Positions 1 through 54,933 of a stretch of DNA of 54,933 nucleotides are shown here, piece after piece (the first letter of the stretch is position 1; every line of letters starts with the position of its first letter). The DNA comes from Candidatus Aminicenantota bacterium (GTDB lineage: Bacteria; Acidobacteriota; Aminicenantia; Aminicenantales; Saccharicenantaceae), in the NCBI GenBank assembly GCA_026393975.1, contig JAPKZD010000012.1, positions 91,007 through 145,939 on the forward strand. Direction: 5' to 3'. The position numbers and the translations under genes are program-made. Below the pieces are notes generated by a model. The model was given only the letters and a program-made list of their open reading frames with translations, did not search any database and was not told where the DNA came from.

Positions 1-269
1 GGCCATTCGTCGCCTTTTTCGGCACGGGCTACTTCACCGGATTTGGCGCCCTGACGGCGGAGATCTACCCCACGGCTGTCCGGGCCACGGCCCAGGGCAT
101 CACTTATAACACCGGCCGCATCGTCAGCGCCGCGGCCCCGTTCGTCATCGGCTCCCTGGCCCAAAAGCGGGGATTCGGTTTTTCGTTCATCCTGATCGCC
201 GCGGCTTTCCTGGCGGCGGCGGTGTTCTGGATAGGCATTCCCGAGACGAAGGGCAAAGCGCTGGATTGA
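1..269 (+). CDS. MFS transporter, C-terminal fragment
   Basis: The reading frame is open from base 3 to a TGA at 267-269, and the 5' part lies outside the window. The 88 visible residues contain EIYPTAVRATAQGI, then two hydrophobic segments, and end in IPETKGKALD. The first motif and the 'PETKG' tail are typical of the last third of sugar/organic-acid permeases of the major facilitator superfamily (SP or AAHS type). It would be an inner-membrane symporter or uniporter. The substrate cannot be read from this fragment. It faces nuoN tail to tail with a 14-base gap. Confidence 0.85.
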   Translation, partial: PFVAFFGTGYFTGFGALTAEIYPTAVRATAQGITYNTGRIVSAAAPFVIGSLAQKRGFGFSFILIAAAFLAAAVFWIGIPETKGKALD

Positions 270-283
270 GCGGCCGGGCAGGG

Positions 284-1714
284 CTAGAAAGCGGCGGATA
301 ACGCCTGGCGGATGAGGGCCAGGAGGTTCCCCGGCCAAAGCCCTAATTGGACGACTCCGAACAGGCAGAGGAAGATGACCAGGTAGAGGGCCGGATTCTC
401 CTGGTCGATGGCCGCCTCCCCTTGGTCCTCCTTCATGTACATGAAAACGATGACCTTCAGGTAGTATGCGACCGAGATCAGGCTGGCCAGGACGGCGGCC
501 ACGGCCAGCGCGACATGCCCCTCCCTGACGGCTCCGCTGAAGACGTAGAATTTGGCCAGGAAGCCGGCCGTGGGCGGAAAGCCCGCCAGGGAAAGAAGAA
601 AGACGGAAAGACATGCGGCGAGCCATGGATAGCGGCGGCCGAGGCCGGCGAAGTCATCGAGCGCCGTGTATTCGACGCCCTTCCGCGACATGGCCGCCAG
701 GACACTGAAGGCCCCGGCATTCATGAACAGATAGACGACGAGGTAGAAGACGAGGCTCGGGCCGTCCCCGGCGATGACGGCGACGATGAGATAGCCTGAA
801 TGGGCGATGCTCGAATAGGCCAGCATCCTCTTGACGCTTCTTTGACGGAGCGCGGCCAGGTTACCGGCGAACATGGTCAGGACTGCCATGAGGCTTAGAG
901 CGGAGCCGAAGACGGCGGCGAATGGTTCGTTCCTCAGGAGGGGAACGAGGAGCCTGAAGAGGACGGCCAGTCCGGCGGCCTTGGGTCCGACGGTCAGAAA
1001 TACGGTCACGGGCGTAGGGGCGCCCTCGTAGACGTCTGGGGCCCACATGTGAAAGGGGGCAATGGCGATCTTGAAGCTCAGGGCGGCCAGGATGAGACCC
1101 AGGCCGACAGCGCCGGCCGGGGCCAGGCCCGCTCCCGAAACCCCGCCCGCGAGAAGGGTAGAAAAATCGAGGCTTCCCGAAGTCCCGAAAACGAGGGCCA
1201 GGCCGAAAACAAAGAAGGCACCGGCGAAGCTCCCCATCAGGAAGTACTTGGCCGCCGCTTCGGAGGAAGTCCGGTCGGTCTTCTTAAGCCCCGACAGGGC
1301 ATAAGAAGCGACCGAGAGGACCTCGAGCCCCAGGAAAACGACGAGCCAGTCCGTCGAGGAGACCATGATCATCAGCCCGGCCACCGCGAGGAGGACGAGG
1401 CCGCAAAACTCGCCGAGGTTCATACCCTGACGGGCGGCGTACTTCAAGCCCATCAGCAGGACGAAAAGGCCCAAGATGACGAATAAAGCGATGAGGAGCA
1501 GGGAAAAACGGTCGAGGACGAGGCGGCCGCCGAAATAATCGAGGTCCCGGTTCCAGGAACGGATAACGAAAAAACCGGCCGCGAGGAGGGCGAGGGCGGC
1601 GACGTAGCCGAGGGGCTCCCGGTTGGCCCGTTTCATGAACGCTTCGAGCAAAAGGACGACGAGCGCCCCGAAGACAACGGTGAGCAGAGGGGCGAGGGCC
1701 ATGAACGTCGTCAT
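284..1714 (-). CDS. nuoN: NADH-quinone oxidoreductase subunit N (complex I)
   Basis: Antiporter-like membrane subunit of respiratory complex I, one of three (N, M, L) that pump protons. About 14 hydrophobic helices run through the protein. The conserved glutamate of TM5 is in VVFLGLEVLSVASY, and the discontinuous-helix lysine region is in FKIAIAPFHMWAPDVYEGAP. I chose the ATG at 1714 (476 aa): it has GGAG seven bases upstream and lies one base after the nuoM stop. An upstream in-frame start at 1735 would overlap nuoM and has no such site. It is the last gene of the nuoJKLMN operon. Confidence 0.95.
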   Translation of the reverse strand: MTTFMALAPLLTVVFGALVVLLLEAFMKRANREPLGYVAALALLAAGFFVIRSWNRDLDYFGGRLVLDRFSLLLIALFVILGLFVLLMGLKYAARQGMNLGEFCGLVLLAVAGLMIMVSSTDWLVVFLGLEVLSVASYALSGLKKTDRTSSEAAAKYFLMGSFAGAFFVFGLALVFGTSGSLDFSTLLAGGVSGAGLAPAGAVGLGLILAALSFKIAIAPFHMWAPDVYEGAPTPVTVFLTVGPKAAGLAVLFRLLVPLLRNEPFAAVFGSALSLMAVLTMFAGNLAALRQRSVKRMLAYSSIAHSGYLIVAVIAGDGPSLVFYLVVYLFMNAGAFSVLAAMSRKGVEYTALDDFAGLGRRYPWLAACLSVFLLSLAGFPPTAGFLAKFYVFSGAVREGHVALAVAAVLASLISVAYYLKVIVFMYMKEDQGEAAIDQENPALYLVIFLCLFGVVQLGLWPGNLLALIRQALSAAF

Positions 1715-1715
1715 G

Positions 1716-3314
1716 TTAGCGCTCCAGTCTCCCATCGAGTTGTGCCGGGCCCGCAGCGTCGCCGGAAATTCGGGCCGGAATGGCCTTCCGCGCTGCCGGC
1801 TTCCAAGTCAGTGAAACCGGGGCCTTGGTCCGGAGGGAATCGAGATAGCGGGAAACGGAAGCGTCCATCTTTCGCAGAATGGCCCCCGGGAAAAGGCCCA
1901 TCAGGAAAATCAGGACGACGATCGGAACCAGGCAGGCGAGCTCCCGCCGGTCGACGTCCCGGAGAAGTCCGTCCGGGTCCCTGAGCGGGCCGTGCATGAC
2001 CCGCCGGTAAAGCCAGAGAAGATAGGCGGCCGATAGGATAACGGTCGAAACGCCGAACGCCGCCAGAACCTTGTTCGAGGTGAATATGCCGAAGAAGCAC
2101 AGGATCTCCCCGACGAAGCCGTTGAGCCCCGGCAGCCCCGCGGACGAGAGCAGGACGACGAGGAAGATGGCCGCGAAGACTGGCATCCGGGCGGCAGCGC
2201 CGCCGTAATCCTTGATGAGCCGGGTGTGCGTCCGCTCGTAGAGGATCCCGACACAGAGAAAAAGGGCGCCCGTGCTCAGGCCGTGGCTGAGCATCTGGTC
2301 GAGTGCTCCTTCGGTGGCCACGAAGTTGAGCGAAAAAACGGCCAGCATGATAAGGCCCATGTGGCTGACGCTCGAGTAAGCGACGAGGGATTTCATGTCT
2401 TTCTGGACAAGGGCCATCAGGCCGCCGTAGACGATCCCGATGACCGCGAGGATGGAGAGGGCCGGGGCGAACGATGCGGCGGCTTGGGGAAAGAGGGGAA
2501 TCCCCAAGCGTAGGAAGCCGTAGGCGCCCATCTTGAGAAGGACTGCGGCCAGGAGGACGGAGCCGGCCGCGGGGGCCTCGACGTGGGCATCCGGAAGCCA
2601 GGTGTGGAGCGGAAAAAGCGGGACCTTGACGGCGAAGGCCAAGCCGAAGGCCAGGAAAAGCCAGGTCTGGAGGGCAGGGGAGAGGCCGAGGCCGGCCAGG
2701 TCAGAGATGGCCAGGGAGAAGCCCCCGGTCGCCCGGTGGTAGGCGGAATAAAGAACGAATATGCCGACCAGCATGAGAAGGCTTCCGAACATGGTGAAGA
2801 GGACGAACTTCATGGTGGCATAAATGCGCCGGCGGCCGCCCCAGATGCCGATGAGGAAATACATCGGGATAAGCATGGCCTCCCATAAGACATAGAACAG
2901 GAAAAGGTTGAGCGAGACGAAGACGCCGATCATGCCGGTCTCGAGGACGAGCATGAAGAACGAAAATTCCTTGACGCGATCATCGACGGCTCGCCAGGAT
3001 GACAGAAGGGCTAGGGGCGTGAGGAAAGCCGCGAGAAGGACGAGGAAAAGACTGATGCCGTCGACGCCGACGTGATAATCGAGGCCGCGCCCGAGCCAAG
3101 GCGCATGCTCGACGAATTCCGGGAGTCCGGATTTCCCGTCGAAGCCGAAGAAGAGAAGAAGGGAGAGGGCGAAGGTCAGGAGCGAAACCGCCAAGGCGAC
3201 CGCACGTACGGCCCTGACCGATTCGCCGCGGACAAAAATCAGAAGCAGTGCGCCGGCAAGCGGCAGAAAGGTGACGATGCTCGTAAGCGGCACGTTCGTG
3301 ATCATGGCATTCAT
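1716..3314 (-). CDS. nuoM: NADH-quinone oxidoreductase subunit M (complex I)
   Basis: Proton-pumping antiporter-like subunit of complex I, 532 aa and about 14 transmembrane helices. The key TM5 glutamate is visible in YVLWEAMLIPMYFLIG, and the broken-helix region in KVPLFPLHTWLPDAHVEAP. The start ATG at 3312-3314 overlaps the nuoL stop as ATGA, so translation is probably coupled. A second ATG three codons in (3303-3305) is also possible. The C-terminal tail of about 35 residues after the last helix is hydrophilic and Ala/Arg-rich. No unusual substitutions were seen. Confidence 0.96.
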   Translation of the reverse strand: MNAMITNVPLTSIVTFLPLAGALLLIFVRGESVRAVRAVALAVSLLTFALSLLLFFGFDGKSGLPEFVEHAPWLGRGLDYHVGVDGISLFLVLLAAFLTPLALLSSWRAVDDRVKEFSFFMLVLETGMIGVFVSLNLFLFYVLWEAMLIPMYFLIGIWGGRRRIYATMKFVLFTMFGSLLMLVGIFVLYSAYHRATGGFSLAISDLAGLGLSPALQTWLFLAFGLAFAVKVPLFPLHTWLPDAHVEAPAAGSVLLAAVLLKMGAYGFLRLGIPLFPQAAASFAPALSILAVIGIVYGGLMALVQKDMKSLVAYSSVSHMGLIMLAVFSLNFVATEGALDQMLSHGLSTGALFLCVGILYERTHTRLIKDYGGAAARMPVFAAIFLVVLLSSAGLPGLNGFVGEILCFFGIFTSNKVLAAFGVSTVILSAAYLLWLYRRVMHGPLRDPDGLLRDVDRRELACLVPIVVLIFLMGLFPGAILRKMDASVSRYLDSLRTKAPVSLTWKPAARKAIPARISGDAAGPAQLDGRLER

Positions 3315-5209
3315 AGGAGCAGGAACCCCAGGAAGGTGATCGCGCCGATGAGAAAGGCCAGGGCGTAGTCCCGGACGAGCCCGCTCTGGAGAAAATTCAA
3401 GCCTTTGCCGGCGAGGCCCGCGGCGGCGGCCGACCCGTTGAGCGCGCCGTCGATGACCTTGAGGTCGAAACGCTCATAGACCTTTTCTGCCCCCCGGACA
3501 AGAGGCCGGACGACGACGGCGTCATAAACCTCGTCGATGTAATATTTGCCGACGAGGAGCCGGTAGACACCGGGGAAACGAGAAGCCAGGCGCGATGGAA
3601 GGGCGGGCGTCCTGCGGTAGAAAACGAATGCCAGGGCGATGCCCAGGAGCGCTGAGGCCGTCGCCAGGAGCACGAGCAGTCCCTCCGTGGGGACGGCCAA
3701 GTGAGGGCTTCCGGACTTGACGGAACTCGCAAGATAACGGCCGAAAAGGTCGGCTTTTTCGCCGAAAAAGACCGGTAGTCCGACGTATCCGGCCAGGGCC
3801 GAGAACGCGGCGAGAATGACGAGGGGAATGGTCATGGCCCGGGGCGATTCATGGATAGAATGTCCCGGCTCCATGGCCGTCCGCTCCTTTCCGTAGAACG
3901 TCATGTAGACCAGGCGGAACATGTAGAACGCCGTCAGGACGGCGCCGAGGAGCCCGGCTCCCCAGAGGGCATATTGTCCGCCGGCGAACGCGCCTGTCAG
4001 GATGGCATCCTTGGAGAAGAAACCGGAGAGGAACGGGACGCCCGAAATGGCCAGCGCCCCGACGAGGAATACGGGAAACGTCACAGGGAGATGCTTCCTG
4101 AGGCCGCCCATCCGGCGCATGTCCTGTTCGCCGGCCAGGGCGTGGATGACGCTGCCCGCAGCCAGGAAGAGCAGGCTCTTAAAGAAGGCGTGGGTGACGA
4201 GATGGAACATCCCGGCGGCATAGGCCCCGACGCCGCAGCCGAGGAACATGTAGCCGATCTGGGAGATGGTGGAGTAGGCCAGGACTTTCTTGATGTCGTT
4301 CTGGACGAGGGCCATGGCCGCGGCGAATAAGGCCGTCGCGGCGCCGATCCAGGCGACGACGGTCGAGGCGGGACCGGAGGCCGCATAGAGCCCGCTCAGG
4401 CGGCAGACCATGTAGACGCCGGCCGTGACCATGGTCGCGGCGTGGATGAGGGCGCTTACCGGAGTCGGGCCCTCCATGGCGTCGGGAAGCCAGACGTAGA
4501 GGGGGATCTGGGCCGATTTTCCCGTCGCCCCGATAAAAAGGAGGATCGCGACCAGGGTCATGAGCCCGGAAGGGAGGAGGCCGCCTCCGGCGGCCTTGTT
4601 GATCAAGGAGAAGCTCGAACCGCCAACGTTGGCCAGGAGGAAGAGGATGCCGAGGATGAAGGCCGCGTCGCCGACCCTGTTGACGACGAAAGCTTTCATG
4701 CCCGCCTTGGCGGCGGCGGGCCTCTCGAACCAGAAGCCGATCAGGAGATAGGAGCAGAGCCCAACGCCCTCCCAGCCGACGAACATGAGGACGAGGTCCG
4801 AGGCCATGACCAGCACGAGCATGAAGAAGGTGAACAGGTTGAGGTGGGCGAAATACCGGGCGTGTGACCGGTCTTCAGCCATATAGGCGGTCGAGTAGAC
4901 ATGGATGAGGAGGCCGACCCCCGTGACCACCAAAGTCATGACGGCCGTCAGGTGATCGAAGGCGAAAGCGATGGGCGAAGTGAACGGGCCGCTCGAGATC
5001 CAGGCAAAAAGTGTCTTTGTCAGGCCGGGCGCGCCGGGAGGAAGCCGGACGAGATGGGCGAAGGCCGCAGACGAAAGAAGGAACGACAGGAAGACGGCCG
5101 AGCAAGCCTGCCAGGCGACCCAACGCCGGGAAAGTTTCGCGCCGAAAAGAACGAGCAGGAGCGCGCTCGCTCCCGGTATCAGGGGTATCAGCCAGAATAA
5201 CTCGGCCAT
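3311..5209 (-). CDS. nuoL: NADH-quinone oxidoreductase subunit L (complex I)
   Basis: Distal antiporter-like subunit of complex I, 632 aa, with about 16 helices and the extra C-terminal amphipathic 'lateral' helix expected of NuoL. The conserved TM5 glutamate is in LMFVGWEGVGLCSYLLIG. The typical SAQIPLYVWLPDAMEGPTP motif is present, as is SALIHAATMVTAGVYM. The start lies one base after the nuoK stop and the stop overlaps the nuoM start, so it is translated from the shared nuo message. Length is near the usual 610-650 aa. Confidence 0.96.
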   Translation of the reverse strand: MAELFWLIPLIPGASALLLVLFGAKLSRRWVAWQACSAVFLSFLLSSAAFAHLVRLPPGAPGLTKTLFAWISSGPFTSPIAFAFDHLTAVMTLVVTGVGLLIHVYSTAYMAEDRSHARYFAHLNLFTFFMLVLVMASDLVLMFVGWEGVGLCSYLLIGFWFERPAAAKAGMKAFVVNRVGDAAFILGILFLLANVGGSSFSLINKAAGGGLLPSGLMTLVAILLFIGATGKSAQIPLYVWLPDAMEGPTPVSALIHAATMVTAGVYMVCRLSGLYAASGPASTVVAWIGAATALFAAAMALVQNDIKKVLAYSTISQIGYMFLGCGVGAYAAGMFHLVTHAFFKSLLFLAAGSVIHALAGEQDMRRMGGLRKHLPVTFPVFLVGALAISGVPFLSGFFSKDAILTGAFAGGQYALWGAGLLGAVLTAFYMFRLVYMTFYGKERTAMEPGHSIHESPRAMTIPLVILAAFSALAGYVGLPVFFGEKADLFGRYLASSVKSGSPHLAVPTEGLLVLLATASALLGIALAFVFYRRTPALPSRLASRFPGVYRLLVGKYYIDEVYDAVVVRPLVRGAEKVYERFDLKVIDGALNGSAAAAGLAGKGLNFLQSGLVRDYALAFLIGAITFLGFLLL

Positions 5210-5210
5210 G

Positions 5211-5516
5211 CTAACCCTTCAGGTCCTTGAGCTCGTCGGTTTGGACGGTCTTCCGCTGACGAAAAATGAGGACGATGATCGCAAGGCCGATGACGGCCTC
5301 GGCCGCGGCCACGGTGATGACGAACAGGACGATGACCTGTCCCTCCGCCTTGCCGAGAGACTTGGCCAGGGCCAGGAAGGCGAGATTCCCCGCGTTGAGC
5401 ATGACCTCGACGGCCATGAATTGGGTCAAAAGGTCCTTCTTGACGAAAAAAGCCAGAACGCCCAGGACGAACAGGACGGCGGCCAGGATGAAGAAGGCCG
5501 CGGGAGGAGGGATCAC
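5211..5516 (-). CDS. nuoK: NADH-quinone oxidoreductase subunit K (complex I)
   Basis: Small three-helix membrane subunit of complex I, 101 aa, the standard length. Both functional membrane glutamates are present: one in QFMAVEVMLNAGNLAF (about residue 37) and one in AAAEAVIGLAI (about residue 73). These take part in the proton path linking the quinone site to the antiporter subunits. The start overlaps the nuoJ stop by four bases (ATGA), and nuoL starts one base after its stop. Confidence 0.96.
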   Translation of the reverse strand: MIPPPAAFFILAAVLFVLGVLAFFVKKDLLTQFMAVEVMLNAGNLAFLALAKSLGKAEGQVIVLFVITVAAAEAVIGLAIIVLIFRQRKTVQTDELKDLKG

Positions 5517-6010
5517 GAGCCTTCCCTTTTGCCGGCCAGGGCCAGCGCGCCGACGAGGGCGGCGAGGATGAGGAGGGACGTGATCTCGAACGCGTAGAGG
5601 TAGTCGGAGAAGAGGAAGTGCCCGAGCCGGGCCGTGTCGCCACCGGCGGCTGATGCGGCCCCCGGGCTCCCGAGGACGAGCTTGCGGCCGGCCAGGAGAA
5701 GCTCGGCCAGGAGAATCGTCCCTAACCCGACCGTGAAGGCCAGCCGGGTCTTCTTTACCCGAACGGGAAGCTCTCCTCGGAGGTTGAACATCATGATGGC
5801 GAAAAGAAAGAGGACCATGATGGCCCCGGCGTAGACGAGCACTTGGACGGCGGCGGCGAAGGGAGCGTCGAGCAGGCCAAAGAGCCCGCCCAGGCTCGAA
5901 AATGAAAGAACGAGGAAAAGCGCGTTATGGGCCTGGTTTCGCGAAAGGATCATGGCCGCGACCGAGCCGATACAGAGGAAAGAAAGGATTAAAAAAACAG
6001 CCCAAGCCAT
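5513..6010 (-). CDS. nuoJ: NADH-quinone oxidoreductase subunit J (complex I)
   Basis: Five-helix membrane subunit of complex I, 165 aa. The TM3 motif LVYAGAIMVLFLFAIMMFNL is visible, matching the family's conserved Tyr-Ala-Gly-Ala-Ile segment. It is the first gene of this nuo block. The ATG at 6010 has AAGGGGA seven bases upstream. Upstream is a short divergent intergenic region followed by an initiator tRNA on the other strand, so nuoA-I (the hydrophilic arm and NuoA/H) are not adjacent and must be encoded elsewhere if a full complex is made. Confidence 0.95.
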   Translation of the reverse strand: MAWAVFLILSFLCIGSVAAMILSRNQAHNALFLVLSFSSLGGLFGLLDAPFAAAVQVLVYAGAIMVLFLFAIMMFNLRGELPVRVKKTRLAFTVGLGTILLAELLLAGRKLVLGSPGAASAAGGDTARLGHFLFSDYLYAFEITSLLILAALVGALALAGKREGS

Positions 6011-6024
6011 GGAATTTCCCCTTA

Positions 6025-6053
6025 TATTTAGTTTTCCCTGTTGCCAAAGTCAA
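6025..6053 (-). promoter_or_regulatory. weak candidate promoter for nuoJKLMN
   Basis: On the minus strand there is TTGACT (6053-6048), a 17-base spacer and TAAATA (6030-6025). The predicted start would fall about eight bases before the nuoJ ATG, inside the ribosome-binding sequence. Either the true promoter is elsewhere in this 120-base gap or the leader is very short. Confidence 0.28.
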
Positions 6054-6092
6054 GCCGGAAGTTAGGCCAGGAGAGGAGTAGGCGAATCGGCG

Positions 6093-6120
6093 TTGACAAT
6101 ATGTCCGGATTTGATATAAT
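6093..6120 (+). promoter_or_regulatory. consensus sigma70 promoter of the initiator tRNA
   Basis: A perfect -35 hexamer TTGACA (6093-6098) and a perfect -10 hexamer TATAAT (6115-6120) are separated by 16 bases and end 11 bases before the mature tRNA. Transcription should start near 6127, leaving a leader of about five bases. It is the only promoter in the window with both hexamers perfect, in keeping with a very highly expressed stable RNA. Confidence 0.88.
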
Positions 6121-6131
6121 GACCCTGGTAC

Positions 6132-6208
<77 letters not shown>

Positions 6209-6235
6209 TTTTTTTTGCCCGGAAATCCCGCCTCC

Positions 6236-7642
6236 TCAATCGACGCCAACCCCGTCCCAGCAGAAAGTGCAGAGCTTCTCCTTGGGCAGGCCGATGGCTT
6301 CGACGAGGTCCTCGAGCCGCTGGTAGCGCAGGGTTGTCAGGCCGAGCTTCTGGGCGATCCAGCCGACCATGGCCTCGTACTTCTCCGATCCGGTTTTTGC
6401 GTATTCCTCGACGTTCTTGGCGTCCGGGCCCTCGAGAGCCGCGATAGCCTTTCTTGCGGCCAGGTCGAGTTCGGAACGGGACCGGGAAAAATTCAGGTAC
6501 TTGCAGCCGTAGGCCAGGGGAGGGCAGGCCGGCCGCATGTGGACCTCGACGGCCCCGGAATCATAAAGCCGCTGGATGGCATCTTTGAGCTGGGTCCCCC
6601 GGACGATCGAGTCCTCGCAGAAAAGGAGCTTCCGGCCCTGGATGATTTCGCGGATGGGGATGAGCTTCATCCGGGCGACCTGGTCGCGGATGTCCTGGTT
6701 CTGGGGCATGAAGCTGCGCGCCCAGGTCGGGGTGTACTTGACGAAGGGCCGGCGGAAGGGGACGCCGGCCTCGGCCGCGTAGCCCAGGCCGTGGCCGATG
6801 CCCGAGTCGGGAATGCCGGCGACGAGGTCGACCTTGACGTGGTCGTTCCGGGCCAGAAAAGCCCCGCAACGGTTGCGGACAATCTCAACGTTGATGCCCT
6901 CGTAGTTCGAGGCGGGATAGCCATAGTAAACCCAGAGGAAAGAGCAGATCTGGAGCTTGCCGCGCGGCGGGACCCTTTGCTCGCAACCATCGGGCGTAAT
7001 TTTGACTATTTCGCCCGGGCCGAGGTAGCGGTCGACTTCGTAGTCCAGGTTCGGGAAAGCGCAGGTCTCGAGGGAAGCGGCGAAAGCCCCCGGCTTTTTC
7101 CCCAGCGCGACGGGCGTCCGGCCGAGCTTGTCCCTGGCGGCTAGGACGCCGTCCTTGGTCAGAAGGAGGATCGAGCAGGAACCCTTGATGAGCTCCCAGA
7201 CTTGCTGGATGCCGTCCTCGAAAGTGTCCTTCTGGTTGATGATGGCGGCTACGAGCTCGGTCGGGTTGATCTCGCCGCCGCGCATCTCCGAAAAGTGGAG
7301 GCCCTTGCCCCGGAAGGCCTTTTCGACGAGCTCGTCGGCGTTCTTGATGACGCCGACCGTGGCGATCGAAAAATGTCCGAGGTGGGATCGGATGAGGAGC
7401 GGCTGGTCCTCGTAGTCGCTGATAACGCCGATGCCCCGCGTCCCGCGGAGCTTGCCGATGTCCTCCCCGAACTTCGACCGGAACTGGGCGTTCTCGATGT
7501 TGTGGATGTAGCGGACGATGCCATCCCCGTTGCCGACGGCCAGGCCGCCGCGTTTCGTCCCGAGGTGCGAGTGGTAGTCCGTGCCATAGAACAGGTCCTC
7601 GACGATGTCGTGCTTGGCGACGACCCCGAAAAATCCTCCCAT
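6236..7642 (-). CDS. PurF-like amidophosphoribosyltransferase homologue lacking the glutaminase cysteine
   Basis: 468 aa, aligning end to end with PurF: an N-terminal class II glutaminase (Ntn) domain (about 1-230) and a C-terminal phosphoribosyltransferase domain. The PRPP loop is intact around residues 342-352 (EDSIVRGTQ), as is the preceding flexible loop KYTPTWARSFMPQNQD. The N-terminus reads MGGFFGVV where PurF has Met-Cys-Gly, so the nucleophile Cys is Gly. The His-Asn-Gly glutamine-binding turn is also replaced (SIATVGVIKN). The start is fixed by GAGGAGGA four bases upstream, so an alternative start restoring Cys is unlikely. It may use free ammonia or do another reaction; a separate true PurF may exist elsewhere. 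The function is not established. Confidence 0.88.
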   Translation of the reverse strand: MGGFFGVVAKHDIVEDLFYGTDYHSHLGTKRGGLAVGNGDGIVRYIHNIENAQFRSKFGEDIGKLRGTRGIGVISDYEDQPLLIRSHLGHFSIATVGVIKNADELVEKAFRGKGLHFSEMRGGEINPTELVAAIINQKDTFEDGIQQVWELIKGSCSILLLTKDGVLAARDKLGRTPVALGKKPGAFAASLETCAFPNLDYEVDRYLGPGEIVKITPDGCEQRVPPRGKLQICSFLWVYYGYPASNYEGINVEIVRNRCGAFLARNDHVKVDLVAGIPDSGIGHGLGYAAEAGVPFRRPFVKYTPTWARSFMPQNQDIRDQVARMKLIPIREIIQGRKLLFCEDSIVRGTQLKDAIQRLYDSGAVEVHMRPACPPLAYGCKYLNFSRSRSELDLAARKAIAALEGPDAKNVEEYAKTGSEKYEAMVGWIAQKLGLTTLRYQRLEDLVEAIGLPKEKLCTFCWDGVGVD

Positions 7643-7670
7643 TCCGTCCTCCTCTCAAAAGTTCCGGCCA

Positions 7671-7699
7671 AGCATAACACCGCTCTGGAAACGTTTCAA
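7671..7699 (-). promoter_or_regulatory. promoter of the PurF-like gene
   Basis: On the minus strand: TTGAAA (7699-7694), a 17-base spacer, and TATGCT (7676-7671) preceded by an extended TGT. The expected start is near 7664, giving a leader of about 20 bases that holds the strong GAGGAGGA site. A ten-base perfect palindrome at 7688-7697 overlaps the -35 box. Confidence 0.68.
7688..7697. promoter_or_regulatory. GAAACGTTTC palindrome, possible LacI/PurR-type operator
   Basis: This perfect ten-base palindrome with a central CpG overlaps the -35 box of the PurF-like gene. The core AAACGTTT equals the centre of the E. coli PurR box (known consensus ACGCAAACGTTTGCGT), but the outer bases do not match. 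LacI-family operators generally share such a central CG. Repressor binding here would block RNA polymerase. No regulator gene is in view. Confidence 0.4.
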
Positions 7700-7719
7700 T
7701 CCCCCTTCGGGTCGCCGAG

Positions 7720-7748
7720 TTGAATGTCGCCGGGTTATCTGTTATATA
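7720..7748 (+). promoter_or_regulatory. promoter of pepP
   Basis: TTGAAT (7720-7725), a 17-base spacer ending in the extended TGT, and TATATA (7743-7748). An overlapping TATAAT at 7745-7750 would give a 19-base spacer. The predicted start is near 7755-7757, leaving a leader of about 22 bases with GAGGAGG. It lies back to back with the promoter of the PurF-like gene. Confidence 0.62.
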
Positions 7749-7777
7749 ATTCTTTTTTAGCTCACGAGGAGGACGAC

Positions 7778-9166
7778 ATGTTTAAGCCCGAAACCTACAT
7801 CCAAAGGCGAAAACTCCTGAAAAAGGAGGTCGGGTCCGGCCTGCTCCTGTTCCCCGGCAACGAAGAAAGCCCGATGAACTACCCGGCCAACACTTTCCAT
7901 TTCCGGCAGGACAGCTCGTTCCTCTACTTCTTCGGCCTGGATTCCCCCGGGCTCGCCGCCGTCGTCGACATCGACGAAAACAAGGACGTCCTCTTCGGGG
8001 ACAACATCGGCATCGAAGACATCATCTGGATGGGGAACGTGCCCAAGATGAAAGACCGGGCCCTCGAAGTCGGCGTCAAGCACACCGCGCCCCGGGCGGC
8101 TTTCGAGGAAACGGTGCGCCGGGCCCTGGCGGCCGGGCGCCCGGTCCATTATCTTCCGCCCTACCGGGCCGATTCGACCCTCGCCCTCGGCGACCTTTTG
8201 GGCATTCCGACGAAGGACCTCAAGGCCAAGGCGTCCCCCGCTTTCGTCAAAGCGGTAGTCGCTCAGAGGCTCTTCAAGTCGAAGGAAGAGGTCCGGGAGA
8301 TCGAATCCGCCCTGGAGGTCACGCACGAGATGTACCGGGTCGCCATGAAGCTGGCCAAGCCCGGCCGTTATGAACGGGAGATCTCGGGGGCCATGGAAGG
8401 CATCGCCCTGTTCCATGGCATGCGTTTGGCGTTCCCGCCCATCGTGACCATCAACGGTCAGACGCTCCACAACCACTATCATGGCAACATGCTCGTCAAG
8501 GGCAGGCTCCTCGTCGTCGACACCGGCGCGGAATCGGCCCTTTCCTACGCCTCCGATATCACCCGGACGATCCCGGTCGGCGGCCGTTTCAACCGCAGGC
8601 AGAAGGACGTCTACGAGATCGTGCTGGCCGGCCAGGAAACGGCAATCCGGGCGATGAAGCCCGGGGTCACGTTCAAGGACATCCACCTGAAGACGGCCCG
8701 GATCATGGCCTCCGGACTCCAGGGCCTGGGTCTCATGAAGGGCGACGTCGACGCGGCCGTCGCCGCCGGCGCCCACGCCCTTTTTTTCCCCCATGGCCTG
8801 GGGCACAACATGGGGCTCGACGTCCATGACATGGAGGACCTCGGCGAAAACAACATCGGCTACGACAAGACCGTCGAGCGGAGCGGCCAGTTCGGACTGG
8901 CCTATCTCCGGATGGCCAAGGAACTCCGGCCCGGCCATGTCATGACCGTCGAGCCCGGGCTTTACTTCATCCCGGCCCTGGTCGAAAAATGGCGCAAGGA
9001 AAAGAAATTTCGGAACTTCATCGTCTACGACGAGGTGGAGAAGTACCTCGACTTCGGAGGCGCCCGGATCGAAGACAACGTCCTGGTCACGGAGAAGGGC
9101 CACAAGGTCCTGGGCCCGCCCATCCCCAAGACAGTCGGCGATATCGAAAAAACCTGCCGCAGTTGA
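7778..9166 (+). CDS. pepP: Xaa-Pro aminopeptidase (aminopeptidase P, M24B)
   Basis: 462 aa metallopeptidase that removes the N-terminal residue before proline. An N-terminal creatinase-like domain (about 1-170) is followed by the pita-bread M24 fold. The five metal ligands can be placed: Asp in VVDTGAES, Asp in SYASDITRTIP, His in FPHGLGHNMGLDVHD, Glu in MTVEPGLYF and Glu in GARIEDNVLV. I chose ATG 7778, which has GAGGAGG six bases upstream; an upstream start at 7724 would lie in the promoter. It is followed after 31 bases by the NusG-like gene. No signal peptide is seen, so it should be cytosolic. Confidence 0.95.
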   Translation: MFKPETYIQRRKLLKKEVGSGLLLFPGNEESPMNYPANTFHFRQDSSFLYFFGLDSPGLAAVVDIDENKDVLFGDNIGIEDIIWMGNVPKMKDRALEVGVKHTAPRAAFEETVRRALAAGRPVHYLPPYRADSTLALGDLLGIPTKDLKAKASPAFVKAVVAQRLFKSKEEVREIESALEVTHEMYRVAMKLAKPGRYEREISGAMEGIALFHGMRLAFPPIVTINGQTLHNHYHGNMLVKGRLLVVDTGAESALSYASDITRTIPVGGRFNRRQKDVYEIVLAGQETAIRAMKPGVTFKDIHLKTARIMASGLQGLGLMKGDVDAAVAAGAHALFFPHGLGHNMGLDVHDMEDLGENNIGYDKTVERSGQFGLAYLRMAKELRPGHVMTVEPGLYFIPALVEKWRKEKKFRNFIVYDEVEKYLDFGGARIEDNVLVTEKGHKVLGPPIPKTVGDIEKTCRS

Positions 9167-9197
9167 AAATCGCGGACGAAGAGTTGAAGGTGACCTG

Positions 9198-9674
9198 ATG
9201 CTCCTCTGGTACGTTATCAACACCAAGCCCAAGAAAGAGAGCCAGGTCGAGAGGCTTTTCGAGGAGGGCGGCTTCACCGTCTACTGCCCGAAGTACGTCC
9301 GCGAAAAGCGCGTCGGCCCTTTTTTCCCGGGATACGCCTTCCTCCAGTTCGAATTTCCCGCTCAATTCCAAATGGTGAAATACACCCGCGGGGTCAAGCG
9401 TGTCGTCGGCAACGACGACGGCCCGACTCCGATCCTGGAGGAAATCGTCATGGGCATCAAGGCCCGCGAGCAGGACGGGCTCGTCGTCTTCGAAAAATAC
9501 GGTGAGGAGCCGGCCGTCGGGGACGAGATCGAAGTCGTCGAAGGGCCCTTCAAGAACCTAAAAGGGATCTTCCGCAAGGAGATCGGCGACAACGAACGGG
9601 TGATGATCCTCCTGAATTACGTGTCCTACCAGGGCACGCTGCTCATCGAAAAGGCGAAGCTCAAGAAGATCTAG
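9198..9674 (+). CDS. NusG/RfaH-like transcription elongation factor
   Basis: 158 aa. The N-terminal NGN domain (about 1-100) starts WYVINTKPKKESQVER and contains PFFPGYAFLQFE, the signature of NusG and RfaH. The C-terminal KOW segment contains VVEGPFKNLKGIFRKE. NusG binds the RNA polymerase clamp and suppresses pausing; short specialised paralogues usually act on a few long operons. Housekeeping nusG usually sits beside secE and ribosomal genes, which are absent here, so this is more likely a specialised paralogue. Its target is unknown. It lies 31 bases after pepP, and its stop shares the CTAG at 9671-9674 with the opposing gene. Confidence 0.88.
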   Translation: MLLWYVINTKPKKESQVERLFEEGGFTVYCPKYVREKRVGPFFPGYAFLQFEFPAQFQMVKYTRGVKRVVGNDDGPTPILEEIVMGIKAREQDGLVVFEKYGEEPAVGDEIEVVEGPFKNLKGIFRKEIGDNERVMILLNYVSYQGTLLIEKAKLKKI

Positions 9675-10783
9675 TTCTTCGAGGCTTTCAACTTCTCGAG
9701 GAAAGGCTGGTTCAAACTGCTCGAAGAGAAATAGACCACTCCGTCGGCGCCGAGTGATTTACTGATTTTCATCTGCTCGATCATGCCCTCGGGCGTGTTC
9801 TGATTATGGGAGGTGCCGATGCCTATTCCGGGGCAGACCTGGCATCGCCCCTTCCCGTAGGCCACGGCCTCGCGGACGAGCTTCTCGAAGAGGCCGGCGT
9901 CGTTGGAGTAGAGCATGGGGCAGAGCATGTCCACCAGCCGCTCGCGGGCCCAGGCCGGCCAGTCCTGGCCGATGAGGACGGCGGCGTTCCTGGCGTCCGG
10001 GAAAACCGCGGCGCTGACCTTCACCCGACGCCCGGTCGCTTTGAGCGCGTTCTTGAGCTCCCGGACGAACACCGTCACCCGGTCCCTGTTCCAGTTGAGC
10101 CACTCGTTCCAGGCCATGTTGCCTGTATCGCGGGCTTTGACCGCGGCCATGTCGATCCCGGTATCCTGCTTGAACAGCCGGAGCGTCTCCGGGTCGAAGC
10201 TGAAATAGGGCTCCGTCGGTTCGCAGGGATAACGGATGTAGTCGAGGTGGATCCAGTTTACGTCGTACTTTTTCGCGACCTCGAGCATCAGACTGATCTC
10301 GTATTCGCGGACGGCCGGGAGGGCGGGGTTCGCGGCGCCGACCATCTCCCGTTTCGGGCTCTGGATCAGCCATTCGGGGTGTTCCCGAACCCGTCCGAGG
10401 AGAGACGACTCGGGGAAGACGCAGAACCACGGGTGGACCTCCATCTTCCTCTTCTTCGCTTCGGCTACGAAGACCCCGAAGAAATCCCAGTCCCAGGCCT
10501 TGTCCCTGACACCGATCTCGCTCGCATAGTACACGTGCCCCGAAGTGTTCTTGACGCACATGATGAGGGTGTTAATGCCGGCCCGCACGTATGCGTCGAG
10601 GGTCAAGCGCATCTTTTCGACGGCGGCCGTTTTGTCGGGGCCGAAAAAGCCCGGGTGCATCCAGACTCCCCGGACGGGCATGACGAGTGACGCATCCGCC
10701 GGGCCGGACGAGGGGGCCTCGGCAGAGGCCCAACCCGCCGAGATCATGAGAAAAGACAGGACCAGAGTGGCTTTGAATTTCAT
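9671..10783 (-). CDS. secreted GHL10-type glycoside hydrolase-like protein
   Basis: 370 aa with a Sec signal peptide (MKFKATLVLSFLMISAGWASA). The body resembles the GHL10 (PF02638, YngK-like) TIM-barrel family: an opening RGVWMHPGFFG, then AGINTLIMCVKN, EVHPWFCVFPESS, the conserved WIHLDYIRYP strand, and DMLCPMLYSN. Family members are linked to cell-wall or polysaccharide breakdown, but their substrates are poorly known. It is probably exported to the periplasm or surface. It lies 17 bases after hyuB and could share that transcript, although the functions are not obviously linked. Confidence 0.85.
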   Translation of the reverse strand: MKFKATLVLSFLMISAGWASAEAPSSGPADASLVMPVRGVWMHPGFFGPDKTAAVEKMRLTLDAYVRAGINTLIMCVKNTSGHVYYASEIGVRDKAWDWDFFGVFVAEAKKRKMEVHPWFCVFPESSLLGRVREHPEWLIQSPKREMVGAANPALPAVREYEISLMLEVAKKYDVNWIHLDYIRYPCEPTEPYFSFDPETLRLFKQDTGIDMAAVKARDTGNMAWNEWLNWNRDRVTVFVRELKNALKATGRRVKVSAAVFPDARNAAVLIGQDWPAWARERLVDMLCPMLYSNDAGLFEKLVREAVAYGKGRCQVCPGIGIGTSHNQNTPEGMIEQMKISKSLGADGVVYFSSSSLNQPFLEKLKASKN

Positions 10784-10799
10784 CGCGGGACCTCCTTAT

Positions 10800-12368
10800 C
10801 TAGCGGCGAGGCCGGCCGTAGCCGCCGCCGCCCGGTGTTTCGACCTTGAGGATGTCGCCCGGCCGGAGCTTGACGTTGACCTTCGAACCCAGGACCTTTT
10901 TCCGGCCCCGGGAAACGAGCGTATTTTTTCCCTTGGCGCCCGGCCCGCCGCCGCACGCCCCGTAAGGGGCGAACCGGCGGCGCTCCGACAGGATCGTCAG
11001 CGCGGCGGGAACCTGGAATTCGTACTCGCGGACGATCCCTTCGCCGCCCCGGTGGAGCCCTTTTCCGCCAGAGCCCTTTCGGAGGCCGTAACGCCGGATC
11101 CTTATCGGCAGGTAATTTTCAAGGGCTTCTAGGGGCGTGTTGAGGGAGTTGGTCATATGGGTGTGGACGCCGTCGAGGCCGTCCGCTTCCGATCCGGCGC
11201 CCATGCCGCCGCCGATCGTCTCGTAGTATGCGAAATGCCTCTTCCGCCAAGGGTCGTATCCGCCGAAGGCGATGTTGTTCATGGTCCCCTGGCTCGCCGC
11301 CGGGATCCTGTCCGGGACGGCCTTGGCCAGGGCGCCGAGCAGGACGTCGACGATGCGCTGGGACGTCTCGACGTTCCCTCCTGCGCAGGCTGCCGGGAAC
11401 TCGGCGTTGACGATGGAGCCCTTGGGGGCCACGATCTCGAGCGGCCTCATCAGGCCCGTGTTGAAGGGGATGTCCTCTTCGACGAGGGACCGGAAGACAT
11501 AGAGGACGGCCGAGCAGGTGATGGCGAAGTTGGCGTTGACCCCCCCTTCGGTTTGGGGTGATGAGGAGCTGAAATCGACAACGGCCTCGTCGCCGCGGAT
11601 CGTCACGCGGACGCCGATTTTTATGGATCGGGCCGAAATCCCGTCGTTGTCCAGGAAATCCTCGAAGGCGTAGACGCCGTCGGGAATGGTCCTGATCGTT
11701 TCCCTGAGGAACTTTTCCGTGTAGTCTTGGACGAGGCCGGAGTACAGACGGACTTTTCCGGCGCCGAACCTGGCTACGGCCTCCTCGAGCCGGGCCCGGC
11801 CGATTTCGTTGGCCGCGAACTGGGCCAGGAGGTCGCCCCGGCGCTCGTCGGGCGTCCGGACGTTCGAAAGAATAAGGTCGAAGACGTCTTTGTTCATCCG
11901 GCCGCGGGAATAGAGCTTCAGCGGCGGAATGATCAGGCCCTCCTGGAAAAGCTCGGTGGCCAGGGGCATGGAGCCAGGCGTCATCCCGCCCACATCTGAG
12001 TGATGGGCCCGATTGGCCACGAAAAAGCCGAGCTTCCGGCCCAGGAAAACGGGAGAGATGCAGGTGATGTCGGGGAGATGCGTCCCGCCCCGGTAGGGGT
12101 CGTTGAGGATGACCAGGTCGCCTTTCTCGAAGGTCACGGCCTGGAGCGCGGCCTGGACGGAGAGGGGCATGGCGCCCAGGTGGACCGGGATGTGCGAGCC
12201 CTGGGCCAGCGTCTCGCCCTTGTCGTTGAAAAGGGAGCAGGAGAAATCCTTCCGTTCCTTGATGTTGGGGGAGAGGGCCGTGCGGCCGAGGACGGCGCCC
12301 ATCTCTTCGGAAATGGCGATGAACACGTTCTTGAAAAGCTCGAGCTCGATGGGATCGAATTTCTTCAT
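10800..12368 (-). CDS. hyuB: hydantoinase B / 5-oxoprolinase B-type subunit
   Basis: 522 aa, full length for the hydantoinase B family (PF02538). Recognisable blocks are MGAVLGRTALSPNIKERKD, DLVILNDPYRGGTHLPDI, ANRAHHSDVGGMTPGSMP and, near the end, a glycine-rich GACGGGPGAKG plus GGGGYGRPRR. With HyuA it forms an ATP-dependent enzyme opening cyclic amides such as hydantoins, 5-oxoproline or N-methylhydantoin. The exact substrate cannot be told from sequence. The start overlaps the hyuA stop (ATGA), as expected for subunits of one complex. Confidence 0.93.
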   Translation of the reverse strand: MKKFDPIELELFKNVFIAISEEMGAVLGRTALSPNIKERKDFSCSLFNDKGETLAQGSHIPVHLGAMPLSVQAALQAVTFEKGDLVILNDPYRGGTHLPDITCISPVFLGRKLGFFVANRAHHSDVGGMTPGSMPLATELFQEGLIIPPLKLYSRGRMNKDVFDLILSNVRTPDERRGDLLAQFAANEIGRARLEEAVARFGAGKVRLYSGLVQDYTEKFLRETIRTIPDGVYAFEDFLDNDGISARSIKIGVRVTIRGDEAVVDFSSSSPQTEGGVNANFAITCSAVLYVFRSLVEEDIPFNTGLMRPLEIVAPKGSIVNAEFPAACAGGNVETSQRIVDVLLGALAKAVPDRIPAASQGTMNNIAFGGYDPWRKRHFAYYETIGGGMGAGSEADGLDGVHTHMTNSLNTPLEALENYLPIRIRRYGLRKGSGGKGLHRGGEGIVREYEFQVPAALTILSERRRFAPYGACGGGPGAKGKNTLVSRGRKKVLGSKVNVKLRPGDILKVETPGGGGYGRPRR

Positions 12369-14383
12369 CGTGGCCCCGCCTTGCGGATGATGAGGTTCGA
12401 GTATCCGTCGACCCGGGCGGCATAGCCGGGAGGGAGAAAGGTCGTCGATTCGGGGTCGATGACGAGGGCCGGACCCCGGACGACGTTGTTCGGGGCGAGC
12501 CTCGACCTGTCGATGACCATTCCTTCGGTGGCGGCCCTTCCATAAAATATGGGCTGCTTCCTGATCCGGGCTTTAGGGTCGAGCGTCCTCCGTCCCGGTT
12601 CCCTGACCAGGGGGATTTTGGGCGTAACGGCGACGGCCTTGACCCGGAGGTTGACGATCTCGACGGGCCTCCGGTCGTGGCGGTAGGAATAGAGCTTCTG
12701 GTGCCGGCTGTGAAAACTCTCGAGGAACGCCCGCCCCGCGGTCCGCGCCTTCCTGTAGGGCACGTCGATTTCGTAGGACTGGCCGAGGTAGCGGCAGTCG
12801 AGGGAGCGTTCGAGGACGATGTCTTTCGCGGCAAACCCGTCCCCCTTCATGTCGCGGACGCTCGCTTCTTCGAGGGACTGGAATTCCGCCTCGAGGCCGG
12901 CCAGGGTGACCAAGGACTCCGGTTTCATAAGCGATTTCGTGTAATCCTTGATGGAATCCGCCATGAGCAGGCCGAAGGCCGAAAGGACTCCGGCGTTGCG
13001 GGGGACGATGACCGTGGGCATGCTCAGGTGGGCGGCCATCTCCATCGCGTGCATGCCGCCCGCCCCGCCGAACGAAAAAAGGGCGAACGCGCGCGGGTCG
13101 AACCCCCGCTCGACCGAGATGACACGGATGGCCTTTTCCATGTTGGCGTTGGCGATGGCGACGATGCCGAGGGCCGTTTCGCGGGCCGATTTTCCGATCC
13201 GGCGGGCCAGCGCCCCGACGGCGGCCCGGCTGCGGTCCGGATGGATCCGCATCCTGCCGCCCAGGAAGAACTCCGGGTCGAGGCGGCCGAGGCAGAGGTT
13301 GGCGTCGGTCACGGTCGGCATTTCGCCCTTGCCGTAACAGGCCGGGCCGGGGTCGGCCCCGGCGCTCTGGGGCCCGACGCGAAGCGAGCCGCCGCGATCC
13401 GTGTAGGCGATGGAGCCTCCCCCCGCGCCGACGGAATGGATATCGATGACGGGCAGCCGGATGGGGAAATCCCCGATCCGGCTCTCGTGCGTCCGCCGGA
13501 TCCGGCCTTCGATGAGCGAAACGTCGGTCGACGTCCCGCCCATGTCGAAACTGACGATATCGGGGAAACCCGCCGCCTGGGCCAGGATGCGGGCGCCGAC
13601 GGCGCCTCCGGCCGGGCCCGAAAAAGCGGTTTTTATGGGCTCGAGCCGGGCCCTGGCGGGGGAAATATAGCCCTCGTTGGACTGCATGATCCTCAGCTCG
13701 GCCGGGCCGAGACGATCGTCGAGTTCCCGGAGATAGCGGTCCATGACCGGCATGAGATAGGCGTTCGTAGCCGTGGTCGACATCCGTTCGAACTCCCGGT
13801 GCTCGGGGAGGAGACGGCTCGAGACCGAGGCGAGCAGCCCCGCCCGGGCCAGCTCCTCGGCCACGACGTCCTCGTTTTCAGCGTTGGCATAGGAATGGAG
13901 CAGGCAGACGGCGACGGCTTCCGAGCCGGCCTTCCGGATTTTCGCGATGACCTTACGGACCTCGGCCCGGCTGACCGCCTTTTCGACTTGGCCCGAGGCG
14001 AGCATCCTTTCCCGGATTCCGAACCGCCGTCCGGCGGGGATGAGCTCGAACCTCTCCTCGGGCTGGAGGGCGTAGAGCTCGCGCCGGGTTTGGCGCCCGA
14101 TGGCCAGGATGTCCTCGAAGCCGGCGGTGGTGACGAGGGCGATGCGGCCGCCTTTTCTCTGCAGGAGCGCGTTCGTGGCCACGGTCGTGCCGTGGATGAT
14201 GAAGACGGCGGGGCAGGTCCGCAGGAATTCGGCGACCCCTTCGAAGATGGCCAAAGAGGGATCCTGCGGGGTCGTGAGGACCTTCCTGTTGGAAAGGCGG
14301 CCGTCTTTCCAGATGACGAAGTCGGTGAACGTGCCGCCGGTGTCGATCCCTATCCGCACGGCCGGGCTTGTTTTTCGCGCCAT
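12365..14383 (-). CDS. hyuA: hydantoinase A / 5-oxoprolinase A-type subunit
   Basis: 672 aa. The N-terminal ASKHA-fold signature GIDTGGTFTDFVIW is present, followed by VVTTAGFEDILAIGRQ and SFDMGGTSTDVSLIEG, which form the ATP-binding site of the HyuA/OplA family. Together with HyuB it catalyses ATP-driven hydrolysis of cyclic imides or lactams. I prefer ATG 14383; a TTG two codons earlier (14389) is possible. No Shine-Dalgarno is seen, and a plausible -10 lies 13 bases upstream, so the leader is very short. Confidence 0.93.
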   Translation of the reverse strand: MARKTSPAVRIGIDTGGTFTDFVIWKDGRLSNRKVLTTPQDPSLAIFEGVAEFLRTCPAVFIIHGTTVATNALLQRKGGRIALVTTAGFEDILAIGRQTRRELYALQPEERFELIPAGRRFGIRERMLASGQVEKAVSRAEVRKVIAKIRKAGSEAVAVCLLHSYANAENEDVVAEELARAGLLASVSSRLLPEHREFERMSTTATNAYLMPVMDRYLRELDDRLGPAELRIMQSNEGYISPARARLEPIKTAFSGPAGGAVGARILAQAAGFPDIVSFDMGGTSTDVSLIEGRIRRTHESRIGDFPIRLPVIDIHSVGAGGGSIAYTDRGGSLRVGPQSAGADPGPACYGKGEMPTVTDANLCLGRLDPEFFLGGRMRIHPDRSRAAVGALARRIGKSARETALGIVAIANANMEKAIRVISVERGFDPRAFALFSFGGAGGMHAMEMAAHLSMPTVIVPRNAGVLSAFGLLMADSIKDYTKSLMKPESLVTLAGLEAEFQSLEEASVRDMKGDGFAAKDIVLERSLDCRYLGQSYEIDVPYRKARTAGRAFLESFHSRHQKLYSYRHDRRPVEIVNLRVKAVAVTPKIPLVREPGRRTLDPKARIRKQPIFYGRAATEGMVIDRSRLAPNNVVRGPALVIDPESTTFLPPGYAARVDGYSNLIIRKAGPR

Positions 14384-14396
14384 GTCCAAGGACTTA

Positions 14397-14425
14397 ATAA
14401 AACGTTATTACCGCTGATAAGTCAA
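14397..14425 (-). promoter_or_regulatory. candidate promoter of hyuAB
   Basis: On the minus strand: TTGACT (14425-14420), a 17-base spacer, and TTTTAT (14402-14397). The predicted start, near 14390, is only about seven bases before the hyuA ATG, and no ribosome-binding site is present. Confidence 0.42.
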
Positions 14426-14437
14426 GATAAAGAGATC

Positions 14438-14656
14438 TCAGTGGCAGGTGCCGCACGACTTGGTCGAACAGCTCGTGCAGCCCGAAGAGGAAGCCTTGAT
14501 CCGGCTCGAGCCGCCACCGATGCCAAAGCACGAGATCATTTTCTGCGGCTCTGAAGATCCGCATTCGGGGCAAACAACGTCCTTGTCCTTGCCTGCGGAA
14601 ACCAGACATTCGAAATGACGGCCGCACTTCTTGCAGAGATATTCGTATATCGGCAT
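14438..14656 (-). CDS. FmdB-family zinc ribbon protein
   Basis: 72 aa. It opens MPIYEYLCKKCGRHFE and continues with VVCPECGS, giving the two CxxC knuckles of the FmdB/CxxC putative regulatory family (PF09723). The tail is glycine/serine-rich and carries four more cysteines (SGCTSCSTKSCGTCH), which may add metal-binding capacity. The family is common and of unknown function; one member was linked to regulating an amide-hydrolysing system. It lies 35 bases downstream of the RidA gene on the same strand, probably in the pepD-ridA transcript. Confidence 0.9.
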   Translation of the reverse strand: MPIYEYLCKKCGRHFECLVSAGKDKDVVCPECGSSEPQKMISCFGIGGGSSRIKASSSGCTSCSTKSCGTCH

Positions 14657-14691
14657 ATCATAACCATGATGCCGGAATCGCCTTGGAGCGT

Positions 14692-15159
14692 CTACTTGAC
14701 CAGGGCGATGGCCTCGATCTCGACCTTGACGTCCTTCGGAAGACGCGCGACCTGTACGGCGGCCCGGGCCGGGTTCGGCGTCTTGAAGAACTCGGCGTAG
14801 ACCGCGTTCATCCTGGCGAAATCGTTCATGTCCTGGAGAAAGACGGTCGTCTTGACCACGTCGTCATAGGATGAACCGGCGGCCTCGAGCACGGCCCCTA
14901 CGTTCTTGAGGACCTGCCGCGTCTCATCCTCGATCGTGCCGTTGAGGAGGTTTCCGGTGGCCGGGTCGATGGGGATCTGGCCCGAACAGAAGACGAATCC
15001 GTTGGCGATGATGGCCTGCGAATAGGGGCCGATGGCTTTCGGCGCCTTATCGGTTTGAACTTGCTTTTTCATGGTTTTGCTCCTTCCGATGCTGGCGAAG
15101 ACCCTGGAAACGGACGCACCCAGGAGCCCCGCCGCAACTAGAAACTTCCGTCTTTTCAC
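14692..15159 (-). CDS. RidA-family enamine/imine deaminase, possibly with Tat leader
   Basis: The RidA core (126 aa, from ATG 15072) has the family motifs [26 protein letters not shown] with the catalytic Arg, and [10 protein letters not shown]. RidA proteins hydrolyse reactive enamine/imine intermediates from PLP enzymes. Two starts are plausible. ATG 15072 has a strong AAGGAG seven bases upstream. GTG 15159 adds 29 residues beginning [15 protein letters not shown], an RR-x-F-L plus a hydrophobic stretch resembling a Tat signal, ending near VFAS. I extend to 15159 because the leader is in frame and signal-like; the shorter cytosolic form may also be made. Confidence 0.85.
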
Positions 15160-15185
15160 GCCCCCCGCTTCACCTTTGCACTGGA

Positions 15186-16640
15186 CTACTTCGACAGTTC
15201 GGCCAGGGCCGTCGTCAGGAACGTCCAGAACTTTTCGACCGACCCGATATGGACGTGCTCCTCGGGCGAATGGGGGTTCTTCATCGTCGGGCCGAACGAG
15301 ATCATGTCCATGCCCGGGAACTTTTCGCCGATAATGCCGCATTCGAGACCGGCGTGGATGGCCACGATCTCGGCCTCTTTCCCGAAGGTTTTGGCGTAGA
15401 TCTCTTTCAAATGCTTCAGGAGGGGAGAGGCGAGGTTGGGCATCCAGCCGGGGTAGCCGTTCTTGAACTCGGCCCGGGCCCCGGCCAAGTCGCAGACGGA
15501 CTTGATGATGTCCCGCGTTGCTTCGAGGGCCGAGGCGACGGAACTGCGCGAGCTGCAGAGGACCTTGAGCTCTTTCTTATCGGTCCTGACGATGGCCAGG
15601 TTGGTCGACGTCTCGACCAGTCCGGCGATCTCCGGGTGCATGGATATAACACCGTGGGGAACGGCCAGGAGGAAGTTGAGGAGGACGCGCTGGCACTCTT
15701 GGGTCAGAGCGAAGTCCTTGCCGGCCGCGGGTTCAAACGAATACTTGGCTTCGGCTTCAACGGACTTGTACTCGATAGAGATCTTATCGAAGGCCTTTTT
15801 GAGCGCCACCGTGAAGGTCCGGACCTGGACCGGAGGACAAGCGACGATCGCAACGGCTTCGCGCGGGATGGCATTATGCTTGCTCCCGCCCTCGAGGCTT
15901 ATGATCTCGAAACGCGCGGTCGCCTGGACCTGTACGAGCATCCGGGCAAGGAACTTTATCGCGTTGCCCCGGCCCTGGTTGATGTCCAAGCCGGAGTGGC
16001 CGCCCCGAAGGCCGTAGAGGTGCAGACGGTAGAGGTTCTTCGAGGCCGTTTTTTTTCTTTCGACCGGGAAAACGAGCTCGGAGTCCGTCCCGCCGGCACA
16101 GCCGATAGTGAACGTCCCCTCGTCTTCGCTGTCGAGGTTGAGGAGCTTCTTCCCGGCCAGGAACCCTTTCTGGATCCGGTTGGCGCCGGTCAGGCCGGTC
16201 TCCTCGTCGACGGTAAAGAGGAATTCCATGGGGCCGTGGGCAAGAGTCTTTTCCTCCATGACCGCCAGGGCCGCGGACAGGCCGATGCCGTTGTCGGCCC
16301 CGAGAGTCGTCCCCTGGGCATAAACCCATTCTCCCTTGATGTCCGTCAGGATCGGGTCCTTGCAAAAATCGTGGACCTTGTCCGAGTTCTTCTCGCAGAC
16401 CATGTCGAGGTGGCCCTGGAGGATGACGCCCACGGCGCTCTCGCGTCCGGCCGTCGCCGGCTTGCTGACGAGGACGTTGCCGACCTTGTCGCGCTTGCTT
16501 GGCAGGTTCAGGGATTGGGCCACAGACAGGACATAATCCCCGAGGGCCCTTTCGCTGCCCGAGCAGTGGGGGATGGTCAGGATCTTCGCGAAATGCTTCC
16601 AGAGAAGGCGGGGGTTAAGTTCGCCGAGAGAGGATGCCAT
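15186..16640 (-). CDS. pepD: aminoacyl-histidine dipeptidase (M20C, PepD)
   Basis: 484 aa cytosolic dinuclear zinc peptidase that cleaves Xaa-His and other dipeptides. M20 ligands are visible: His and Asp in [11 protein letters not shown], Asp in [10 protein letters not shown], the EE pair in [11 protein letters not shown], Asp in LNLDSEDEG, and a terminal His in [12 protein letters not shown] lid domain (about 190-380) interrupts the catalytic domain and includes [19 protein letters not shown] 16640 has AAGGAG six bases upstream. The RidA gene follows closely, so the two probably share a message. Confidence 0.95.
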
Positions 16641-16677
16641 GGATGACTCCTTACTTGTTCGAGATGACGAGACGGCC

Positions 16678-16706
16678 ATGATGCCACAAAATAGCGATGG
16701 ATTCAA
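16678..16706 (-). promoter_or_regulatory. candidate promoter of pepD
   Basis: On the minus strand: TTGAAT (16706-16701), a 17-base spacer ending in an extended TGG, and CATCAT (16683-16678). The predicted leader is about 30 bases and includes AAGGAG. Its -35 box overlaps that of the divergent metal-importer promoter. Confidence 0.42.
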
Positions 16707-16726
16707 GCCGTCCTCCGGGGTATAAT
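16698..16726 (+). promoter_or_regulatory. promoter of the metal ABC importer operon
   Basis: A perfect -10 TATAAT (16721-16726) has a weak -35 TGGATT (16698-16703) at a 17-base spacing. The GTG start codon at 16734 is only seven bases after the -10, so transcription should begin at or within a base of the start codon (leaderless mRNA). Confidence 0.6.
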
Positions 16727-16733
16727 CCGAGTC

Positions 16734-17654
16734 GTGAAATCCCTCCGCCGCGTCCTTCTGGCCTTGACGCTGGCCCTCGCCGCAACGGGTTCCGTGCCGC
16801 TCGAGGCCAAGGTCCGCGTCATGGCCACCGTCTTCCCCCTCCGGGAGTTCGCCGCGGCCGTCGCCGGTGACAGGGGGGAAGTGGAACTCCTCCTCCCTCC
16901 GGGCGCCGGAGTCCACACCTGGCAGCCCCGGCCCGGCGACATCGTCCGCCTGGCCGCATGTGACCTGCTCGTTTATATCGGGGCGAACCTCGAGCCCTGG
17001 CTCCCCGGCCTGCTCAAGGCCCTGCCAGGAGGCAAGATTCGTGCCCTCGAAGTGACGGCGGGCCTGAGTCTCCTCGAGACCGCGGCCGACGACGAGCGCG
17101 GACATGGGGAGGGCGCCCACGAACAACTGGACCCCCACGTCTGGCTCGATTTCGAACTCGACGCGCAGATCGTCCGGAAGATCGCCGACGAGCTCTCGCG
17201 CATCGACCCGGCGGGCCGCCCCGAATTCACGGAGAATGCGGCCAGACTGACGGCGCGCCTCCTGGAGCTCGACGTGAAATTCCGCGACGGCCTGGCCGCC
17301 TGCCGGGGGCGGGACATCGTCCTCGCCGGGCACGGCGCCTTCGGCTACCTGGCCCGAAGATACGGACTCGTCCAAACAGCCCTTTACGGCCTGAGCCCGG
17401 ATGCCCAGCCCCGCCCTCTCGACCTCATGAAAGCCGTCGATTTCTGCCGGCAAAAAGGGGTCCGGACGATCTTTTTCGAGAACTCCGTCTCGCCCGACCT
17501 GTCGAGGACGCTGGCCCGCGAGATTGGCGGCCGGGTCCTCGTCCTCCACGCTGGCCACAACCTGACCCGTGACGAAAAAGACCGGGGCATGGGATTCTTC
17601 GAGCTCATGGAGGAGAATTTGAACAGCCTGCGCGACGGCCTGGGGTGCCGCTGA
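16734..17654 (+). CDS. zinc/manganese ABC transporter substrate-binding protein
   Basis: 306 aa cluster A-I (ZnuA/TroA) metal-binding protein with an N-terminal signal peptide (about residues 1-25). The ligand positions of the family are present: His in GAGVHTWQP, His in DPHVWLDF, His in LAGHGAFGYLARRYG and an acidic site in FFENSVSPDL. A short His/acid loop (GHGEGAHEQ) just before the second ligand suggests zinc. It delivers metal in the periplasm to the permease encoded two genes on. The start is GTG with no Shine-Dalgarno. The ATPase gene begins four bases after the stop. Confidence 0.92.
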   Translation: MKSLRRVLLALTLALAATGSVPLEAKVRVMATVFPLREFAAAVAGDRGEVELLLPPGAGVHTWQPRPGDIVRLAACDLLVYIGANLEPWLPGLLKALPGGKIRALEVTAGLSLLETAADDERGHGEGAHEQLDPHVWLDFELDAQIVRKIADELSRIDPAGRPEFTENAARLTARLLELDVKFRDGLAACRGRDIVLAGHGAFGYLARRYGLVQTALYGLSPDAQPRPLDLMKAVDFCRQKGVRTIFFENSVSPDLSRTLAREIGGRVLVLHAGHNLTRDEKDRGMGFFELMEENLNSLRDGLGCR

Positions 17655-17658
17655 AACC

Positions 17659-18402
17659 ATGGACCTGATCGTCCTTCGCGACGTCTCCTTCCGTTACGAC
17701 GGGACACCCGTCCTCGTCGACATCGACTTGACCATCCGGGAAGGGGATTTCCTGGCCATCATCGGGCCCAACGGCTCGGGGAAGACCACCCTGGTCAAGG
17801 TCATCCTCGGCCTGCTCGAGCCTTCGTCGGGAAGCGTCGAGGCCTTCGGTAAGCCCCTGGGGGAATTTTCGGACTGGCGGAAGATCGGCTACGTCCCCCA
17901 GAAGGCCACCCACATCGACCCGTTCTTTCCGGCCTCGGTCGAGGAGGTCGTGGGCATGGCCCTCATGTCCAACCGCAAGCCCCGGGCCCGGTCTGGACGG
18001 GAAGGCCGCGACGACATCCTCCGGGCCCTCGACGAGGTCGGCATGGCCGATCACGGAAAATGGGCCATCGGACGGCTCTCCGGCGGGCAACAACAGCGCG
18101 TGTTCATCGCCCGGGCGCTCGTGACCTCGCCCCGGATCCTCTTCCTGGACGAGCCGACGACCGGGGTGGACGCCGAAACCCAGGCGTCTTTCTACGACAT
18201 GCTCGACCGCTTGAACTCGAAAGAGGGATTGACGATCGTCCTGGTCACACACGATATCGGCATCGTCAACAAGCACGTCACCAGCGTGGCCTGTCTCAAC
18301 CAGCGGCTCGTGTATCACGGGAGTCACGAGGACTTCTGCCGGTCCGGAGTATTCCGCGACATGGTCACCCGGGGAGACCACTTCATTTCCCACGAACACT
18401 AG
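17659..18402 (+). CDS. metal ABC transporter ATP-binding protein
   Basis: 247 aa ATPase of the zinc/manganese importer. Walker A is IGPNGSGKTT (about residues 36-45), the Q-loop is GYVPQKATHID, the ABC signature is LSGGQQQR, Walker B is RILFLDEPTTGVD, and the switch His is in VTHDIG. It lies between the binding protein and permease genes with gaps of four and seven bases, the usual znuACB-like order. No transcriptional repressor gene (Zur/MntR) is adjacent. Confidence 0.94.
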   Translation: MDLIVLRDVSFRYDGTPVLVDIDLTIREGDFLAIIGPNGSGKTTLVKVILGLLEPSSGSVEAFGKPLGEFSDWRKIGYVPQKATHIDPFFPASVEEVVGMALMSNRKPRARSGREGRDDILRALDEVGMADHGKWAIGRLSGGQQQRVFIARALVTSPRILFLDEPTTGVDAETQASFYDMLDRLNSKEGLTIVLVTHDIGIVNKHVTSVACLNQRLVYHGSHEDFCRSGVFRDMVTRGDHFISHEH

Positions 18403-18409
18403 GCCCGAC

Positions 18410-19231
18410 ATGCACGCCCTCCTGACCTACGGCTTCATCCAACGCGCCTTCCTGGCCGGCGTCTTCATCGCCGTCGCCTGCGCCGTCCTTGGCCTTTTCC
18501 TGATCCTGAGAAAGGACGCGATGATCGGACATGGACTCGCCCACATCGCCTTCGCCGGCGTCGCCCTGGGCCTTTTCCTGAACATCCTCCCCCTGGCGGC
18601 GGCCCTGGCCGTCGCCGTCGCCGCGGCCGTCGCCATCGTCAAGCTCAAGGACAGGGCCGGGCTCTACGGCGACACGGCCATCGGCATTTTCAGCAGCTTG
18701 GGCCTGGCCGTCGGCATCCTGCTGGCCTCCATGGCCAGGGGTTTCAATGTCGAACTCATGTCCTATCTCTTCGGGGATATCCTGGCCATCGAACCGCTGG
18801 AAGTCGGACTGGCCATAGGCCTGGCCGCGGCCGTCCTTCTGGCCGTGAGGATGAACTACGCCAAGCTCCTTTTCATGACCTTCGACCGGGAATCGGCCCG
18901 GGCGGCCGGGGTCAAGGTCGGCCGGCTGGACATGCTCCTCATGGTGCTCACGGCGGTCACGATCGTCCTGGGGATGAAGGTCGTCGGCATCCTCCTCGTG
19001 GCCGCGCTCATCGTCATCCCCGCGGCGGCCGGCCTTCAGGTCGCATCCAGCTTCAGGGCGGCCGTGCGGGCATCGACCGCCGTCGCTGTCGTTTCCGTCG
19101 GCGCAGGCCTTGGCCTGTCGCTCGCCCTCAACATCCCCGCGTCGGCCGCGATCGTCATCCTTTGCTTCCTGGCTTTCGCGCTGTTCTCGTTGGGGAAAAG
19201 GGGACGGGGCCTCTCCGCCCGGTCAAAATAA
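18410..19231 (+). CDS. metal ABC transporter permease (ZnuB-like)
   Basis: 273 aa, with about eight or nine hydrophobic helices and the ABC-3 family signature: an N-terminal FIQRAFLAGVFIAVACAVLG, then GHGLAHIAFAGVALG and FSSLGLAVGILL. It forms the transmembrane channel of the importer with the two preceding genes. The start is seven bases after the ATPase stop; no clear Shine-Dalgarno is seen, so coupling is likely. It converges with ftcD, leaving 27 bases in which I see no strong terminator. Confidence 0.93.
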   Translation: MHALLTYGFIQRAFLAGVFIAVACAVLGLFLILRKDAMIGHGLAHIAFAGVALGLFLNILPLAAALAVAVAAAVAIVKLKDRAGLYGDTAIGIFSSLGLAVGILLASMARGFNVELMSYLFGDILAIEPLEVGLAIGLAAAVLLAVRMNYAKLLFMTFDRESARAAGVKVGRLDMLLMVLTAVTIVLGMKVVGILLVAALIVIPAAAGLQVASSFRAAVRASTAVAVVSVGAGLGLSLALNIPASAAIVILCFLAFALFSLGKRGRGLSARSK

Positions 19232-19258
19232 AAGAAACCCGTCAGGCCGCCGGCAGGC

Positions 19259-20944
19259 CTAGCATTGTGGAGGGGCGCTCAAGGCTTTCCCGAGAATGCT
19301 CCTGACGGCTTTCCCTTCCTTGTCCAGGGTCTTCCTGAGACGCTCCGCCCGCCGCCGCACGTCGGCGACGAACTTATTGTCCTTGATGCCGGCGAGGTTG
19401 ATGAGGACGTTGTAGTAGGCTCCTTCGCCCGCCGCCTGGCCGGTGAGTCCGGCCACACCGGCGTCGCTCACGGAGTTCTTGTTGCCCTTCGCGGCGGCGA
19501 CCCCGGCCAGGGCGACCGCCTCGCCCGCCTTTTCGAGCACCTCGAGCGGGACGAGCGTCGCTTCCTTATTGGCTTCCTCGACGGCCCGTTCCTTTTCTAA
19601 GGCCTGCTCGGGAGTCGCCTTGGGCAGGCGGAAAGCCTCCATAACCTTGTTGAAGGCCCGGGTATCCCTATCCACGGCTTCGAGCAACCCATCCTTGAGG
19701 GTCTGGGCCCGGACGGCCGTCGCGACCATCTCTTCGCAGACCTCCTCATAACCCTTCTTACCGACGGTCAGGTTGGCGACCATGGCGGAAAGGGCCGCGG
19801 AAAGCGCCCCGCAGAGCGCCGCAACGCTCCCCCCGCCGGGGGCCGGGGAATCCATGGAGAGCTCGTTCGCGAACTGCCGGAGGGTCAGCCCGGCCAGGGG
19901 ATGCCCGTCTTGTTCGAATTGGTATTCGATGATCTTTTTTTCGGCGGCGAAAGGGGTAACATCGTTGAGCCCGAGAGAGCGGACCGCCGTCCGGATGAGC
20001 TCCTCCTCGGGAACGCCCGGGCTCTTGGCCTGTTTTTCGAGGTAGTAGCGGCCGGCCATGAGGAGCGCCTCCTTGGGGATGAGGCCGACGAGCTCGCTGC
20101 CCGTCACCCGGAGGCCGAGTTTCCCGGCCAGCCTCCTCGCCTCGTCGAAGACGACGTGGATGGGCGTGATCTTATAGTTCGTGAAGTTGACCGAGATCTG
20201 GGCCACCCCGTAATCTTCGATGTACCAACCGACCGACTTGATCTCCTTGAATTTGCCCGGCACTTTAACCGCGTTGCCGCGCCCGTCCTGGACGACGTTC
20301 CCGTCCTTGTCCCGCTTGGCCCGGCCGCTCTCCCTGAGGCTCAGGGCGATCTCGTGGGCCAGCTTCCGGTCCCGGGTGTTGAGGTTGATGTTGTAGGCGA
20401 TCAGGAACTCGCGGGCGCCGACGACGGTGGCTCCGGACTTGGGGTTGAAAATGGGCTTGCCGAAATCGGGAGCCCAGCGGCGGTCCTTGAATTTCCCGGG
20501 CAGGCCCTCGTATTCCCCGGCCCGGACCGTGGCCAGGTTCCGGCGCTCCGGCGTCCTGGCGGCAGCCTCGTAGAGATAGACGGGGATCCCCAGCTCTCCG
20601 GCGATCCTGGAGCCGAGCTCTCCGGCCAGCCGGACGCAGTCCTCCATGGTCACGCCCGAGACCGGGACGAAGGGGCAGACATCCGTGGCCCCGATACGGC
20701 TGTGGGCGCCCTTGTGGACGCGCATGTCGATGACCTCAGCCGCCTTAGCGACGGCCCGGAAGGCGGCCTCCTTGACGGATTCGGGCGTCCCGATGAAGGT
20801 CATAACGGTCCTGTTCGTGGACGCCCCCGGGTCGACGTCGAGCAGCTTGACGCCGGGGACGGCTTCGACCTCACGGACGATGGCCTTGATCTTTTCCGGG
20901 TCCCGGCCTTCGCTGAAATTGGGCACGCATTCGACGAGCTTCAT
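19259..20944 (-). CDS. ftcD: glutamate formiminotransferase / formimino-THF cyclodeaminase
   Basis: 561 aa bifunctional enzyme like vertebrate FTCD (about 540 aa). The N-terminal formiminotransferase (about 1-330) starts LVECVPNFSEGRDPEKI and transfers the formimino group of formiminoglutamate to tetrahydrofolate in histidine breakdown. The C-terminal cyclodeaminase (about 350-555) contains SPAPGGGSVAALCGALSAAL and releases ammonia to give methenyl-THF. The ATG overlaps the stop of the M16-type pseudogene (ATGA), so it is expressed from that operon. No other hut gene is present here. Confidence 0.95.
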   Translation of the reverse strand: MKLVECVPNFSEGRDPEKIKAIVREVEAVPGVKLLDVDPGASTNRTVMTFIGTPESVKEAAFRAVAKAAEVIDMRVHKGAHSRIGATDVCPFVPVSGVTMEDCVRLAGELGSRIAGELGIPVYLYEAAARTPERRNLATVRAGEYEGLPGKFKDRRWAPDFGKPIFNPKSGATVVGAREFLIAYNINLNTRDRKLAHEIALSLRESGRAKRDKDGNVVQDGRGNAVKVPGKFKEIKSVGWYIEDYGVAQISVNFTNYKITPIHVVFDEARRLAGKLGLRVTGSELVGLIPKEALLMAGRYYLEKQAKSPGVPEEELIRTAVRSLGLNDVTPFAAEKKIIEYQFEQDGHPLAGLTLRQFANELSMDSPAPGGGSVAALCGALSAALSAMVANLTVGKKGYEEVCEEMVATAVRAQTLKDGLLEAVDRDTRAFNKVMEAFRLPKATPEQALEKERAVEEANKEATLVPLEVLEKAGEAVALAGVAAAKGNKNSVSDAGVAGLTGQAAGEGAYYNVLINLAGIKDNKFVADVRRRAERLRKTLDKEGKAVRSILGKALSAPPQC

Positions 20945-22366
20945 CTTTCCTCTCCTTTGCGCAGGGTGCGCTTGAGCGTCCCGCTGGTGTCATAGACCTC
21001 GACGGTCTCGAAATCCCGAAGGAAGCGGCCGAGCCAGTCCGGCCGGCCGACCACGACGACGAGGGGCTTGCGGGCGAGGTAATTCTGGGCCGCCGCCCGG
21101 ACCCTCTCGACGTTGACGAGCTTGAGCCGCTCGGGTCCCTTGTCCCACTGCCCGTCGTCGAGCTCCAAGGCCACAGCGCGGGCCATCCAGTCCGCGAATC
21201 CATCGAGGGATTCTAACCGCGTCGGAAGATTCCCGATGAGGAACGACTTGGCCTCCTCGATCTCGGCGGGAACGGGGGCTTCCGCGGACAAGGTCTTGAT
21301 CTCCCGGAGGATCTCCCGGGCGGCCGGGACGATGAATTCGGGTCTGACGCGCGCCCGGGCCCAGTAGACGCCGCAGGCACGGAAAAACTCCGTTTCACTG
21401 AACGCATAGTAAGCGTAGCCTTTGGATTCGCGCAGGTTCATGAACAGGCGGCTCCGGGTCGTCCCCCCTAGGACCTGCTTGAGGACGAGGAAAGGGAAGA
21501 AGTCCGGGTCCGAGGCGGGCATGATCACGTTCCCCGCGAATATCGTCGCGTCCGACACGTCCGGAACTTCGATATAGCAAATCCGATCCCCGCTGTTGGG
21601 GGATGGCGGCGCAACGGCGGCCCGTTCAACGGGCTGGCCGACCCAAGCGTTGAAATGATTCTCGAGCTTCTTCGCCACCGCGGCTCCGTCGATGTTCCCG
21701 GAAACCAGGACGGCGGCGTTTCCGGGCCGGTAGAAACGACCGTAAAAGGCGGAGACGTCCTTGGTCGTAATGAACTTGATGACCTCCTCGGAGTAAGTGG
21801 CTGTTTGGTAGGGATGGTTCTCGAAAAGGATCCTGAGGAACTGTCTCCAGCCGAGGACCTCGGGATTCTTCTTCTGTTCGAAGAGCTCCCAGAACGCGGT
21901 TCTCCGGACCGCGCCGAGCTCACGCTCTGTGAAAACGGCCTCGAGGACGATGAGCCTCAGGACGTAGATCGCCCGGTCCAGGTATTCCTCGAGCACGTGC
22001 ATGGTTAGAATCGTGTAGTCCATGAGGACGGTCACGGAATAATCGGCACCCATGGATTCGATCATGTTCTCGAGGTAATCGGCCGACAGCATTTTCGTCC
22101 CCGGCCCGGACGATGAGCTGGAGCGTGATCACGGGAGCCTCCGGCCGGCGGGCAGTGGCCACGGTAAGTCCGTTCGGCAAGAGGACGTATTCGATCTTCG
22201 GCAACTTGAGCTCCAGGGGTTGGGCGTCGGGCAGGGGAGGCGTTCTCCGGAAACGTTCCTGGGCGCCGGCCGGAGGCGCCGCCGGGAACAGGGCGACCAG
22301 GACCGCGGCCAGCAGGAAGCCGACGGCCGGTCCCGACGGACAGCGTGCGGGTACCGAGGGCCTCAT
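20941..22366 (-). pseudogene. M16 (pitrilysin-like) peptidase subunit, broken by internal deletion/frameshift
   Basis: Two frames together make one M16 protein. 22366 to about 22099 encodes a signal peptide and the first strands, ending VITLQLIVRAG. From about 22101 to 20941 another frame resumes at GTKMLSADYLENMIESMGA and runs to the end (about 383 aa from its first ATG at 22092). Normal M16 proteins have about 20-25 residues between 'VRAG' and 'GTK' (helix 1, where HxxEH sits in active members). These are missing, and the frame changes at a GGGG run (22102-22099, minus strand). A small deletion between G-runs, or an assembly error, would explain it. The start overlaps the upstream M16 gene and the stop overlaps ftcD. 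Confidence 0.78.
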
Positions 22367-23739
22367 TGTAGTCCGATCTCCAGGACGACCCTGTTTTGGG
22401 GGATGAAGTACTTGTTGACGAGGGCGGTCAGGGCCGGAGGGCTGACACGGAGGTATTTGTCCAATTCGCCGTCCAGGGAGTCCAGGCCGGTCCCGGCGAG
22501 GGCGGCATCGACGAGAAAAAGCGCCCTTCCCAAGCGGGTCGACAGCCGGTTGAGGTAGTCCACTTTGAAACGACGTTTGGCTTTATTGAGTTCGTCTTGG
22601 GAGACGGGATTCGTCCGCAGCTTGTCGATTTCCGAAAGGATGGCCTTTTGAGAACGCGCGGCCATGACCGCGTTGGTGTTGAGGCAGAAGATCTTCAGGG
22701 CCGACACGCTCAGCCGTTCTTCCAGCGCGCCGCTGAGATAGCGGGCGGTCAGGTCCCGCCGCAGGAGACGGTTCCTTATCCGGGATGTTTCGCCCTTCAG
22801 GAGGAGATATTCCAGTATCCGGAGGGAATACATGTCGCCTGCCTGAAGAGGGGAGAACCTGAATCCCATGTGGAATCCGGCGCCGGCCGCCGGGATCCCG
22901 GCGATCCTCACGACGGCGTCGTTCTCTTTCTTGAATACGGGCCGGGGAGGGGCGGGGATGTTCATCCCCGGTGGGATGGAATCGAAGTACTTGGCGACGA
23001 GTTCCCTCGTCCCGGCGATATCGATATTGCCGACGATGCAGAGGACGGCGTTGTCCGGGACATAGTACGTCCGGTGGAAAGTCAGGACATCCGCTTCGGT
23101 GAAGCCCCGCATCTCCAGGCCGGTGCCGATGAGGGTGTGGCCGTAGGGGAAATCGGGAAAGAGGAGAGAGTCGAACAGAGCGAAGCTTTCGAGATAGGGA
23201 TCCGAGGCGAGCCGGTCCTGGTGCTCATTGAGGAGGTCGGCCCGCGTTTTTTCGATGGCCGCGGGCGTGATGGCGAGCGATTTCATCCGGTCCGATTCCA
23301 GCCACAGGGCCAGGGCTAGATAATTCGAAGGCAGGGTCTGATAGAACAGCGCCCTGTCCGGAGTCGTGGTCGCGTTGAGGTCCCCGCCGACCCTCTGGAC
23401 GAAACCGACGTGTTGGAGGGGGCAGACGTTTTCCGAACCCTGGAACATCAGGTTCTCGAGGAGATAGGCCAAACCTTCCTGGCCCGGCTGTTCCCGTATC
23501 GTCCCGGCGCCGTAAGCGACGGCGACGGTCACCAGGGGCAGACTGCTGTCCACGGACAGGATGACCCGGAGTCCGTTTCGCAGGCGGTGCTCCTGGAATT
23601 CGAAACCGAGGGTGTTCAGCGCCGTTTTCTGGGCCGGGACCGCCGGGAAAGACGCAGGAACGAGGAGGGTTAGAAGGATGAGGATGAGCGAACACGTCGC
23701 TTTATGCATGCCCGTAGAGGAAGCCATGGGAACGAACAA
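22363..23739 (-). CDS. secreted M16-family peptidase homologue, metal site lost
   Basis: 458 aa from a TTG at 23739, or 448 aa from ATG 23709, where the signal peptide begins (MHKATCSLILILLTLL). It covers both M16 halves. The zinc motif HxxEH, normally in GLAHFLEHMMF, reads GLAYLLENLMF: both His are replaced (Tyr, Asn) while the Glu remains, and a downstream acidic site survives in LLNEHQDRL. It is therefore probably not a protease by itself. M16B proteins often work as active/inactive pairs, and its operon partner is broken. It may act as a binding or chaperone-like protein, or be decaying. Confidence 0.85.
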   Translation of the reverse strand: MFVPMASSTGMHKATCSLILILLTLLVPASFPAVPAQKTALNTLGFEFQEHRLRNGLRVILSVDSSLPLVTVAVAYGAGTIREQPGQEGLAYLLENLMFQGSENVCPLQHVGFVQRVGGDLNATTTPDRALFYQTLPSNYLALALWLESDRMKSLAITPAAIEKTRADLLNEHQDRLASDPYLESFALFDSLLFPDFPYGHTLIGTGLEMRGFTEADVLTFHRTYYVPDNAVLCIVGNIDIAGTRELVAKYFDSIPPGMNIPAPPRPVFKKENDAVVRIAGIPAAGAGFHMGFRFSPLQAGDMYSLRILEYLLLKGETSRIRNRLLRRDLTARYLSGALEERLSVSALKIFCLNTNAVMAARSQKAILSEIDKLRTNPVSQDELNKAKRRFKVDYLNRLSTRLGRALFLVDAALAGTGLDSLDGELDKYLRVSPPALTALVNKYFIPQNRVVLEIGLQ

Positions 23740-23745
23740 GGACTA

Positions 23746-25078
<1,333 letters not shown>

Positions 25079-25103
25079 GCCGGGCCCGCGTCCGGCGGGC
25101 GGC

Positions 25104-25871
25104 CTATCCCTTGTCTTTGATGATCTTAAGATAACGGTTGATCGTGTCCTTGGTTTCGGCATCCATGATCTTACCCGAAATCTTGAGGAAGATCTCCTTG
25201 GCCCTGGCGTAATCTCCGTTCTTGAAATAGGCAACGCCCAAGTCGTAGTTGAAGAGGACTTCTTCGGGGACGATCTTCACCGCCGTCTCGTAGGAGGCGA
25301 TGGCCTCGTCGAGGCCGTTACGTTTTTCGAAAATGACCCCCCGGAGGTGGTGGGCCATGGCCAGGCGGGGCTTGATCTGAATGGATTTCTGGACATTCTC
25401 GAGGGCCTCGTCGAGGCGGTTCTGGAGGACGTAGAGCCGGGCGAGGTTGAAGTAGGGCAATTCCCGGTTCTGGTAGCCCACGTCGAGGAGGGCCGCCTTG
25501 AATTCGCCCTCGGCCTTGTCGAGAAGGTTCATCTCTTGGTAGACGGTCCCCAGGTTGTTGTGGGCCTCGGTGAACTGGGGATTGATCTCCAGGCATTTCT
25601 GATAGGCCTTGACCGACTCGTCGAGCCGGCCCTTCATGGAAAGGGCGAGGCCGAGGCCGTTCAAGGCAAGATAGTACCGGGTATCCAGGGACTGGGTCTT
25701 GACGAAATACTTCACGGCCTCGTCGATGTTGTTCTGGTTGAGGTAGAACAGCCCGAGGTTGTACTGGTAATTGGGGTCCTTCTCCCTGTTCCTCTGGATC
25801 TTCGCCTGCGACGACGCGCAGAAGGCCAGGGTGGCGCAGATGCTCAGGACCGCTAGGACTTTGGTTCGCAT
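25104..25871 (-). CDS. TPR-repeat protein with signal peptide
   Basis: 255 aa from ATG 25871, which has AAGGAG nine bases upstream; a TTG at 25892 would start over that site. An N-terminal hydrophobic segment ends CASSQA and is a likely signal peptide. The rest is about five or six 34-residue TPR units, for example PNYQYNLGLFYLNQNNIDEA, AHNNLGTVYQEMNLLDKAE and VLFNYDLGVAYFKNGDYARA. Such proteins act as periplasmic or membrane-tethered scaffolds; a PilF/PilW-like role is one option but is not shown. It follows gpsA by 34 bases at the end of the asnS operon. Confidence 0.87.
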   Translation of the reverse strand: MRTKVLAVLSICATLAFCASSQAKIQRNREKDPNYQYNLGLFYLNQNNIDEAVKYFVKTQSLDTRYYLALNGLGLALSMKGRLDESVKAYQKCLEINPQFTEAHNNLGTVYQEMNLLDKAEGEFKAALLDVGYQNRELPYFNLARLYVLQNRLDEALENVQKSIQIKPRLAMAHHLRGVIFEKRNGLDEAIASYETAVKIVPEEVLFNYDLGVAYFKNGDYARAKEIFLKISGKIMDAETKDTINRYLKIIKDKG

Positions 25872-25905
25872 CGCTCTCTTCTCCTTGTTCAAAAAACTTG
25901 GGGTA

Positions 25906-26901
25906 TCACTCCGCCCTCAAGGCCCGGGACATCAGCTCCGTCACCGCTTTCTTCGGCGGCTTCCCCCGGTAGAGGACCTGGTAGATCTGTTCGGAAATGG
26001 GCATCTCCACCCCCAAGGCCCGGGCGATCCGGCGGGCGGCCAGGGTGGTGTGGACGCCTTCGGCCACCATCTTCATCCCGGCCAGGATCTCGTCGAGCGT
26101 CCGGCCCTTGCCGAGCTCATGACCGACGCGGTGGTTCCGGCTCAGTTCGCCGGTACAGGTCAGCACCAGGTCCCCGATCCCGGCGAGTCCTGAGAAGGTT
26201 TCTTTCCTGGCGCCGAGGGAAAGCCCCAAGTTGGTGATCTCGACGAGCCCGCGGGTGATGAGGGCGGCCCTCGAGTTCAAGCCGAACTTCAGCGAATCGA
26301 CGATTCCGGCCGCGATGGCGATGACGTTTTTCAGAGCGCCGGCGACTTCGACTCCGGTCACGTCGCTCGACGTGTAGGCCCGTATGGTCAGGCTGGAAAT
26401 GAGGTGTTGGACGTCCCGGGCTGTCGCCTGGTCGCGCGAGGCGACGACGAGGGCCGTGGGGTGTCCCGCGGCGACCTCCCGGGCGAAGCTCGGCCCGGAA
26501 AGGACGGCCAGCCGGGGCCGGACATGGGGCCGGAAGACCTCTTCCATGACCTGGCTCATCCGCATCATGGTCCTCTTGTCGAATCCCTTGGTCAGGCTGA
26601 CCACGATCTGGTCCTTTCTCAGGCCGGCCGCGACCTTGCCGTAGACGGTCCGACAAAACTGGGACGGGACGGCGACGAAGACGACGTCGCCGAAAGACAC
26701 CGTCTCCCTGAGGTCGTTGGAAAACCCGACCGCCGCCGGAAAGGCGAACCCGGGCAGAAAGACGGCGTTTTCCCCGGACCTCAAGGCCTCCTGATAGATG
26801 TCTTCTTCCCGGATCCACAAGCGCGTCGGAAGGCCGATCGTTCCGAGGTACCTGGCAAAGGCCGAGCCCCAGCTTCCGCCGCCGATGACCGCTGCATTCA
26901 T
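25906..26901 (-). CDS. gpsA: glycerol-3-phosphate dehydrogenase [NAD(P)+]
   Basis: 331 aa cytosolic enzyme reducing dihydroxyacetone phosphate to sn-glycerol-3-phosphate for phospholipid synthesis. The N-terminal Rossmann motif is VIGGGSWGSAFARYL. The catalytic Lys region is VVSLTKGFDKRT, and the C-terminal family motif is SRAALITRGLVEITNLG. The ATG overlaps the plsY stop (ATGA), so the enzyme making glycerol-3-phosphate and the acyltransferase using it are translated together. Confidence 0.96.
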   Translation of the reverse strand: MNAAVIGGGSWGSAFARYLGTIGLPTRLWIREEDIYQEALRSGENAVFLPGFAFPAAVGFSNDLRETVSFGDVVFVAVPSQFCRTVYGKVAAGLRKDQIVVSLTKGFDKRTMMRMSQVMEEVFRPHVRPRLAVLSGPSFAREVAAGHPTALVVASRDQATARDVQHLISSLTIRAYTSSDVTGVEVAGALKNVIAIAAGIVDSLKFGLNSRAALITRGLVEITNLGLSLGARKETFSGLAGIGDLVLTCTGELSRNHRVGHELGKGRTLDEILAGMKMVAEGVHTTLAARRIARALGVEMPISEQIYQVLYRGKPPKKAVTELMSRALRAE

Positions 26902-27488
26902 GAAGACTTATCTCCCAGCTTTCGTTCCGTGCCCTTGATAAGGCGTCCGATGTTGCCTCGGTGCTGAAAGACGACCAGGGCGGCTATGGCGAGACTGATG
27001 GCGAAGACACCCTTCGGGCCGCCCGAGAGGAGGACGAGGAAGGGAAAAGCGAGGGAGCCGACGAGGGAGCCCAGGGATACCTGGCGGCTGACGGCGACGA
27101 AGACGAGGAAAAGGCCGAGGCCCGCCAGCAGGGGCAGCCAGGCGATCGCGGCGTAGGCCCCGAGGGAGGTCGCAACACCCTTGCCCCCTCTGAACCCGAT
27201 CGAAAATGGAAAACAATGACCGACGACCGAAAGGAAGGCGCAAAAAGCGGCGAACACGGGGTCGCCGGAATATTTCAGGGCGAGGAAGGCGGGGAGGAAG
27301 CCCTTGAGGACGTCGATCGCCGCGACGGGCAGGGCGGCTTTCCATCCCTTGACCCTGAGGACGTTCGTCGCCCCCATGCTCCGGCTCCCGAATTGACGGA
27401 TGTCCTTGCGCGCGGTCAGCCGGACAAAGAGATAGCCCGTGGGGATGGACCCGACGAGATAGGCGATGAAGGCGAAGAGAATCCTCAT
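26898..27488 (-). CDS. plsY: acyl-phosphate:glycerol-3-phosphate acyltransferase
   Basis: 196 aa integral membrane enzyme that acylates position 1 of glycerol-3-phosphate with acyl-phosphate, the first step of phosphatidic acid synthesis. The three family loops are present: VGSIPTGYLF, SMGATNVLRVKGW and FRGGKGVATSLGAY. About six helices are expected. It overlaps both neighbours by four bases (thpR upstream, gpsA downstream). Confidence 0.96.
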   Translation of the reverse strand: MRILFAFIAYLVGSIPTGYLFVRLTARKDIRQFGSRSMGATNVLRVKGWKAALPVAAIDVLKGFLPAFLALKYSGDPVFAAFCAFLSVVGHCFPFSIGFRGGKGVATSLGAYAAIAWLPLLAGLGLFLVFVAVSRQVSLGSLVGSLAFPFLVLLSGGPKGVFAISLAIAALVVFQHRGNIGRLIKGTERKLGDKSS

Positions 27489-28039
27489 GTCAGCTCATAG
27501 TCCGCGAGGACGCGGTATTCCGCGCCCTCCGGGCGAAGCCGGCTTTCGAAGAGCGCGACCCTGTGGACGGCCATCTCCCCCAAACTGTCCCAGCGGTGTT
27601 TCCCGAGTTCGAGCATGGCCTCGCTGACCCGGCCCGGCCCCTTGACCCGGCCGAGGGTCAGGTGGGGGTGGAAAGCGCGTTCCTCCCGGGGAAAACCTTC
27701 CCGTTCGAGTTCCCGCTCGAGCTCGTCCTGGAAGGCGAGGAGTCCCGTTTCGGCGGCGAATCCCGCCCAGAGGACACGGGGGTTGTGCTCGCCGGGGAAA
27801 GCGCCCGTCCCCTCTAGACGGAGAGGGAAAGAGGCATGGCGCCCGGCGACCTCCTGGAGGGTCCTCTTCACGACGGCCAACTTTTCCTCATCGATCTCTC
27901 CGAGGAACTTCAAGGTCAGGTGCAGGCCGTTCGTTTGGGCCCAGCGGACGTCCGCCCCGGTCGTTTTCAATGCCCGGATGAGATCCTGAAGGGCCGTCTT
28001 CAGTCCGGGTTCGAGGTCGATGGCGATGAAGGTCCTCAC
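27485..28039 (-). CDS. thpR: RNA 2',3'-cyclic phosphodiesterase (2H family)
   Basis: 184 aa. It has the two HxTx motifs of the 2H phosphoesterase superfamily: HLTLKFLG near residue 40 and HLTLGRVK near residue 126, with the usual opening MRTFIAIDLEPG. It opens 2',3'-cyclic phosphates to 2'-phosphates and is historically called 2'-5' RNA ligase (LigT). It sits between cinA (18-base gap) and plsY (overlap); the cinA-thpR pairing is common in bacteria. Confidence 0.94.
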   Translation of the reverse strand: MRTFIAIDLEPGLKTALQDLIRALKTTGADVRWAQTNGLHLTLKFLGEIDEEKLAVVKRTLQEVAGRHASFPLRLEGTGAFPGEHNPRVLWAGFAAETGLLAFQDELERELEREGFPREERAFHPHLTLGRVKGPGRVSEAMLELGKHRWDSLGEMAVHRVALFESRLRPEGAEYRVLADYELT

Positions 28040-28057
28040 GAAAGTGCCTTGCCTCTA

Positions 28058-29314
28058 TTATAAAGCTTTTCGGGACCCCTTGATAAGGAATTTTCTCAAA
28101 ATATCCAGGGCCTTTTGCGAGGATTGGTAGTTGACCTGGGCGCGGCCTCCGAAGAAAAGGTTCCGGTAGACCGCGGCGCCCTTGTCATGGGCCAGGGCAA
28201 TGTAGACGAGCCCGACGGGCTTGCGGGGCGTCCCGCCGTCGGGGCCGGCGATTCCCGTCACGGACAGGCCGAAATCCGAACGCGATGTTTTCCGGACACC
28301 GACGGCCATGGCCCGGGCCGCGGCGGCGCTGACCGCCCCGTACTTTTCGAGGAGCGACTTGGGTACGCCCAGCCGCCGCGTCTTGGCCGCGTTGCTGTAG
28401 ACGACGGCAGACTCGAGGAAATAGGCCGAGCTTCCCGGAATGCCGGTCAGCCGGTGGCCCAGGAGCCCGCCCGTGCAGGATTCCGCGCAAGCGACCGTTT
28501 TTCCTTTATCTTTGAGGAGTGACCCCACGACGGCTTCCAAGTTGTCGCCGTTCCGCGAATAGATCCACGGGGACAGCGACTTCCGTATCTTCTTTTCAAA
28601 ACCGTCGAGGCTCGTCTCCACCGCTGCCTGGGAGGCCGCGCCCCGGTAGGTTAGGTGGATCGACAAGTCCCCCGGGCTCGCCAAAGTCGTTACGGAGACA
28701 CCGGCCGGGACCGCCGCGTAGACCGGTTTCATCAGGCTTTCCATGGAGGACTCTCCCAACCCGGTGAGCCTTATCGCCCGACGGACCATCAATCCCTTGC
28801 CGCTAGCCGCGAGCCGAGGCAGAACGTGGTTTTCGAACATGGGTCGGATCTCCCGGGGCGGCCCGGGGAGCAGGGCGATCCGGTGACGCGCCGTGGCCAG
28901 CCACAAACCCGGAGCGGTCCCGTTGGGATTGTCCAGGACCTCCGATCCCTCGATCACATAACATTGCTTGCGGTTCGAAGGGGGCATGTCCATGCCCCTC
29001 CAGCGGAACCGCTCCTGGATGCGGGCGAGGAGGTCCTTCCTGAAGACGAGTCTCAACCCCAGGACCTTGGCCAGAGTCTCCCGGGTCCGGTCGTCTTCCG
29101 TCGGGCCGAGACCGCCCATGCACAGGATGAGCCGGGAACGTCCCCGGGCCGTCCGGAAGACCCGGGCGAGGTCGCTTTCGTCGTCGCCGACCACGGTCTT
29201 AAAGGAAACGCCCAGTCCGATGCCGTTCAACCCCGCGGTCAAGAAGATGGAATTCGTGTCCTGAAAGTCGGGCGTCAGGAGCTCCGAGCCGACTGCGATG
29301 ATCTCCGTCTTCAT
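28058..29314 (-). CDS. cinA: CinA, nicotinamide-nucleotide amidohydrolase
   Basis: 418 aa with both parts. The N-terminal MoCF-like domain (about 1-170) starts AEIIAVGSELLTPDFQDTNS and has MGGLGPTEDDRTRE. The C-terminal amidase (about 260-415) has VACAESCTGGLLGHRLT and SVTGIAGPDGGTPRKPVGLV. The C-domain deamidates NMN to recycle NAD; the N-domain is an ADP-ribose pyrophosphatase in studied homologues. It lies 13 bases after pgpA. Despite its name, there is no sign of competence genes here. Confidence 0.95.
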   Translation of the reverse strand: MKTEIIAVGSELLTPDFQDTNSIFLTAGLNGIGLGVSFKTVVGDDESDLARVFRTARGRSRLILCMGGLGPTEDDRTRETLAKVLGLRLVFRKDLLARIQERFRWRGMDMPPSNRKQCYVIEGSEVLDNPNGTAPGLWLATARHRIALLPGPPREIRPMFENHVLPRLAASGKGLMVRRAIRLTGLGESSMESLMKPVYAAVPAGVSVTTLASPGDLSIHLTYRGAASQAAVETSLDGFEKKIRKSLSPWIYSRNGDNLEAVVGSLLKDKGKTVACAESCTGGLLGHRLTGIPGSSAYFLESAVVYSNAAKTRRLGVPKSLLEKYGAVSAAAARAMAVGVRKTSRSDFGLSVTGIAGPDGGTPRKPVGLVYIALAHDKGAAVYRNLFFGGRAQVNYQSSQKALDILRKFLIKGSRKAL

Positions 29315-29327
29315 GATCTCCCGAACC

Positions 29328-29777
29328 TCAGACCCAGAGCAAGACCAGGCGGCTCAGGCCCGCCGCCGCCAAACCCGCACCGATGTCGTCGGCCATGATC
29401 CCCCAGCCCCCGGGAAGCTTCTCCAATCTCCGGATCGGCCAGGGCTTGATGATATCAAAAAAGCGGAAGAGAACGAAGGAGACGGCCAGGGGCGCCCATG
29501 CGGCGGGCAGGAACGCGAGGGCGAGGAGCTGGCCGCAAACCTCGTCGATCACGATCCGGCCCGGGTCGGGGCGGTCCAGTTCGGCGGCGTGGGCCGCTGA
29601 GGCCGCGACTCCGGCGAAGAAGAGGAAGGCCAGCAAGAGGAGATAAAGCGGCCAGGCGAGCCCGTGCAGGGCGATCCTGAAAGCCAGGGCCGCGACGGCG
29701 CTGGCCAGCGTGCCCGGGGCCACTGGGAACAGACCGATGCCGAAGAAAGTCGCCAGGATTTTCGCTACGGTTTTCAT
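29328..29777 (-). CDS. pgpA: phosphatidylglycerophosphatase A
   Basis: 149 aa membrane phosphatase converting phosphatidylglycerophosphate to phosphatidylglycerol. The family motifs are GLFPVAPGTLAS, VIDEVCGQLLAL, FRFFDIIKPWPIRRLE and GWGIMADDIGAG, with the acidic residues that bind Mg2+. The ATG at 29777 overlaps the rimO stop (ATGA), which sets the start; longer in-frame extensions run into rimO. It shares a message with plsY and gpsA, linking three phospholipid steps. Confidence 0.95.
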   Translation of the reverse strand: MKTVAKILATFFGIGLFPVAPGTLASAVAALAFRIALHGLAWPLYLLLLAFLFFAGVAASAAHAAELDRPDPGRIVIDEVCGQLLALAFLPAAWAPLAVSFVLFRFFDIIKPWPIRRLEKLPGGWGIMADDIGAGLAAAGLSRLVLLWV

Positions 29778-31138
29778 GAGACGAGCTTTCCTTCGAGGTC
29801 GTAGGCCCCGGCCGAGGCGACCTCGACCCGGACGATGGGGGAGGGAGGGGCGGTCATGCCGGCGGGCAGGTCGAAACGGATGACGCCGTCGACCTCCGGG
29901 GCCTGGAAACGGCCCCGCCCCACCCAAAGGCTGGAATCTCCGGTTTCGCGGCTCTCGACGAGGACCTCGACCTGTCGCCCCAAGTAGCCCCTGTTCCTCT
30001 CGAGCGACAAACGGGCCTGAATGTCCATGATCTCGCCGCGGCGTCGTTCCTTTTCTTCCGCTTCGACGTTATCCGGCCGGCCGAAGGCCGCCGTCCCTCT
30101 CTCCGGCGAATACGTGAAGACGCCCAGGTGGTCGAAGCGGGCCGTCCGGACGAAGTTCCGCAGACCGGCGAATTCCCGCCGTCCCTCTCCCGGAAAACCG
30201 ACGATAAGCGACGTCCGGACGGCGGCGCCGGGAAGTTTCGCTCGGATCCGGTCCAGGAGGCGGAGAGCCCGGACTCCATCGAGGCCCCGCTTCATGGCCT
30301 TGATCAAACCGGGGTCGGAATGCTGGAAGGGGATGTCGAAGTAACGGCAAATTTTCGGGTCGGTCATGATCTCGAGAAGCGGCTCCGTGATCTCCCCGGG
30401 GTAGCCGTAGAGGAAGCGGACCCAAGCGATGCCTTCCACCCGGACGAGGCGCTCGAGCAGCCTGATCAAGCCATAGCGCAGCCCGCGGTCGCGGCCGAAC
30501 CAGGTCGTATCGTGTGAAATGAGATCGATCTCCTTGACGCCGAGGCCGGCGAGGGTCCGGACCTCGCGGACGATGGAGGCCAGGCTCCGGGACACATAAG
30601 GCCCCTTGATCAACGGAATGGCGCAAAAACCGCAACTGTGGGAACAGCCCTCGGAGACCTTGACATAGGCCCAGGTTCCCGGAGTCGACACCAGCCGCGG
30701 CGATGCGTCCGAATAAAGGAACGTCCGGGCCGGGCTGGAGACGGGCTGGCCTTGGACGATCGAGGCGATGCGGTCGAAGCTCCGAACGCCGGTCCAGGCA
30801 TCGACCTCGGGAAATTTTTTCTGGAGACCGGGCCGGTCTCGCTCCACGTAACAGCCGGCGGCGACGATCTTTTTCCGCGGGTCTTTCTCTTTAAGACGGA
30901 GGACCGTCCCCAGCATTTCCTCGGCCTCCATCCGGGCGGGTCCGATGAAGCCGCAGGTGTTGACGATGACGACGTCCGCGTCCTCGGGCCGGCTGACGAA
31001 TGCGAACCCGGCCTTTTTCAGGGCCCCGAGCATCACTTCGCTGTCGACGAGATTCTTGGCGCAGCCCAGACTGATGAGAGCGATTTTTTCGGCGGCGCGC
31101 CGGCCGCCCGGGGCGCCGCGCGTCGGCGAACGGGTCAA
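29774..31138 (-). CDS. rimO: ribosomal protein S12 methylthiotransferase
   Basis: 454 aa radical-SAM enzyme that methylthiolates the conserved aspartate of ribosomal protein S12. It has the N-terminal UPF0004 domain ([16 protein letters not shown] with its cluster cysteines), the radical-SAM CxxxCxxC as CSHSCGFC, and a C-terminal TRAM domain. I place the start at TTG 31138, which overlaps the asnS stop as TTGA; no ATG is available before the first conserved motif. About 14 non-conserved residues precede the core. pgpA overlaps its 3' end. Confidence 0.93.
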
Positions 31139-32427
31139 GGATAGATCCTGTAGAGAAGCCGGGGGAACGGGATGGTTTCGCGGATGTGCTTGATGCCGCA
31201 GAGCCAAGACACCATCCGCTCGACGCCCATGCCGAATCCCGAATGCGGGACCGAACCGTACTTGCGGAGGTCGAGGTACCATTCGTAGGCCTCGCGGGGA
31301 AGCTTGTGTTCCTCGATGCGCCGCTCGAGCAGGGCCAGGTCGTGGATGCGCTGGCCGCCGCCGATGACCTCGCCGTAGCCTTCCGAGGCCAGGAAATCGA
31401 CGCCGAGGACGACGTCCGGGTTCTCCGGCGCGGGCTGCATGTAGAAGGCCTTGATGGCCGTCGGGAAGTGCGTGACGCAAACGGGGGAGTTGTAGACCTC
31501 GGAGATCAGCGTTTCCTCGGGCGAGCCGAAGTCGTTCCCCCATTCGATCGTCGAACCCTTCTCTCGGAGCAAAGGGACGGCCTGGTCATAGGTCAGGCGG
31601 GGGAAGGGCTTCTTGACCGCCTCGAGGGGCCGCGTGTCGCGCTCGAGGATTTCCAGGTCGTGCTTGCGTTTGGTCAAGACACGCTCCATGATGAACAGCA
31701 CGAGGTCTTCGCCGAGCTCGATGATGTCCGCGAGCGTGGCGAAGGCCACCTCGGGCTCGACCATCCAGAACTCGATGAGGTGACGCCGGGTCTTGGATTT
31801 CTCGGCCCGGAACGTCGGGCCGAAGCAATAGACCTTGCCGAAGGCCATGGCCGTGGCCTCGTTGTAGAGCTGGCCGCTCTGGCTGAGGTAGGCCTTCTGG
31901 TCGAAATACGCCGTCTCGAAAAGGGTCGTCGTCCCCTCGCAGGCGCTCGGGGTCAGGATGGGCGTGTCCATGAGGCGGAAACCGCGGCCGTCGAAGAAAT
32001 CGCGGATGGCCTTGACGACCTCGGCCCGGACGCAAAGGACCGCGTGCTGCTTCGAAGACCGAAGCCAGAGATGCCGGTGCTCCATGAGGAAGGGGGTGCT
32101 GTGCTCTTTGAGCGTGATCGGATAGTCCGCGGCCACCTGGACGATATCGAGGTCGGCGATGGTCATCTCGTAGCCGCCGGGCGCCCGCTTGTCCTCCCGG
32201 ACGCGGCCCCGAACAACGAGCGAGGACTCTTGGGTCAGCCGGTCGAATTTCTGGAAGAGGGGGGAGTCCTTCTCGGCGCTGAAGGCGGTCGCCTGGACAA
32301 GGCCCGTCCCATCGCGCACGAGCAGGAAGCGGACCTTGCCGGAGGATCGTTTGTTGTAGACCCAGCCGCGGATTTCGACATCCTGGCCATCGTATTGTGC
32401 GATGTCCTCAATATAAACCCATTTCAT
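31135..32427 (-). CDS. asnS: asparaginyl-tRNA synthetase
   Basis: 430 aa class II synthetase that charges tRNA-Asn. An N-terminal OB-fold anticodon domain (about 1-100, [23 protein letters not shown]) is followed by the catalytic core. The core has [20 protein letters not shown] (motif 2) and [15 protein letters not shown] (motif 3). Direct charging of Asn suggests the genome does not need the transamidation route for this amino acid. ATG 32427 is nine bases after a perfect TATAAT with no ribosome-binding site between, so the mRNA looks leaderless. It heads an eight-gene operon. Confidence 0.96.
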
Positions 32428-32436
32428 GATGGGCCA

Positions 32437-32465
32437 ATTATAAAAGAAACGCGCTCGCCGTGCAA
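32437..32465 (-). promoter_or_regulatory. promoter of the asnS-rimO-pgpA-cinA-thpR-plsY-gpsA operon
   Basis: On the minus strand: TTGCAC (32465-32460), a 17-base spacer, and a perfect TATAAT (32442-32437). Transcription should start about three bases before the asnS ATG. There is no Shine-Dalgarno sequence. Confidence 0.75.
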
Positions 32466-32494
32466 CCCGCTAGGCCATACGGGCCTGACCGTAG

Positions 32495-32619
32495 GACGCC
32501 ACCCGTTTTGGCTGTGACGGGAACTACCCATTCCCCCCCGGCCCCCGGGAACCAGTCCCGGCGGGTCCCCCTCCGCTACGGGGGCTCTGGATGGTTCCCG
32601 TCACAGCCCGGGTGGCGTC
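32495..32619. repeat. 125-bp cloverleaf-like inverted repeat
   Basis: The arms are 32495-32524 and 32594-32619. The right arm is the exact reverse complement of the left arm, except for four extra Ts in the left arm (32506-32509). The 69-base interior holds two more hairpins: CCGGGA/TCCCGG at 32545-32561 with a five-base loop, and CCCCC/GGGGG at 32567-32584 with an eight-base loop. The whole folds as a three-way or four-way structure on either strand. No gene fits here. It could be a palindromic mobile repeat (REP/MITE type) or a structured RNA. No second copy was seen in the window. Confidence 0.82.
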
Positions 32620-32660
32620 AAGACGGCGCATGCCCAGAGATGCCCGTTTCAAGCGGCCCT

Positions 32661-32689
32661 TTTAAGGCCGTGGCGATATGGGATATACT
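32661..32689 (+). promoter_or_regulatory. candidate promoter of the DUF4416 gene
   Basis: TATACT (32684-32689) has a weak TTTAAG (32661-32666) 17 bases upstream. The leader before ATG 32702 would be about five bases, with GGAG close to the transcript end. Confidence 0.38.
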
Positions 32690-32701
32690 CGACGGAGAAA
32701 C

Positions 32702-33244
32702 ATGGCTCAGCCAAAAACGTTCGCCCCTGTCAAGCTCGTCTGCGGCGTCATTTTTGGGGAGGAGGCTTTATACGAGGACGTCAAGCGACGGCTTGTCACC
32801 GAGTGGCGACCGGTCGACATGGAAAGCCCGGCATTCGCTTTCGACCTCACGGATTATTACGAACCGGAGATGGGCCCCAATCTTAAGAGACGATTCATGA
32901 GCTTCTCCGGGCTGGTCGCCCCTGAAATCCTGCCTCAAGCAAAACTCCGGACGAATGAGCTCGAGGAGGCCGTTCGCCGGGAAACGAGCGCACCGGGAAG
33001 GCCCGTCAACGTCGACCCAGGCTATCTTACCGCCTCCGCGCTGGTCATGGCCACGGCCAAGGATTTCTCCCACCGCATCCCTCTCGGGCGGGGCATCTAC
33101 GCCCATCTCGAATTCCTGTTCACGAAGACGGGAGTGAAAACTTTGGATTGGACCTATCCCGACTTCCGGAGAGGGCCGTGTCAGGAGTTTTTCCGGACCG
33201 TCCGCGAGCTGTACCTGCGCCAGCTCCGGGAGCCTCCGGCCTAG
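32702..33244 (+). CDS. DUF4416 family protein
   Basis: 180 aa. The opening FAPVKLVCGVIFGEEALYED, the middle YYEPEMGPNLKRRFMSF and the late LDWTYPDFRRG match the DUF4416 family (PF14385) as I know it. The family has no assigned function and is found mostly in Aminicenantes, Thermodesulfobacteria-like and related anaerobic lineages. No membrane segment or signal is seen. ATG 32702 is preceded by GGAG; an upstream in-frame start (32678) would precede the -10. It stands alone and converges with the cysteine desulfurase gene. Confidence 0.85.
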   Translation: MAQPKTFAPVKLVCGVIFGEEALYEDVKRRLVTEWRPVDMESPAFAFDLTDYYEPEMGPNLKRRFMSFSGLVAPEILPQAKLRTNELEEAVRRETSAPGRPVNVDPGYLTASALVMATAKDFSHRIPLGRGIYAHLEFLFTKTGVKTLDWTYPDFRRGPCQEFFRTVRELYLRQLREPPA

Positions 33245-33255
33245 CGGCCGGCGCT

Positions 33256-34410
<1,155 letters not shown>

Positions 34411-34416
34411 GCCCCT

Positions 34417-34444
34417 ATTCTAGCAGAACCGTGGCCTAGCGCAA
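34417..34444 (-). promoter_or_regulatory. promoter of the cysteine desulfurase gene
   Basis: On the minus strand: TTGCGC (34444-34439), a 16-base spacer ending in the extended TGC, and TAGAAT (34422-34417). The ATG begins seven bases after the -10, so the first transcribed base is about the A of the ATG. Confidence 0.58.
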
Positions 34445-34496
34445 TAAAGTTCAGTCTCCCGATTTTCGGCGGCTCGATGCGGCGACACAACGATGG

Positions 34497-34522
34497 AAAA
34501 AGACGCTGCCCGGGGCAGCGTC
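34497..34522 (-). terminator. rho-independent terminator after serA
   Basis: A ten-base perfect stem, GACGCTGCCC pairing with GGGCAGCGTC (34502-34522), is followed on the minus strand by five Ts (34501-34497). It begins about ten bases after the serA stop, so it should end the aminotransferase-serA transcript. It is the clearest intrinsic terminator in the window. Confidence 0.85.
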
Positions 34523-34532
34523 CTGCAAGCCC

Positions 34533-35432
34533 TTATCCCAGCTTCTCCTTGAGGATGCGGACGACCTCGAGGCCGGCCCTCTGCTGGCCTTCTGCGGCCG
34601 CCGCGCCAAGATGGGGAATGGGGATGACGTTGGGATGGTCGACGAGCGAGAAGTCCTCGGGCGGCTCCTTGTCGAAGACGTCCAGGGCCGCGGCCCGGAC
34701 CTTGCCGGAGTTGAGCGCGGCGAGCAAAGCCTTTTCGTCGACGACCCCGCCGCGGGCGACATTGACGATGATGACCCCGTTCTTCATCTTGCCGAACTCG
34801 GCCTCGCCGAGAATGGGCTTGGCCTGCTTGGGGACGTGGAGGGTGATGAGGTCGACGGCGGCCAGCAGTTCCTCGAGCGGCACCTGCTTGACGGCGACGT
34901 CGGTCTTGACCGGGATGACGTCGTAGACGAGGACCTTCATGCCAAAGGCCAGGGCCCTCTTGGCGACTTCGATGCCGATCCGGCCGCAACCGACGATGCC
35001 CAGGGTCTTTCCGTAGAGCTCCGTGCCCTCGAGCGCCTTCTTGTCCCACTTGTGCGCTTTCATCGACAGGACGGCCTTGGCATGGTTGCGGACGGCCCCG
35101 AGCATGAGCCCGAACGTGTGCTCGGCGACGGAGATGGAAGTGGCCGCCGGCGTGTTGGCCACGGCGATCCCTTTTTCCTTGGCCGCGTCGCGGTCGATGT
35201 TGTCGAGCCCGATTCCGGCCCGGACGAGGACCTTCAGGTCCTTCCCGGCTTCGATGACCGGGCGGGTGATCTTGGAGGCGCTCCGGACGACGACGGCGCT
35301 GAAGCCGGGAACGATCTGGACGAGGTCGGCCTCGCTCATCCCTTTGTTGACGGTGACTTCGAAGCCCGGCACGGCCCGGAGGAGTTCCAAGGCCTCCTTG
35401 TCCAGGCCGTCGGCGATGAGGATCTTAGTCAT
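34533..35432 (-). CDS. serA: D-3-phosphoglycerate dehydrogenase, short form
   Basis: 299 aa, the minimal form without the C-terminal ACT regulatory domain, so feedback inhibition by serine through ACT is not expected. The NAD site is GIVGCGRIGIEVAKR. The catalytic residues are Arg in NVARGGVVD, Glu in DVFDKEPPED and His in IPHLGAAAAEG. It oxidises 3-phosphoglycerate to 3-phosphohydroxypyruvate. The ATG overlaps the stop of a class V aminotransferase (ATGA), which supports a two-gene serine pathway. Confidence 0.94.
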   Translation of the reverse strand: MTKILIADGLDKEALELLRAVPGFEVTVNKGMSEADLVQIVPGFSAVVVRSASKITRPVIEAGKDLKVLVRAGIGLDNIDRDAAKEKGIAVANTPAATSISVAEHTFGLMLGAVRNHAKAVLSMKAHKWDKKALEGTELYGKTLGIVGCGRIGIEVAKRALAFGMKVLVYDVIPVKTDVAVKQVPLEELLAAVDLITLHVPKQAKPILGEAEFGKMKNGVIIVNVARGGVVDEKALLAALNSGKVRAAALDVFDKEPPEDFSLVDHPNVIPIPHLGAAAAEGQQRAGLEVVRILKEKLG

Positions 35433-36577
35433 TGCCAGTTCTCCTTGAGGACGGCCTGGGCCGCCTTGATGCCGGCCCCCGCCTCGAACTTGAAGCCGAG
35501 GTCCATGAGGGTCATTTCGAGCGCCGAGAGGGCGGTGATGATATCGAAGCCGCCCATGTAGCCGAGATGGGCGATGCGGAAGATCTTCCCCTTGTAGGGG
35601 TCCTGCCCGCCGGCGATGTAGGCCATATATTTTCCCTGCATGGTCTTGACGAGCTTCGAGCCCTCGATCCCTTCCGGGACCTTGCAGCAGGTCAGGACAT
35701 TGCCCGGCCTTTGCGACAGGAGCTCGAGACCGAGGGCCTTGACCCCGGCCCGGGTCGCGTCGGCCAGGATCCGGTGATGGACGAAAAGGGCCTCAAGGCC
35801 CATCTTCTTGACGATGTCCAAGGCATGCTTCTGCTGGATGATGAGGGAAATCCCGGGCGTCCAAGGGGTCGTCTTGTCGGCCAGGTTCTTCTTGGCCTTC
35901 TTGAGGTCGAAGTAGAACTTGGGCAACTTGGCATTGGCGGCCAGGGCCCAAGCCTTGGGGCTCAGGGCGATGTAGGCCAGGCCGGGCGGGATCATGAAAG
36001 ACTTCTGCGACCCGGAAAGAAGGACGTCGACCTTCCAGTCGTCCATGGGGCAGGGCGTGACGCCGGCCCCGGAGATGCCGTCGACGACGAGGACGGCGCC
36101 CGTCTTGGCCACGACCTCAGCGAAGCCCTGGATGTCAAACATGGCCCCGGAGGAGGTTTCGGACAGAGTGGCGAAAACGGCCTTGCAGTCGGGCATGGCC
36201 TTGAGCTCGGCTTCGAGCTCGTCCTTGGAGAAATCCTTGCCCCACGGGTCGAGGACGATCTCCTTGTAGTTGACGCCATAGGCCTTGCAGATGTTGCCCC
36301 AGCGCTCGCCGAACTTGCCACCGTTGATCGTCAGGACCTTGTCGCCAGGGCTGAGGAGGTTGACCACAGCGGTCTCCATGGCCCCGGTCCCGGAGGACGT
36401 CAGGATGTAGGCGTCTTCCTTCGTGCCGAAGACCTGCTTGATGCCTTCCGTGACCTCCATGAAGATGGCCGAGAACTCGGGAGTCCGGTGGTGGATGATC
36501 GGTTCCGCGGCCGCCGACAGGGCCCGTTCCGGCACTGGCGTCGGTCCGGGGGACAGAAGATAGTACTTTTTGATCAC
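35429..36577 (-). CDS. class V aminotransferase, probable phosphoserine aminotransferase
   Basis: 382 aa PLP enzyme of the serine-pyruvate/alanine-glyoxylate family. It opens YYLLSPGPTPVPERAL, with HHRTPEFSAIF, the Asp of VVDGISGAG and the PLP lysine in SGSQKSFMIPPGLAY. By sequence alone it could be an alanine- or serine-glyoxylate aminotransferase. The translational overlap with serA favours amino transfer to 3-phosphohydroxypyruvate, as proposed for similar pairs in Thermotoga and methanogens. The start is GTG with AGGAG six bases upstream. Confidence 0.92.
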   Translation of the reverse strand: MIKKYYLLSPGPTPVPERALSAAAEPIIHHRTPEFSAIFMEVTEGIKQVFGTKEDAYILTSSGTGAMETAVVNLLSPGDKVLTINGGKFGERWGNICKAYGVNYKEIVLDPWGKDFSKDELEAELKAMPDCKAVFATLSETSSGAMFDIQGFAEVVAKTGAVLVVDGISGAGVTPCPMDDWKVDVLLSGSQKSFMIPPGLAYIALSPKAWALAANAKLPKFYFDLKKAKKNLADKTTPWTPGISLIIQQKHALDIVKKMGLEALFVHHRILADATRAGVKALGLELLSQRPGNVLTCCKVPEGIEGSKLVKTMQGKYMAYIAGGQDPYKGKIFRIAHLGYMGGFDIITALSALEMTLMDLGFKFEAGAGIKAAQAVLKENWQ

Positions 36578-36606
36578 GCTGCACTCCTAATAATAAAGAT
36601 GAAATT

Positions 36607-36636
36607 AAACTATCAAATATTTCCAGCCGAAGTCAA
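36607..36636 (-). promoter_or_regulatory. candidate promoter of the aminotransferase-serA operon
   Basis: On the minus strand: TTGACT (36636-36631), an 18-base spacer, and a poor TAGTTT (36612-36607), in an AT-rich gap that stands out from the GC-rich surroundings. Confidence 0.33.
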
Positions 36637-36649
36637 CCGAACGTATCAA

Positions 36650-37780
36650 TCACAAGTCCTTTAGGAGCTCGGTCAGCAGGGCCGTCCGCTCGACGAAGGA
36701 GGAGAGGAGGACATGTTCGTGTTCGGCGTGGATCCCGTCGCCGTCCGGGCCGAGACCATCGAGCGTCGGGATCCCCATCCCCGCCGCGATCGACGCGTCC
36801 GAGCCGCCGCCCGTTTTCCCGCCCTTGAGCGAGAGCCCCATGCCGGCGGCGATCTCCTGGGCGCGGACGAAGAGTTTTTCCGACGCCTTGGTCTTCTCCA
36901 TGGGCGGCGTCGTGCTTTCGACGGAAACTTTGAGACGCGCCCCGCGGAGGACCGGAACGGCCTCGCGGAGGATCTTCAGGACCCTGTCCCGGTCGGTGGA
37001 TTTCCAGAAGCGGATGTCCAGCACGGCCCAGGCATTCTCGGCGACGACGTTGGCCTTATCGCCCCCGCCCGCCAGGCCGACGTTGACCGTGGTCTCGCCG
37101 GTCCTCAGCCTCTTGAGGCGGGCGATCTGGGTGACCAGTTCTTCGATGGCGCTGACCCCTTTCTCGGGGCTCCCGCCGTGAGCCGCCCGGCCGCGGATGT
37201 CCAGGCGGACGACCAGCCGGCCTTTCCTTTCGAGCTTGAGCGCTCCGCCGGGGAGGGCGGGCTCCAGGCAAAGGACGAGAGAGGCCTTCCGTGCCAGCTT
37301 GCGAATAAGGTCGTGGGCCACGGGGTGCCCCGTCTCCTCGGCCGAGTTGACGACGACCGTGACCCGCTTCTGGGGCTTGACGTTGAGACCGTTGAGACTC
37401 CGCAGGGCCGTCAGGAGCATCACGACTCCAGCTTTCATGTCGAGGACACCGGGGCCGTAGAGCTTGTTCCCGGAGACGTAGAAGGGCATCTTGGCGATCT
37501 TCCCCACGGGCCAGACGGTGTCGATGTGGGTCAGGACAAGGATCTCGTCGTCGGCGTCTTTCAGGCGTCCCGGCGCGAACTCGGCCACGGTCAGGTCGCC
37601 GATATCCTTCTGGGGGAGAGACGTGACCTTGCATCCGATTCTCTTGAACTCCCTGGCCACGAAAGCCGCGCAGGCGTCGACCGCCTTCTTGTCGTGGGTC
37701 GGGGATTCGAGCATCGCGAGTTGCTTTAGGAGATGGACCATCTCCCCCTGACGGGAGCGAAAATAGAGCCGGAAATCCAT
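36650..37780 (-). CDS. M20 family metallopeptidase (CPG2/ArgE-like)
   Basis: 376 aa from ATG 37780, which has GGAGGA four bases upstream (GTG 37792 would start over it). M20 metal ligands: His and Asp in LTHIDTVWPVG, the bridging Asp in GPGVLDMKAGVV, catalytic EE in NSAEETGHP, Glu in LCLEPALPGG and His in HAEHEHVLL. The dimerisation domain has GRAAHGGSPEKGVSAIEEL. It resembles glutamate carboxypeptidases that release C-terminal Glu from peptides or folates, but the substrate is not fixed by sequence. No signal peptide. Confidence 0.92.
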   Translation of the reverse strand: MDFRLYFRSRQGEMVHLLKQLAMLESPTHDKKAVDACAAFVAREFKRIGCKVTSLPQKDIGDLTVAEFAPGRLKDADDEILVLTHIDTVWPVGKIAKMPFYVSGNKLYGPGVLDMKAGVVMLLTALRSLNGLNVKPQKRVTVVVNSAEETGHPVAHDLIRKLARKASLVLCLEPALPGGALKLERKGRLVVRLDIRGRAAHGGSPEKGVSAIEELVTQIARLKRLRTGETTVNVGLAGGGDKANVVAENAWAVLDIRFWKSTDRDRVLKILREAVPVLRGARLKVSVESTTPPMEKTKASEKLFVRAQEIAAGMGLSLKGGKTGGGSDASIAAGMGIPTLDGLGPDGDGIHAEHEHVLLSSFVERTALLTELLKDL

Positions 37781-37848
37781 GATTTCCTCCACCGGAATTC
37801 GTTAGCCTTAATCTACCACAGCTCGAAAAGAAAAGCACCTTCCTTGTC

Positions 37849-37877
37849 TTGATTTAAAGGCCCGATTTCCATAAAGT
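37849..37877 (+). promoter_or_regulatory. candidate promoter of the glycosidase-glycosylasparaginase operon
   Basis: TTGATT (37849-37854), a 17-base spacer, and TAAAGT (37872-37877), about 38 bases before the ATG. Both boxes match four of six consensus bases. Confidence 0.36.
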
Positions 37878-37915
37878 AGACGGCGAGGAGGACTGCGCCG
37901 GTCAGGATTCCCGGG

Positions 37916-40291
37916 ATGACGAAAAAAACAATCCTCGTTCTAGGTCTGCTGCTCATCGGAACGTCCAGCCTCTCGCCCGAGATCTTCTATCCCTGGAAAG
38001 ACACCTACGTCGGATCGCTCGACGGGCCCGGCTGGCCGGGCCTGGTCATCGCCCCGGCCAAGGATTGCGCCTTCGCCTTCCTCCTGCGCGTCGAGAGGGT
38101 TGGTGAGACCGCTGAGGGCGGGGACTTCTACTACCTCGTTTCCCAGGTCGGTCCGCATTCGCCCGACGGCCTCTACGCCCGTGTCAAGTTTGACCTCGGA
38201 CTTCCCTTCAAGATGGGCAAGGACACGCCCATCCTGATGAAGCCCCCGCCGCGAAAGTTGACTCTGACCGTCGAATGGTCGCGGCGCGACGAGAACACGG
38301 CCATCGGACGCATCCTTTGCCCCGAGGGCGTCCGCGTCACCATTGTCCACTATTTCCCGTGGGACCTCAAAGGCGAATACACCCTACTCGCCGACGGCCA
38401 GGTCCGGGGACGCTGCGGCGCTCCGGGGAATCCGTCCTACTTGATCTGGACGAACCAACTTGGGGAGCCGGCCTCCGCCCCGGCCGGCGGCCTCGCACTT
38501 TCCTACCTCCCGGATGCCGACCGCACGATCGCCTTCGTGGCCGGGGTCGGCGCAGACGCCCAAGCCGTGGGCAACCGCATCTACCGCTACAAGAATGCCG
38601 AGACCATCGGCGCTTTCATCGACGAGGAAGCCGTTGCTTATGAAGAAAAACGGGTCAGGCTCCGCGGCCAATACGCCGGCGTGGCCGAGGCGATCACCAA
38701 CAGCTTGCATTGGACGGTCCTTTACCAGGCGGGAAACCACCGTCTTTACACTCCGTCAAGCCGGGCAGGGATCCTCCCCCGGCCGGAAGGAGGCCGGGAC
38801 CACTGGACGATTTTTGGCGAGAATTCCCTGTTCAACGCCCTGGGGCTCGTCCTCGAAAGCCAGAAACTGGCCGTCGACGCTCTCCGGGCCGTCCTGGAGA
38901 CTCAGTACCCGAACGGGAACATCCCGAATTGGCGGGGCCGTTTCGGGGGCACGGCCGACCGCTCGCAGCCTCCCGTCGGGGCCTTCGTCGTCCTGAAGCT
39001 TTTCGAGCGGCTGGGAGACATGGAGATCCTTCGGCACGCCTATCCCTATCTCCAGCGCTGGCACGATTATTGGATGGCGCCGCGGGCGAACGGTACGGCC
39101 CGGAGAGACGGCAACGGCGACGGCCTCCTCGAGTGGGGATCGGACGCCGAGCTCATCGGCCGGAACGTCCCGTCCTGGGAGAAGAACGCTTCGGGACGGA
39201 TGAGGGCCGGCTGGGAATCGGGGCAGGACGACCTGCCCAACTGGGACGACGCCCCCTTCAGCGAAGAGACCGGCACCCTGATGCTGAACTGCGTCGATCT
39301 GAACTCCCTATATGCCCTGGACGCCTGGTGCCTGGCCGAGATCGCTTCGGTCCTCCGACGCCCCGTCGACGTCGAACGCTACCGCGATCAGTACGAGAAG
39401 ACCCGAGCCCTCGTCAACTCCCGGCTGTGGAACGAGAAGGACGGTTTCTATTGCGACCGCTACTGGGACGGCCGGTTTTCGATCCACAAGGCGGCCTCCT
39501 CTTTTTTCCCTCTTCTGGCCAGGATCCCCGACGAAGCCCGCGCACAGAGGATGCTCAAGCACCTGCTCGACCCCAAACAGTTCTGGGGCGACTACGTCAT
39601 CCCGTCCATATCCCGAGACGACCCGTCCTTCAAGCCCGAGAGTCAGCAGTCCTGGCGCGGTCTGATCTGGCCCGCGACCAACTACCTCGTCTACCAGGGG
39701 CTGAAGGCCTCCGGCTTCGACGCCGTAGCCTCCGAGTTAGCCCGCAAGAGCGCCGAGATGTTCCTGCGGAGCTGGACGAGCTTCGGCCTGTCGCCCGAGA
39801 ATTTCGATTCCCTGACCGGAGAGGCGGGAGGCCAGCGCTACCAGAGCGGCGGCCCGCTGGCCGCCTTGATCGCGGTCGAGGAGTACCTCGATTTCACACC
39901 GCACGAGGGCTTCCGCTTCGGGATCCTCAAGCCGGACGACAAGGGGAAGCTGTCCCGGGTCCTCGTCCAGCGCCGCCACTACGATGTCGAGGCGGGGAAC
40001 TCCGCTACCGTCATCCGCGAAGAAGGCGAAACCATCCTCGCCGTTGACGGCGGAGCGGTCGTCCGCCGCTTCCTTTACAATGAGCGGGAGGTGTCCTTCG
40101 AAATCAAGACCCTGAAAAGGCGCGAGATCAAGCTGCGCTTTCTGAAGAAAGGCAAGTACCAGCTTCTCGTGGACGGCCGGGAGATGGACGTCTTCAGCGG
40201 GAATTCGCGCAAGTTCGAGGTCCCGGAGGGCGACCACACCGTCCTCATCCAGCTGCTCGAAGATCTGGAAAAACAGAATCCACAGGAATAG
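37916..40291 (+). CDS. secreted GH63-like (alpha/alpha)6 glycosidase
   Basis: 791 aa with a signal peptide (about 1-20). After an N-terminal beta domain (about 20-270), the catalytic (alpha/alpha)6 barrel shows GH63/trehalase-type motifs: ENSLFNALGLVLESQ, SQPPVGAFVVLKLFERLG, WESGQDDLPNWDDAPF with the likely acid Asp, WRGLIWPATNYLVYQGL, and ENFDSLTGEAGG near the base. A C-terminal all-beta domain follows. GH63 members remove alpha-glucose from oligosaccharides, including N-glycans, or cleave glucosyl-/mannosyl-glycerate. Periplasmic. The glycosylasparaginase gene follows after 16 bases. Confidence 0.85.
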   Translation: MTKKTILVLGLLLIGTSSLSPEIFYPWKDTYVGSLDGPGWPGLVIAPAKDCAFAFLLRVERVGETAEGGDFYYLVSQVGPHSPDGLYARVKFDLGLPFKMGKDTPILMKPPPRKLTLTVEWSRRDENTAIGRILCPEGVRVTIVHYFPWDLKGEYTLLADGQVRGRCGAPGNPSYLIWTNQLGEPASAPAGGLALSYLPDADRTIAFVAGVGADAQAVGNRIYRYKNAETIGAFIDEEAVAYEEKRVRLRGQYAGVAEAITNSLHWTVLYQAGNHRLYTPSSRAGILPRPEGGRDHWTIFGENSLFNALGLVLESQKLAVDALRAVLETQYPNGNIPNWRGRFGGTADRSQPPVGAFVVLKLFERLGDMEILRHAYPYLQRWHDYWMAPRANGTARRDGNGDGLLEWGSDAELIGRNVPSWEKNASGRMRAGWESGQDDLPNWDDAPFSEETGTLMLNCVDLNSLYALDAWCLAEIASVLRRPVDVERYRDQYEKTRALVNSRLWNEKDGFYCDRYWDGRFSIHKAASSFFPLLARIPDEARAQRMLKHLLDPKQFWGDYVIPSISRDDPSFKPESQQSWRGLIWPATNYLVYQGLKASGFDAVASELARKSAEMFLRSWTSFGLSPENFDSLTGEAGGQRYQSGGPLAALIAVEEYLDFTPHEGFRFGILKPDDKGKLSRVLVQRRHYDVEAGNSATVIREEGETILAVDGGAVVRRFLYNEREVSFEIKTLKRREIKLRFLKKGKYQLLVDGREMDVFSGNSRKFEVPEGDHTVLIQLLEDLEKQNPQE

Positions 40292-40307
40292 AAGGAGAGT
40301 CATCGAA

Positions 40308-41375
40308 ATGTCGAAATTCACGAGACGGGATTTTCTCAAGACCGGCGTCGGCGCCGGCGCGGCGGCGTTCGTCCCCGTCGGGCTCGGACGGGCCGCGGCC
40401 TTGACGGCGGCGGCCGACGCGCGTCCCCGCGTCGTGTCCAGCGGGAACGGGATCCGGGCCACTCAAAAAGCCATGGAGATCATCAAGGCGGGCGGCGACC
40501 CCCTCGACGCCGTCATCGCCGGGGTGAACATCGTCGAGGACGACCCCGACGATATGTCCGTCGGCTACGGCGGCCTGCCGAACGAAGACGGCGTCGTCGA
40601 ACTCGACTCCTCGGTCATGTACGGGCCGACGCATACGGCCGGCGCAGTAGCCGCCTTGAGGAACATCAAAAACCCGTCCAAGGTGGCCAGGCTCGTCATG
40701 GAGAGGACGGACCACGTCCTCCTCGTCGGAGAAGGCGCCCTGAAGTTCGCCCGGGCCCACGGCTTCAAGGAGGAGGACCTCCTGACGGAGAAGTCCCGCG
40801 CCGCCTGGCTGCGCTGGAAGGAAACCATGTCGGACCGGGACAACTGGTTCCCTCCGAAGTCCGACAACGTCCCCGAAGAGCTCCGCTCGGTCATGAGCAC
40901 GCACGGAACGATCAACTGCATCGCCTTGGACGCCGCGGGAATATTGGCCGGCGTGACCACGACGAGCGGCCTGTCCTGGAAACTCTCCGGCAGGGTGGGG
41001 GATTCGCCCATCATCGGCGCCGGGCTCTATGTGGACAACGAGATCGGCGCGGCCGGTTCGACAGGGCGCGGCGAGGCCAACCTCCAAACGTGCGCCAGCT
41101 TCCGGATCGTCGATTTCATGGGCCACGGACTGTCGCCCGAGCAGGCCTGTCTGAAGACCTGCGAAGCCATCGCCGTGAAGACCAAGCTCGTGCCCCGGCT
41201 TTGCGACGGGGAGGGTCGGCCCAAGTTCGGCCTCAATTTCTACGCGCTCAACAAAAAGGGCGAGTTCGGCGCTGCCTGCCTTTACGAGGGCGGGACATAC
41301 GCCGTCCACGACGGGGTCGAGAATAAGCTCCGGGACGCCGCCTATCTGTTCAAGCGCCGGGAGAAAATCCGGTAG
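40308..41375 (+). CDS. N4-(beta-N-acetylglucosaminyl)-L-asparaginase, Tat-exported
   Basis: 355 aa Ntn-hydrolase. The N-terminus has a twin-arginine signal (FTRRDFLKTGVGAGAAA). The precursor should cleave itself between G200 and T201 in MSTHGTINCIALD, freeing the Thr nucleophile. The substrate-binding SGLSWKLSGRVGDSPI and GSTGRGEANL motifs are intact. It cuts the bond between GlcNAc and the Asn side chain, the last step of breaking down N-linked glycoproteins. It follows the GH63-like gene in one transcript, consistent with scavenging of N-glycopeptides. Confidence 0.92.
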   Translation: MSKFTRRDFLKTGVGAGAAAFVPVGLGRAAALTAAADARPRVVSSGNGIRATQKAMEIIKAGGDPLDAVIAGVNIVEDDPDDMSVGYGGLPNEDGVVELDSSVMYGPTHTAGAVAALRNIKNPSKVARLVMERTDHVLLVGEGALKFARAHGFKEEDLLTEKSRAAWLRWKETMSDRDNWFPPKSDNVPEELRSVMSTHGTINCIALDAAGILAGVTTTSGLSWKLSGRVGDSPIIGAGLYVDNEIGAAGSTGRGEANLQTCASFRIVDFMGHGLSPEQACLKTCEAIAVKTKLVPRLCDGEGRPKFGLNFYALNKKGEFGAACLYEGGTYAVHDGVENKLRDAAYLFKRREKIR

Positions 41376-41393
41376 GTTTCGGCGGGGCGGCTT

Positions 41394-42050
41394 TCATTCC
41401 CGGATGAGGATGACAAGGAAACCTTCTCCGGCCAATCGCGAGGCCAGAGCATCGGCCGAATCCCCGTCGGTCCGGACCCTGACCCGGTAGTAAGCCCCGT
41501 TCCCGGTCTTGAGCGTCGACACGACCACGCCCGGATAGGTCTTTTCCAATCGTTTTTTCAGTGCGTAGGCGTTCTCCTGGGCCGAGAAGGCGCCGACCTG
41601 GATCCACGTCAGCGGCGATGTCGGGACCGGTTCCCGTAATCCGCCCAAAATATCCAACCGGACGCGGGCCGTGCCCGGACCGACGATGCCCAGGACGCGC
41701 GCGGCCGCATAGGATAAGTCGATGATCCGGCCCCGGACGAAAGGTCCCCTGTCGTTGATACGGACGACCACCGAGCGGTCTTTCGCGAGGTCCGTCACCA
41801 TCACGTATGTCCCGAACGGCAGCGTGCGGTGGGCGGCCGTCATATCGTTCATGTCGAAGACCTCCCGGCTCGAGGTCGGGCGGCCATGGAATTCCTGCCC
41901 GTACCAGGAGGCGACGCCGATCTCCACGCCGCTCTTCGGGGCGTAAGGCAGCCTGGCGCAGGCGGCCGCGCTCAGGGCCAGGACGACGATGAGGACGGCG
42001 CATACTCGGTCCCCGCGCTCCGTCCCCTGAACCCCGGTCCGGTCAGCCAA
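41394..42050 (-). CDS. rlpA: RlpA-family septal ring lytic transglycosylase, SPOR domain
   Basis: 218 aa. After a hydrophobic leader ending ALSAAACARL (possible lipobox Cys), a double-psi beta-barrel has VASWYGQEFHGRPTSS, MTAAHRTLPFGTYV and the catalytic-region VRINDRGPFVRGRIIDLS. A C-terminal SPOR domain (about 147-218, WIQVGAFSAQENAYALKKRL) binds denuded septal peptidoglycan. RlpA trims glycan strands lacking stem peptides. The start is TTG, overlapping the LOG-family gene by eight bases, with no strong ribosome site. Confidence 0.92.
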   Translation of the reverse strand: MADRTGVQGTERGDRVCAVLIVVLALSAAACARLPYAPKSGVEIGVASWYGQEFHGRPTSSREVFDMNDMTAAHRTLPFGTYVMVTDLAKDRSVVVRINDRGPFVRGRIIDLSYAAARVLGIVGPGTARVRLDILGGLREPVPTSPLTWIQVGAFSAQENAYALKKRLEKTYPGVVVSTLKTGNGAYYRVRVRTDGDSADALASRLAGEGFLVILIRE

Positions 42051-42801
42051 GAAAACCCGTCAGTCTCTTCTTGAGATAAGCGAAGGCCTCGCGAGGCGTC
42101 GAGCAGATACGAAAGAGCTTGAGGTCGTCGGCGCAGATGGCCCCCTTCTCGACCATGGAATCGAACTTGATGAGATCCCGCCAGTAGTCCCCGCCGTAGA
42201 GGACGAGAGCAAGTTCCTTTTTCGAGATCTTGCTCGTCTGGAGAAGGGTGAGGATCTCGAAGAACTCGTCGAGCGTCCCGAATCCTCCCGGAAAGATGAT
42301 CACCGCCTTGGCCTTATAGACGAGCCAGAATTTCCGCATGAAGAAATAATGGAAGGAGAAGGACAGCTCGGGCGTGACGTAAGGGTTCGGGTTCTGCGGC
42401 TGGGGGAGCGAGATGTTCATCCCGATCGTCTTTCCTCCCGCCCGGGAAGCGCCGCGGTTGGCCGCCTCCATGATGCCGGGGCCGGCCCCCGTGCAGATGA
42501 CAAAATCCTTGCCCTTGGGTTTCTTCAGCGAGATGGCCCACTGGGCCAGGAGAAAGGCCAGTTCTTCCGCCTCCCAATAATAGCGATAAAAGTCGGAATC
42601 GGCGTTGGTCGGGTCGGCCTTTGCGGAGCCGAGGAAAAGGATCGTACTGTTGATTTTAGCCTTGTCAAGGCGGGCCATCGGGCCCAGGTATTCGCTCAGG
42701 ATGCGCAGCGTCCGTCCTTCGAGGGACTCTAGGAATTCGGGGTCGCGGAAGGATTCCTCATGGTAGTCGGCTTTCTTCATCTTCGGCTCGGCCTCCTTCA
42801 C
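42043..42801 (-). CDS. LOG family protein (nucleotide phosphoribohydrolase-like)
   Basis: 252 aa from GTG 42801, which has GGAGGAG five bases upstream; ATG 42780 gives 245 aa. It has the LOG/TIGR00730 Rossmann fold: STILFLGSAKAD, CTGAGPGIMEAANRGA and the signature FPGGFGTLDEFFEILTLLQ. Relatives cleave the ribose-base bond of nucleoside monophosphates (cytokinin activation in plants, PpnN in E. coli) and were once misnamed lysine decarboxylases. The substrate here is unknown. It is divergent from purO. Confidence 0.9.
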   Translation of the reverse strand: MKEAEPKMKKADYHEESFRDPEFLESLEGRTLRILSEYLGPMARLDKAKINSTILFLGSAKADPTNADSDFYRYYWEAEELAFLLAQWAISLKKPKGKDFVICTGAGPGIMEAANRGASRAGGKTIGMNISLPQPQNPNPYVTPELSFSFHYFFMRKFWLVYKAKAVIIFPGGFGTLDEFFEILTLLQTSKISKKELALVLYGGDYWRDLIKFDSMVEKGAICADDLKLFRICSTPREAFAYLKKRLTGFLG

Positions 42802-42879
42802 CGGATCTCCTCCGGATTCTACCAGATTCGCCGGACCGGCGGGAAGCAAATTCTGAAGAGGCGCGCCCCAAGTCCTTTT

Positions 42880-42909
42880 TTGACTTAAAGAGAGTGCCTG
42901 TGCTATCAA
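42880..42909 (+). promoter_or_regulatory. candidate promoter of the purO-glycogen gene train
   Basis: TTGACT (42880-42885), an 18-base spacer ending in TGTGC, and TATCAA (42904-42909). The leader is about 15 bases and includes AAGGA. It is the only promoter I can see for the following 12 kb of tightly packed genes. Confidence 0.52.
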
Positions 42910-42930
42910 TAGGCGCTAAAGGACGATCCG

Positions 42931-43665
42931 ATGGACAAGACGACAGGACTGCTCACGACGCTCGAATACCCCGGCCGCCTCATCGCCATGGGCTTGGCTT
43001 CCGCGGGCGCCGAAGCCGTGATTGTCTATGCCATAACCGGACGATCGCCCTCGAGCCAGGCCCGAAAACTGGTCCACCGCGACGGCGGGGTCTGGGTCCA
43101 GCCCACCGACGAGGACGTTCTGAAAAAAGGGAATATCGACCTTCTCGTCTACCCGGCCCTCTTTTTCGGACAAGCGGGAGTCGCCGTCTCCAACGGCAAG
43201 CAAACCGCCGATATCCGGGACGCACTCCTCGCCGGAGCCGCCCCGGTGGCCGTACTGTCGCAGGCCCTGGCGGCCTGGGACTATGAGCCTGACGCGCCCA
43301 TTTTCACTCCCCGGATCAGCGGCTGTCTCCTCCGCGGCGCGGCCGGTCTGAGCGTCGTCCGCAGGGGCGAGTCGGGCGAGCCTTTGAGGAGCTACTTCGA
43401 GGTCCCATTCCGTGAAGGGGAGGGGCGGCTCGTCTCGACCTATGCCGGGCCAAACTCCGACCCGTTGCCCGCGTTCGAGGGGGAGCCTCGCCGGGTCGGG
43501 CTTGCCGGCAAGACCGCCCGCGAAACGGCCGAAGCCGTCTACGGGGACCTCGCTCCCGCCGCAGCGGAAAAAGACTTCCGGGTCGCCGTCGCCTGCGCCT
43601 TCGTCTCTCTTCCCGACCCCGGGAGAATCGAACTCCACATCATCAACCGCCACGAAAGGACATGA
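42931..43665 (+). CDS. purO: IMP cyclohydrolase, PurO type
   Basis: 244 aa. It matches the archaeal-type PurO/IMP_cyclohyd family (PF07826), with YPGRLIAMG, the signature YAITGRSPSSQARKL and SNGKQTADIRDAL, and not the PurH N-domain. It closes FAICAR to IMP, the last step of purine synthesis. It is followed three bases later by a stand-alone AICAR transformylase, so the two together replace bifunctional PurH. PurO is mainly archaeal, so its presence in a bacterium suggests old lateral transfer or a lineage-specific replacement. ATG 42931 has AAGGA seven bases upstream. Confidence 0.92.
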   Translation: MDKTTGLLTTLEYPGRLIAMGLASAGAEAVIVYAITGRSPSSQARKLVHRDGGVWVQPTDEDVLKKGNIDLLVYPALFFGQAGVAVSNGKQTADIRDALLAGAAPVAVLSQALAAWDYEPDAPIFTPRISGCLLRGAAGLSVVRRGESGEPLRSYFEVPFREGEGRLVSTYAGPNSDPLPAFEGEPRRVGLAGKTARETAEAVYGDLAPAAAEKDFRVAVACAFVSLPDPGRIELHIINRHERT

Positions 43666-43668
43666 GCG

Positions 43669-44748
43669 ATGAGCAAGCCCGAGCGAACGGCCCGCAGCCA
43701 GTATCAGATGAAGGTCGGAGAGGATTTTCCGGAAACTCTCAACTTGGGTGAAGACCGGTTCGTCAAAAAGTTCCCCATGCGCTACGGCGAGAATCCGGGC
43801 TATCCGGCGGCCTTCTACCAGGAGGCCGGCGCGGCGGGCCCTAATATGGGCCACCTTGAGGTCCTTCAAGAGGGCACGAAGGGTTTGAGCTACATCAATG
43901 TCGGCGATATGGACCTCGGCCAACGGTTGGCCCGGAAGCTCGTCCAGGTGTTCAAGGGCCGCCGGGTCTGCGTCCTGATCAAGCACGAGATGCCGAGCGG
44001 CGTCGCCCTCGGGGACGACCCGGTCGGGACCTTCGAAAAAGCCTGGAAGTGCGACTCGCTCTCGAACTTCGGCAGCGTCGACGTCTTCAGCTACCGCGTC
44101 ACCGAACCGCTGGCCCGCCTCCTCGTCGAGAGTCCGCGCAACGTCGAGGTCGTCTACGCCCCCGATTACGACGCCGAGGCCCTGGCCGTTCTGGCCGCGA
44201 GGAAGGTCCTTCGGGTGGTCAAGATGGGTGCGCCGCTCGACGCGCCCTCGACGGATAATGGCCTCGAAGTCAAGAGGGTGGCCGGAGGGCTGCTCGTCCA
44301 AAAACGCTTCGATTCGAAGATCGTCTCCCCGGAGTCCGTAGACGTTGTCTCCACGAAGAAACCGAGTCCCGACGAGATCAAGGCCGCGCTGTTCAACTGG
44401 ACGGTGGCCTGCTTCACCAGGTCGAACGCCGTCGTCATAGGGACCTCCGATAAAACGCATGGCATCGGCTCCGGCCAGCGAAGCCGCATCGACTCTGCCG
44501 AAGACGCCATCCGTCTTTCGCGGCGCGGCTACGGACCGGAGGGCTGCGTCCTTGCTTCCGACGCATTCATGCCCTTCCCCGACGTCGTCGAGCTCGCGGC
44601 CAAGCACGGCATCAAGGCCATCATCTACCCGCTGGGCTCGGTCAGGGACCAGGAGGTCATCGACAAGGCCAACGAGCTCGGGCTGGCCATGATCATCACC
44701 CGGAAGCCGGGAGAGCTCGATTCGGAACGTTGTTTCCTCCATCGGTGA
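43669..44748 (+). CDS. stand-alone AICAR transformylase
   Basis: 359 aa, corresponding only to the C-terminal formyltransferase half of PurH. Motifs: MRYGENPGYPAAFY, the catalytic Lys-His pair K105-H106 in IKHEMPSGVA, SNAVVIG, GSGQRSRIDSAEDA and SDAFMPFPDVVELA. It formylates AICAR to FAICAR using 10-formyl-THF; the product then goes to PurO encoded just upstream. Canonical PurH has KHxNPCG here, and the variant keeps the key residues. It is followed 12 bases later by the M28 peptidase gene. Confidence 0.93.
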   Translation: MSKPERTARSQYQMKVGEDFPETLNLGEDRFVKKFPMRYGENPGYPAAFYQEAGAAGPNMGHLEVLQEGTKGLSYINVGDMDLGQRLARKLVQVFKGRRVCVLIKHEMPSGVALGDDPVGTFEKAWKCDSLSNFGSVDVFSYRVTEPLARLLVESPRNVEVVYAPDYDAEALAVLAARKVLRVVKMGAPLDAPSTDNGLEVKRVAGGLLVQKRFDSKIVSPESVDVVSTKKPSPDEIKAALFNWTVACFTRSNAVVIGTSDKTHGIGSGQRSRIDSAEDAIRLSRRGYGPEGCVLASDAFMPFPDVVELAAKHGIKAIIYPLGSVRDQEVIDKANELGLAMIITRKPGELDSERCFLHR

Positions 44749-44760
44749 GGGAGCCGCGTC

Positions 44761-46161
44761 ATGAAAATAAGATCCGTTCGGACCCTGCTCACCCTGGCCC
44801 TCTTGATTTGCTCTTTTCGCCCGGGCGCGGCTGGACTCCAGGACGGGAATCGGACGTTTCAACAAACCGTCGACAGGCTCCGGGAGGCCGGCCTCTCCAG
44901 CGAAGGGGCTTTCGATCTCCTCCGACGGATCGCGTCGGTCGGTCCGCGTCTGACCGGGTCGCCCGGAGCCGCGGCCGCGGTCGAACTCTCCCTCCGGCTC
45001 ATGGCTGAACTGGGCTTCGTCAACGTCCACGCGGAACCGGTCGAGGTCGGACACTGGGTGCGGGGGGAGGTCGCGGAGGCAGAAGTCACCGCCTCCGGGA
45101 CCCGGGCCGCCGTTCCGCTCGCCGTCTGCGCCCTGGGCGGGAGCGTCGGGACGCCGGACCGGGGCCTCACCGCGCCTGTCGTCGAGGTCCTGGCTCTCGA
45201 TGAGCTCGGCCGCTTGGGACCGAACCTCAAGGGCAAGATCGTTTTTTTCAACCGGCCGATGGACAGGCGTCTCGCTGAGCCCTTCTCCGCTTACGGCGGC
45301 GCCGCCGACCAGCGGGTCAATGGGGCCTCGGCGGCGGCACGCTACGGCGCGGTCGGTGTCCTCGTCCGCTCGCTGACCCTCAGGGAAGACAGGAACCCGC
45401 ATACCGGACTGATGCAGTACGACTCCGGCGTTCCCCGGATCCCGGCCGCCGCGGTCAGCACCCTGGACGCCGAAGTGCTTAGCGCGCTGTTGAAAAAGGA
45501 GCGGGACCTTTCCGTATCGCTCAGGATGAACTGCCGGGACATGGGTCGCGTAACTTCGGCCAACGTCATCGGAGAGCTCACCGGGACAGATCTCCCGGAC
45601 GAGGTCATCCTCGTCGGCGGGCACCTGGACAGTTGGGACCTCGGCGTGGGCGCCCATGACGACGCCGCGGGATGCGCGGCGAGCCTGGAAGCGCTGCGGC
45701 TGATCAAAGCCGTCGGCCTGCGGCCGCGGCGGACCATCCGCGTCGTCCTGTTCATGGACGAGGAATTCGGCGGAACGGGAGGCCGGGCCTACGTCCGCGC
45801 CCCGCAGAGGAAAAGCGAACGCCACCTCGTCGCGGCGGAATCGGACCGGGGCGGCTTCGTGCCCGTCGGGCTCGCGGTCGGAGGGCGCGACAGCAAAGTC
45901 CTCGAAAAAATCACTGCGTACGGAAGCCTCTTCAAGCCGCTCGGCGTATCGTTCATCGTCCCCGGAGGCGGGGGCGTGGATGTCGCGCCCCTCGTCGAGC
46001 AGGGGGCAGAGCCGGCCGCCGTCATGATCAACTCCCAAGCCTACTTCGACGTCCACCACTCCGCTCTCGATGTCGTTTCGAGCGTCCATCCGCGCGAGCT
46101 CGAGCTCCAAGCCGTAATCCTGGCCGCTCTCGTCTACATCCTCGCCCAGGAAGGAATCTGA
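44761..46161 (+). CDS. secreted M28 family peptidase (carboxypeptidase Q-like)
   Basis: 466 aa with a signal peptide (about 1-24). A PA-type insert domain (about 120-250) is followed by the M28 zinc site: His in VGGHLDSWDLG, bridging Asp in AHDDAAGCAA, catalytic EE in FMDEEFGGTGG, Asp in AAESDRGGF and His in FDVHHSALD. It resembles plasma glutamate carboxypeptidase, which releases amino acids from dipeptides or small peptides in the periplasm. It lies between purine and glycogen genes with very short gaps, so co-transcription looks likely although the role differs. Confidence 0.93.
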   Translation: MKIRSVRTLLTLALLICSFRPGAAGLQDGNRTFQQTVDRLREAGLSSEGAFDLLRRIASVGPRLTGSPGAAAAVELSLRLMAELGFVNVHAEPVEVGHWVRGEVAEAEVTASGTRAAVPLAVCALGGSVGTPDRGLTAPVVEVLALDELGRLGPNLKGKIVFFNRPMDRRLAEPFSAYGGAADQRVNGASAAARYGAVGVLVRSLTLREDRNPHTGLMQYDSGVPRIPAAAVSTLDAEVLSALLKKERDLSVSLRMNCRDMGRVTSANVIGELTGTDLPDEVILVGGHLDSWDLGVGAHDDAAGCAASLEALRLIKAVGLRPRRTIRVVLFMDEEFGGTGGRAYVRAPQRKSERHLVAAESDRGGFVPVGLAVGGRDSKVLEKITAYGSLFKPLGVSFIVPGGGGVDVAPLVEQGAEPAAVMINSQAYFDVHHSALDVVSSVHPRELELQAVILAALVYILAQEGI

Positions 46162-46163
46162 CT

Positions 46164-47489
46164 ATGCACCTGGCTTTCGTCTGGCACTTCCATCAGCCGA
46201 TCTACCGCGACCCCGACACGCGGGAATACATCCTCCCCTGGGTCAATTACCACGCCGTGAAGAACTACCATCAGATGGCCCGCCTGGCCGAAGAGGCGGA
46301 GTTCCCGGGGACCTACAACATCGTCCCCTGCCTCCTCGAGCAGGTCCTCGAATACGTCGGCGGTTCCGCCAACGACCCCTTCCAGGCCGCGCTCGAAAAA
46401 GACCCGGGCAAGCTGACCTATGCGGACGTCCGGCTCCTCGGAAAGATCGTCCCCGGCGAGACCAACGCCCGCCGCCTGCAGGAGCTGGCCGTGAAGGCCC
46501 TGTTCTCCGCGCCCCTGACTCCGGAGGGGGACCGGGACAGCCTGCTCCAGCTCAGGAAAGAGGTGCTCGCCGACCTCCTGCCAAGTTACCTCCGTCTCCA
46601 CGAGAAAGGCTTGGCCGAACTCACCACGACACCTTATTATCACCCTCTCCTGCCGCTCATTTTCGACCTCCGGTCGGCCGACGGAGAATCGTTCCCGGAA
46701 CTGCCCTTCCGGCACCCCGAGGACGGAAAGAGCCAACTGGCCAAGGGCCGGGCCTATTTCACGAAGATCTTCGGTTTCGAGCCGGCGGGCCTCTGGCCCT
46801 CGGAAGGCGGCGTCAGCCGCGAGGTCGCCCGCGCCGCCGCGGCCGCCGGCTTCCGCTTCGCCCTGACGGATGAGAACGTCCTCTGGAAAAGCCGGCCCGC
46901 GCCTCACGCCCCCGCCGACCTGTTCAAGCCCTACCTCTCGGAGTCTCTCGCGCTCTTTTTCCGCGACCGGGAGCTCTCGGATATGCTGAGCTTCGAGTAC
47001 CAGAAGTGGCCCGCCGCGGCGGCCGTCGAGGATTTCGTCGCAAAGCTCGAGACGCGGAGAAAGGCCGCCGACGAGGCTTCGATCCTCGTCGTCGTCCTCG
47101 ACGGCGAGAACCCGTGGGAGTACTACCCCGGAAACGGCGTCCCTTTTCTGCGCGCCCTCTTCGACAGGGTCAAGCGTCTCGAAGGTTTCACCCTGACATC
47201 TCTCGAAGGCTACCTCGCGGCAGAACCGGCCCGGGATGAGATCGATCTGGTCCCGGGGACCTGGCTGGGGAACTTTTCCAAGTGGATCGGCCACCCGGCC
47301 AAGAACGCGGCCTGGGACCTGCTCGCGAAGGCCCGCCAGGCCTGCGGGCCTTCGGAAGAGATGGCCGTGGCCGAAGGCTCGGACTGGTTCTGGTGGTACG
47401 GCGAGGAAGGCAAGGACGAGTTCGACTATCTCTTCAAGGCCTATATCCGGAAGGCTTGCCGGGACGCGGGCGTGAAGGAGCTCGAATGA
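46164..47489 (+). CDS. GH57 alpha-glucan hydrolase (amylopullulanase-like)
   Basis: 441 aa. GH57 hallmarks: the N-terminal LAFVWHFHQPIYRD, nucleophile E214 in GLWPSEGGVSREV, and acid/base D313 in VVLDGENPWEYY. No signal peptide is present, so it acts in the cytosol on stored alpha-glucan. I chose ATG 46164, two bases after the M28 stop, with AAGGA about nine bases upstream; a longer frame upstream is an overlap within the M28 gene. The next gene overlaps its stop (ATGA). The specificity (alpha-amylase versus pullulanase) is not fixed by sequence. Confidence 0.92.
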   Translation: MHLAFVWHFHQPIYRDPDTREYILPWVNYHAVKNYHQMARLAEEAEFPGTYNIVPCLLEQVLEYVGGSANDPFQAALEKDPGKLTYADVRLLGKIVPGETNARRLQELAVKALFSAPLTPEGDRDSLLQLRKEVLADLLPSYLRLHEKGLAELTTTPYYHPLLPLIFDLRSADGESFPELPFRHPEDGKSQLAKGRAYFTKIFGFEPAGLWPSEGGVSREVARAAAAAGFRFALTDENVLWKSRPAPHAPADLFKPYLSESLALFFRDRELSDMLSFEYQKWPAAAAVEDFVAKLETRRKAADEASILVVVLDGENPWEYYPGNGVPFLRALFDRVKRLEGFTLTSLEGYLAAEPARDEIDLVPGTWLGNFSKWIGHPAKNAAWDLLAKARQACGPSEEMAVAEGSDWFWWYGEEGKDEFDYLFKAYIRKACRDAGVKELE

Positions 47490-49456
47490 ACGAGCTCGTC
47501 TTCCTATTCGCCGTCCACAACCACCAGCCGGTGGGGAATTTCGACCACATCGTCAAGGACGCGTTCGAGGACTGCTATCGGCCCCTCCTGGAGCGCCTGG
47601 CCGGACATCCCGGCTTCCGCTTCGCCCTCCACTTCTCCGGCCCTCTCTGGGAGTACATGGAAAAGAACGAGCGGACCTGTTGGGACCTCGTCAAGGAACT
47701 GTCCGGCCGGGGGCAGGTCGAGCTCCTGAGCGGAGGCTTCTACGAACCCATCCTTTCGATCATTCCCGAAGACGACCGGGTCGGGCAGGTCCGGATGATG
47801 AACGATTACCTCCGGGAGAATTTCGGACAGGCGCCGCGCGGGCTGTGGCTCACAGAAAGGGTCTGGGAGCCGCACCTGCCCAAGTCCCTGGCGGCGGCGG
47901 GCATCGAATACACCCTCCTCGACGAAGAGCATTTTCACTACGCCGGGATCCGCGACCTGGCCACGACCTATGTCACCGAGGAAGAAGGCCGAAATCTGCG
48001 GCTTTTTCCGATCGACAAAAAGCTCCGCTACCTCGTGCCGTTCCACGGCCTCGACGACATCGACGCCCATCTCGACGGCCTCCGGGCTTCGGGCGGGACG
48101 GCCATCCTCGGGGACGACGGCGAGAAATTCGGCGTCTGGCCGGGCACCCACAAATGGGTGTTCGAGGAAGGCTGGCTCGAGCGGTTCCTCGCCTACATTG
48201 AAGACAAAGGCATCCGGACGATGTCCTTTTCCGAGTATCTGGACGCGCATCCGCCCTCGGGCAGGGTCTATCTTCCGCCGGCGTCCTACGAAGAGATGAT
48301 GGAGTGGGTCCTCGAGCCCGACGACCAGGCGGTCTTCAAAAAGCTCAAGGCCGGGTCCGGCCCGGAAGTCCGCCGGTTCCTGCGGGGTGGGTTCTTCCGC
48401 GAATTCTTCCTCAAGTACCCGGAGGCGAACCGCCTCCACAAACGGATGGTCATGATCTCGCGGGAAGTCCACGCCGCCGGGGCGGAGGAGGCCGCGCTCA
48501 AAGACCTCTACAAGGGCCAATGCAATGACGCCTACTGGCACGGCGTCTTCGGCGGACTCTATCTGCCCCATCTCCGGGAAGCCGTCTACCACCATCTTCT
48601 CGAAGCCGAGAAGAGGACGCCGGATGCGCCCGCCTGGAATTCTCTGGACTACGATTGCGACGGACGGGGCGAGCTCGTTTACCGGGACCCGGTCTTCGGC
48701 CTGCTGGTCAAGCCGTCCTTCGGCGGAACTCTCGTCGAGGTCGACTACCGCCCCTGGTCGCGGAACCTCTCCAACGTCCTCTCGCGGCGCCGTGAATCCT
48801 ACCACCGGTCGCCGGAAGCCGGAGAAGGGGAGGAGGGGACGGGCAAGAGCATCCACGAGCTCCGCAAGAAACTGCCGCCCGAAGCCGAAGAGCTGACCCG
48901 CCCCGACTGGTACCCCCGATTCTCGCTCATCGACCATTTCTTCCACGCCGACACGAAAGCGGAGGATTTCAGGAAGGCCGACTACGGGGAACAGGGGGAT
49001 TTCGTCGACCAGCCGTTCTCGTTCAAGGCCGCGGGGAAAACGCTCGTCCTGGAGCGCCGCGGAGCGGTCTGGGCTTCGGGCGAGCGCGTCCCTCTCGCCG
49101 TTAGGAAGACGATCGAGGCCGGCGACGGCGCGCTCCGCGTCATCCTCGAAGTCGAAAACCTATCCGAAAAAGCCCTCTCTTTGAAATACGGTTCGGAATG
49201 GAACTTCCTGGCCTTTCCCCACGAGTTCGAACTCCATGGCCCCGGCGGAGCGGCCCTCTACGGGGGACATCTCCTGTTCGAGCCGGAGGGGGCGGACGCT
49301 CTCTGGTCCTTCGCCCTGCGGACGCTCTCCCAATCCGAAGGAGGTTTTGATATAATCCACCAAGGGTACTGTTTCTGTCCGGTGTGGCCGTTGGCATTGG
49401 CCGGGAACGCGAAAAAGCGCTTGACCATCGTCTTGAAGGAGCATCATGGCCGATAA
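47486..49456 (+). CDS. GH57 4-alpha-glucanotransferase / alpha-amylase
   Basis: 656 aa, close to the Thermococcus litoralis 4-alpha-glucanotransferase (659 aa). N-terminal FLFAVHNHQPVGNFDHI; nucleophile E124 in GLWLTERVWEPHLPK; acid/base D211 in LGDDGEKFGVWPGTHKWV. These spacings fit the known E123/D214 pair. A C-terminal beta-sandwich (DUF1925/1926-like, about 380-650) is present. It would shuffle or shorten alpha-1,4-glucan chains in the cytosol. GAAGGAG lies before the ATG, and the start overlaps the upstream GH57 gene. The branching-enzyme gene overlaps its 3' end by 11 bases. Confidence 0.94.
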   Translation: MNELVFLFAVHNHQPVGNFDHIVKDAFEDCYRPLLERLAGHPGFRFALHFSGPLWEYMEKNERTCWDLVKELSGRGQVELLSGGFYEPILSIIPEDDRVGQVRMMNDYLRENFGQAPRGLWLTERVWEPHLPKSLAAAGIEYTLLDEEHFHYAGIRDLATTYVTEEEGRNLRLFPIDKKLRYLVPFHGLDDIDAHLDGLRASGGTAILGDDGEKFGVWPGTHKWVFEEGWLERFLAYIEDKGIRTMSFSEYLDAHPPSGRVYLPPASYEEMMEWVLEPDDQAVFKKLKAGSGPEVRRFLRGGFFREFFLKYPEANRLHKRMVMISREVHAAGAEEAALKDLYKGQCNDAYWHGVFGGLYLPHLREAVYHHLLEAEKRTPDAPAWNSLDYDCDGRGELVYRDPVFGLLVKPSFGGTLVEVDYRPWSRNLSNVLSRRRESYHRSPEAGEGEEGTGKSIHELRKKLPPEAEELTRPDWYPRFSLIDHFFHADTKAEDFRKADYGEQGDFVDQPFSFKAAGKTLVLERRGAVWASGERVPLAVRKTIEAGDGALRVILEVENLSEKALSLKYGSEWNFLAFPHEFELHGPGGAALYGGHLLFEPEGADALWSFALRTLSQSEGGFDIIHQGYCFCPVWPLALAGNAKKRLTIVLKEHHGR

Positions 49457-51098
49457 GTACTTTTCTCTCGTCCTTCACAGCCACATTCCCTACGTCCTGG
49501 CCCACGGCAGTTGGCCGCACGGGATGGACTGGCTCTACGAGGCCGCCGCGGAAACATACATGCCGCTCCTCGACGTCTTCGAGCGGCTGGCCGGCGAAGG
49601 GATCGCAGCCCGGGCGAACGTCAGCTTCACCCCGGTCCTGATGGAGCAGCTCAAGGATCCCGGCTTCGTCCGGGTCTTCGACGAGTACCTGAGGATGAAG
49701 ATCGAGATCGCCGTCCGTGACCGGGATTATTTCGAGCGGACGGGGAACGGCGCCCTTCGTCCGCTTACCGATTTTTGGGAGGCCTGGTACCGGAAGATCC
49801 TCGACGATTTCCAGGGCCGTTGTCACGGCGATATCCTCGGCGCGTTCCGGTCCCTCCAGGACCGCGGCTATATCGAGGTCCTGACTTCGGCGGCGACGCA
49901 CGGCTATTTCCCGCTTCTCGCCAGGGACGAAAGCATCCGCCAGCAGGTCCGGCAGGGGCTTTACACCTACCGCAAGTACTTCGGCCGGGAGGCCCGGGGA
50001 TTTTGGATCCCCGAATGCGCCTACCGGCCCGGCTACAACTGGAAGTCCCCGGTCGAAGACAAAGCGCCTTATCCCCGGCTCGGCATCGACGAGATCCTGG
50101 GCCAGGAGGGCATCGGCTATTTCTTCGTCGACGCCCATCTCCTCAAGGGAGGGGAGGCCAAGGGCGTCTACCTCGACCGCTTTCCCGGCCTGAAGCTCCT
50201 CTGGGAGAAATTTAAGGGCTCCTACCAGCCGACGGACGAACTGCCGCGGGACCCTTATTCCTCCTACCTGGCCCATCCCTCGCACGTGCCGTTTTTCGCC
50301 CGGGACGACGTCTCCGGTTCGCAGGTCTGGAGCCGCAACATGGGTTATCCCGGGGACGGCGCATATCTCGAATTCCACAAAAAGCATTTCCCGGGCGGCA
50401 TGCGCTACTGGAGGATCACCTCGAGCGACGCCGACCTGGGCCTCAAGAAGCCCTATGACCCGGCCCGGACCCGGGAAAGGATGGAGGAGCACGCGGGGCA
50501 TTTCGTCTCCGTCATCGAGGAGACCCTCAAGGGAAAAACCGCGGGCTCGGTCGTCGCCCTATACGATACGGAGCTGTTCGGCCACTGGTGGTTCGAAGGT
50601 CCCGAGTGGCTTTACCTCGTCATCAAAAAACTAGCGGCCGGGCCTATCAAGCCCATGACCGCCGGCGGCTGTCTCGACCGACTGCCGCCCGAAACCGTCA
50701 TTTCACTCCCAGAGGGGTCGTGGGGCCAGGGTGGGTTCCACTGGATCTGGCTCAACGACGACACGTCCTGGATCTGGAAAAAAATCTACAGGATCGAGGA
50801 GGCCGCGGCCGCGCTCACGCCACGCCTCGCCCGCCTCGACCGGCGGATCCTGAAGCAGTTCTTCCGCGAGAAGTTCCTGCTCGAGAGCTCGGACTGGCCC
50901 TTCCTCGTCTCGACCTGGTCGGCCCGGGATTATGCCGAGAACAGGGCCGCCGAGCACTTCGAGCGGGCCCTGACGCTGGCCGGGTGGCTCGAGGAAGGCC
51001 GTGTCCTCACGGACGCCGAGGAGTCGCTCCTTCGCGTCTTCGAGACGGAAGACAGGCTGTTCGAGGAGGTCGTCCTGCCCGATGGAACTGTTATCTAA
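49446..51098 (+). CDS. GH57 1,4-alpha-glucan branching enzyme (DUF1957 type)
   Basis: 550 aa. N-terminal FSLVLHSHIPYVLAHGSWPHG; nucleophile E190 in GFWIPECAYRPGYNW; acid/base D374 in ALYDTELFGHWWFEG; and a C-terminal helical domain (DUF1957, about 430-530) with SDWPFLVSTWSARDYAENR. This set distinguishes GH57 branching enzymes, which make alpha-1,6 branches in glycogen, from other GH57 members. Good AAGGAG lies four bases before the ATG. Its 3' end overlaps glgC by 17 bases, a strong sign of coupled expression. Confidence 0.94.
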   Translation: MADKYFSLVLHSHIPYVLAHGSWPHGMDWLYEAAAETYMPLLDVFERLAGEGIAARANVSFTPVLMEQLKDPGFVRVFDEYLRMKIEIAVRDRDYFERTGNGALRPLTDFWEAWYRKILDDFQGRCHGDILGAFRSLQDRGYIEVLTSAATHGYFPLLARDESIRQQVRQGLYTYRKYFGREARGFWIPECAYRPGYNWKSPVEDKAPYPRLGIDEILGQEGIGYFFVDAHLLKGGEAKGVYLDRFPGLKLLWEKFKGSYQPTDELPRDPYSSYLAHPSHVPFFARDDVSGSQVWSRNMGYPGDGAYLEFHKKHFPGGMRYWRITSSDADLGLKKPYDPARTRERMEEHAGHFVSVIEETLKGKTAGSVVALYDTELFGHWWFEGPEWLYLVIKKLAAGPIKPMTAGGCLDRLPPETVISLPEGSWGQGGFHWIWLNDDTSWIWKKIYRIEEAAAALTPRLARLDRRILKQFFREKFLLESSDWPFLVSTWSARDYAENRAAEHFERALTLAGWLEEGRVLTDAEESLLRVFETEDRLFEEVVLPDGTVI

Positions 51099-52266
51099 GA
51101 AAACGCTGGTTATGGTCCTCTGCGGCGGCAAGGGCGAACGGCTCTACCCGCTGACGCGCGACCGGGCCAAACCGTCCGTGCCGTTCCTCGGCGCCTACCG
51201 GATCGTCGATTTCAGCCTGTCCAACGCCCTCAATTCCGGCCTCCGCAGGATCGCCCTGCTCACCCAGTACAAGTCCCTGTCCCTTGAACGCCACATCCTC
51301 AACGGCTGGAGCATCTTCCATGCCGAGAGCGGCGACTACATCTTCTCGCTCCCCGCCCAGGGCCGAGTCGGCGACCACTGGTACGAGGGGACGGCCGACG
51401 CCGTCTTCCAGAACGTCTACACCATCCAGCAGGAGAACCCGGAGGCCGTCCTGGTGCTATCGGGGGACCACGTCTACAACGCCGACTACCGGAAGCTGCT
51501 GCTTTTCTTCGGCCAGAACGACGCCGACGCGCTGATCATGACCCGGACGATCCCCATCGAAGACGCCTCCCGCTTCGGCGTCATCGGCGTCAACGAGGAA
51601 CGGCGGATAGTCGAGTTCCTGGAAAAACCGAAAAATCCCCTCGCGACTCCCTGGGACCCGGGGAAGAGCCTCATCTCCATGGGCGTCTATCTCTTCAAGA
51701 CCCCCGTCCTGATCAAAGCCCTGATCAAGGACGCCCGGAACCCGCGAAGCTCCCACGATTTCGGCAAAGACATCATCCCGGCCCTCGTCGGCGGCCACCG
51801 CGTTTTCGCCTACACCTTCGACGAGTATTGGGAGGACATCGGTACGATCGACGCCTACTGGAAAGCCAACATGGCCTTCCTTTCGCCGAACCCGCCGGGC
51901 ATCCTGAAGGACCCGGCCTGGCCCGTTCGGACCTACAAGCCCCAGTATCCGCCGACGTTCATCGCCAGTGGAGAACTTCGCTCCTCCATCATTGGCACAG
52001 GGTGCGGGTTATCCGGCTGCCTCGTCGAGAGATCGATCATCGCCCCGGGCGTTCGCATCGAAGCCGGGGCCGAGGTCGTGGACTCGATCCTCTTCGAGGA
52101 CGTTGCTGTCCGTCGCGGCGCCCGGCTCCGCAAGGTCATCATCGACAAGTCCTCGACGATCCCCGAGCGTTTCGAGATCGGCTTCGACGCCGACAAGGAC
52201 GGCCGGAATTTCAAGATCAGCAAGGCCGGCGTCCGGGTCGTCCCCAAGGGCTGGACGTCCGAATGA
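51082..52266 (+). CDS. glgC: glucose-1-phosphate adenylyltransferase
   Basis: 394 aa. The N-terminal nucleotidyltransferase has VLCGGKGERLYPLTRDRAKPSVPF, HWYEGTADAVFQN and VLSGDHVYNADY, with FDEYWEDIGTIDAYW. The C-terminal half (about 290-394) has left-handed beta-helix repeats. It makes ADP-glucose from ATP and glucose-1-phosphate, the committed step of bacterial glycogen synthesis. ATG 51082 overlaps the branching-enzyme gene; a start further upstream would be wholly inside it. The histidine kinase gene starts in its stop codon (ATGA). Confidence 0.95.
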   Translation: MELLSKKTLVMVLCGGKGERLYPLTRDRAKPSVPFLGAYRIVDFSLSNALNSGLRRIALLTQYKSLSLERHILNGWSIFHAESGDYIFSLPAQGRVGDHWYEGTADAVFQNVYTIQQENPEAVLVLSGDHVYNADYRKLLLFFGQNDADALIMTRTIPIEDASRFGVIGVNEERRIVEFLEKPKNPLATPWDPGKSLISMGVYLFKTPVLIKALIKDARNPRSSHDFGKDIIPALVGGHRVFAYTFDEYWEDIGTIDAYWKANMAFLSPNPPGILKDPAWPVRTYKPQYPPTFIASGELRSSIIGTGCGLSGCLVERSIIAPGVRIEAGAEVVDSILFEDVAVRRGARLRKVIIDKSSTIPERFEIGFDADKDGRNFKISKAGVRVVPKGWTSE

Positions 52267-53603
52267 TCGAAAAATATAACTTCCTCGGCTCCGACTTCGA
52301 GCGGGACGCTCCCCGGGAAATGGTGCTCCTGTCGATCATCTCCCAGAGCTTCTTCCAGCCTTTCTCCCTCGAAGACAACCTCCTCGTCATCCTGACGGCG
52401 TTGACCTCGGGTTCGGGCGTCGGCTTCAACCGGGCCATGCTCTTCCTCAAGCAGGGGGACCGCCTCAAGGGGGAGATGTGGCTGGGCCCCCGCTCGGCCG
52501 AGGAGGCCGGGTTCATCTGGGAGGTCCTGTCGACGCCGGGCATCGGCTACATCGAGATCATCGAGCACAACCGGGCCCTGGTCAGCAAGAACGAGGACAC
52601 CCTCAGCAGCCGCCTCAAGGGGCTCGTCTTCGCGGTGGACGAGGAAACCGCGCTCATCCCGGCCTACGCGGCCTGCCGCAAAGAGATCCTCCTCGTCCGC
52701 GAGGCCGCGAGCGAGCCCCTCGTCGACAAGCGCTTCCTGGACGTCATCCAGGTCGACGAGTTCCTCTGCATCCCGCTCCTCGCCCGGGACGAGGTCCTCG
52801 GCGAGATCGTCCTCGACAACGCCATCACCCGGACGCCCATCACGCCGGCCGATATCAAGCTGGCCGGCCTCTGCGGCCTGATCGCCGGCAACTACATCTA
52901 CTCGACGACGCTCCACCGCAAGCTCCTCAATATGGAGAAGATGGCGGCCATGGGCGAGATGGCCATGTTCGTCACCCATCAGCTCCGGAACCCCATCGTC
53001 GCCGTCGGGGGATTTACCGACCAGCTCCTCAAGCCCGACGTCCCGGAAGACAAGAGGCGGCGCAACCTGACCATCATCCGGGACGAGGTCCGCCGGCTCG
53101 AGGACATCATCTACCAGATGGGCCACTTCCTCAAGGTCAGCCTGAAGGAGCCGGCCTATTTCGACCCGGGACCGGTTCTGGCCGGGGTTTTCGACAGCCC
53201 CGAGGTCCAGACGAAATCGCAGGGTTACACGCTGAACGTCAAGTTGGAACCCTGCCTGCCTCTGATCCTCTGCGACCCGATCTCGTTCGGCGAGGTCGTC
53301 CGCAACCTCCTGGACAACGCATTCGACGCGACGCCCACCGGGGGAGCGGTCACCGTCCGGGGGTACCGGAAGAACAGGAGCGGGTTCGTCCTTTCCGTCC
53401 GGGACACGGGCAGGGGGATCTCCAATCCGGACAAGGACCAGCTCTTCAGGCCCTTCTTCACGACCAAGGAAAAAGGCATGGGTCTCGGTCTGCCTTTCAC
53501 CAAGAGGGTTATGGACACTTGCGGCGGCAAGGTCGACGTCCAGAGCCGGGTGGGGAAGGGGTCCCTGTTCAAACTCATTTTTATCTGCCGCGAGAGGGAG
53601 TGA
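52263..53603 (+). CDS. soluble GAF-domain sensor histidine kinase
   Basis: 446 aa. No transmembrane segment or signal is seen, so it should sense a cytosolic cue. Residues about 25-210 look like a GAF domain. The HisKA H-box is MAMFVTHQLRNPIVAVGGF with H239. The ATPase domain has the N-box LLDNAFDATP, DTGRGISNPD and GMGLGLPFTKRV. It starts inside the glgC stop codon and is followed six bases later by a receiver-only response regulator. This physical coupling suggests it responds to, or controls, alpha-glucan or energy status; the ligand is unknown. Confidence 0.93.
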   Translation: MIEKYNFLGSDFERDAPREMVLLSIISQSFFQPFSLEDNLLVILTALTSGSGVGFNRAMLFLKQGDRLKGEMWLGPRSAEEAGFIWEVLSTPGIGYIEIIEHNRALVSKNEDTLSSRLKGLVFAVDEETALIPAYAACRKEILLVREAASEPLVDKRFLDVIQVDEFLCIPLLARDEVLGEIVLDNAITRTPITPADIKLAGLCGLIAGNYIYSTTLHRKLLNMEKMAAMGEMAMFVTHQLRNPIVAVGGFTDQLLKPDVPEDKRRRNLTIIRDEVRRLEDIIYQMGHFLKVSLKEPAYFDPGPVLAGVFDSPEVQTKSQGYTLNVKLEPCLPLILCDPISFGEVVRNLLDNAFDATPTGGAVTVRGYRKNRSGFVLSVRDTGRGISNPDKDQLFRPFFTTKEKGMGLGLPFTKRVMDTCGGKVDVQSRVGKGSLFKLIFICRERE

Positions 53604-53609
53604 AAAGCT

Positions 53610-53966
53610 ATGAAAAAGAATATCCTGCTGGTCGAGGACGAGAAAGCTCTCTGCCTGCTCTATGAAGAGGAGCTGACCCGGGAGGGCTACGCCGTCACCG
53701 CGGTGACCAACGCCGAGGCCGCCCTGGCCGAGCTCGGAAAAACGGCTTTCGACCTGATCGTCACCGATATCCGAATGCCGGGCAAGAACGGGATCGAGCT
53801 CATCACCCAGATCATGGGGCTCCGCAAGGACATCCCGATCATCATCAACTCGGCCTACCAGAGCTATAAGGAGGATTTCATGACCTGGGCCGCCGACGCC
53901 TACGTCGTCAAGTCCGCTTCCCTGGACGAGCTCAAATCGAAGATCAAGCAGCTGATAGGCGACTGA
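53610..53966 (+). CDS. receiver-only response regulator
   Basis: 118 aa, a single CheY-like receiver with no output domain. Acidic pocket E9/D10/E11 in LLVEDEKAL, phospho-acceptor D53 in LIVTDIRMPGKNG, S81 at the usual Thr/Ser position, and K101 in YVVKSASLDEL. It would be phosphorylated by the kinase encoded just upstream. Lacking a DNA-binding domain, it must act by binding another protein, possibly an enzyme of this operon or a second regulator. Its stop overlaps the galT start (TGATG). Confidence 0.94.
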   Translation: MKKNILLVEDEKALCLLYEEELTREGYAVTAVTNAEAALAELGKTAFDLIVTDIRMPGKNGIELITQIMGLRKDIPIIINSAYQSYKEDFMTWAADAYVVKSASLDELKSKIKQLIGD

Positions 53967-54933
53967 TGTCGGAACTGAGGAAAGACCTGGTCAGCGGACG
54001 ATGGGTCATCATCGCCACGGAACGCAGCAAGCGGCCCGACGATTTCCGCCCCAGCGACGGAACGGCACGGGCCGCGGAACCCGTCGGGTTCTGCCCGTTC
54101 TGCGAAGGCAACGAGACGAAAACACCGCCCGAGGTCTTCGCCCTGAGGACGGCGGGGACGGCGCCCGATTCCCCCGGCTGGAAGGTCCGGGTCGTGCCCA
54201 ACAAGTTCCCCGCCCTGAACCGCGGCACGCCACCGCCCAAGCCGACGGGCGGTATCTTTCAGTCGATGGAGGGGATCGGCGTCCACGAAGTGGTTATCGA
54301 GAATCCCGACCACGGCTTAGAGCTGAGCGACCTTCCCGTCCCGCACATCCGGGACGTCTTCCGGGTCTTCCAGTTGAGGATCAAGGCCATCGAACAGGAG
54401 CTCCACTACCAGTACGTCCAGCTCTTCAAAAACAAAGGCAAGGAGGCGGGCGCGTCCCTGAGCCATCCCCATTCCCAGATCGTAGCGACGCCCATCGTCC
54501 CGAAGCGGGTCAAGGAGGAGATCTACGGCGGCGACAGGCTTTTCCGGAACTTCAAGGAATGCGCCTTCTGCCGGATCCTCCGGGAAGAAGCGGCGGCCGA
54601 GGCGCGGCAGATTATCCTCAACCGGCATTTTTCGGTCGTCGCCCCCTACGCCTCGCGCTTCCCCTTCGAGATGGCCGTCTACCCGCTGAAGCATTCGCCG
54701 TTTTTCACGGACGTCGACGACGCCGAGCTCCTGATCCTGGCCGAGACGATGAAACAGGTCCTCGCCCGGCTCAAGGAGACGCTCGGCGACCCGCCCTATA
54801 ACATGGTCCTCCATCATGCCCCCAATCCCTCGTTGTCGCTCGAGGGCTGGCCGGAGATTGACAGGAACTACCACTGGCACCTGGAAATTTTCCCGATCCT
54901 AACCAAGGTCGCCGGGTTCGAGTGGGGGACGGG
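53966..54933 (+). CDS. galT: galactose-1-phosphate uridylyltransferase family protein, 3' end missing
   Basis: The first 322 residues are visible and the gene runs off the window. The GalT fold is clear: N-terminal RKDLVSGRWVIIATERSKRP, a zinc CxxC in FCPFCEGNE, a second in CAFCRIL, and the nucleophile His in GASLSHPHSQIVATPIVP. HWHLEIFP lies near the end. GalT swaps hexose-1-phosphates on UDP-sugars in the Leloir pathway. In a glgC operon an ADP-glucose phosphorylase-like role (known for a plant GalT homologue) is also possible. It shares bases with the response regulator stop. Confidence 0.92.
   Translation, partial: MSELRKDLVSGRWVIIATERSKRPDDFRPSDGTARAAEPVGFCPFCEGNETKTPPEVFALRTAGTAPDSPGWKVRVVPNKFPALNRGTPPPKPTGGIFQSMEGIGVHEVVIENPDHGLELSDLPVPHIRDVFRVFQLRIKAIEQELHYQYVQLFKNKGKEAGASLSHPHSQIVATPIVPKRVKEEIYGGDRLFRNFKECAFCRILREEAAAEARQIILNRHFSVVAPYASRFPFEMAVYPLKHSPFFTDVDDAELLILAETMKQVLARLKETLGDPPYNMVLHHAPNPSLSLEGWPEIDRNYHWHLEIFPILTKVAGFEWGT

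Follow-up and report, generated by a model that had tools for sequence, protein, structure and literature searches.

A Palindrome between asnS and DUF4416 Genes in a Candidatus Aminicenantota Genome Is Probably a Decayed Copy of a Dispersed Mobile Repeat That Works as a Folded Strand

Introduction

Small dispersed palindromes are already known as a kind, and the usual explanation for small palindromic repeats is a RAYT or an insertion sequence (IS). Integron attC sites, for their part, have variable arms and few fixed positions, and it is a single folded strand that is recognised. The GTAG and CGTC families of REP sequences have been described together with RAYT transposases (PMC3733652), and REPINs have been reported elsewhere (PMC3116915). 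IS elements, ISPpu9/10 and others, insert into REP palindromes (PMC1525189), and template switching has been inferred both to create and to maintain hairpins (PMC8794818).

Here, we describe a palindrome at positions 32495–32619 of a 54,933-nt stretch of DNA (henceforth, the window) from a Candidatus Aminicenantota bacterium (GenBank JAPKZD010000012.1), and the repeat family to which it belongs. Members of this family resemble REP, BIME and REPIN sequences in that they are dispersed, intergenic, non-autonomous palindromes, frequent in convergent gaps, foldable as single-stranded DNA (ssDNA) or RNA, and carry GTAG by their hairpins; however, they are three to four times longer, their GTAG is internal, a conserved cloverleaf core is combined with a replaced outer stem, and there is no link with RAYT, some copy-rich genomes being free of Y1 genes. 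With bacterial MITEs (RUP, NEMIS/Correia, ERIC, Nezha) and the terminal inverted repeats of TIRYT genes (PMC3733652), they have in common a length of 100–200 bp, terminal inverted repeats, the lack of coding capacity and a frequent position next to genes, as well as, in two genomes (G048 and G049), sharp ends with a possible TA; what differs is that one central core is common to subfamilies with unrelated ends. As with IS elements of the ISPpu9/10 type, palindromes appear as insertion targets, and the sites hold different or nested palindromes, but here what inserts is itself a short non-coding palindrome. The analogy with attC extends to the one folded strand, the variable arms and the few fixed positions, although the latter lie here at the apex rather than at the base. 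In the open-licence literature, we found no precedent for a cloverleaf core that is conserved while its stems are exchangeable and that occurs across phyla and free of RAYT, and no account of the repeat from Aminicenantes or Patescibacteria turned up in open-licence PubMed Central.

Results

The palindrome lies in a gap of 274 bp (about 270 bases in the original prediction) between the genes for a class II tRNA synthetase of the D/K/N group (31135–32427, minus strand; Pfam PF00152 and PF01336), consistent with asnS as first proposed, and a DUF4416 protein (32702–33244, plus strand; Pfam PF14385 and relatives), which likely starts at 32702, with an N-terminus (MAQPK...) that relatives conserve. 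Its outer stem, P1, is formed by arm a, GACGCCACCCG-TTTT-GGCTGTGACGGGAAC (32495–32524), and arm b, GTTCCCGTCACAGCC-CGGGTGGCGTC (32594–32619), which are complementary at 26 out of 26 positions apart from the TTTT bulge; the terminal GGACGC..GCGTCC is also found in sibling copies. The orientation of the family is that of the minus strand, on which arm a is the 3′ arm. The arms enclose the two perfect hairpins originally noticed, CCGGGA/TCCCGG (32545–32561) and CCCCC/GGGGG (32567–32584), while imperfect pairing (GGGC/GCCC, TG/CA, CCGT/ACGG) extends the whole palindrome to 32480–32635 in the minimum free energy fold of both strands.

Symmetry of this extent is far beyond chance, as had been claimed: the top inverted-repeat score in the gap is 44, whereas 300 shuffles average 17.3 and never exceed 29, and the palindrome is the strongest inverted repeat of the entire window. 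Folded as RNA, the plus strand reaches −104 kcal/mol (z −7.5) and the minus strand −107.7 kcal/mol (z −7.0), values equalled by none of the shuffles. It is not a tRNA, the single Rfam match at gathering level in the window being a tRNA elsewhere, and a scan as well as direct reading revealed no T-run of the terminator type beside it. A search of the element against Rfam 15 with E up to 10 returned just a weak and plainly spurious microRNA match; a known RNA was thus discarded as a candidate. Two other strong inverted repeats occur in the window, one at 23740–23802 (17-nt AT-richer stem, 29-nt loop) and one at 8813–8956 (22-nt stem, 100-nt spacer).

The repeat unit measures 125–200 bp, and intact copies elsewhere read, in the orientation of the window's minus strand, P1 arm, RTAGCGGAGGGG, hairpin P2, hairpin H3, a G-rich joint and the second P1 arm. 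The core consists of RTAGCGGAGGGG, the variable P2 and GGGAACCGNCGGGACTGGTTCCC. H3 (GGGAACC-GNCGGGACT-GGTTCCC) is near-invariant: 128 of the 141 scored copies vary at the N position only, a figure partly biased by the retrieval of many copies with the exact pattern, and H3 is equally conserved in those copies from the window's genus that were found by BLAST with the whole element. A GTAG is also conserved in the core: 93 of 133 scored copies have it, and 33 have ATAG. P2, on the other hand, varies in sequence and in length and can hold inserts. It is swapped for inserts of 107 nt at three loci of the window's genome, G000 (L006, L010, L018), and of 133 nt at five loci of PFL71 (L075, L103, L108, L110, L124); these inserts are themselves repeated in the genome and non-coding in appearance. 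The sequence of P1 differs wholly between subfamilies, yet it remains paired. For 37 copies with unrelated outer arms, pairing with their own partner yields a mean of −44.0 kcal/mol, versus −21.1 kcal/mol with the partners of other copies, and genome G049 harbours two subfamilies whose outer parts are unrelated while their cores are practically identical.

Compared with such copies, the one in the window is incomplete. On its minus strand, the conserved 5′ part of the core, CCCCCGTAGCGGAGGGGG, is present at 32567–32584 (the second of the two hairpins above), and GCCGGGACTGGTTCCC at 32547–32562, overlapping the first hairpin, is identical to the 3′ part of H3 as it occurs in copies that are intact. 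The junction between them (32562–32567) reads GGGGGACCC|GCCGGGACTGG, where L004, L007 and others read GGGGGACCC-P2-GGGGGAACC-GCCGGGACTGG. What is missing is P2 together with the 5′ strand of H3 (about 23 nt in intact siblings), and a deletion across an ACC repeat is the apparent cause. L020 shows a comparable internal loss, and L035 is without P2. Lacking P2 and half of H3, the window copy is probably an inert relic that has lost its mobility.

BLAST with the palindrome against G000 (2.95 Mb, 95% complete) yields 41 pieces, and the core half CCCCGTAGCGGAGGGGG occurs there at 31 sites with up to two mismatches, compared with four for a reversed control; about 27 core sites have no or one mismatch, 20 of them being exact. 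Hence, the repeat is not single-copy, and it is conserved beyond this genome: 23 of the 40 relatives searched within the order have matches. Exact or one-mismatch cores number 34 in G047, 33 in G048, 23 in G049 and 15 in G040. A scan of public genomes for GGGAACCGNCGGGACTGGTTCCC gave at least 99 stretches; the matches listed are mostly from Candidatus Aminicenantes, and among them are also Elusimicrobia and three lineages of Patescibacteria (Yanofsky-, Woyke- and Taylorbacteria), as well as one copy in a “Bacteroides” metagenome-assembled genome (MAG). This last copy (L133; LJUP01000147, Bacteroides sp. SM23_62) is one perfect Aminicenantes-type element, which could be a transfer or a misbinned contig. 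The MAG “Clostridiales A05DMB-I-28” agrees in contig numbers and coordinates with relative G032 of the window's order; we infer that the two are one genome, so that the label is no sign of wider spread. At the sensitivity used, viral contigs, phages and plasmids contained no match to the core, and carriage by phage or plasmid was therefore rejected. Of 380 genomes sampled evenly across the phylum of G040, only two have the core, yet one of them, G040 itself (0.7 Mb), has 15 copies. Such patchy occurrence suits horizontal spread better than an ancestral RNA.

With respect to genes, 51 copies lie in convergent gaps, 24 in tandem gaps with and 24 against the direction of the genes, and 11 in divergent gaps; the corresponding background numbers are 92 convergent, 260 tandem and 80 divergent (orientations taken from a crude ORF caller). 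Copies are thus situated mostly downstream of genes; they shun divergent gaps and promoters and have no preferred direction relative to genes. With its position in a divergent gap, the window copy is one of the exceptions and atypical of the family. Just outside window-type elements, the two flanks of a copy pair with each other more than flanks do across copies (permutation p = 0.0008); such complementarity implies that some copies are nested in other palindromes or that their own palindromes have grown outward. In two Saccharicenans-type genomes (G015 and G019; L044 and L046), the core is repeated in tandem about every 150 bp, in arrays which adjoin the end of apparently the same gene across species.

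Related species differ in what occupies a given site. At site 1 of contig C12 of G000, G000 carries a core element and G011 a short empty gap; G004 has a GGGGACACG..CATGTCCCC palindrome and G010 another one (..AAGCGGTGATT..AATCACCGC..), both unrelated to the core element. The asnS/DUF4416 site holds other palindromic repeats in the two closest species and none in G001, G003 and G012. Among the 21 loci fetched from G004, at least five share their site with a G000 copy and at least four with a G010 copy. Some positions are common to species, and G040 and G041 share a stem type beside apparently the same gene; not all copies are therefore recent.

Element boundaries are distinct in G048 (PFL71) and G049 (PFL34), where near-identical copies of about 200 bp have been amplified within the genome. 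Their terminal inverted repeats end sharply (CTAATA...TATTAG) in unrelated flanks, and the TA is suggestive, though only that, of a duplicated target. The ends of the window subfamily, GGACGC..GCGTCC, are less sharp. Core-less forms of 94 bp, common in G049, first suggested insertion with an inverted target duplication, with arms H and H′ around the core. In the one testable pair (L416/L369), the core-less copy keeps mutations of the left arm that are absent from the right arm, which speaks for deletion of the core between short direct repeats and not for insertion. In L417, where the core is truncated, matching double changes are present in both arms, a pattern that fits template switching from arm to arm.

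Covariation is strong, and the mismatches are asymmetric between the strands. Over 26 full-length copies of the window subfamily, 96% of cells are paired, and both partners have changed in 27 of 43 pairs, compared with 12.5 in shuffles and 6–12 on sliding. In a strand-neutral arm alignment of 163 copies, G.T mismatches outnumber A.C mismatches by 288 to 137 (p about 2 × 10⁻¹³, which is a guide at most, the copies not being independent); the counts are 90 and 42 in 60 representatives, 86 and 16 in the window's genus, and 16 and 2 in Patescibacteria. A palindrome maintained as double-stranded DNA predicts equal numbers of both, so that the excess points to the strand with RTAG...GGGACTGG as the one that folds. 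The mismatch counts thus support folding of this particular strand, be it as RNA or as ssDNA, though strand-biased mutation could account for part of the excess.

Searches for a gene that moves the repeat covered Y1_Tnp and DDE_3 transposases. G000 has three different RAYT-like Y1_Tnp genes (L059, L060 and L061, on contigs C15, C17 and C4) with no core nearby, and none of the Y1_Tnp loci fetched from the window's order has a core within about 1.5 kb of the Y1 gene. No Y1_Tnp gene was found in G004/G050 (more than 20 copies; G004 is 96% complete) nor in G040 with its 15 copies; many genomes with Y1_Tnp are without any core copy, and the number of Y1_Tnp genes does not track the number of cores. 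The IS630 domain DDE_3 (PF13358) gave no match in G000, G040, G047, G048 and G049, and these and the Y1_Tnp searches revealed no partner transposase of the MITE type. No autonomous parent of the repeat came to light, and two forms of an autonomous version were also rejected: the longest inserts in P2 (107 nt in G000, 133 nt in G048) do not appear to code for a gene, and the inverted pair of cores at L110 flanks ordinary genes. It is possible that the mover was recently lost or that it is of another family.

Discussion

We consider it probable, with some reserve, that the palindrome represents a decayed copy of a palindromic repeat that is dispersed, mobile and non-autonomous, resembles REPs or MITEs and acts as a folded single strand. 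This reading draws on the multiple copies, the differing sites in sister species, the sharp ends of the terminal inverted repeats in two genomes, the strand-specific folding and the internal deletions. The original prediction had left the choice between a palindromic mobile repeat and a structured RNA. The former proved the better half of that guess, given the turnover of sites, the neutral orientation and the amplified, sharp-ended, near-identical copies. From the latter, the folded strand finds support (covariation, excess of G.T), but an RNA function in cis does not.

A functional structured RNA, such as a small RNA or an element of 3′-untranslated regions with a protein-binding conserved core, multicopy as some bacterial ncRNAs are, would explain a core sequence that is invariant across phyla, the strong covariation, G.T far above A.C, and copies chiefly downstream of genes. 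We nevertheless regard it as unlikely: tandem gaps hold both orientations equally, sister species do not conserve the sites, the distribution is very patchy (two of 380 genomes in the phylum of G040), Rfam offers nothing bar the spurious microRNA, and template switching is able to produce and preserve hairpins without selection on an RNA (PMC8794818). Chance, a relic palindrome or an ordinary terminator can practically be dismissed for a multicopy structure without T-run that is far beyond shuffles, even if the window copy itself is internally deleted and probably inert.

Among known movers, a RAYT (a Y1 tyrosine transposase) acting on a classical GTAG-type REP family would agree with the conserved GTAG or ATAG beside the hairpins, with the three Y1_Tnp genes of G000 and with the intergenic, convergent-rich placement typical of REPs (PMC3733652). 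However, the GTAG is internal and not terminal, the unit is 125–200 bp rather than 20–40 bp long, the fetched Y1 loci have no core close by, and the presence of Y1_Tnp is uncoupled from that of the repeat in both directions, all of which renders this explanation quite improbable. No better is the case for an IS630/Tc1-mariner MITE with TA target duplication, in which the core would be internal filler. The CTAATAYRAACGC terminal inverted repeats of G048 and G049, which have TA at either end, and the coexistence of core-less 94-bp and core-bearing forms of about 200 bp speak in its favour, but the same core occurs in other subfamilies with unrelated ends, the five genomes tested are without DDE_3, and it is the core rather than the ends that is conserved.

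For a mobile repeat of this kind, we would propose that it spreads as a folded single strand, most likely ssDNA exposed at replication forks, and that an enzyme provided in trans binds its invariant core. It would settle mostly downstream of genes, sometimes in or beside other palindromes, and its P1 arms would be kept matched in part through template-switch correction from one arm to the other and in part through selection acting on the folded strand. A bolder version, which we put forward tentatively and with more doubt than conviction, is that the moved unit is the cloverleaf core of about 75 nt, as one folded strand, served by an enzyme family new to small repeats. The core would then cross phyla (Aminicenantes, Elusimicrobia, Patescibacteria) and palindromic carriers alike, the outer stems being interchangeable and rendered complementary by template switching.

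The near-invariant 23-nt hairpin in distant phyla, combined with outer stems that change freely and with copy-rich genomes devoid of the usual mover, provides a handle for seeking a new one. The family also calls for caution, as covariation in palindromic DNA may mimic the conservation of an RNA; comparing G.T with A.C mismatches is a cheap test of which strand folds.

Other palindromic repeats share intergenic sites with the core repeat or nest with it. At least three more families are apparent in this genus from loci in G004 and G010 (L355, L358, L364, L365) and from the flanks of three G000 copies (L007, L014, L027), including GGGGACACGTACC..ATGTCCCC, GAGCATAAGCGGTGATTTA..AAATCACCGCAGCGAACGAAGA and CAGAATTGCGGCTCCGAGCCGCTCCGCC...
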